26,556 nt of DNA from a virus. This document shows positions 1-26,556 of the stretch, piece after piece. A program made the translations under genes and the position numbers. The first letter of the stretch is position 1, and each line of letters begins with the position of its first letter. The notes beneath the pieces were generated by a model. It had not been told where the DNA came from and made no database searches. It saw only the letters and a program-made list of their open reading frames with translations. Where the stretch lies: IMG/VR virus record IMGVR_UViG_3300044464_000008, positions 1-26,556 of that record. One strand, 5' to 3'.

Positions 1-63
1 AAGCTGCTATCAGTTCCAAGCTAGTTCGATGCAAGCGGTGGGTTGCTCCGCGACTTCGCTATA

Positions 64-330
64 ATGTACCTCTGTTCGCGCATCAAGGATTGGAGACGCG
101 CTGAGCGAAAGCGACGAGCTAAGTTCACTGACGCGCCCATTCCGCAAGTGCAAGCGCCTGCCAATGCGTATGCTTGTCTAGAGGGTGCAGTTGCTGAATT
201 CGTCAAGGCTGGCGAGCAACTACCCGCAGGCAATTTTAGTCGCAAGAAGTTTGAAATTCGCAAGGCGCGTATACAGAGGATGCAACGTGAAGTTCTTGAT
301 TCCCAAGCCCCCCAAGCAGATGATCGATGA
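64..330 (+). CDS. Small hypothetical protein, possible relative of the small terminase N-terminus
   Basis: The frame is open from 25 to 330. The ATG at 64 is the first methionine and a TTG at 43 is an alternative; neither has a convincing Shine-Dalgarno sequence, so the start is uncertain. The protein would be 88 residues, basic at the N-terminus (RRAERKRRAK). I recognise no family. Its middle, with AEFVKAG..LPAG and then RIQRMQRE, resembles AYWNEVG..LPDG and RLRRLMAE in the next gene, the small terminase. That suggests a shared domain or partial duplication, though identity is low. It overlaps the small terminase start by about 44 nt in another frame. It could instead be a non-coding remnant. 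Confidence 0.4.
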   Translation: MYLCSRIKDWRRAERKRRAKFTDAPIPQVQAPANAYACLEGAVAEFVKAGEQLPAGNFSRKKFEIRKARIQRMQREVLDSQAPQADDR

Positions 331-673
331 GGCTGATACGGAAGCTATCGCCTACTGGAACGAAGTTGGCGCTACCCTGCCTGACGGCACGTTGGACGAA
401 CCGGCGGTAGCACACGAGTTCGCTAACCTCGCGTTCCACCAATCACGACTGCGGAGACTGATGGCAGAAACGCGCAACATGGAGGTTGTACCTAAAGCCC
501 GTGGCGCGGGTATGGAACCCAACCCCAAGATGAAGATTATCAAAGACCTGCAAGCAATGGTGTTGGCACTGTCGGATCGGTTCGGGTTGTCACCCCTTGC
601 AAATCGCAAGCTGAAGAAAGCCACCCGTGCCGCAGAGGTTGAGTCTGACGCGGAACCTTTGAACCTGTCATGA
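287..673 (+). CDS. terS: Terminase small subunit (P27-like)
   Basis: This is probably the DNA-recognition subunit of the packaging motor, which binds the packaging start site and hands DNA to the large subunit. I chose the GTG at 287 because AGAGGA lies 6-7 nt upstream; a longer reading from GTG 185 has no such site. The product is 128 residues. Its C-terminal half, with EPNPKMKII, then DRFGLSP and NRKLKK, has the layout typical of P27-family small terminases (PNP, amphipathic helix, GL[ST]P..R..L). The stop overlaps the large terminase start as ATGA, which fits translational coupling. The order small then large terminase then portal supports the call. The exact family is by recall of motifs, not a search. 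Confidence 0.75.
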   Translation: MKFLIPKPPKQMIDEADTEAIAYWNEVGATLPDGTLDEPAVAHEFANLAFHQSRLRRLMAETRNMEVVPKARGAGMEPNPKMKIIKDLQAMVLALSDRFGLSPLANRKLKKATRAAEVESDAEPLNLS

Positions 674-2310
674 GAATTCCAAGTGACCTCATCCGTACTA
701 AGTCGGATGAGGCAGCCATTGATGCAGGATGTACGTTCGACATTGAACGCGCCGAGCGGGTGCGCCGCTTCTTTGAGCGATACCTACGCCACAGTAAAGG
801 GGCCGACGCTAACCGCCCGTTCATCCTCCACTCTTGGCAGTGGGATGATGTGGTCAAGCCTGCGTTCGGTTGGATCATGCCCGATGGCACCAGACGCTAT
901 CGGCATATCAACTTGTTCGTCCCAAAGAAGAATGGTAAGTCAACGCTCCTGGCAGGGTTGAGTAGCTACTTGCTGCTCTGTGACGATGAGCCGGGTGCAG
1001 AGGTCTACAGCGCTGCGGCCGATAAGCGGCAAGCAACCATCATCTTTGCTGAGGCTGCCGAGATGGTGCGGAGCAGCCCCGCGCTAAAGAAGATGCTGAC
1101 CATCAGGGACAGCATCAAGAAGATTCGCACTAAGAAGGGTAACAGCTTCTATGAAGCCCTCAGCAGTGAGAGCGCTACGAAGGAAGGTTTTAACATTCAT
1201 GGTCTACTGTTCGATGAGATTCATGCGCAGCCTGATTACACCCTTTGGGATACCCTTAAGTACGGTGGTGCTGCTAGACGCCAACCGATGTTCTGGAAAA
1301 TCTCAACTGCCGGCATCATCAAGGAAGGTGCGTTCTGGTGGGATACATGGCAGACCTGCAAGCGTCTGCTGGCCGGTACGGACGTGGACATTGCCACGCT
1401 TGCTGTAATCTATGCAGCCGGGGAAGGTGATGACTGGACAGATGAGGCGACATGGCGCAAGGCGAACCCTGGCTACGACCTGGGGACGCTGAACAAGCGG
1501 GACATCGCCAGCGAGTGCGAGACCGCCAAGAAGAACGCAGCCGAGCAAGCGACCTTCAAACGATACCGATTGAACATCCCGGTGACTGCCTCTAGCGCAT
1601 GGATTGACAAGAAGTTTTGGGATGCGTGCATGGTCGATGAGCGACCGCGGGGTGCTAAGGTTCACACCAAGATTACGGGGCTTGACCTCGCATCAACCGT
1701 AGACCTCAATGCGGCGGTCAACACATACAAGCTAGATGACTGCCTGTACTGTGAAGCAATGTTCTGGTGTCCTCAGTTGAAGGTTGAGGAGCGTGAGAGA
1801 AGTAACCGCCAGTCATTCGCCAACTGGATTCGGCAGGGGTGGATTAAGCAAACCCCGACCGCGTACACCGACTACAACGTTATCCACGATGACTTGATTG
1901 CAATTTTCAAGAAAGAGAAACAGGACGAATGCGCGGTCGATGCTTGGAACTTCACTCAGCTAGCCGTTGACCTCAAGCACACGATGGCTGATGAGCATAT
2001 GAAGACCATCATTACGCCAGTGCGAACGGGCTTCGTTAGCATCAGTGCCGCGACGAAAGAGTTAGAGCGAATGATTCTCGGTGGCAAGCTGAAGATACTA
2101 CGGAACCCGGTCTTAGACTGGATGTTCACCAACGTGGTAATCGAACAGGATGCGAGTGGCAATCGCAAGCCAGACCGCAAGCGTGCGTCGGACAAGATTG
2201 ATGGTATCGTTGCACTCATCCTTGCTCTCGCTCGCCACCTAGCGAAAGAGAATGTGGGGAAGAGTAAGTATGAGAACAAAGAACTTACTTTCGTGAGGCC
2301 GGACGAATGA
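670..2310 (+). CDS. terL: Terminase large subunit
   Basis: This is the ATPase and nuclease that pumps DNA into proheads and cuts concatemers. The product is 546 residues, normal for the Terminase_1 (HK97/phage P27-type) family. The ATPase part shows a Walker A-like PKKNGKST at about residues 85-92 and a Walker B LLFDE at about 179-183. Acidic residues expected of the RNase H-like nuclease are visible in TGLDLAST, in AVDAW and in the late SDKIDGI segment. It begins in an ATGA overlap with the small terminase and ends in an ATGA overlap with the portal gene. Both ends and all motifs look intact. Confidence 0.95.
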   Translation: MRIPSDLIRTKSDEAAIDAGCTFDIERAERVRRFFERYLRHSKGADANRPFILHSWQWDDVVKPAFGWIMPDGTRRYRHINLFVPKKNGKSTLLAGLSSYLLLCDDEPGAEVYSAAADKRQATIIFAEAAEMVRSSPALKKMLTIRDSIKKIRTKKGNSFYEALSSESATKEGFNIHGLLFDEIHAQPDYTLWDTLKYGGAARRQPMFWKISTAGIIKEGAFWWDTWQTCKRLLAGTDVDIATLAVIYAAGEGDDWTDEATWRKANPGYDLGTLNKRDIASECETAKKNAAEQATFKRYRLNIPVTASSAWIDKKFWDACMVDERPRGAKVHTKITGLDLASTVDLNAAVNTYKLDDCLYCEAMFWCPQLKVEERERSNRQSFANWIRQGWIKQTPTAYTDYNVIHDDLIAIFKKEKQDECAVDAWNFTQLAVDLKHTMADEHMKTIITPVRTGFVSISAATKELERMILGGKLKILRNPVLDWMFTNVVIEQDASGNRKPDRKRASDKIDGIVALILALARHLAKENVGKSKYENKELTFVRPDE

Positions 2311-3698
2311 ACCTGCTACAGCGTGCTGTTCGTAGTCTCGCAACGCGGGCATTGAAGTATGCTGGTATGCCACTGCGCGACCCCGCGCTAGTGGCCATGT
2401 TTGGGCACGATCAAGAGGTCACCAGTGGTGTGACCGTTGATGAAGATTCCGCACTCTCCCACTCCGCGGTCTTCAGTGCCGTTAGCCTCATCAGCAATGC
2501 AATCGCCATGATGCCGATGCAGGTGGTGAAGCGCAACCCCTCGTTCGGCGACGAACTGGTTGAACGGGAACACATCGTCAACCACCTGCTGAGTTGCCAG
2601 CCGAATGCATACCAGACCCCATTTGTCTTTCACCAGACATTACAGGCACACACCCTGACGCACGGTAACGACTATGCGCGTATCACACGGGCTGGTGGTA
2701 CTCCGATCGATCTTCAGTTGTTAGTACCCACCCAGGTTCAACCGGAGTGGAAGGGGACGAACGAAGATACATTGAGCTACACCGTCAAGGACGGGGCTGG
2801 CGCTTCTGATAATGTCAAGCCAGAGGACATCTTGCACGTACCGGGTCTGGGCTTCGATGGTGTGACCGGCTACTCAGTCGTCAAGTATGCTCGGGAGTGC
2901 ATCGGGCTGGGGCTTGCAACCGAGCGGTTCGGCGCGGCGTTCTTCGGCAATGGTGCAACCCCAAGCCTTGTCATCAAGCATCCGGGTGACCTCACGGACA
3001 AGGCGCAGAAGAACATCAAGCGTGGTTGGAAGCGTGAGCATCAAGGGCCGGGCCAGATGCGGGGTATCGCCTTGCTCGATGAGGGCATGGAGATTTCACC
3101 AATTGGCATTCCGCCGGAAGACTCACAGTTCCTGCAAACTCGCCAGTTCCAAGTTGTGGAGATTGCACGGTGGTTCCGCGTACCACCCCACATGCTCTAC
3201 GACATGATGCAGGCTACGTTCAACAACAACGAAAGCCAGGGCATCGACTTCCTTACCTACACGCTGGTGCCGTGGATGGAGCGCCGCCGTCAGGAATACG
3301 CACGGAAACTTCTGACACCGGAAGAACGGCAAACGCTTGACATCCAGTATGATACCGCTACGCTGCTGCGTGCCGACCGCAAGACCCGGTTTGAAGCCTA
3401 TGCGATGGGGCGCAATGGTAGTTGGTACACCCTGAACAACATCATGCGTGCTGAGGGCATGCCGTTGCTGCCCCCGGAAATTGGTGACATCCATGTTAGC
3501 CCCAGCACGATGAAGCAACTTGGCTCAACTGACCCCACCGCGCCGATCACTACGTTGCAGATTCAAGAGGTGATTGAGTTCCTGAAAGCTAACCGCCCAA
3601 TTGATCCGGCCATTGCAAAGGATTTGGTTAACGCGATGTTGCCCACTGCATCTGACCTTACCATAACTAACATCGTCAAACTAGGGAGCAAGACATGA
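2307..3698 (+). CDS. Portal protein (HK97 family)
   Basis: This forms the dodecameric ring at the capsid vertex through which DNA enters and to which the tail attaches. The product is 463 residues, close to HK97-type portals. Typical stretches are visible: an early SAVFSAVSLISNAIAMMP segment, then YARITRAGG, the WKREHQGPG region, and FRVPPHMLYD followed by NNESQGIDFLTYTL, characteristic of PF04860-type portals. It starts in an ATGA overlap with the large terminase and overlaps the protease gene in the same way, so the three are probably translationally coupled. Confidence 0.95.
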   Translation: MNLLQRAVRSLATRALKYAGMPLRDPALVAMFGHDQEVTSGVTVDEDSALSHSAVFSAVSLISNAIAMMPMQVVKRNPSFGDELVEREHIVNHLLSCQPNAYQTPFVFHQTLQAHTLTHGNDYARITRAGGTPIDLQLLVPTQVQPEWKGTNEDTLSYTVKDGAGASDNVKPEDILHVPGLGFDGVTGYSVVKYARECIGLGLATERFGAAFFGNGATPSLVIKHPGDLTDKAQKNIKRGWKREHQGPGQMRGIALLDEGMEISPIGIPPEDSQFLQTRQFQVVEIARWFRVPPHMLYDMMQATFNNNESQGIDFLTYTLVPWMERRRQEYARKLLTPEERQTLDIQYDTATLLRADRKTRFEAYAMGRNGSWYTLNNIMRAEGMPLLPPEIGDIHVSPSTMKQLGSTDPTAPITTLQIQEVIEFLKANRPIDPAIAKDLVNAMLPTASDLTITNIVKLGSKT

Positions 3699-4297
3699 AC
3701 CACAAGACCGACCAGAAGCGCATTATCGAGGGTGGGGGGATTGAACTGCGGAAGGCGGGAGACGGGGAGTTGTTCGTCGGTATGCCGGTAGTGTACAACT
3801 CCCCCTCCCAGGTTTTGTTCAACTACTTCCAAGAGCGGATGTTGCCCGGTTGCTTTGATGAACACCTTGCGAATAACCCTGACATCCTCTGTCTGCGGGA
3901 CCACAACGTTGACAAGATTCTGGGGCGCACCAGTGCGGGTACGTTGAAAATTGCAAGGGGCGACGACGGTATCCGCATTGAGTGCAAACGGTCCAACACC
4001 ACGTATGCATTGGATTTGGCTGAGAACATCCGTAACGGTGACATCCGTGGTATGTCGTTCCACTTCGACGTGTTGGATGATGATTGGTACATGAAGGACG
4101 GTGTGCGCACTCGTGATGTCATCCGCGCGACGGTGCAAGAGTTCAGCTTCGTGACGATGCCGGCATACCCGGACAGTGAAGCCGGGTTGCGTGATGCGGA
4201 CAGCATGAAGGCTGAGATTGATGCGTTGATCGGTCGCAAGGACGCACTTGAACGGCTGGGGAAAATCAAGCGACGGTTACGTTATCTGCAATACTAA
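3695..4297 (+). CDS. Prohead maturation protease (HK97 family, U35)
   Basis: This serine protease probably cleaves the scaffold-like delta domain of the capsid protein during head maturation. The 200-residue product shows the family triad in the expected order: His70 in LRDHN, Ser121 in RGMSFHF, and Glu149 in VQEFSFVTMPAYP, a hallmark of U35 proteases. The C-terminus (about 175-200) is basic and helical. It begins in an ATGA overlap with the portal gene and sits immediately before the major capsid gene. A dispersed TTGCAA-type palindrome lies inside it at 3944-3956. Confidence 0.93.
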   Translation: MNHKTDQKRIIEGGGIELRKAGDGELFVGMPVVYNSPSQVLFNYFQERMLPGCFDEHLANNPDILCLRDHNVDKILGRTSAGTLKIARGDDGIRIECKRSNTTYALDLAENIRNGDIRGMSFHFDVLDDDWYMKDGVRTRDVIRATVQEFSFVTMPAYPDSEAGLRDADSMKAEIDALIGRKDALERLGKIKRRLRYLQY

Positions 4298-4351
4298 GTG
4301 GCTTGTAAGTCGTAAGCATTGAGTCGAACACACACCGACAGGGGAACCCAG

Positions 4352-5815
4352 ATGACTAACGCGGAACGGCTGAAGCGAGCGAAGGAACTTCGCACTGAGA
4401 AGCGTGGGCTTGTCCTTGAAATTCGCAAGCTTGTTGATGCTGCGGAAGGGGAGAAGCGTTCGCTTCGCGCTGAGGAAGAGGAGAAGGTCGATAAGTACGA
4501 ACGCGCCATCGAAGACCTTGAGAAGCGGATTGGTTCGTTGGAGCGCGCTGCGGAAGGTAGTGAAGAGGAAGAGGGTGAGGAAGAGGGTGAGGAAGAGCGC
4601 GAGCAGGATGGCAAGAGCAAACCCCCGGAAGACGATGAGCAGGAAGAGGAAGAGTCGCAGCGCAGCGTCAAGATGATTAACGGCAAGGCGTATGTCCTTG
4701 TCGGCAAGGGCAAGCAGAAGCGTGCTGAACTGCGTGGTGCTGATGGTCGGCTGCTTCAGATGCCCGGTGAGGACGATGCCAGCTTTGCCAAGCGGCAACG
4801 CCGTTCGCGACCTGAGTATCGTGATGCATTCCTTCGCTACGTGCTGAGTGGAGAACGTGCCCTGCATCAGCACATGAACGGGCAGCGTCGTGATGTGCAG
4901 GCTGACATCGACTTCGTTGGTGGCTTCCTGACGATGCCCCAGCAGTTCGTCAACCAGCTTCTGAAGTTCACTGACAACCTGCTGTTCATCCGTCAGCTTG
5001 CAACCAAGTTCACGCTGCCTAACGCGCAGTCGCTTGGTGCGCCGGCGCTCGACACCGATCCGGATGATGCGGATTGGACGAGTGAGCTTGCCACGGGCAA
5101 CGAGGACGAGGCCATGCGGTTCGGCAAGCGTGAGCTTGTTCCGTTCCCGCTAGCCAAGCGGCTGAAGGCCAGTAACAAGCTGCTCCGCATGGCGTCCGTC
5201 TCTAGCACGTTCAGTGCTTACGACAACGCCAGTGGCACCGGCCCAATCGAGAACTTCCTGATTTCTCGGCTGGGTTACAAGCTGGCTGTGCCCCAGGAGA
5301 AAGGCTTCCTGACTGGTAACGGTGTCAATCAGCCGCTTGGTGTGTTCACGGCTAGCAACCGGGGCATCAGCACGGCGCGTGACATCAGCACCGGAAGCAC
5401 CACGGGCATTACGGGTGATGGTCTGATTGCGGCAAAGTACAACCTCAAGCAGCAGTACCACAAGGCTGCCCGCTGGCTGTTCTCCCGCGCTGCAATCCGT
5501 CGCATCCGTCAGCTAAAGGACAGCTACGGTCAGTATCTCTGGCAGCCGGGGTTGCAGGCCGGTGCGCCGGACATGCTGTTGGAATGCCCCCTGATGATGA
5601 GCGAGTACGTGCCCAGCACGTTCACCGATACCAGCTACGTTGGGCTGCTTGCCGACTTCAGCTTCTACTGGATTGCTGACAGCATCGAGTACCAGATTCA
5701 GAAGCTGGTTGAGCTGTACGCGGAGCAGAACCAGACGGGGTTCATCGTCCGCGCCGAAGTGGATGGCATGCCCGTGCTTGAGGAGGCGTTCACGCGGCTT
5801 CAGTGCGGCGCGTAA
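4352..5815 (+). CDS. Major capsid protein with acidic delta domain (HK97 fold)
   Basis: This is the shell protein. I place the start at ATG 4352, with AGGGGA six nt upstream, rather than TTG 4319, giving 487 residues. The first roughly 150 residues are charged and helical, with a long Glu-rich run at about 68-105. They match the delta (scaffolding) domain normally removed by the protease encoded just upstream. The capsid domain starts near PEYRDAFLRYVLSG, the usual lead-in of PF05065 proteins, and continues through FTLPNAQSLGAP and a late LLADFSFYWIADS segment typical of the HK97 fold. The cleavage site is not visible by eye. The acidic run is longer than in HK97 itself. Confidence 0.93.
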   Translation: MTNAERLKRAKELRTEKRGLVLEIRKLVDAAEGEKRSLRAEEEEKVDKYERAIEDLEKRIGSLERAAEGSEEEEGEEEGEEEREQDGKSKPPEDDEQEEEESQRSVKMINGKAYVLVGKGKQKRAELRGADGRLLQMPGEDDASFAKRQRRSRPEYRDAFLRYVLSGERALHQHMNGQRRDVQADIDFVGGFLTMPQQFVNQLLKFTDNLLFIRQLATKFTLPNAQSLGAPALDTDPDDADWTSELATGNEDEAMRFGKRELVPFPLAKRLKASNKLLRMASVSSTFSAYDNASGTGPIENFLISRLGYKLAVPQEKGFLTGNGVNQPLGVFTASNRGISTARDISTGSTTGITGDGLIAAKYNLKQQYHKAARWLFSRAAIRRIRQLKDSYGQYLWQPGLQAGAPDMLLECPLMMSEYVPSTFTDTSYVGLLADFSFYWIADSIEYQIQKLVELYAEQNQTGFIVRAEVDGMPVLEEAFTRLQCGA

Positions 5816-5828
5816 TGTGACAATGGAA

Positions 5829-5855
5829 GGGGCCAGCCGCAACCCGGCTGGCCCC
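5829..5855 (+). terminator. Hairpin after the capsid gene, possible terminator or attenuator
   Basis: GGGGCCAGCC (5829-5838) pairs perfectly with GGCTGGCCCC (5846-5855) around a seven-base loop, starting 13 nt after the capsid stop. No T-run follows, so it may attenuate transcription or protect the 3' end of the abundant capsid message rather than fully terminate it. Structural genes continue on the same strand. A TTGCAAATTTCAA copy of the dispersed palindrome lies just downstream at 5865-5877. Confidence 0.6.
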
Positions 5856-5901
5856 AACCTAGCCTTGCAAATTTCAACACCAAACAAACTGGGGTTTCAT
5901 C

Positions 5902-6342
5902 ATGCATCAGAACCTTGCACACGTTGTCAAGGTCAAGGACGTGCCGGCCGTTGCCGCGGGTCTCACCGTTGTTGACATCGATTATGACAATGTTGATGGC
6001 GCGTTCTCCGTCCTCTGGGTTGAGGAGTTTGCCGCGACCGTAACCGTTGCGGCCGGCACCCCCAGCTTGCAAGTGTTCCACGCGGATGTGTCCGACTACT
6101 CCGACGAGGAAGAAATCACTGACCTCACCAACCTGATTGTCGCTGGCATGGCATCCAAGAAGGTGTACATCGAGTTGGTGCGTCCCACCAAGCGATACAT
6201 CCGCTTCCGCCAGAACCGCGCCGGTGCTGGTAACAGCATCCAGATTGCTGGTGGTGCCATCATCGCCCAGCACAAGAACAAGTCGCCGATTGTTGATAGC
6301 ACCATTTACAGCACTGACATTGCTACTGCACCCTCCAGCTAA
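5902..6342 (+). CDS. Hypothetical structural protein downstream of the capsid gene
   Basis: The 146-residue product is not recognised. It is rich in beta-forming and small residues, with a VEEFAATVTVAAGT stretch, an acidic DYSDEEE patch at about 66-72, and a C-terminal half containing YIRFRQNRAGAG and IAGGAIIAQHKNK. It lacks a signal peptide or membrane segment. Its place directly after the capsid gene and before the connectors suggests a capsid decoration or head-stabilisation protein; that is inference from position only. The start ATG is preceded by a weak GGGG. A strong hairpin separates it from the capsid gene, so its level may be set separately. Confidence 0.75.
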   Translation: MHQNLAHVVKVKDVPAVAAGLTVVDIDYDNVDGAFSVLWVEEFAATVTVAAGTPSLQVFHADVSDYSDEEEITDLTNLIVAGMASKKVYIELVRPTKRYIRFRQNRAGAGNSIQIAGGAIIAQHKNKSPIVDSTIYSTDIATAPSS

Positions 6343-6353
6343 GGATTTTGGTC

Positions 6354-6620
6354 ATGGCGAAGGAAGTACGAATCAAGATGCTTGCCACCCATGCTGACCC
6401 TTCGATGGTGCTGCATGAGGGCAAGGTCTATGTTGTCCCCGTGGCGCTTGCAGCCGCGCTGATGTTGAAGGGGGCTGGCAAGGAAGACAACAGCCCCGCG
6501 GCCGAACTTGCTAAGGCTGGCAAGAAGGCTGTGCGTCCTACCAAGCCCGATCCGGGTGAGGAAGAGGATACGGTTGTGGACGATGAGGATGAGGACGACA
6601 ACACGCCCGATACCCTGTAA
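6354..6620 (+). CDS. Small acidic-tailed hypothetical protein
   Basis: The start is ATG 6354 with AAGGA eight nt upstream (the AAGGA overlaps the previous stop); TTG 6348 is less likely. The 88-residue product has an N-terminal half with RIKMLATHAD, VYVVPVALAAALMLKGAG and a C-terminal tail rich in Glu and Asp (EEEDTVVDDEDEDD). No family is recognised. Short proteins with a bound-ligand-like N-terminus and acidic tail occur between capsid and connector genes in many siphoviruses, but the role is unknown. It lies between a putative head protein and the first connector. Confidence 0.75.
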   Translation: MAKEVRIKMLATHADPSMVLHEGKVYVVPVALAAALMLKGAGKEDNSPAAELAKAGKKAVRPTKPDPGEEEDTVVDDEDEDDNTPDTL

Positions 6621-6622
6621 CT

Positions 6623-7258
6623 ATGTACGCATTCCCAACGTCAATCTATGTAGTCACACCACCTGAATCCCAGGTGGTCACTGCTGCGCAGCTAGCTGAC
6701 TATCTGCGCATCATTGACGACGACATGCAAGAGACGTTGATGAATTCGTACATCGTGGCTGCGACTGAGTACATCGAGGAAAAGACGCAGCACACACTAC
6801 AACCGACTCAGTACCGCTACATACTGGATCGGTTCCCGTACAACGGCCGGCGCGATAACCCCGCGATGTATGGCCCCTGCGATGGGCAACTGTACCTCCC
6901 TCGCAACCCGGTTGTGACCATTGACCAGTTTCAGATTGTCAACACCGATGGTGACAACTTCAACCTCACTCTCGGTTTCGAGTACAGAAGCGACACATTG
7001 AGCAGTCCGGCGAGATTGCTACCCCCGCGCTTAGGGTACTGGCCAGTGATTGACGTTGCAACCCCGAATGCGGTGCGGGTGCTGTTCACGGCGGGCTACG
7101 CGACGGCGATTCCGGAGCGAGCAAAGTTGGCAGTGAAGTTCCTGGCGGCACATTGGTATCTGAATCGTGAACCTGTCACGGACAAGGCGGCGAACACCGT
7201 GCCGAATACCCTTGACAGCATGATTCGTTCACTCCGCATTGGGTATGAACTGGAATGA
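6623..7258 (+). CDS. Head-tail connector protein (HK97 gp6 / phiE125 gp8-like)
   Basis: This probably forms the adaptor ring bound to the portal. The 211-residue product begins with the usual pattern: VVTAAQLADYLRI, an acidic DDDMQE, and the helix NSYIVAATEYIEEKTQ. A conserved LDRFPYNG and a LPRNPVVTIDQFQ strand follow, then VRVLFTAGYA and a C-terminal AVKFLAAHWYLNRE helix. This is the layout of phiE125 gp8 / gp6-like connectors. It begins two nt after the upstream stop and ends in an ATGA overlap with the next head-tail gene. Confidence 0.87.
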   Translation: MYAFPTSIYVVTPPESQVVTAAQLADYLRIIDDDMQETLMNSYIVAATEYIEEKTQHTLQPTQYRYILDRFPYNGRRDNPAMYGPCDGQLYLPRNPVVTIDQFQIVNTDGDNFNLTLGFEYRSDTLSSPARLLPPRLGYWPVIDVATPNAVRVLFTAGYATAIPERAKLAVKFLAAHWYLNREPVTDKAANTVPNTLDSMIRSLRIGYELE

Positions 7259-7584
7259 AGCAGCCACCCGCAGGAAGCCTGACGCACAAGATGCAACTTC
7301 AGCGGGCTGTTGATCCGACGACGGATGACCCGCGGGGAGATGAGCAACCGACGTTCACGAATTGGAAGCAGGTTTGGGTAAGCATTGAGCCGTTGATGGG
7401 GCGTGAGTTACAGTATGCCATGCAGCAACACGGAAGTGTATCGCATAAGATCAAGATGCGATACACCACCGGCATGAACAAGCGGATGCGTGGTATCTGG
7501 AATGGTCGCACCTTTGACTTCGGGCCACCACTCAGCGAGGGTGAATCGGGCTTCATGTTCGATGCCTACGCCACCGAGATATAA
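7255..7584 (+). CDS. Head-tail joining / stopper protein (phage_H_T_join family)
   Basis: This is probably the second adaptor ring closing the connector after packaging. The 109-residue product has the family pattern: a basic start with LTHKMQLQRAV, then VWVSIEPLMGRELQYA, HKIKMRYTTGM and a final GRTFDF segment. These match SPP1 gp16/HK97 gp7-type proteins (PF05521). The length is normal. Start and stop overlap neighbours (ATGA, then TAATG). Confidence 0.87.
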   Translation: MKQPPAGSLTHKMQLQRAVDPTTDDPRGDEQPTFTNWKQVWVSIEPLMGRELQYAMQQHGSVSHKIKMRYTTGMNKRMRGIWNGRTFDFGPPLSEGESGFMFDAYATEI

Positions 7585-8036
7585 TGCAAGTCAAATTTGA
7601 GATGACTGGGTTTGACAAGTTGATAGCTAAGCTTCGCACGTTGAAGAACGGTAAGGCGATTTGGAAGAAAGCGGTTCGGGCTGGCAGTGCCAAGCTGTTG
7701 AAAATTGCAAGGGGCCAGACCCCACGCGAGTCTAAGGCGCTAGCTAAGAGTCTGGGGCTGCGGATCAAGGCGAGTCGGAAGACGGGTGTTGTATACGGGC
7801 TTGTTGGACCACGACGTAAGTTCTTCAAGATGTGGCGTGGTAAGAAGCGAGTACCGAGCAACTACGCTCACTTGACTGAACGAGGACGTAAGGCATTCAG
7901 ACAAGGCAACCGAACCGTTGGCGCAGTGCGGGGCAAGCGATGGTTAAGCTTCGCGGTTCGGGCTGGCAAGGCACAAGTGATGGCCGCGATGTCTCAGAAG
8001 ATTAACGAAGAACTGGTGAAGTCAAATGCCGTTTGA
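7584..8036 (+). CDS. HK97 gp10-like tail-completion protein
   Basis: The 150-residue basic product starts with VKFEMTGFDKLIAKLRTL and continues with a KAVRAGSAKLLKIARGQTP segment, the usual start of HK97 gp10-like proteins (PF04883). These sit at the head-tail junction or help finish the tail; the precise role is not settled for most members. TAATG couples it to the upstream gene and it overlaps the next gene by 11 nt. A copy of the dispersed palindrome lies within the LLKIAR codons at 7698-7710. Confidence 0.85.
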   Translation: MQVKFEMTGFDKLIAKLRTLKNGKAIWKKAVRAGSAKLLKIARGQTPRESKALAKSLGLRIKASRKTGVVYGLVGPRRKFFKMWRGKKRVPSNYAHLTERGRKAFRQGNRTVGAVRGKRWLSFAVRAGKAQVMAAMSQKINEELVKSNAV

Positions 8037-8427
8037 TGAAGACCTTATCGCTGTCGTCCGTGCCTTGCCAGAGGTTGCCGCGCGGTGTGTGGGTCGCAAG
8101 ATTTACCACTTTGAGGTTCTGATGGGGGAAGGGTTTAACAACTTCCCCTGCATCGCATACGAGATGATTAGTGATATCCCGTTCATGGAGATGAACGAGA
8201 TAACGGACATGCGGTCAGCGGTGTTTCAGTTCACCTGCTTGTCGCGTAACTCTGAAGACATTCGGTTAATGAGCAATGACATTCAGCAGATACAGCCCCT
8301 GGCGAATGCCGAGTTCGATTGGCTAGAGACAGCGGACACCACGGACGGGTTCGACGCGCCAATTGACCTCAATGAGATTGGCATGAAGTTCACACAAGTA
8401 ACGGTAACAATCTTCTACAGGGTGTAA
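8026..8427 (+). CDS. Tail terminator-like protein (DUF3168-type position)
   Basis: The 133-residue product has the size, context and pattern of DUF3168/gp17-like tail-completion proteins, which cap the tail tube and join it to the head. Visible features are an early LIAVVRALPEVA helix, FPCIAYEMISD, a VFQFTCLSRNSEDIRLMSNDI block and a C-terminal FTQVTVTIFYRV strand. Cys and aromatic positions do not settle the family, so the name rests on the gene order (gp10-like, this gene, tail tube) as much as on sequence. It overlaps the preceding gene by 11 nt. Confidence 0.75.
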   Translation: MPFDEDLIAVVRALPEVAARCVGRKIYHFEVLMGEGFNNFPCIAYEMISDIPFMEMNEITDMRSAVFQFTCLSRNSEDIRLMSNDIQQIQPLANAEFDWLETADTTDGFDAPIDLNEIGMKFTQVTVTIFYRV

Positions 8428-8429
8428 TC

Positions 8430-8903
8430 ATGAGTGCGACCGATCGTCCGTTCTCGGGTGGAACCAAGCTGAAGTGGCGCGACTCCGGTAGCTTCGTGGA
8501 CATCGCGGGTATCATCAGCATTGGTGCCACCAACTTCACCCCCGATGATGTGGATGCTACCGAACTTGATCCTTACGAACTGTTGGCCACCACGCCGGCA
8601 GCCTATGTACTCATCAAGAAGTTCGTTGCTGGCTTCATCGACCTTGGTGAGTTGCCCGTTGAGGCTAACTTGACGGGTGGACAATACGCCGCCCTGTTTG
8701 CATCCCAACTGGTGGGTGAAGAACAATTCTGGCGCATCGACTTCCGGTCTGGCTACTCGCTGTGCGTGCGAGGATACATTAAGGGTCTCGGTGTAGATGC
8801 CAAGATGAGCGACCTTGTGAAGATGCCGTTTGCAATCAAGCTGTCTACCGGAGTGGTGTTCGCTCTCACTACCGATGCCAGCGTTACCGGATGGGGCGCG
8901 TAA
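8430..8903 (+). CDS. Major tail (tube) protein
   Basis: The 157-residue product is the likely tail tube subunit. It opens with GGTKLKWRDSG, then FVDIAGIISIGA and the VDATELDP motif, followed by GFIDLGELPVEANL. That progression, with a discussed 'evolving' N-terminal beta-sandwich and D/E-rich insert, is typical of small tail tube proteins. Its place between the tail terminator-like gene and the frameshifting chaperones is the standard siphovirus position. The stop overlaps the chaperone start as TAATG. Confidence 0.82.
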   Translation: MSATDRPFSGGTKLKWRDSGSFVDIAGIISIGATNFTPDDVDATELDPYELLATTPAAYVLIKKFVAGFIDLGELPVEANLTGGQYAALFASQLVGEEQFWRIDFRSGYSLCVRGYIKGLGVDAKMSDLVKMPFAIKLSTGVVFALTTDASVTGWGA

Positions 8904-9286
8904 TGACTCGTGAAGAACTGAAGTTGCAGGACGACATTCGTTTTGAATCCGTCGTTGTCCCCGAGTGGGGCGGCGATACCTTCTGGGTGCGCAGCCCCGC
9001 TAGTGAGGAGAAGGATGCGTTTGAAGAGTCGTTGCTTGTGGAGAAGCGGACGCTTGTAAAGGGCCGCATCAAGAAGACGCGGGAGACCAGCACTGAGAAC
9101 GTGCGTGCCAAGCTGGTGGTACTGCTGACCTGCAACGGTGAGGGTGATATCACCCCGTACTTCAAGCCGGGCGATGAGGCGTGGCTCGGCAAGAAGAATG
9201 GTGCCGCAGTCGATCGGCTGTTTGATGTCGCACAGCGTCTGGCGGGCTTCACGCAGCAAGACCTTGAGGAGTTGGTGGGAAACTGA
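8903..9286 (+). CDS. Tail assembly chaperone, short form (gpG-like)
   Basis: This 127-residue protein probably binds the tape measure and tail tube subunits during tail assembly and is absent from the mature virion. The start is ATG 8903, in a TAATG overlap with the tail tube gene; an ATG four codons upstream lies inside that gene. It has a mixed helical sequence with VKGRIKKTR and AQRLAGFTQQDLEELVGN at the end. The last codons before the stop are GTG GGA AAC TGA and contain a G-GGA-AAC slippery heptamer. A fraction of ribosomes should therefore continue into the downstream frame. The gene lies directly before the tape measure, as in lambda. Confidence 0.85.
   Translation: MTREELKLQDDIRFESVVVPEWGGDTFWVRSPASEEKDAFEESLLVEKRTLVKGRIKKTRETSTENVRAKLVVLLTCNGEGDITPYFKPGDEAWLGKKNGAAVDRLFDVAQRLAGFTQQDLEELVGN
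9277..9283 (+). promoter_or_regulatory. Programmed -1 ribosomal frameshift site (GGGAAAC)
   Basis: The heptamer G GGA AAC fits X-XXY-YYZ in the zero frame of the chaperone gene and lies directly before its TGA. A -1 slip re-reads GGG AAA and enters a frame that is open from 9268 to 9642. This matches the known gpG/gpGT mechanism of lambda-like tails, where the site is GGGAAAG. I did not identify a clear downstream pseudoknot by eye. Confidence 0.85.
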
Positions 9287-9642
9287 GGAAGCGCCCGTTC
9301 CGGCTGTTCTGGTTGAAATTTGCAAGATCAACCGGCCGCAGCCCACGGGCGCTACAACGTGAGTTCAGTTACAAGGAAGCAAAGGAACTGATGGCATTGG
9401 AGGTCATAGAACCCAGCCCAATCATTCAGTTCGCCTTGTATATGTCGAAGTTCATGGCCCTGTTTGCGGAGTCTAATCGAGACAAGGAAAAGAAGGTTGC
9501 ACCCTTCACACTACTTGACTTCTTGATGAAATGGAGACGCAAGCGAGTTAAGAAGCAGACAGAGGATGAGATGGAACTATTCGCTAGAGCGCTAGCAGAA
9601 GCGATGCCCTATCATGGCCACCATAGCAACACTAGCGGCTAA
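9283..9642 (+). CDS. Tail assembly chaperone extension (gpT-like), made by -1 frameshift
   Basis: This is the downstream half of the frameshift product; the full gpGT-like protein would run from 8903 to 9642 with a slip at 9283. The extension begins LRKRPFRLFWLKFAR and includes a helical FSYKEAKELMALEV, IIQFALYMSKFMALF and a basic WRRKRVKK segment before an acidic helix. No ATG with a good Shine-Dalgarno sequence starts it; the first possible start, TTG 9313, lies inside a copy of the dispersed palindrome. The frame is closed by a TGA at 9265-9267 just upstream, so entry only through the slip fits well. It overlaps the tape measure start by 29 nt. Confidence 0.8.
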   Translation: MRKRPFRLFWLKFARSTGRSPRALQREFSYKEAKELMALEVIEPSPIIQFALYMSKFMALFAESNRDKEKKVAPFTLLDFLMKWRRKRVKKQTEDEMELFARALAEAMPYHGHHSNTSG

Positions 9643-11194
9643 GGTAACTGCGAACGGTGCGCAGTTTGAATCGGCTATGAAGGGCATCAAAAAGAAGACT
9701 GAGGAAACAGAACCGGCGCTTGATCGACTTGGTAAGGGGATGCTCCGCTTCAAGCACTTGGCGGTTGGCGCGGCTGTGGCCATTGCAGCCGCGTTCACTT
9801 CCTCAACTCTTGAGAATGCATTAGGTGACTTGCAATTTGCAAGGAACATCGGCGATGATGTTTCCAGCATCAAGGTGTTGCAGCAAGCCCTAAGAACTGT
9901 GGGTCAGGATGGTTCGCAAGCTGGCGAGATTCTGGGGCAGCTAGCCCAGACCATTGCCGGCGCTCGTTATAACTCCGGGATGCGGGAGACCTTTGAGCGG
10001 CTGGGGTTGTCTATCGACCAGCTAGCCGCGATGAAACCCAGCGCGCAACTGGCCACCATCTCAGCCGCGTTTGCAAACCTCAAGTCGCCGACCGAACAAG
10101 CAGCATTCGCTACCGCCATCTTCGGGGATAAGGCAGGGGCCATGCTGCCCATCCTCGCGCAAGGCAGCAAGGGGCTGAAGGATGCGGCCGACAAGACCAA
10201 TGCACTCGGGGGCAGCATCAGTAATCTTGATATGACCAATCTTGAGACCGCGAGCATCATGCTCAAAGACCTCAAGGCGCAGTTTCAAGGCTTCGTTACC
10301 GTGGTGATGGCTAACGTGCTGCCTACTCTCCTGGCAGTGGTCAACTCGTTCGGTAGTGCGACTGACAAGGCTATGATGATTCGGGACACGATGAAGGGCT
10401 TGACGGTGTACATCGCTGGCTTTGTGGCAGTCGTGAAGAATATTGCACGGGCTGTTCGCATCGTGCTGACGACGGTTGCCATCGGTGCGGGTCTCATCGT
10501 TACTAATGTTGCTGAGGCAATTGGCACACTGGCGAAGATGGCTGCCAAGCTGCCCAACGCACTCGGTGGGGATACGTTCAAAAAGGCTGCGGTCGGCATC
10601 GAGGCTGTGACTGAGAAGTGGCGCGCCAACCTAGACCAGATGCGGAACGACGTACACAACGACGTTGTCGAGATCGGTAACGAGTTTGAGCGGATGGGCG
10701 CTTGGGTTGCGAAGGTTGAAGAGGACGCAAACAAGATTGCGAAGGGTGCTGCCGCCATTCGCAATGCTGGTGGTGCTACGCCCATCGCGTTCGTCAACAA
10801 GCAACTGCTACAGGATGCGGCCGACGCCTTCCGAGAAGTGCAAACGCCAATGCAAGCGTTTGCGGATAAGTACCGGAAGCTGAATGACATGGTGATGGCA
10901 GGGGCCATCTCATGGAACACTTACAGCCGTGGGGTAATGGGTGCGGTCAAGCAGTTGGAGGATGCACACCAGCTTAGCAGCCTTGCGATGCCACAAGCAA
11001 TGTTGCAGGGCAGCAGCGAGACCGCGAACAAGATTGCACAAGCGCAGGTGGCAGATGACCGCCGCTACCGCGAGTCTCCGCAAGACCGTATCAAGCGAAT
11101 CCTTGAACAGTCTCTGGACATTGAGAAGCGCCAGCTAGAGGAAGCAAAGCGATTGGCTGCTGCGGCTGCCAACCAGAAAGTGGTGCGATTCTAA
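9614..11194 (+). CDS. Tape measure protein
   Basis: This 526-residue protein should set the tail length and sit inside the tube. It is Ala- and Lys-rich and largely helical. Hydrophobic segments lie at about residues 49-65 (LAVGAAVAIAAAF) and 255-300 (YIAGFVAVV, then VLTTVAIGAGLIV). The first section, with VTANGAQFESAMKGI and LENALGDLQFAR, is the usual start of tape measure proteins, and an EILGQLAQTIAG region follows. At roughly 1.5 angstrom per residue the tail would be on the order of 80 nm, short for a siphovirus; that is an estimate. No lysozyme or peptidase domain is visible inside it. It follows the frameshifting chaperones and precedes tail-tip genes. Confidence 0.9.
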   Translation: MATIATLAAKVTANGAQFESAMKGIKKKTEETEPALDRLGKGMLRFKHLAVGAAVAIAAAFTSSTLENALGDLQFARNIGDDVSSIKVLQQALRTVGQDGSQAGEILGQLAQTIAGARYNSGMRETFERLGLSIDQLAAMKPSAQLATISAAFANLKSPTEQAAFATAIFGDKAGAMLPILAQGSKGLKDAADKTNALGGSISNLDMTNLETASIMLKDLKAQFQGFVTVVMANVLPTLLAVVNSFGSATDKAMMIRDTMKGLTVYIAGFVAVVKNIARAVRIVLTTVAIGAGLIVTNVAEAIGTLAKMAAKLPNALGGDTFKKAAVGIEAVTEKWRANLDQMRNDVHNDVVEIGNEFERMGAWVAKVEEDANKIAKGAAAIRNAGGATPIAFVNKQLLQDAADAFREVQTPMQAFADKYRKLNDMVMAGAISWNTYSRGVMGAVKQLEDAHQLSSLAMPQAMLQGSSETANKIAQAQVADDRRYRESPQDRIKRILEQSLDIEKRQLEEAKRLAAAAANQKVVRF

Positions 11195-12321
11195 TGTCAG
11201 TCGTGCGAGTCATCACCAAGAGCGTTGGATGGGAGGGGGAAGCGGAAGCAGTCCGCAACAACCTTCTTTATGAGACCGTTGCGCGTCGCTACCGTGTCAT
11301 CAAGTGGGTGTACACGAACACCCCACATGATGGCCCGGAGACCATCATTGCCAGCCTACTAGTGCCGCAAGTCGGCAGCGCGTACAACCTGTTCAATGAT
11401 TCTGACGCGCTGGCAACATGCGTCCGGGTGTCACCCAAGCAGACCGCGTTCCCACTGCTCTGGGAACTTGAGTGCGTCTATGACACCGCGCGTATTGTCT
11501 CTGCCATCACTGACAACCCACTGTTGCAACCCCCGGAAATCCGTTGGGGTAGCATCAAGGTTGAACGTCCACTGGTCCGCGATGTCACCGGTGTTCCTGT
11601 CCTGAACAGCAGCAAGGAAGTATTCAACCCCGCGCTGACGTTTGAGGAGACCCGACCGCTACTGACCATCATCCGGAACGAGGCGACCTTCAACAAGGCC
11701 GATGCACTCTTCTATCAGGATGCCATCAATGAAGATGTCTTCGCCACCGCAGCACCGCTGAAGGCAAAGATTAACAGCATCGATGGTGTCAGCCAGCTTA
11801 CAAACGGGGTGGTCTACTGGCAGGTGACATACCAGATTGAATTCCGTCGTGAGGGCTTTGCGTACTTGGTTCTAGATCAAGGCTTCCGAGACATTGACAA
11901 GAAGCTATTCCGAGACCCCATCGACTTCGCGCCCCTTAGCTCCGAGACCTTGCTGAATGGGCGTGGTAGACCCCTGCGCGATTCAGTTGCCATGCTGACC
12001 GATGCAATGAACGCTACTGACCCGTTCATCAACTTCAATGACCCTTTCCGCTTCCCCCCTGGGAGTGAGAAGCTAATCAACGGCTGGATGCCGTCAGGTG
12101 ATTACTACTTTGATGTTCTGGTTGGGTCTGAGATTATCACAGTCACCCAAGCCAAGCCAATAGCATCATCGTTCCCACCGTGGACGTGCTTGAGGGCGCA
12201 ACGCAACACGGTTGCTGCGGCGCATGCTGTCGGAGCAGAAGTCAGGTTGGAACCATACTTCAAGCGGTTCCTCCCATACAAGGTTCTGCCGTTCTCTGAC
12301 CTCAACTTACCGGCGGTATAA
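11194..12321 (+). CDS. Hypothetical tail protein (distal tail or hub candidate)
   Basis: The 375-residue product is not recognised. It starts in a TAATG overlap with the tape measure gene and ends in another with the Cys-rich tail protein. It is rich in beta-forming residues, with RRYRVIKWVYTN, PLLWELECVYDT, a VYWQVTYQIEFRREGF strand pair and DYYFDVLVGSE. It has few Cys and no signal peptide or membrane segment. In siphoviruses this slot normally holds the distal tail protein or hub, so a tail-tip or baseplate role is likely. It could alternatively be a side protein unique to this phage group. Confidence 0.8.
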   Translation: MSVVRVITKSVGWEGEAEAVRNNLLYETVARRYRVIKWVYTNTPHDGPETIIASLLVPQVGSAYNLFNDSDALATCVRVSPKQTAFPLLWELECVYDTARIVSAITDNPLLQPPEIRWGSIKVERPLVRDVTGVPVLNSSKEVFNPALTFEETRPLLTIIRNEATFNKADALFYQDAINEDVFATAAPLKAKINSIDGVSQLTNGVVYWQVTYQIEFRREGFAYLVLDQGFRDIDKKLFRDPIDFAPLSSETLLNGRGRPLRDSVAMLTDAMNATDPFINFNDPFRFPPGSEKLINGWMPSGDYYFDVLVGSEIITVTQAKPIASSFPPWTCLRAQRNTVAAAHAVGAEVRLEPYFKRFLPYKVLPFSDLNLPAV

Positions 12322-13742
12322 TGAACGACCTTTTTAGTTTTGATAAGTCTGGCATTGAACGCATCATCGCCACAGTCCGGCGCATGGAGTATACCGCGCA
12401 CGAGAGCGGTGGAACGGGCTTGCAATTTGCAATCCGGGATAGCCGCAGCGTTGCCGCGGTCATTGTGTCGGCGCGCCAAACGAACGGCATGTTCAAGGCA
12501 AAGTTTGTTAAGGCACCGGAGCGCACGACCACTACCACCACGACAAGCACCAGCACGACTGACACCACAACCACCACGAGTAGTACCACGGTCATACCGC
12601 CCGGTTTCTGTCGGTGGGAGTACATCACTGACGAACTGTTTGATTGCTGGCTGTGCGTGCGAGGAGATGACACCACCAATGCACTACAGGTCGGGGATGT
12701 ATTCTCGGCACTGGTGGTTGGCGAGTTTGATGATGGCCTGCCTATCGTCGTACACTCCGACACTTGCACCGCGCCAAGCAGCACCACCACCAGCACGACC
12801 ACGACCACCACACAGCCCCCACTCGGGGATTGCTCCGCGTATGAGGGGTTCGGGGAGTTGTGCTTGCGCTTCTTCATCACCACCGGGCAAAGCAACGGCA
12901 ACGGGTGGCACGGCTACACCACCACACTTACCGAGACTTCACCGGGTGTGTATGAGAACTGCCTTGGGCTGGCTGAACCCCCGAATTGGGATGGGTGTTA
13001 CACCAAGCTTCGTGCGGTCTGCTCTGGCCCGCCCGACTACCTATTCATTCTGTACACGTTCGGCGTTGAGGATTGTAACGATCCAACGGGGGCTGCGCCG
13101 TGCTGTGCGTACAACTATGTTGGCTGGACCCCGCCCCAGGGCATCGCCGCGATTGAACTGGAAACCACGCCCGTGTTGCGCGGGCGTTGGAACGCTTACA
13201 ACATCACCCCATTCCCCGGCGGATACCAGAACACCTGCTATGACACCAACACGAACACTGCGATCCTGTTCAGCAGTGACATGAGCATCTGTAACGCGCC
13301 ACCGACACCAACCACAACCACTAGCACGACCACGACGACTACCACGCTACCCCCCGATACCTGTTGCAACCACGGTGCGATTGGTGTCGAGATTCGCAGC
13401 CTCTGCCCGTGCGCTGAGGATGTCAGCTTCTGTGCATTTGGCACGGCCGGATCGCAATCATGGTCTGGTGAGTTTGCGGGCTGCGATCCGTATTGGGTCG
13501 GCATTGTGGCAGTTAGCGTGAGTTGTGACACCGGGATTTATACAATCGTGTTGGGTGAGGGGGAGACTGAGACCACGATTGAGATTCAAGGTCTCGATGA
13601 ATACTTCGATGCCGAGACCGCCGCGATATGTGGGGTGCTAAGCCCCTTCAGAATACGGTTGACGTGCGGGGGTGATTGTACTCAATACACCACCACCACG
13701 AGTACCACAACCACTACAACCACGGATGAGGGGCCACCATAA
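12321..13742 (+). CDS. Cys-rich tail-tip or fibre protein with four poly-Thr linkers
   Basis: The 473-residue product has four blocks divided by Thr/Ser-rich linkers. An N-terminal domain spans about residues 1-68, a small Cys domain about 91-152, a larger Cys-rich block about 165-328 and a further Cys-rich block about 343-456. Linkers lie at about 69-90, 153-164, 331-342 and 457-468, each almost only Thr with a few Ser. The blocks hold many Cys residues (CCNHGAI, CPCAED, DCWLCV, PCCAYNY), which suggests disulfide-bonded or metal-bound domains. The protein has no signal peptide. It lies after the tail gene and before two glycosyltransferases, so I infer an exposed, perhaps glycosylated, tail-tip protein. 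Function is unknown. TAATG links it to the glycosyltransferase gene. Confidence 0.85.
   Translation: MNDLFSFDKSGIERIIATVRRMEYTAHESGGTGLQFAIRDSRSVAAVIVSARQTNGMFKAKFVKAPERTTTTTTTSTSTTDTTTTTSSTTVIPPGFCRWEYITDELFDCWLCVRGDDTTNALQVGDVFSALVVGEFDDGLPIVVHSDTCTAPSSTTTSTTTTTTQPPLGDCSAYEGFGELCLRFFITTGQSNGNGWHGYTTTLTETSPGVYENCLGLAEPPNWDGCYTKLRAVCSGPPDYLFILYTFGVEDCNDPTGAAPCCAYNYVGWTPPQGIAAIELETTPVLRGRWNAYNITPFPGGYQNTCYDTNTNTAILFSSDMSICNAPPTPTTTTSTTTTTTTLPPDTCCNHGAIGVEIRSLCPCAEDVSFCAFGTAGSQSWSGEFAGCDPYWVGIVAVSVSCDTGIYTIVLGEGETETTIEIQGLDEYFDAETAAICGVLSPFRIRLTCGGDCTQYTTTTSTTTTTTTDEGPP
12525..13724 (+). repeat. Four poly-Thr linker tracts in the tail protein gene
   Basis: Four ACN-rich tracts lie at about 12525-12590, 12777-12812, 13311-13346 and 13689-13724. 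Each is almost wholly Thr codons of mixed third base (ACC, ACG, ACT, ACA), with occasional AGC or AGT for Ser. The mixed synonymous codons argue that the amino acid sequence is under selection and that this is not plain DNA slippage. They could act as flexible spacers or as mucin-like O-glycosylation tracts. Confidence 0.85.
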
Positions 13743-15061
13743 TGAAGTTCTCGATTGGCATGGCTACTTTTGATGATTTCAATGGTGTTTATTTCACGGT
13801 GATGAATCTCATGATGAATCACCGTGAGTGGATTCATGAAATCATTATCGTGGATAACAACCCGACCGGGCCACAGTCCCAGAGGCTGAAGGAATTCGTT
13901 GCAAATTGCAACGGTGCTCTCATCCGCTATGTGCCGCTTGAACACCCGCAAGGCACGGCACCACCGCGCAACCGGGTGTTTGCTGAAGCCACGTCCGAGT
14001 ACGTTGTCTGTTTGGATAGTCACGTCCTGCCAGTCGCGGGTTTCTTCGATGCCCTGGCCGCGTTCTTTGAGGCACATCCGGACTGCACAGACCTAGTGCA
14101 AGGGCCGTTGCTGTATGACAACCTCATTGGTCTCAGCACTCACTTTGCCGACGCATGGCGCGAAGGGATGTGGGGAACATGGGACTATGACCAGAGGGTT
14201 GAAACCGACCCGTGGTTTGAAATCCCTGCGCAGGGGCTTGGCTTCTTCTCGTGTCGCAAGGCTGCGTGGCTGGGCTTTAACCCCAGCTTCCGGGAGTTTG
14301 GAGGAGAGGAATGGTACATCCACGAGAAGTACCGTCAGGCTGGCAACCGTACCATGTGCGTGAGCGGGTGCAAGTGGGTGCATCGCTTCAATGTCAACCC
14401 GGCATACAAACACACCCGCATGCAATTGATCCGCAATTACATCATTGGGCATCGGGAATTGAACATTCCGCTTGACCGATGCCGCCAGCATTTTAGCCGG
14501 ATGATTACTGAAGACCAGTGGTCTGACCTCATCGGCAAGCCATGCATGGGATGCACCCTGCGCGGGGCTTACGATTGGGCACGCAACACCGCATCGGACA
14601 TCAACGAGCATGTGCCGGTGCTGGCGTTGCTGGCAGCCGGTGAGGTTGTGTATGACTGCTCCATCCGCCACCACGCCAGCACGATTGCGTTCGCGCATGG
14701 CAAGCCCTCCAAACTGTGGATCGTCAACCCCACGCTACCGGCTGTGTTAACGAAGATCACGCGGCACGGGGTTGATGCCGAGTGGTTGACAGGGGACAGC
14801 TTGACGGCTGAGGTCAAGCCGCACGATGTTCTGTTCATTGACACTATCCATACCGGGGAACACTTGCGGGCTGAGTTGGCACGGCTGCTGCCCCACACTC
14901 GCAAGCGGCTGGTGGTGCATGACACGGTGACCTACGGCGACGTTGGCACTGATGGCAAGCCGGGGCTGTTGCACACGCTGAAGGATTGTGGCTGGGTGGT
15001 TGAGCGGCACTATGACAACAACAACGGTCTAACAATCATGGTGCCACATGCTGCGAGCTAG
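13742..15061 (+). CDS. Glycosyltransferase (DxH type) fused to a methyltransferase-like domain
   Basis: The 439-residue product is a GT-A fold glycosyltransferase in its first roughly 260 residues. An N-terminal strand FSIGMATFDDF and EIIIVDNN at 33-40 resemble the nucleotide-binding start of GT2-type enzymes. The metal-binding motif is DSH at 92-94, as in polypeptide GalNAc-transferases (GT27). A GGEE at 187-190 and WVHRF at 212-216 fit the acceptor or catalytic region and a late His of that family. The C-terminal part (about 275-435) has VLFIDTIHTGEHL and RLVVHDTVTYGD, which resemble class I methyltransferase (Methyltransf_24/CmcI-like) strands. It follows the poly-Thr tail gene, so the tail protein is a plausible acceptor. 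The sugar donor is unknown. Confidence 0.85.
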   Translation: MKFSIGMATFDDFNGVYFTVMNLMMNHREWIHEIIIVDNNPTGPQSQRLKEFVANCNGALIRYVPLEHPQGTAPPRNRVFAEATSEYVVCLDSHVLPVAGFFDALAAFFEAHPDCTDLVQGPLLYDNLIGLSTHFADAWREGMWGTWDYDQRVETDPWFEIPAQGLGFFSCRKAAWLGFNPSFREFGGEEWYIHEKYRQAGNRTMCVSGCKWVHRFNVNPAYKHTRMQLIRNYIIGHRELNIPLDRCRQHFSRMITEDQWSDLIGKPCMGCTLRGAYDWARNTASDINEHVPVLALLAAGEVVYDCSIRHHASTIAFAHGKPSKLWIVNPTLPAVLTKITRHGVDAEWLTGDSLTAEVKPHDVLFIDTIHTGEHLRAELARLLPHTRKRLVVHDTVTYGDVGTDGKPGLLHTLKDCGWVVERHYDNNNGLTIMVPHAAS

Positions 15062-15746
15062 CGCAATCTGCCCCACGTTCAACCGGCCCGCGCTGGTGTG
15101 CGAAGCTGTGTATTGGTTCACGCAGCAGACGTGGGGCAACAAGGAGTTGATTGTACTAAACGACAACCCCCGCATGCTGTTGTTCACCCATGTTCCAAAC
15201 GTGGTCATCTACAACGAGCGGGTTCGCTTCCCGACGTTGGGTGAGAAGTATAACGAATTGATCCATCTGGCCACGGGTGATGTTATCTTCCCCTGGGAGG
15301 ATGATGATATCAGTTTGCCGTTGCGTATTCAGCAAGGGCTAACGGCGATGGGAACGTATGCTTATTGGAACCCGCGACGAACGTGGTACGAAGATTCTCG
15401 GGGTCTGCATCACGAACACCAACATGGATACTGTGTCAACGCATCATGCTTCTTGAAGTCATTCGCCCAACGTGTTCCGTTCAGGCCGGTGACAGGCAAT
15501 CAGGATGCTGACTGGTGGACACGGGCGCACGATGAGTGCAACCCCAACCAGCTTGAAAATTGCAAGAACTGGCAGTACGTGTATCGCTGGGGCGTAACCG
15601 AACATCTCAGTGGGCACAAGCACATGCAACAGGCGTATGACTCAGCCTATCAGGTTGAGGGCGAGTTTGAAATCAAGGCCACAAAGGGGGAAGACTATGC
15701 GACACTTTGCGATCTGCATGCTAGGGGTGTTGCTGCTGGCAACTAG
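15048..15746 (+). CDS. Glycosyltransferase family 2-like
   Basis: The 232-residue product is a compact GT-A enzyme. It opens with ASAICPTFNRP and QTWGNKELIVLNDNP, the usual nucleotide-sugar-binding start, then GEKYNELIHLATGDVIFPWEDDD, where EDDD provides the DxD metal-binding motif at about residues 83-86. A GNQDADWW and a C-terminal HLSGHKHM follow. It overlaps the preceding glycosyltransferase by 14 nt and the following peptidase-like gene by about 50 nt. It probably extends or adds a sugar in the same pathway. The acceptor is not visible; the tail protein, a surface component or another sugar are possible. Confidence 0.87.
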   Translation: MLRASAICPTFNRPALVCEAVYWFTQQTWGNKELIVLNDNPRMLLFTHVPNVVIYNERVRFPTLGEKYNELIHLATGDVIFPWEDDDISLPLRIQQGLTAMGTYAYWNPRRTWYEDSRGLHHEHQHGYCVNASCFLKSFAQRVPFRPVTGNQDADWWTRAHDECNPNQLENCKNWQYVYRWGVTEHLSGHKHMQQAYDSAYQVEGEFEIKATKGEDYATLCDLHARGVAAGN

Positions 15747-17061
15747 CAGCCGGGGCATCGAACCGGGTGGCCCCACGCATTCCGGCATCCGGGCGACGGC
15801 CGATCTTCCGACCACGCAGCACAAGCGCAACGTCGGTGGGTCTGATGGTGCCGGTCTCTGCGTGTATACCAGTGCGTGGCATTCGGCCATCTGGCAAGAC
15901 GTGCGGTCGCTGTTTGATTTCCGCGCATGGATGCAGCAGCGACCTGGGGGCAGCTACCCCGAGAAGTTTGACACCACCATGAAAGGGTATTGTGCGTCCA
16001 AGGGTATTACGATCCCGGACTACATCCAGCACACCGGGGGTGATGTGGAGTTCTTGCGGTTGGCCTTGCGAACGGGGCGCATGCCGGCTGTCACCTACTG
16101 CGGGGTTGATGGCCAGGGCCGGTATGGTAATCAGGTGATTGCACACATGGTGTCCCTGGCGCACCTTGATAGTGAACGGGCTGCCATCATTGACAACAAC
16201 TTTCCCGGCAACTGGCTGTGGATGACTGCGGCTGAGTTCATCGAGCGGTGGAAGGGGGAACGGGCGAACGGCCAGAAGTATTACGTGAGCGACGGTCGGC
16301 GTCAATTCCCTGTTGGTGGTGGGTGGGCTATTGTGTTCCTCGCGCCCCCTCCCCCACCTTACGTCACCCCTCCATTCGGTGGGGTGTCAGTTGGGCAGTG
16401 TGGCCCGCAAGGTTGCAGCCCCCAACCGCTACCGCTGGCCGGTGACACTAGCTCCGATGCGGTAGGGCTTCCGCCCTCTGATGCTCACGAGTGGGGCATT
16501 TGCATCAATGGTCAATGGGGGTGGAAGCTGAAGGATGCACAGCCCTTGCAAGTTGCAAGCCAGTTCCTTCAAGGTGGGGTGATATCTGACCGAATCCCCC
16601 TAGCACCGAGGTACACTCGACGGGGCACAGAGGTCAGCGCAGATGATGCAATGGTAGCTTTGTCGCTGTCCGACGATTCCGGCAAGTGGAACCTTGCTGT
16701 GGTGGGTGACGCGGCGTTCGTTACGCGAGTGAGGGCAGACCTCTTCACACTGACGAATGAACTGCGGGAGAAGTGCCATGTGCAGACCTACAGCCCCGAT
16801 GCGTGGCAGGTCGCACAGTTCGGGTTGCAATCTGGTGTCACTCTGCGGAAGTCTGCCACCAACCGAATTGCGGCCGACGTTGGCGCTCTGACTCCCGCCG
16901 AGTACACCAGTGTGAAGCTGGCAACGCTCATTGGTGACAAGCCCGTGGTGCCGGTGCCACCGCCAGTGCCCGTGCCCGTGCCACCGCCCATGAAACCGTT
17001 GAACGTCCCACCGTGGGTGTTGCTTGCGCTTCTCGTGGCCCTATTACTTCGGAGGAAATGA
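15697..17061 (+). CDS. Secreted, membrane-anchored cysteine-peptidase-like protein
   Basis: I choose ATG 15697, with an AGGGGG site seven to eight nt upstream, rather than an upstream reading inside the glycosyltransferase gene. The 454-residue product begins with a signal-peptide-like MRHFAICMLGVLLLATSSRG. Next comes a domain that looks papain-fold-like: Cys55 in GLCVYTS, His150 in IAHMVSLAHLD and Asp/Asn at 166-168 in IIDNNFPG, followed by WMTAAEFIERW. A Pro-rich PPPPP stretch, a second unknown domain and a Pro-Val linker (VPVPPP) precede a C-terminal hydrophobic segment and RRK. This fits an exported protein held in the inner membrane. A lysis or entry role is possible. The peptidase reading is by pattern only. 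Confidence 0.78.
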   Translation: MRHFAICMLGVLLLATSSRGIEPGGPTHSGIRATADLPTTQHKRNVGGSDGAGLCVYTSAWHSAIWQDVRSLFDFRAWMQQRPGGSYPEKFDTTMKGYCASKGITIPDYIQHTGGDVEFLRLALRTGRMPAVTYCGVDGQGRYGNQVIAHMVSLAHLDSERAAIIDNNFPGNWLWMTAAEFIERWKGERANGQKYYVSDGRRQFPVGGGWAIVFLAPPPPPYVTPPFGGVSVGQCGPQGCSPQPLPLAGDTSSDAVGLPPSDAHEWGICINGQWGWKLKDAQPLQVASQFLQGGVISDRIPLAPRYTRRGTEVSADDAMVALSLSDDSGKWNLAVVGDAAFVTRVRADLFTLTNELREKCHVQTYSPDAWQVAQFGLQSGVTLRKSATNRIAADVGALTPAEYTSVKLATLIGDKPVVPVPPPVPVPVPPPMKPLNVPPWVLLALLVALLLRRK

Positions 17062-17063
17062 TA

Positions 17064-17336
17064 ATGGACCAACTGAATCTGCTTCTTGCCGGACTGGGAC
17101 CGTGGGGGTATCTCATCGGTGCCCTGTTGCCGTATCTCATCGCGCGGCTGGGCATCAAGGTGCCCAACCCGAACCCCGTGCCGGTTCCGCCGGTGCAGCC
17201 CGCGCCCGTGCTACCTGACCTCAACTCCGGCCGTCCGTTGCTTGATTGGGTTCTGAAGCGGCTGAGTCGGAAGATGCTGGCCGGTGAAAAGCTGGATGAC
17301 GATGAGCGGGCGATGTTTGAGACGGTGCTGAAGTGA
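17064..17336 (+). CDS. Small membrane protein, holin candidate
   Basis: The start is ATG 17064 with GGAGG at 17051-17055, eight nt upstream; an ATG at 17058 is too near the site. The 90-residue product has one hydrophobic segment (LNLLLAGLGPWGYLIGALLPYLIARLGI) broken by a Gly-Pro-Trp-Gly, a Pro-rich spacer (NPNPVPVPPV) and a charged C-terminal helix. This size and shape fit class III-like holins or small anchored proteins. It is the last gene of the late cluster, next to the possible lysis peptidase. The palindromic terminator follows two nt after the stop. Confidence 0.72.
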   Translation: MDQLNLLLAGLGPWGYLIGALLPYLIARLGIKVPNPNPVPVPPVQPAPVLPDLNSGRPLLDWVLKRLSRKMLAGEKLDDDERAMFETVLK

Positions 17337-17338
17337 TA

Positions 17339-17373
17339 GAAGCCCCGCCTTGCAAATTGCAAGGCGGGGCTTC
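17339..17373 (+). terminator. Perfect 35-nt palindrome between convergent clusters (bidirectional terminator)
   Basis: Seventeen-base arms pair perfectly around a single central A, starting at GAAGCCCCGCC. The G+C-rich outer stem is followed by TTCCTTCG on the + side. It lies two nt after the last late gene and six nt before the end of the convergent - strand cluster, so it can stop both. Its core, 17350-17362, is a perfect copy of the dispersed TTGCAA-N-TTGCAA motif, so protein binding and termination may be combined here. Confidence 0.85.
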
Positions 17374-17378
17374 CTTCG

Positions 17379-17522
17379 TTACGGTTCCTCGTTGAGAACC
17401 TGTTGACAGTTGACGACCCGCCCGTTGCGTTCGATCCCACAGGCCATCAGCATCACGCTGATGACTGCAATCATCATGAGCGCTTGGAGCGCCCCACACC
17501 CACAGGCGATAAAGTCTCGCAT
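17379..17522 (-). CDS. Tiny membrane protein, possible lipoprotein-like
   Basis: Not in most gene-length filters: 47 residues, MRDFIACGC, then a hydrophobic ALMMIAVISVMLMACG and a short polar tail (IERNGRVVNCQQ). The hydrophobic stretch ends in a Cys-Gly that resembles a lipobox but without a classical N-terminal charge pattern. A weak GGTGA precedes the ATG. It overlaps the upstream gene by 49 nt, and its stop sits six nt from the terminator palindrome. It may be a small membrane protein of the early cluster. Coding status is plausible but not proven. Confidence 0.5.
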   Translation of the reverse strand: MRDFIACGCGALQALMMIAVISVMLMACGIERNGRVVNCQQVLNEEP

Positions 17523-17710
17523 GTATCACCATCGCTCATGAGATACTCTACGCACTCGGAGTGTGGCGCAGGGCCATACTCCACGCTAGCAGTTCCCCAG
17601 GTTCGATTTCCCTTGACCTGTTGTAGTGCGTTGGCCCTCACTACAACCGACCGCTGCGCACTCAGCTTGATGAGGACGCACGCACGGCCGTTGAACGGTA
17701 TCTCTTGCAT
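17474..17710 (-). CDS. Hypothetical protein
   Basis: The 78-residue product is not recognised. It begins MQEIPFNGRACVLIKLSAQ and has a middle VKGNRTWGTASVEYG and a C-terminal half with two Cys (ECVEY, DTCETL). No signal peptide or membrane segment is clear. The start has only a weak TTGGA upstream. Its first 49 nt overlap the preceding - strand gene and its last 49 nt overlap the tiny membrane gene, which is a compact arrangement for early phage genes. Confidence 0.5.
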   Translation of the reverse strand: MQEIPFNGRACVLIKLSAQRSVVVRANALQQVKGNRTWGTASVEYGPAPHSECVEYLMSDGDTCETLSPVGVGRSKRS

Positions 17711-17922
17711 GAGTATTCCAAGTGGACGGTGGTGAGGAACTTGCGCCCAGCATACACAGCATAGGACAGCTTCCCCAGCGTCACCACCCTATCGGCGTCC
17801 GGCCATCCGGTTCGCGTGGCACTGAGGACAGCAGTATAACGGCTGCGTGCCCAAACCTTGCGCGGCTTCAGCCAAGTTCCGTAGGCATCGCGGGTCAGGA
17901 TTTGTAGGCGGAACCCGCGCAT
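17662..17922 (-). CDS. Small basic hypothetical protein
   Basis: The start ATG at 17922 has GGAG eight nt upstream, a good site. The 86-residue product is basic, with MRGFRLQILTRDAYG, a KPRKVWARSRYTA segment and VVTLGKLSYAVYAGRKF, and a Ser-rich end. No family is recognised. It lies in a different frame from the overlapping small membrane protein 17789-18019, sharing 134 nt, so at least one of the two may be shorter in reality than drawn. Coding is supported by its site and by VVTLGKLS-like beta pattern, but not by any homologue I can name. Confidence 0.55.
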   Translation of the reverse strand: MRGFRLQILTRDAYGTWLKPRKVWARSRYTAVLSATRTGWPDADRVVTLGKLSYAVYAGRKFLTTVHLEYSCKRYRSTAVRASSSS

Positions 17923-18019
17923 TCTTCTCACTCCAGAGGAAGGCAGCCGACACGAAACCCAAGAGGAAAGCCGCGTATACACACAGCCACGTCGGGTCAA
18001 CGTCTTCTAGCAGCATCAT
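17789..18019 (-). CDS. Small single-pass membrane protein
   Basis: The start ATG at 18019 has AAGGA six nt upstream. The 76-residue product has a short acidic start (MMLLEDVDPT), then a hydrophobic WLCVYAAFLLGFVSAAFLW segment and a polar tail with CCPQCHA near the end. The tail overlaps the next gene in a second frame. The membrane segment and site support translation at least of the first 45 residues. The role is unknown; small membrane proteins are common in early phage regions. Confidence 0.55.
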   Translation of the reverse strand: MMLLEDVDPTWLCVYAAFLLGFVSAAFLWSEKNARVPPTNPDPRCLRNLAEAAQGLGTQPLYCCPQCHANRMAGRR

Positions 18020-18032
18020 GGTGAATCCTTCT

Positions 18033-18059
18033 GCTACCCTGACAGTGAGTCAGGGTAGC
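18033..18059 (-). promoter_or_regulatory. Hairpin upstream of the small membrane gene
   Basis: GCTACCCTGAC pairs perfectly with GTCAGGGTAGC around an AGTGA loop (read on the + strand). It lies 14 nt upstream of the start at 18019 and partly abuts its ribosome site, so it could be an operator, a terminator or an RNA stability element. No T-run follows on either strand. Confidence 0.5.
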
Positions 18060-18067
18060 TGGGTTTG

Positions 18068-18095
18068 CAAGCCACGCAGGGGGATGCGTGGCTTG
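18068..18095 (-). promoter_or_regulatory. Second perfect hairpin between the ParB-like and membrane genes
   Basis: CAAGCCACGCA pairs perfectly with TGCGTGGCTTG around a GGGGGA loop (+ strand). It lies between the end of the ParB-like gene (18140) and the hairpin at 18033-18059, with only eight nt between the two. The rest of the 120-nt gap holds no gene that I can see. A transcription terminator for the ParB-like gene is the simplest reading, though without a U-run. Confidence 0.5.
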
Positions 18096-18139
18096 GGCTA
18101 CACGGGAAAATGGGACTGGCATGAGGCAGGGAGCGGGGT

Positions 18140-19162
18140 TTACTTCACCGGGGTCTCTTTCGAGTAGTCCACACCTTCCAACTTGCACACGAGCTTGGCA
18201 ACCTCTTCCTCATCACACTCGCCGACGACGTAGGACATGAAGGATTGTGCCACGGTGCGGATGACGACGTGTGTGTCATCACCCGTGTATCGCGCCATCA
18301 TGTCCTTGACCTGCTTAATGCTCCTCTGGGTGGTGACACGGATTGGCTTGGTGCGGCGCGGCGCGAGCGGGGCTGCAACCCCGCTCGACTTCGGGACTGC
18401 GGTGGTGGTGTCAACCACAGTCGGCGGGACGGTAGGCGGGGTTGCCGCGGGCGGGCTGGCACCTTCCGGGTTGGCTTCGTTCAACTTACGGAGCTTCTCA
18501 TCCTCGCGGTGGTCCCGCGCGGACAGCTTGCGTGCGGTCTCCTGTACCACGTCCGCTGTGACGTGCCCAACCTCGATGAGTGCGGCACGCTGGTCTTCCG
18601 GAACTTTCAGCAGTGCGAGGGCCGCAGACACGGCGATGTCACCCGTGTGAACGCGACGTTGTGTGTCCTCATCCAACTCCAGCAGCTTCTTGGCGCGGGA
18701 GACACGCCCCGCATCCCACCCGTACAGTTTGGCGATTTGCGCCCCCGTGTAACCGTCGTCGCGCAGTTCCCGTTGGCGGTAGGCGTGATCGATTTCGCTC
18801 AGCTCGGTGCGGTCGGTGTTCTCCCGAATATTCATCTCGCGGAGCAACTTCGCGTCATCCCCGGAGACTAGCTTGACCTCCAACGTAAACTCGGGGTTGT
18901 GCTTCTCCATCTCGCATCCCGCCAGCCAGCGGGTGAACCCGACCACGAGGTTGGGCTTACCACCCGAACCGCGGTAGCACAGCACCGGCTGTAGCTGTCC
19001 ACTGGCGCGGAAGCTGGACACCATCCGCTTAACCGCGGTGTGGTCTTCATCCGCGAACTTGCTCCGACCACGCTTCGCCATGTCAGCCACGATGAGGCTG
19101 GGCTTGATGTTCGCGGTCTCACCCTTGACGGCATCCACCTTGAACAGCTTGGAAACGGCCAT
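18140..19162 (-). CDS. ParB-like DNA-binding protein
   Basis: The start is ATG 19162, with AGGAG eight nt upstream, rather than an upstream reading. The 340-residue product has a ParB/Srx-like N-terminal domain (about 35-115, with LQPVLCYRG, VVGFTRWLAG and IRENTDRTELSE, matching the usual ENL.R..L..IE box). A helix-turn-helix region follows (about 125-185, GYTGAQIAKLYGWDAGRVSRAKKLL), then a Pro-rich linker and a unique C-terminal domain. ParB proteins bind palindromic sites and can spread on DNA using CTP. No ParA-type ATPase lies beside it. It is the best candidate in this window for recognising the dispersed TTGCAA palindrome. Transcription regulation or genome organisation are alternatives. 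Confidence 0.88.
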   Translation of the reverse strand: MAVSKLFKVDAVKGETANIKPSLIVADMAKRGRSKFADEDHTAVKRMVSSFRASGQLQPVLCYRGSGGKPNLVVGFTRWLAGCEMEKHNPEFTLEVKLVSGDDAKLLREMNIRENTDRTELSEIDHAYRQRELRDDGYTGAQIAKLYGWDAGRVSRAKKLLELDEDTQRRVHTGDIAVSAALALLKVPEDQRAALIEVGHVTADVVQETARKLSARDHREDEKLRKLNEANPEGASPPAATPPTVPPTVVDTTTAVPKSSGVAAPLAPRRTKPIRVTTQRSIKQVKDMMARYTGDDTHVVIRTVAQSFMSYVVGECDEEEVAKLVCKLEGVDYSKETPVK

Positions 19163-19192
19163 CTGAACCACTCCTAACAGGAACCTTGTGTA

Positions 19193-19217
19193 CCCTCCCG
19201 GCGAAGTGCCGGGAGGG
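19193..19217 (-). promoter_or_regulatory. G+C-rich hairpin upstream of the ParB-like gene
   Basis: CCCTCCCGGC (19193-19202) pairs with GCCGGGAGGG (19208-19217) around a GAAGT loop. It lies 11 nt from the end of the upstream gene and 31 nt before the ParB-like start. Neither strand carries a downstream T-run, so it may be a processing or stability element or a weak terminator. Confidence 0.5.
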
Positions 19218-19228
19218 AAAACCAACCA

Positions 19229-19453
19229 TCAGATGCTGTCAATAAGGACGGTAACGAGGTCAGAGTCGGAAGCGAACCCGAAATGTGCGCCGATAGCAAT
19301 GGCTTCCGGGATGTTCCGCGGAGCGCCGCAGAGACAGAGGCGGACATAGGTGTCCTCATCCACTCCGGGGATGCTCTCAGGCAGGTTGTGTGCGAGGAAA
19401 AACGGGTCCGACTTCACACGCTTCGCAAAGTGCTTCATCGCGTCGCTGACCAT
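19229..19453 (-). CDS. Small hypothetical protein
   Basis: The start ATG at 19453 has AGGGGG about five nt upstream. The 74-residue product contains MVSDAMKHFAKRVKS and NLPESIPGVDEDTY, a Cys pair (RLCLCGAP) and a final SDSDLVTVLIDSI. No family is recognised. It lies first after a candidate early promoter at 19488-19515 and before the hairpin and ParB-like gene, so it may be co-transcribed with ParB. The upstream reading to 19522 runs through the palindrome and promoter and is unlikely. Confidence 0.68.
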   Translation of the reverse strand: MVSDAMKHFAKRVKSDPFFLAHNLPESIPGVDEDTYVRLCLCGAPRNIPEAIAIGAHFGFASDSDLVTVLIDSI

Positions 19454-19487
19454 CTCAACCCCCTGTGTTCGTCGTCTGGACAAGGCC

Positions 19488-19515
19488 ATAGTAGCATGGT
19501 CATCCCGGATTGCAA
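19488..19515 (-). promoter_or_regulatory. Candidate early promoter overlapping the dispersed palindrome
   Basis: On the - strand TTGCAA (19510-19515) lies 16 nt from TACTAT (19488-19493), a fair sigma-70-like pair. Initiation near 19481 would leave a leader of about 28 nt before the ATG at 19453. The -35 hexamer is one arm of the palindrome at 19502-19530. A protein bound there would block or alter initiation, so this is also a candidate operator. Confidence 0.5.
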
Positions 19516-19530
19516 GTTGCAATCCGGGAT
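19502..19530. repeat. Perfect 29-nt palindrome with dispersed motif at its centre
   Basis: ATCCCGGATTGCAA and TTGCAATCCGGGAT flank a central G. The inner 13 nt (19510-19522) match the dispersed motif exactly. A similar TTGCAATTTGCAATCCGGGAT core occurs inside the tail protein gene near 12420, where one extended flank is preserved. It lies between the 19229-19453 and 19543-19770 genes and overlaps the candidate promoter. Confidence 0.75.
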
Positions 19531-19542
19531 TAGGACGAAGTT

Positions 19543-19770
19543 TTACAGAGGGCTACCATGCCGCACACCAACCACCACCTGCACCCCGACCGGGATGTTA
19601 GCGGCGCGGAGGGCGGCGCGGGTCGTGCGATGCCAGCCGCTTAGCTCGCGGGTGACACGGGCAGTCAGCTTGCCATCACGCTGACGCGGGGTGTACGTGT
19701 AGAGGGCAACCGCCACGTAGGGGTAGCCCTTCTTGCAGCCGACGTTCCGAACTGATGCGACCTGAACCAT
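19543..19770 (-). CDS. Small hypothetical protein
   Basis: The start ATG at 19770 has GGGAG seven nt upstream. The 75-residue product is basic and beta-rich: MVQVASVRNVGCKKG, PYVAVALYTYTPRQRDGKLT and a C-terminal NIPVGVQVVVGV strand. No family is recognised. The pattern of paired strands and basic residues could suit a nucleic-acid-binding small protein, but that is a guess. It lies between a 27-nt hairpin upstream and the palindrome downstream, so it may be an independently regulated early gene. Confidence 0.65.
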   Translation of the reverse strand: MVQVASVRNVGCKKGYPYVAVALYTYTPRQRDGKLTARVTRELSGWHRTTRAALRAANIPVGVQVVVGVRHGSPL

Positions 19771-19787
19771 GTTAACTCTCCCGGTGA

Positions 19788-19814
19788 TACCCACCCGCAC
19801 AGTGCGGGTGGGTA
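19788..19814 (-). promoter_or_regulatory. 27-nt palindromic hairpin between two small genes
   Basis: TACCCACCCGCAC and GTGCGGGTGGGTA flank a central A; a realistic stem is about 10 bp with an ACAGT-type loop. It lies between the end of the 44-residue gene (19825) and the start at 19770. It looks like the hairpins at 19193 and 18033 in size and in lacking a T-run. Confidence 0.5.
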
Positions 19815-19824
19815 GTTGAGGGCT

Positions 19825-19959
19825 TTAGCGTTCGGCCCGTTCTTCGAGATAGCAGCGGCCGATGAGTTGGGCGTCCGCTTCCGTCGCGTTCACGATGGCA
19901 GCCGCGAGTGCATCCTGCCAGTTGTTGACCTTCACCAGTGCCGCGTTCGTCTTGCTCAT
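19825..19959 (-). CDS. Tiny hypothetical protein (44 aa)
   Basis: The ATG at 19959 has AGGGG five nt upstream, a good site. The 44-residue product reads MSKTNAALVKVNNWQDALAA and then AIVNATEADAQL and a charged end (LEERAER), a probable helix. No family is recognised. It is too short for usual gene finders but has a site, a normal start and a fitting place between two hairpin-flanked genes. Its downstream neighbour begins after the hairpin at 19788-19814. Confidence 0.6.
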   Translation of the reverse strand: MSKTNAALVKVNNWQDALAAAIVNATEADAQLIGRCYLEERAER

Positions 19960-19998
19960 CTCAGCCCCTTGTGTTTGTGTCACCCACCCGACAACATC

Positions 19999-20026
19999 AA
20001 TCTACCATGCAACCGGCTGCGTGCAA
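19999..20026 (-). promoter_or_regulatory. Candidate promoter for the small early genes
   Basis: On the - strand TTGCAC (20021-20026) and TAGATT (19999-20004) are 16 nt apart, close in form to the promoter at 19488-19515. A copy of the dispersed motif (20045-20057) lies about 19 nt upstream of the -35 box. The rest of 19960-20064 shows no gene. The match is only fair and this is a weak call. Confidence 0.3.
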
Positions 20027-20064
20027 CCCCAGATTTTCGTTTTCTTGAAAGTTGCAAGATTCCC

Positions 20065-20421
20065 CTAGGAAAACCACTCCGAACATTCCTCTTGCAAGTA
20101 GTCGAGCAGTGGGGCAAGCACCGGGCTGGGGTCAAGGCAGATGCCCCGCATCAGGGCATGTAGCTGCCCGAAGTCTTGGTGGTACTCATTACGCGGCGGA
20201 TCAAACCAAGACACCGTGTAGCCCGATAGCGTGGTCAGGATTCGTAGGTCAAACACCCTGCCTCTGGTGTCAGGGAACTCACGGCACCGTCTGCCAGCCA
20301 GGACGTTGACGAATGTGCCGTTGTCGTTGTGCAGGGCGATCATATCCCAGCCGGTATCCAAACCGAACCGCACGAACGGCCCTGCGTGGTGTGTAACGTC
20401 TGGTACAGGAACAGGTTCCAT
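20065..20421 (-). CDS. Hypothetical protein
   Basis: The 118-residue product is not recognised. It begins MEPVPVPDVTHHAG and continues through VRFGLDTGWDMIALHND, a VLAGRRCREFPDTRGRVFDLR stretch split by charged residues, and a C-terminal helix with LQEECSEWF. The mix of beta and charged residues suggests a small globular cytosolic protein. GAGG lies about ten nt upstream of the ATG. It follows the tiny gene 20434-20592 closely. Confidence 0.68.
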   Translation of the reverse strand: MEPVPVPDVTHHAGPFVRFGLDTGWDMIALHNDNGTFVNVLAGRRCREFPDTRGRVFDLRILTTLSGYTVSWFDPPRNEYHQDFGQLHALMRGICLDPSPVLAPLLDYLQEECSEWFS

Positions 20422-20433
20422 CGGCGACCAACC

Positions 20434-20592
20434 TCAGTGCCAGGGAAGTTGCAAGATACGTATGCTGTTGGACAAGGTCAGAAAGCTTGCAAATTTCAAC
20501 CCGTAGGGCGGCAACTCGGCGACACGCTTGGCTGCCACCAAGTCCCACTCTTCCACGAGCGCAACGATGTCAACTTGCACTTTCAAGTTCAT
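20434..20592 (-). CDS. Tiny hypothetical protein (52 aa)
   Basis: The ATG at 20592 has GGGAG eight nt upstream. The 52-residue product reads MNLKVQVDIVALVEEWDLV, then a RVAELPPYGLKFASF middle and LTLSNSIRILQLPWH at the end. No family is recognised. It overlaps the end of the HD-domain gene by 23 nt in another frame, a usual phage arrangement. The dispersed motif copy at 20487-20499 lies inside its coding region. Another imperfect, 12-nt variant lies near its start at 20575-20586. Confidence 0.6.
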   Translation of the reverse strand: MNLKVQVDIVALVEEWDLVAAKRVAELPPYGLKFASFLTLSNSIRILQLPWH

Positions 20593-21094
20593 GTTTGACT
20601 CTCCCATAAGCATAGATGAATAAGTGTCGAGTCTCGTGTGGTTCCCGACGCTTCACGACCCCAGCATCGGCAAACTGACCCTGGGTGAAGAAATGCCATT
20701 CCTCCATGGCCCCAACCGCGTTGTCAATTGCTTTCAACTCTGGGGTGTGGAGGTACGGGATACCCCAAGCGTCGAACAGCACGCTGGTAACGTGTTGCTC
20801 GAAGTCCCTGTACCATTTCATTTCGGGCCGGTGCTTCAACCAACGTGGCATATCTTTGCACACAGCTTCCCCCATGTCGTGGCAGAGGGCATTTATGAGC
20901 AGCACGGCATCCGCGGAGGTCTTACGTGCGAGGTCATAGCACGCTAGCTGATGGTCAAGCACCGACCACGGGGTTGGAGTCATCCCACCCCACCGGGGTT
21001 CGTTGCTGAGCGCGTACATGCAGTCATGTACGGACAGCTTACGTAGGTCGGCATCGTTGAATGCATCGAGCATTCGCCCGGTCACTGTGAGCAT
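20570..21094 (-). CDS. HD-domain phosphohydrolase
   Basis: The 174-residue product starts at ATG 21094 with GGAG eight nt upstream. It shows the classic small-phage HD pattern: CMYALSNEPRWGG, then SVLDHQ (His48), HDMGEA (His72, Asp73, Glu76), KDMPRWLK (Asp81), and an EQHV helix. Such metal-dependent proteins in the YfbR/HDDC2-like group often hydrolyse nucleotides, for instance dNMPs or dATP; the substrate is not set by these motifs. It lies in the run with the dGTPHyd_N-like protein, a DUF4406 protein and a polymerase, so dNTP pool control is a good reading. Confidence 0.88.
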   Translation of the reverse strand: MLTVTGRMLDAFNDADLRKLSVHDCMYALSNEPRWGGMTPTPWSVLDHQLACYDLARKTSADAVLLINALCHDMGEAVCKDMPRWLKHRPEMKWYRDFEQHVTSVLFDAWGIPYLHTPELKAIDNAVGAMEEWHFFTQGQFADAGVVKRREPHETRHLFIYAYGRVKHELESAS

Positions 21095-21636
21095 AGCTGC
21101 ATCTCCAGCGCGAACAGGATGCGGCATGCCGCATGATTCAAGTGGGGTTCCTGTGTGTCCCCAGTCTGTAGCGCGAGCAGATGGATGAGCGCGTGGTTCA
21201 GATGCTCAGTGACCGTGATGTTCCGCCAGTTGCCTTCCCCGTACTTCTCCGCGCCGACCTTCAGTGTGGCTGCCACATCCAGCACAGCCAGGGCGGGAAG
21301 TAGATCGGCGCGGTACGCCACCGCCCCCTGCCTACCCCCAAGTTCGTTGGTGTGGGTCTCGGTGGGGATGTTGACGCGCATAGCGGCTGGGGGCTGCGTG
21401 GTCGTGGTGGGGAAAGTGGCCCAACAGACATCACACATGCCGTACTCATTGCCCCACTTGCCGTGCTTGTCGCATCGCTTGGCTAGCACGGTCGTGATCG
21501 ACCAGCCCCCAACATAGGACGGATCGGGAACGGAATCAACCCGCACGATGGGTGGGAAGTCTGCCACAGCGCGGGTTGCGTTGATCTTCTGCAAATCATA
21601 CGGTGGCGCACCAATGGGGCCAAAGTTCTCTAACAT
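21082..21636 (-). CDS. dATP/dGTP diphosphohydrolase N-domain-like protein
   Basis: The 184-residue product carries a late domain of the DUF5664/dGTPHyd_N type: NELGGRQGAVAYRADLL, AATLKVGAEKYGEGNWR, TEHLNHALIHL and HLNHAACRILFALEMQL in the expected order (about 97-182). The fold is MazG/NTP-PPase-like and members act on dNTPs or are unknown. An early half includes CDKHGKWG and GMCDVCWA, a possible zinc-binding insertion before the domain. The start is in a TAATG overlap with the upstream gene; it overlaps the HD gene by 13 nt. It may act in nucleotide pool control for replication or DNA modification. Confidence 0.8.
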   Translation of the reverse strand: MLENFGPIGAPPYDLQKINATRAVADFPPIVRVDSVPDPSYVGGWSITTVLAKRCDKHGKWGNEYGMCDVCWATFPTTTTQPPAAMRVNIPTETHTNELGGRQGAVAYRADLLPALAVLDVAATLKVGAEKYGEGNWRNITVTEHLNHALIHLLALQTGDTQEPHLNHAACRILFALEMQLCSQ

Positions 21637-22169
21637 TACTTAAGACCCTCAATCAATTCGGGGATGGAACAGAACACCGGGATGCCCAGCCGCTTCGCCT
21701 CAGCAACCTCAATGTCTGCGCCCTTGCTCTCACCGGGAAGCAGAAGCACGGCGTGGCACACGTCAACCCAAGGGAGGTCAATACCCAGCCAATCATCGTG
21801 AGTCATGTCGGTGCTGCCGAACGTGGTTGCTTGACACCACACTTCAAGCCCCTGAAAGATCGCGGGCTTGCAGTAGGCCGACCAGTGGGGGCAGAGTGGT
21901 GCGAACCCAGCCTTAGCCAGCGCAATGAACGCCTCAGTTGCTTGGTTGACGTTGTGTGCCAGGTCACCTTTGCTGATGGGACCGGCGATGTAGACGCGCT
22001 TCCGTCGGAAGGCTGCCATGCCAGACGCCAGCTTCCGAGTTGCCTCAAGCTGTGTGCGTTCACGATGCATGCTGTCGGCAATGTCAGCTTCCATCTTCGC
22101 GTAGACGCACTCGTCGCAGCGACCCGCATAGGGAATGGCTGCTTCGCACCGACCGTTACAAGGATTCAT
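21636..22169 (-). CDS. DUF4406 / nucleoside 2-deoxyribosyltransferase-like protein
   Basis: The start is ATG 22169, with GGGAG five nt upstream. The 177-residue product has a Cys-rich N-terminus (C4, C8, C18, C21), perhaps a zinc knuckle, and a coiled helix. The core follows: RVYIAGPIS (about 58-66), a GFAPLCPHW segment, DLPWVDVCHAVLLLPGESKGADIEVAEA and GIPVFCSI. That set is usual for DUF4406 and the related deoxyribosyltransferase fold. The catalytic Glu appears within the SKGADIE stretch. It could move deoxyribose between bases or act on sugar nucleotides; the substrate is unknown. TAATG links it to the diphosphohydrolase-like gene. Confidence 0.83.
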   Translation of the reverse strand: MNPCNGRCEAAIPYAGRCDECVYAKMEADIADSMHRERTQLEATRKLASGMAAFRRKRVYIAGPISKGDLAHNVNQATEAFIALAKAGFAPLCPHWSAYCKPAIFQGLEVWCQATTFGSTDMTHDDWLGIDLPWVDVCHAVLLLPGESKGADIEVAEAKRLGIPVFCSIPELIEGLK

Positions 22170-22963
22170 GGTTTCTCCCAAAGGCATTCGGTCATGGTTC
22201 GTTTGGTGCTGCCAGACGCAGCGTGGTTTGCAACTTTCAACTCGTGCCGTTTCCACTTCGACAATTCGTAGTCGTACAACTCCGAACAGTAGCCACTGAT
22301 GAACACTTGCCCTTGCATCGCCTTGGCTGCCATCAGCATTTTGAGATGCTGGTATTCCGTCATCTCGTGTTCGTACACTTCCTTGGCAGCCCGCGTGCTT
22401 TGCAAGTAGGGCGGATCAAGGTAGTGTAGTGTATGCTTGGAATCCTCTGACACCATCACGTCGATTGCTTCACCACATCGCAGAGCTACCCGTTGCAGCC
22501 GGTAGCTGATGGTTTCCAGATCGTCAACCGCACCCTGCCACGCGCTGACCTGTTCGTTGATGCCCCGCCGGGTGCGCGTCTTGCTGAGTGGGTGCCATGC
22601 TGACATCCTACCCGCCATCGACTGGCGACAGTGGATGAAGAACCAACACGCCGCGTCAATGTGGTCACACGGATGCAACTTACCCAGCCCGGTAAGAGCA
22701 TCCCGCCACAGGGCTTCACTGACTGGAAGGTGAGTGACCACGCTTGCAAATTGCAAACGGTCTTCCGGGTGGGCCACAACCCGCCAAAAGTTGATGAGCC
22801 TTTGGTTGCAGTCGTTCACAACCTCTGAGATTGCGGGGGCTGGCAGCCCTGCCAACAGCACTGCCAGTCCGCCCGCGTATGGTTCAACATAGTGTTTGTG
22901 GGGCTTGAAGTGCGAGCGAATCCAACCCGCAATTGGTTCCTTACCCCCGTGCCACTTCAACAT
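22166..22963 (-). CDS. DNA adenine methyltransferase (D12 class, Dam-like)
   Basis: The start is ATG 22963, with GGAGG seven nt upstream, rather than longer readings. The 265-residue product begins MLKWHGGK, followed by YVEPYAGGLAVLL (the SAM-binding motif) at about 25-37, and has DPPY at 183-186, the catalytic motif of N6-adenine methyltransferases. The order (SAM motif first, DPPY later) is as in Dam. It probably methylates adenines in a short site to guard the phage genome against restriction or to mark replicated DNA; the site is unknown. It starts just after the stop of the upstream gene, so translation may be coupled. Confidence 0.92.
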   Translation of the reverse strand: MLKWHGGKEPIAGWIRSHFKPHKHYVEPYAGGLAVLLAGLPAPAISEVVNDCNQRLINFWRVVAHPEDRLQFASVVTHLPVSEALWRDALTGLGKLHPCDHIDAACWFFIHCRQSMAGRMSAWHPLSKTRTRRGINEQVSAWQGAVDDLETISYRLQRVALRCGEAIDVMVSEDSKHTLHYLDPPYLQSTRAAKEVYEHEMTEYQHLKMLMAAKAMQGQVFISGYCSELYDYELSKWKRHELKVANHAASGSTKRTMTECLWEKP

Positions 22964-22964
22964 A

Positions 22965-23516
22965 TCAAACCCTCCAACCAGAGTTTCGTTCATACTCGCC
23001 GGTCGTGCAGCGCACTTCCCATATGATGGTATTGCTGGGGCCAAAGGCCCATGCCGCGCCAGCCATCACTGTGAACTCAATCACATGGTCCGGGTACTGC
23101 TCCACAAGTTCCAGCAGCGTTGCCCACCCGATGTCATCCATGATGCCGCGGAGATACATGCGGGCTTGCAGCCCATTCAGATAGCAAACGGCGCACCCAT
23201 CCATGCTGGGCACCAGCTTGCACGGTTTCGGGTCGGGGCTGTAATGCAGGAACCAATCCGGTTGAACCAGTAAGTGACCATAGCACACCCGGTGCGGATC
23301 GGACAGCATCGGGCTGAGGTTGTAGCTACCATCGGGGAGGTTGCGAACCATCGCCAAGGCTTCGTGTGCTTCAAGCCCGAACACTGTCTTGCTGCCACAG
23401 GTCTTGAACCTCACAGCCCACTTGCCCGGACGGGTTGTCAGTTGCAACGCGTCAGGAAGGTTCTCAGCCGCGGGGAGGGTGTGGCCTAGCAGACCATCAT
23501 TCAGCAACTCATACAT
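22965..23516 (-). CDS. Hypothetical protein
   Basis: The likely start is ATG 23516, right after the upstream stop; its ribosome site is weak. The 183-residue product contains MYELLNDGLLGHT, LTTRPGKWAVRFKTCGSKTVF, a MDGCAVCYLNGLQARMYLRG middle, and a final VIEFTVMAGAAWAFGPSNT and TIIWEVR. No family is recognised. The mixed beta and helical pattern suits a cytosolic globular protein. It lies between an unknown gene and Dam, in the replication and modification run. Confidence 0.68.
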   Translation of the reverse strand: MYELLNDGLLGHTLPAAENLPDALQLTTRPGKWAVRFKTCGSKTVFGLEAHEALAMVRNLPDGSYNLSPMLSDPHRVCYGHLLVQPDWFLHYSPDPKPCKLVPSMDGCAVCYLNGLQARMYLRGIMDDIGWATLLELVEQYPDHVIEFTVMAGAAWAFGPSNTIIWEVRCTTGEYERNSGWRV

Positions 23517-23538
23517 GCGATGCTTGCTGGTGATGGGA

Positions 23539-24054
23539 CTAGGCAAGGTATGTGCCCTCAGTAATGCCACGGAAGATGTTGACGCGCTTTCGGTCGGGCC
23601 GCATGCCAGGGCACGGCACCCCGGCGACGCGCTCAGCAAGCTGGTGGCTGCCGTTAATCTCCCGCTCTGCGTAAAGCGATTCAACGATCATACGCCAGCG
23701 AATGTAGGCATCCACATCAGGGAGACATTCGGGGAGCGCCTTCATGCTTCGACCGTCACGCCCCACCGACAAGACGACAAGGTGTGTCCAGCAATCTTGT
23801 GGCAGGGCTTCCACGAACGTTATCAGTCCATAGACTTTACCCGGCCCACGGTATGGGTTGACAACAGGTTCGGGGATGCCCTGACCGTAACCGTCAAGCA
23901 TGGTCTTGACGAATGAAGTCTTGCCGTCTTGGTGGTTGAATTCGACGTGCGACAGTTCAGGGTGCATCACACCTTGCCACGAGCGCATGGGACGCCACAG
24001 CACACAGCCAGGGGTGATGACTTTGGTGATTTGATTGAAAGGAACTTCACGCAT
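23539..24054 (-). CDS. Hypothetical protein
   Basis: The 171-residue product is not recognised. It opens MREVPFNQITKVITPGCVLWRP and contains HVEFNHQDGKTSFVKTMLDG, VYGLITFVEALPQDCWTHLVVLSVG and a C-terminal helix with AEREINGSHQLAERV. A HVEF..GKT pair could recall a nucleotide-binding loop but does not match a full Walker A. A GTG at 24066 is an alternative start. The dispersed motif copy at 24071-24083 lies just upstream of this gene, and the tRNA-like gene lies next on that side. Confidence 0.68.
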   Translation of the reverse strand: MREVPFNQITKVITPGCVLWRPMRSWQGVMHPELSHVEFNHQDGKTSFVKTMLDGYGQGIPEPVVNPYRGPGKVYGLITFVEALPQDCWTHLVVLSVGRDGRSMKALPECLPDVDAYIRWRMIVESLYAEREINGSHQLAERVAGVPCPGMRPDRKRVNIFRGITEGTYLA

Positions 24055-24096
24055 TGTCAGTCTCACTTAATTGCAATTTGCAAGGGTCAGAGGCAG

Positions 24097-24173
24097 GGTG
24101 TGGGTTGGGATTCGAACCCAAGTCTCTCCCTTCACTTAAGGGGAGCGCTCTACCAGTCTAAGCTACCTCACAC
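24097..24173 (-). tRNA. tRNA-like gene with abnormal anticodon loop
   Basis: A tRNA pattern is clear on the - strand: a T-arm TTGGG-TTCGAAT-CCCAA, a D-arm GCTT..GAGC with GGTAG, and an acceptor GTGTGAG that pairs with CCCACAC apart from one A-C mismatch. There is no encoded CCA. The anticodon stem CTCCC/GGGAG leaves a 10-nt loop (24131-24140, CTTAAGTGAA), not seven, and three linking bases sit between acceptor and D-arm. The loop holds TAA and AAG, so a Leu identity is possible but the anticodon cannot be assigned. It may be a degraded tRNA, a structural variant or a tRNA-shaped RNA with another role. Confidence 0.6.
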
Positions 24174-24183
24174 CAAATGCCTA

Positions 24184-24236
24184 GCGATGCCGCTTGCATG
24201 TAGCCAGTCCCGTTCTACATGCACTCCCAACATCGC
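24184..24236 (-). other. Two-stem hairpin between tRNA-like gene and small gene
   Basis: An outer GCGATG/CATCGC stem (24184-24189 with 24231-24236) encloses a perfect TGCATGTAG/CTACATGCA stem (24195-24203 with 24215-24223) around an 11-nt loop. It lies 12 nt after the small gene's stop (- strand reading) and ahead of the tRNA-like gene. It could be a processing signal, a terminator or a small RNA. No gene lies in 24174-24248. Confidence 0.4.
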
Positions 24237-24248
24237 AGGCAAGTCGGG

Positions 24249-24569
24249 TTACTTCGCGCCGAGGAACTTGCGGGCTTCCTCAAGCTGCTCCGGAGTCAGC
24301 TTGCTGAAGTAGGTGTCGAGCGGCATCAGAGGCTTGGCACTTCCGGCCAGTTCGATGCTGACACCCACCGAGGTCATGCCGTAGTACGCAGCCGGCTGCG
24401 GCGCGGTCGCTACGGCGAAGACCTTCTTGTCGCCGTTCACGACCTCATACACCTTGAACGGAACGCGGGATTCCTGACCCTGCTTCAGCGGTTCCGCATT
24501 CGCCGCATTCGCGGCCCCTTCAGCGTCAGCCAGCGTGTTGAACACATTCGTCCGCGTCGCCTTGCTCAT
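24249..24569 (-). CDS. Small hypothetical protein
   Basis: The start is ATG 24569 with GGAG six nt upstream; an ATG one codon earlier is possible. The 106-residue product has a helical Ala-rich start (NTLADAEGAANAANAEP), a beta middle (VPFKVYEVVNGDKKVFAVATA), then YYGMTSVGVSIEL and a C-terminal helix LTPEQLEEARKFLGAK. No family is recognised. It could bind nucleic acid or the polymerase encoded just upstream, but nothing shows this directly. It is 52 nt from the polymerase gene. Confidence 0.7.
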   Translation of the reverse strand: MSKATRTNVFNTLADAEGAANAANAEPLKQGQESRVPFKVYEVVNGDKKVFAVATAPQPAAYYGMTSVGVSIELAGSAKPLMPLDTYFSKLTPEQLEEARKFLGAK

Positions 24570-24621
24570 CATCGTCTCCAGTTATGGGGTTTGCATCACC
24601 CCCAAGTAACGCAACCGCGGG

Positions 24622-26556
24622 TCAAACTTGCGCACCATTTAGCCAATTTTCTTCTCGCTGTCCAGGGAACTTGAACTTGGTGTAGCGGGGGCTAGCAAAG
24701 CCCTCCACACCCACGGGGAAGCCCGGTGCCCAATCAGGGGCTTCGGACATGGGGCCACACACTTCGGCTAACGGCGTGCCACGGCGCACACCGAAGATGA
24801 TTTCGTCATGGATGTGGAGCAGCACCCGATGCGTGGGGTCAAGCTTCAGCATCGCGTGAACTAAGATGTCTCGACACACAGCCTGCACAATGTTCTCGGC
24901 AATCATCCCACCATACAGGTTCTTCTGAAACCCGTAGGGATTGGTGTAGAACAGGGCTGGTATTGCGGGTGGCCCCCACGGTGGGATTTTAGACCCGATG
25001 ACAACATCGCGGTACTTCAGTGCGCGACCGGACGGCAACACGATGTGCAGCCAGGAACCCACCTTGCGGAAGATGCAGCGGCCCGCGTACTGCTCCCTTC
25101 CTGTCTTCACTGCCTGCATCGCTGCCTTGTCATAAGCCTTCCATACCTTCGGTATCTCGGGATATGCGCTTCGGTAGCTGTCCACACATTGCTTGGCAGT
25201 GACACCGACCGCGGGTAGATCGACTAAGTAGATTTTGCACCCGGCATCAAACTTGTTAGCACCCATCCCGTAGCCACAGCCCAACACAATCTGCTTGCCA
25301 ACGAACCTCTCATCCTTGTCACGCTTTGTGACCGTGCGGCCGAATAGCTTGGATGCCATGTCACAATAGATGTCAGCCTTATGGTTGGAGAAGATTGATA
25401 GAGCGGGGGCGCAGCCCGCAACCCATGCGATGCCCCGCGCCTCTACACCCGCATAGTCAACGATGTGGAATTCCTCGTCGGGGTCTGCCACCACCACGCT
25501 TCGCGTCAACGTGCCCAGCACGTTGGCCACAGTAGCAGCCCGCTTGTCAGCCGGTGTCTTTGCCTTAGCCAACATACCGCGGGCTGCTGCTTTCACACGA
25601 CGCAACCCAAAGGGTGATGACCTGACGGACTGTCGGAGCGGAATGGATCGTTCGCCCCAAGCGCCGATAACCGCGCCAGGATTGCACGCAATCCCTCTAG
25701 GGAAGTTGTGGGGTTGCAGGTCTCGCCCACTAAATCGTCCAGTGTGCGCACCGTGGTAAACAATGCAGTTGCGGACTCGGCTATCAGGGTCTGTAACAGT
25801 GAACAGTCGATCAAGTTTTCCGACGGTGGATCGCACGGCGTTCTGTCGTTCCGCAAGCAGACTAAGGTATAGCTGCGCTTCCGTCGATTCCGGATCTTCC
25901 AAATGGGATTCGGGGTCATCCAGTATCTGTTCAATCTGTCGCTTGTCGAGCGACTGGCATTCGATGCCAAGCCCTTTGATGAATGCTTTGACGGCGTGCG
26001 GGCTGCGAATGTTCGTGGCATTGAGCTTACCCCCGGTCATCTCGGATATGAGGTCGGTCGATTCCAACTGACTGGCTGTCCATGTGTCTCGCAATACCCT
26101 TGCAAATTGCAAATCTACCCGCACCCCCCGTGAGTTGATTAGGGCATTGAGTTGCAGCATCCGACGTTCCGCGTCCGGGATTGGCACCTGCATCAGCACG
26201 CCATAGATGCGTTCTAGCTCCACAACGTCTTGGATGTTATACCGAAGCAGGTCATCCCACAGAGGGGGCTGGCCTACGGGATACCACACCCCACCACCCT
26301 TGACCTTAGCCACGCAGAGCAAGTGCATGGCGGTATCATCACCCTTACCCGGCCCTCCACATGCTTCGCTCAGCTTGCCAAGCCCGGCCGGGTAGCCCGC
26401 GTGACGCGCGAGGTGGATGGTGTCCAGCCATTCACATGGTAGCTTGACGTGCCGTTCCCAGAACTCCGCGTCAAAGGATTCGGCATTGTGGGCGACCATT
26501 GTACCACCACCAGCTACCCACATCTTGACCACGTCCGGCACGTCATCACCAGTGTG
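24622..26556 (-). CDS. DNA polymerase I family A, with 3'-5' exonuclease (partial)
   Basis: The frame runs past the right edge, so the N-terminus and first exonuclease motif are missing; about 644 residues are visible. Exonuclease parts include HNAESFDAEFW and YNIQDVVELERIY (Y..D of the third motif). Polymerase motif A is VDYAGVEARGIAWVAG, motif B spans GKQIVLGCGYG and the catalytic motif C is HIHDEIIF; THTGRFSGRDLQ precedes them. The finger/palm domain looks intact. It should copy the phage genome. The DYAGVEAR form differs from the E. coli DYSQIELR but the form D[YF][AS]xxEAR is common in phage family A enzymes. The gene heads the - strand cluster that is followed by nucleotide-metabolism genes. 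Confidence 0.95.
   Translation of the reverse strand, partial: HTGDDVPDVVKMWVAGGGTMVAHNAESFDAEFWERHVKLPCEWLDTIHLARHAGYPAGLGKLSEACGGPGKGDDTAMHLLCVAKVKGGGVWYPVGQPPLWDDLLRYNIQDVVELERIYGVLMQVPIPDAERRMLQLNALINSRGVRVDLQFARVLRDTWTASQLESTDLISEMTGGKLNATNIRSPHAVKAFIKGLGIECQSLDKRQIEQILDDPESHLEDPESTEAQLYLSLLAERQNAVRSTVGKLDRLFTVTDPDSRVRNCIVYHGAHTGRFSGRDLQPHNFPRGIACNPGAVIGAWGERSIPLRQSVRSSPFGLRRVKAAARGMLAKAKTPADKRAATVANVLGTLTRSVVVADPDEEFHIVDYAGVEARGIAWVAGCAPALSIFSNHKADIYCDMASKLFGRTVTKRDKDERFVGKQIVLGCGYGMGANKFDAGCKIYLVDLPAVGVTAKQCVDSYRSAYPEIPKVWKAYDKAAMQAVKTGREQYAGRCIFRKVGSWLHIVLPSGRALKYRDVVIGSKIPPWGPPAIPALFYTNPYGFQKNLYGGMIAENIVQAVCRDILVHAMLKLDPTHRVLLHIHDEIIFGVRRGTPLAEVCGPMSEAPDWAPGFPVGVEGFASPRYTKFKFPGQREENWLNGAQV

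Follow-up and report, generated by a model that had tools for sequence, protein, structure and literature searches.

A GalNAc-transferase-like enzyme encoded directly behind a poly-threonine tail protein in uncultured tailed phages: a putative virion-glycosylation module

A virus record of 26.6 kb from IMG/VR (IMGVR_UViG_3300044464_000008, analyzed over its 26,556 nucleotides and referred to here as the window) encodes a Cys-rich tail protein with four long Thr/Ser tracts, followed immediately by two glycosyltransferases (GTs), GT1 and GT2b. The predicted fold of GT1 is closest to the polypeptide GalNAc-transferases (family GT27), which in animals begin the glycosylation of mucus proteins, and among relatives of GT1 the gene directly upstream is the preferred location of Thr-rich tracts. 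We consider it fairly probable that the poly-Thr gene, GT1 and GT2b constitute a virion-glycosylation module, in which GT1 acts on the Thr residues of the tracts and GT2b extends the glycan. Phages that carry a tract gene together with GT1 probably sugar-coat their own tails.

Gene order and genome context

The left part of the window is a siphovirus structural block, with genes for the terminase, portal, protease, capsid, connectors, major tail protein and tape measure. Behind the tape measure come one tail-region gene, the poly-Thr gene, GT1 and GT2b (Table 1), the last three of which overlap. A preliminary description, made from the sequence alone, had proposed that the poly-Thr gene and the first GT are joined in TAATG coupling and that a second GT comes next; the end of the poly-Thr gene and the start of GT1 do share a single base, and GT2b overlaps the end of GT1. 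Phage-encoded GT genes within the structural block are a feature of phage virion glycosylation systems; in the window they stand behind the tape measure. The window has no identified gene for a sugar-nucleotide pathway or for hypermodified-base synthesis. Neither a lipid-carrier flippase nor a membrane GT is evident beside the GT1/GT2b pair.

The next gene downstream (15709-17061, +) appears to encode a secreted, membrane-anchored protein (N-terminal MRHFAICMLGVLLLATSS, a Pro-rich stalk, and a C-terminal hydrophobic segment plus RRK). It has no Pfam or NCBIfam match, and by eye it resembles papain-like peptidases. Further along, a reverse-strand block (20570-24066 (-) and 18140-19225 (-)) encodes a nucleoside 2-deoxyribosyltransferase, the N-terminal domain of a dATP/dGTP diphosphohydrolase, a D12-type DNA methyltransferase and a ParB-like protein.

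Table 1. Features of the tail region and of the putative glycosylation module (positions in the window).
Feature	Position	Strand	Basis or remark
Tape measure (phrog_9483)	9614-11194		
Further tail-region gene between tape measure and poly-Thr gene	11194-12321		
Minor tail protein rich in Cys (24 Cys), with poly-Thr tracts, 473 aa	12321..13742	+	ORF; presumed glycan acceptor
Tract 1, residues 69-90 (22), TTTTTTTSTSTTDTTTTTSSTT	12525..12590	+	
Tract 2, residues 153-164 (12), SSTTTSTTTTTT	12777..12812	+	
Tract 3, residues 331-342 (12), TTTTSTTTTTTT	13311..13346	+	
Tract 4, residues 457-468 (12), TTTTSTTTTTTT, C-terminal	13689..13724	+	
GT1, GT27-like glycosyltransferase with C-terminal methyltransferase-like domain, 439 aa	13742..15061	+	PF00535 4.5e-10; predicted fold
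D92-S93-H94, DxH metal motif; D and H invariant in 38 relatives	14015..14023	+	Alignments
G187-G188-E189-E190, aligned to GGE of GalNAc-T10	14300..14311	+	Alignments
H214 (WVHRF), in register with the GHIYR His of GalNAc-T10, which is the third Mn ligand of GT27	14381..14383	+	Alignments
Methyltransferase-like domain of GT1 (CmcI/RMNT type)	14558..15046	+	Pfam in relatives; alignment
GT2b, GT-A enzyme, 232 aa, presumed glycan extender	15048..15746	+	PF00535 6.9e-8; alignment; predicted fold

The poly-Thr tail protein

The 473-aa protein, presumably a structural component of the tail tip or fibre of this siphovirus, has no match in Pfam, PHROG or NCBIfam. BLAST of its non-tract parts against its counterparts in relatives also gave no match; the non-tract parts of those counterparts do match one another. 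All four Thr/Ser tracts are present at the lengths first described (22, 12, 12 and 12 residues), and when the residues of the protein were shuffled 5000 times, no T/S run came up to the longest one observed (12). Only DEGPP remains after tract 4, so this tract is not a spacer between two domains.

Thr codons within the tracts (ACC 24, ACG 13, ACA 6, ACT 5) do not differ in usage from those elsewhere in the phage (chi-square p = 0.45). As the earlier argument from codon mixture held, selection acts on the amino acid, and the tracts are no DNA-level triplet expansion. Two Val-rich antisense ORFs, at 12302-12901 (-) and 13238-13531 (-), are mirror artefacts of the ACN tracts.

Fold and active site of GT1

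PF00535 (Glycos_transf_2) is matched by all 38 aligned GT1 relatives, and the positions invariant across these 38 include D92, H94, G187-E190 and H214. An AlphaFold (AF2) model of GT1 built from the 38 relatives has a mean pLDDT of 93 and no obvious membrane helix. When this model was searched with Foldseek, the best 50 PDB matches were all polypeptide GalNAc-transferases (E 2.3e-14 to 5.5e-11), headed by 2ffu, GalNAc-T2 with UDP and peptide (E 2.3e-14); the comparison with 6nqt_B extends over 257 columns at 3.4 A. GT2b, folded in the same way as a control (pLDDT 86), has no polypeptide GalNAc-transferase among its best 50 PDB matches, and the GT27 result is therefore specific to GT1. The preliminary description had seen a resemblance to GalNAc-transferases in DxH, GGEE and WVHRF elements of the first GT; these are where it placed them (D92-S93-H94, F186-GGEE-190 and W212-VHRF), and the structure comparison with GT27 supports the resemblance.

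The metal ligands of GT27 are the DxH motif and a later His (PMC4202792, PMC11074326, PMC4432651), i.e., D224, H226 and H359 for manganese in GalNAc-T2 (PMC4432651) and D276, H278 and H414 in a Toxoplasma GalNAc-T (PMC11074326). In a profile alignment of GT1 with the catalytic domain of GalNAc-T10, DSH, PFExP..GLF, GGE and the metal His are in register, so that D92-x-H94, GGE and H214 of GT1 fall on motifs of the metal site and the peptide site of GT27. Similarity to GT27 at the sequence level is weak: a single-sequence PDB search with GT1 returned chance matches only, and the profile that was needed to retrieve GalNAc-T10 (E 0.0036 and 0.0062) ranked it below TarP and TagF. Over the nucleotide-binding half of GT1, sequence profiles score TarP above GT27.

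GT1 thus resembles GalNAc-T1, T2, T10 and Toxoplasma T3 in its GT-A fold, in the DxH plus later His, and in the aligned PFExP..GLF and GGE elements, and it is associated with long tracts of Thr, which are acceptors of a type that some GT27 members glycosylate. It differs from them in its low identity (~18%), in being phage-encoded and presumably soluble, and in having a methyltransferase-like domain in the place of the C-terminal ricin-B lectin domain, which by Pfam is absent from the 38 GT1 members. Given the missing lectin domain and a chemistry that is a prediction, we do not claim membership in GT27. The closest viral predicted structure is that of an uncultured Caudovirales protein, A0A6J7WYC1 (Glyco_tranf_GTA_type; TM 0.81 of target, 30% identity), which unlike GT1 is a single GT domain of 288 residues.

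The GT2 polysaccharide enzymes (TarP, SpsA, heparosan synthase) share the GT-A superfamily with GT1, yet GT1 is structurally nearer GT27; it is GT2b that is closest to these enzymes, with fold matches to heparosan synthase, SpsA, TarP, WrtF and RmlT. D85-D86-D87 and D153 of GT2b are invariant in an alignment of 17 relatives.

A methyltransferase-like domain fused to GT1

The O-methyltransferase-like domain at the C-terminus of GT1 was absent from the preliminary description. Among the 38 GT1 relatives, 9 match Methyltransf_24 and 5 match RMNT_CmcI; the match of the window's GT1 to Methyltransf_24 is at 0.013. In relatives the SAM-binding glycine motif looks intact (TEFGxRxGxST), while the corresponding residues in the window's GT1 (YDCSIRHHAST) are degenerate, which makes methylation by this copy doubtful. 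Judged by its sequence, the domain is probably weakened or dead in the window's GT1. Some relatives (e.g., L002, L014, L033 and L089) have an extra Cys-rich tail at the C-terminus, RLxxCxxCxxRxxxRCxxCGC, which the window's GT1 does not have; this tail is probably DUF6171, matched by 8 of the 38 members.

Association of GT1 with tract genes

A search with GT1 yielded 11 viral relatives, and a profile scan yielded at least 428 confirmed relatives in viral contigs and 27 in bacterial or archaeal assemblies, several of which are planctomycete. With five family members as queries, tblastn gave no match among isolated phages in 50,697 deposited phage records. We retained 80 of the 428 relatives from viral contigs for analysis, and sorted the GT1 loci into 62 clusters with a cutoff of 75% identity. 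A tract was defined as a 14-residue window with at least 12 T/S/P, at least half T.

By this definition the gene at position -1 of GT1 has a tract in 28 of the 59 scorable clusters, compared with 14 of 283 for all other positions (-4 to -2 and +1 to +4; Fisher 7e-15), with the reservation that clusters made at this identity are partly dependent on one another. At +1 the count is 1 of 54 clusters. The distance from the end of the tract gene to the start of GT1 is ≤60 nt in 24 of the 29 tract-bearing cases. The two genes are therefore found together across phages much more often than chance would give, which answers the question raised about the pair when it was first described.

On the GT1 tree the window belongs to a clade of 18 rows (support 96/96), with an adjacent upstream tract in every row other than L008, which has a poly-Thr stretch elsewhere on its contig, and L105, which is not scorable. 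In most members of this clade a GT2b relative is encoded within 2 kb downstream of GT1 on the same strand. Over the whole tree at least 10 changes between the tract and non-tract states are needed, and the pairing is thus neither a single inherited accident nor strict. GT1 relatives with no tract nearby follow genes for a portal, a terminase or a DNA polymerase, indicating that the family has other uses. Of 14 records with no adjacent tract, 4 have poly-Thr elsewhere on the contig and 10 have no 8-Thr stretch, many of them being fragments.

The partner proteins in the window's clade range from 283 to 1412 aa; the majority are rich in Cys, with poly-Thr linking their repeated C-x-G-x-C-x-W modules. 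Outside the clade, partners are often small and mucin-like (104-206 aa, about 30-40% Thr). The tract is C-terminal in 13 of the 29 partner proteins, and these tracts cannot be spacers.

Two further observations concern individual relatives. The mucin-like proteins encoded upstream of GT1 in L040, L074, L085, L087 and L088 (118-206 aa, about 31-40% Thr) have a common C-terminal motif, Cx2-4C(K/N)xL(G/N/Q)(F/Y). One relative has a richer glycan cassette (L006:8537-11307), in which GT1 and a free methyltransferase-like gene are followed by a further methyltransferase, a sulfotransferase-like gene (HVPKTGGTS), a GT2b relative and an epimerase-like gene, the sulfotransferase and epimerase being assigned by eye only.

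Starting from poly-Thr

The association was also approached from the opposite direction, with a sample of 120 phage stretches containing 11 Thr codons, drawn from among the matches listed. A GT1 relative is present at about 4 of these 120, so poly-Thr does not need GT1; it is a common phage device that usually occurs without it. The preliminary description had set Thr-rich proteins lacking the GTs against its own reading. The outcome of that check is mixed: Thr-rich proteins without GT1 do predominate among poly-Thr loci, and in the other direction GT1 does track poly-Thr genes. Downstream neighbours of poly-Thr genes are GTs in about 5 of 51 cases and in about 3 of 100 for distant control genes at the same loci, a difference that is based on crude neighbour calls (greedy ORF tiling) and that we do not claim to be significant.

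Within this sample, L204 is the only untruncated protein having both several C-x-C-x-aromatic motifs and >5% Cys, and GT1 and GT2b follow it. The protein of L211 also has several of these motifs and is cut by the end of the stretch, that of L166 has several with low Cys and neither GT, and that of L223 is Cys-rich without the motif and is followed by GT2b alone.

Alternative roles of the tracts and the GTs

The scarcity of GT1 at poly-Thr loci is what would be expected if the tracts were unmodified flexible linkers and both GTs, like those of mycobacteriophages, glycosylated other virion proteins (capsid, tail tube). Phages do have GTs with capsid and tail-tube proteins as substrates (PMC12619734, PMC11600133), and the tracts do separate Cys-rich modules. 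We nevertheless think this unlikely: GT1 is placed directly behind the tract gene and not behind capsid or tail-tube genes, the 13 C-terminal tracts join nothing, and the fold predicted for GT1 is closest to transferases acting on Thr/Ser peptides.

It is distinctly improbable that the GTs alter a host surface polysaccharide (receptor conversion or superinfection exclusion) and are located in the tail operon by chance or timing. The lack of an evident flippase or membrane GT beside the pair, and of an obvious membrane helix in the GT1 model, argues against such a role, as do the position of the GTs in the late structural block and the pairing of GT1 with tract genes. In its favor are the resemblance of GT2b to polysaccharide GTs, the PHROG 'GtrB-like O-antigen conversion', which is matched by at most 3 of 38 GT1 members, and the finding that some GT1 relatives, on bacterial contigs, are large GT proteins of cells.

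Glycosylation of DNA bases is reported for certain phage GTs (PMC12619734), but modification of phage DNA or of a small molecule is very improbable here, given that the nearest folds are peptide and polysaccharide transferases rather than DNA glucosyltransferases and that the window has no identified gene for hypermodified-base synthesis. Finally, although ACN repeats can expand by slippage, the probability that the tracts are merely a triplet repeat of the DNA, with no meaning for the protein, is negligible; we rejected it on the mixture of synonymous codons at the phage's normal frequencies, and tracts recur upstream of this one GT family in many proteins that differ from each other.

Proposed glycosylation of the tail

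From the evidence for a virion-glycosylation module we infer the following scheme of substrate, order of action, sugar and biological role. During late expression in the host cytoplasm, translational coupling would bring GT1 beside its acceptor. GT1, as a putative soluble, metal-dependent GT-A enzyme built like the polypeptide GalNAc-transferases, would transfer a first sugar from a host nucleotide sugar to tract Thr (perhaps Ser), and GT2b would add a second sugar. O-methylation by the methyltransferase-like domain of GT1 may cap the glycan in relatives. The product would be a mucin-like, stiff and hydrophilic tail appendage that resists proteases.

A stronger version of this scheme is possible, though we lean against it: these lectin-less relatives of eukaryotic polypeptide GalNAc-transferases in tailed phages, many of which probably infect Planctomycetes, may make true mucin-type (alpha-GalNAc-Thr) tail domains, in which case poly-Thr mucin-type initiation would exist in bacterial viruses too.

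Relation to known systems and implications

Virion glycosylation by phage GTs is already known from mycobacteriophages, including Che8 and Corndog (Freeman et al. 2023, as cited in PMC12619734 and PMC11600133; glycosylation genes, PMC4351075), and we regard a GT27-like enzyme with a poly-Thr tail protein as a new variant. As that work is summarized in the papers citing it, phage GTs are encoded in the structural block, as they are here, together with an O-methyltransferase, whose counterpart here would be the methyltransferase-like domain of GT1, degenerate in this copy; glycosylation is reported on virion proteins. The glycans there are on the C-termini of capsid and tail-tube proteins, whereas GT1, whose nearest family is GT27, has a Cys-rich tail protein with poly-Thr tracts as its partner. 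The Che8 GT is a distant fold match of GT1 (rank 18). In the literature covered, we found no report of a GT27-like enzyme, or of phage GTs, paired with poly-Thr tail proteins.

If the proposed module is real, a family of at least 428 relatives in uncultured phages carries its own enzyme for the initiation of protein-linked sugar chains, an enzyme that is paired with mucin-like tail proteins in roughly half of the GT1 lineages sampled. This would be a phage route of protein modification distinct from the mycobacteriophage case and a possible prokaryotic-virus counterpart of GT27. It would also provide a source of soluble enzymes that place sugars on Thr-rich peptides, and would point to a way in which these phages shield or adjust the appendages that bind receptors.
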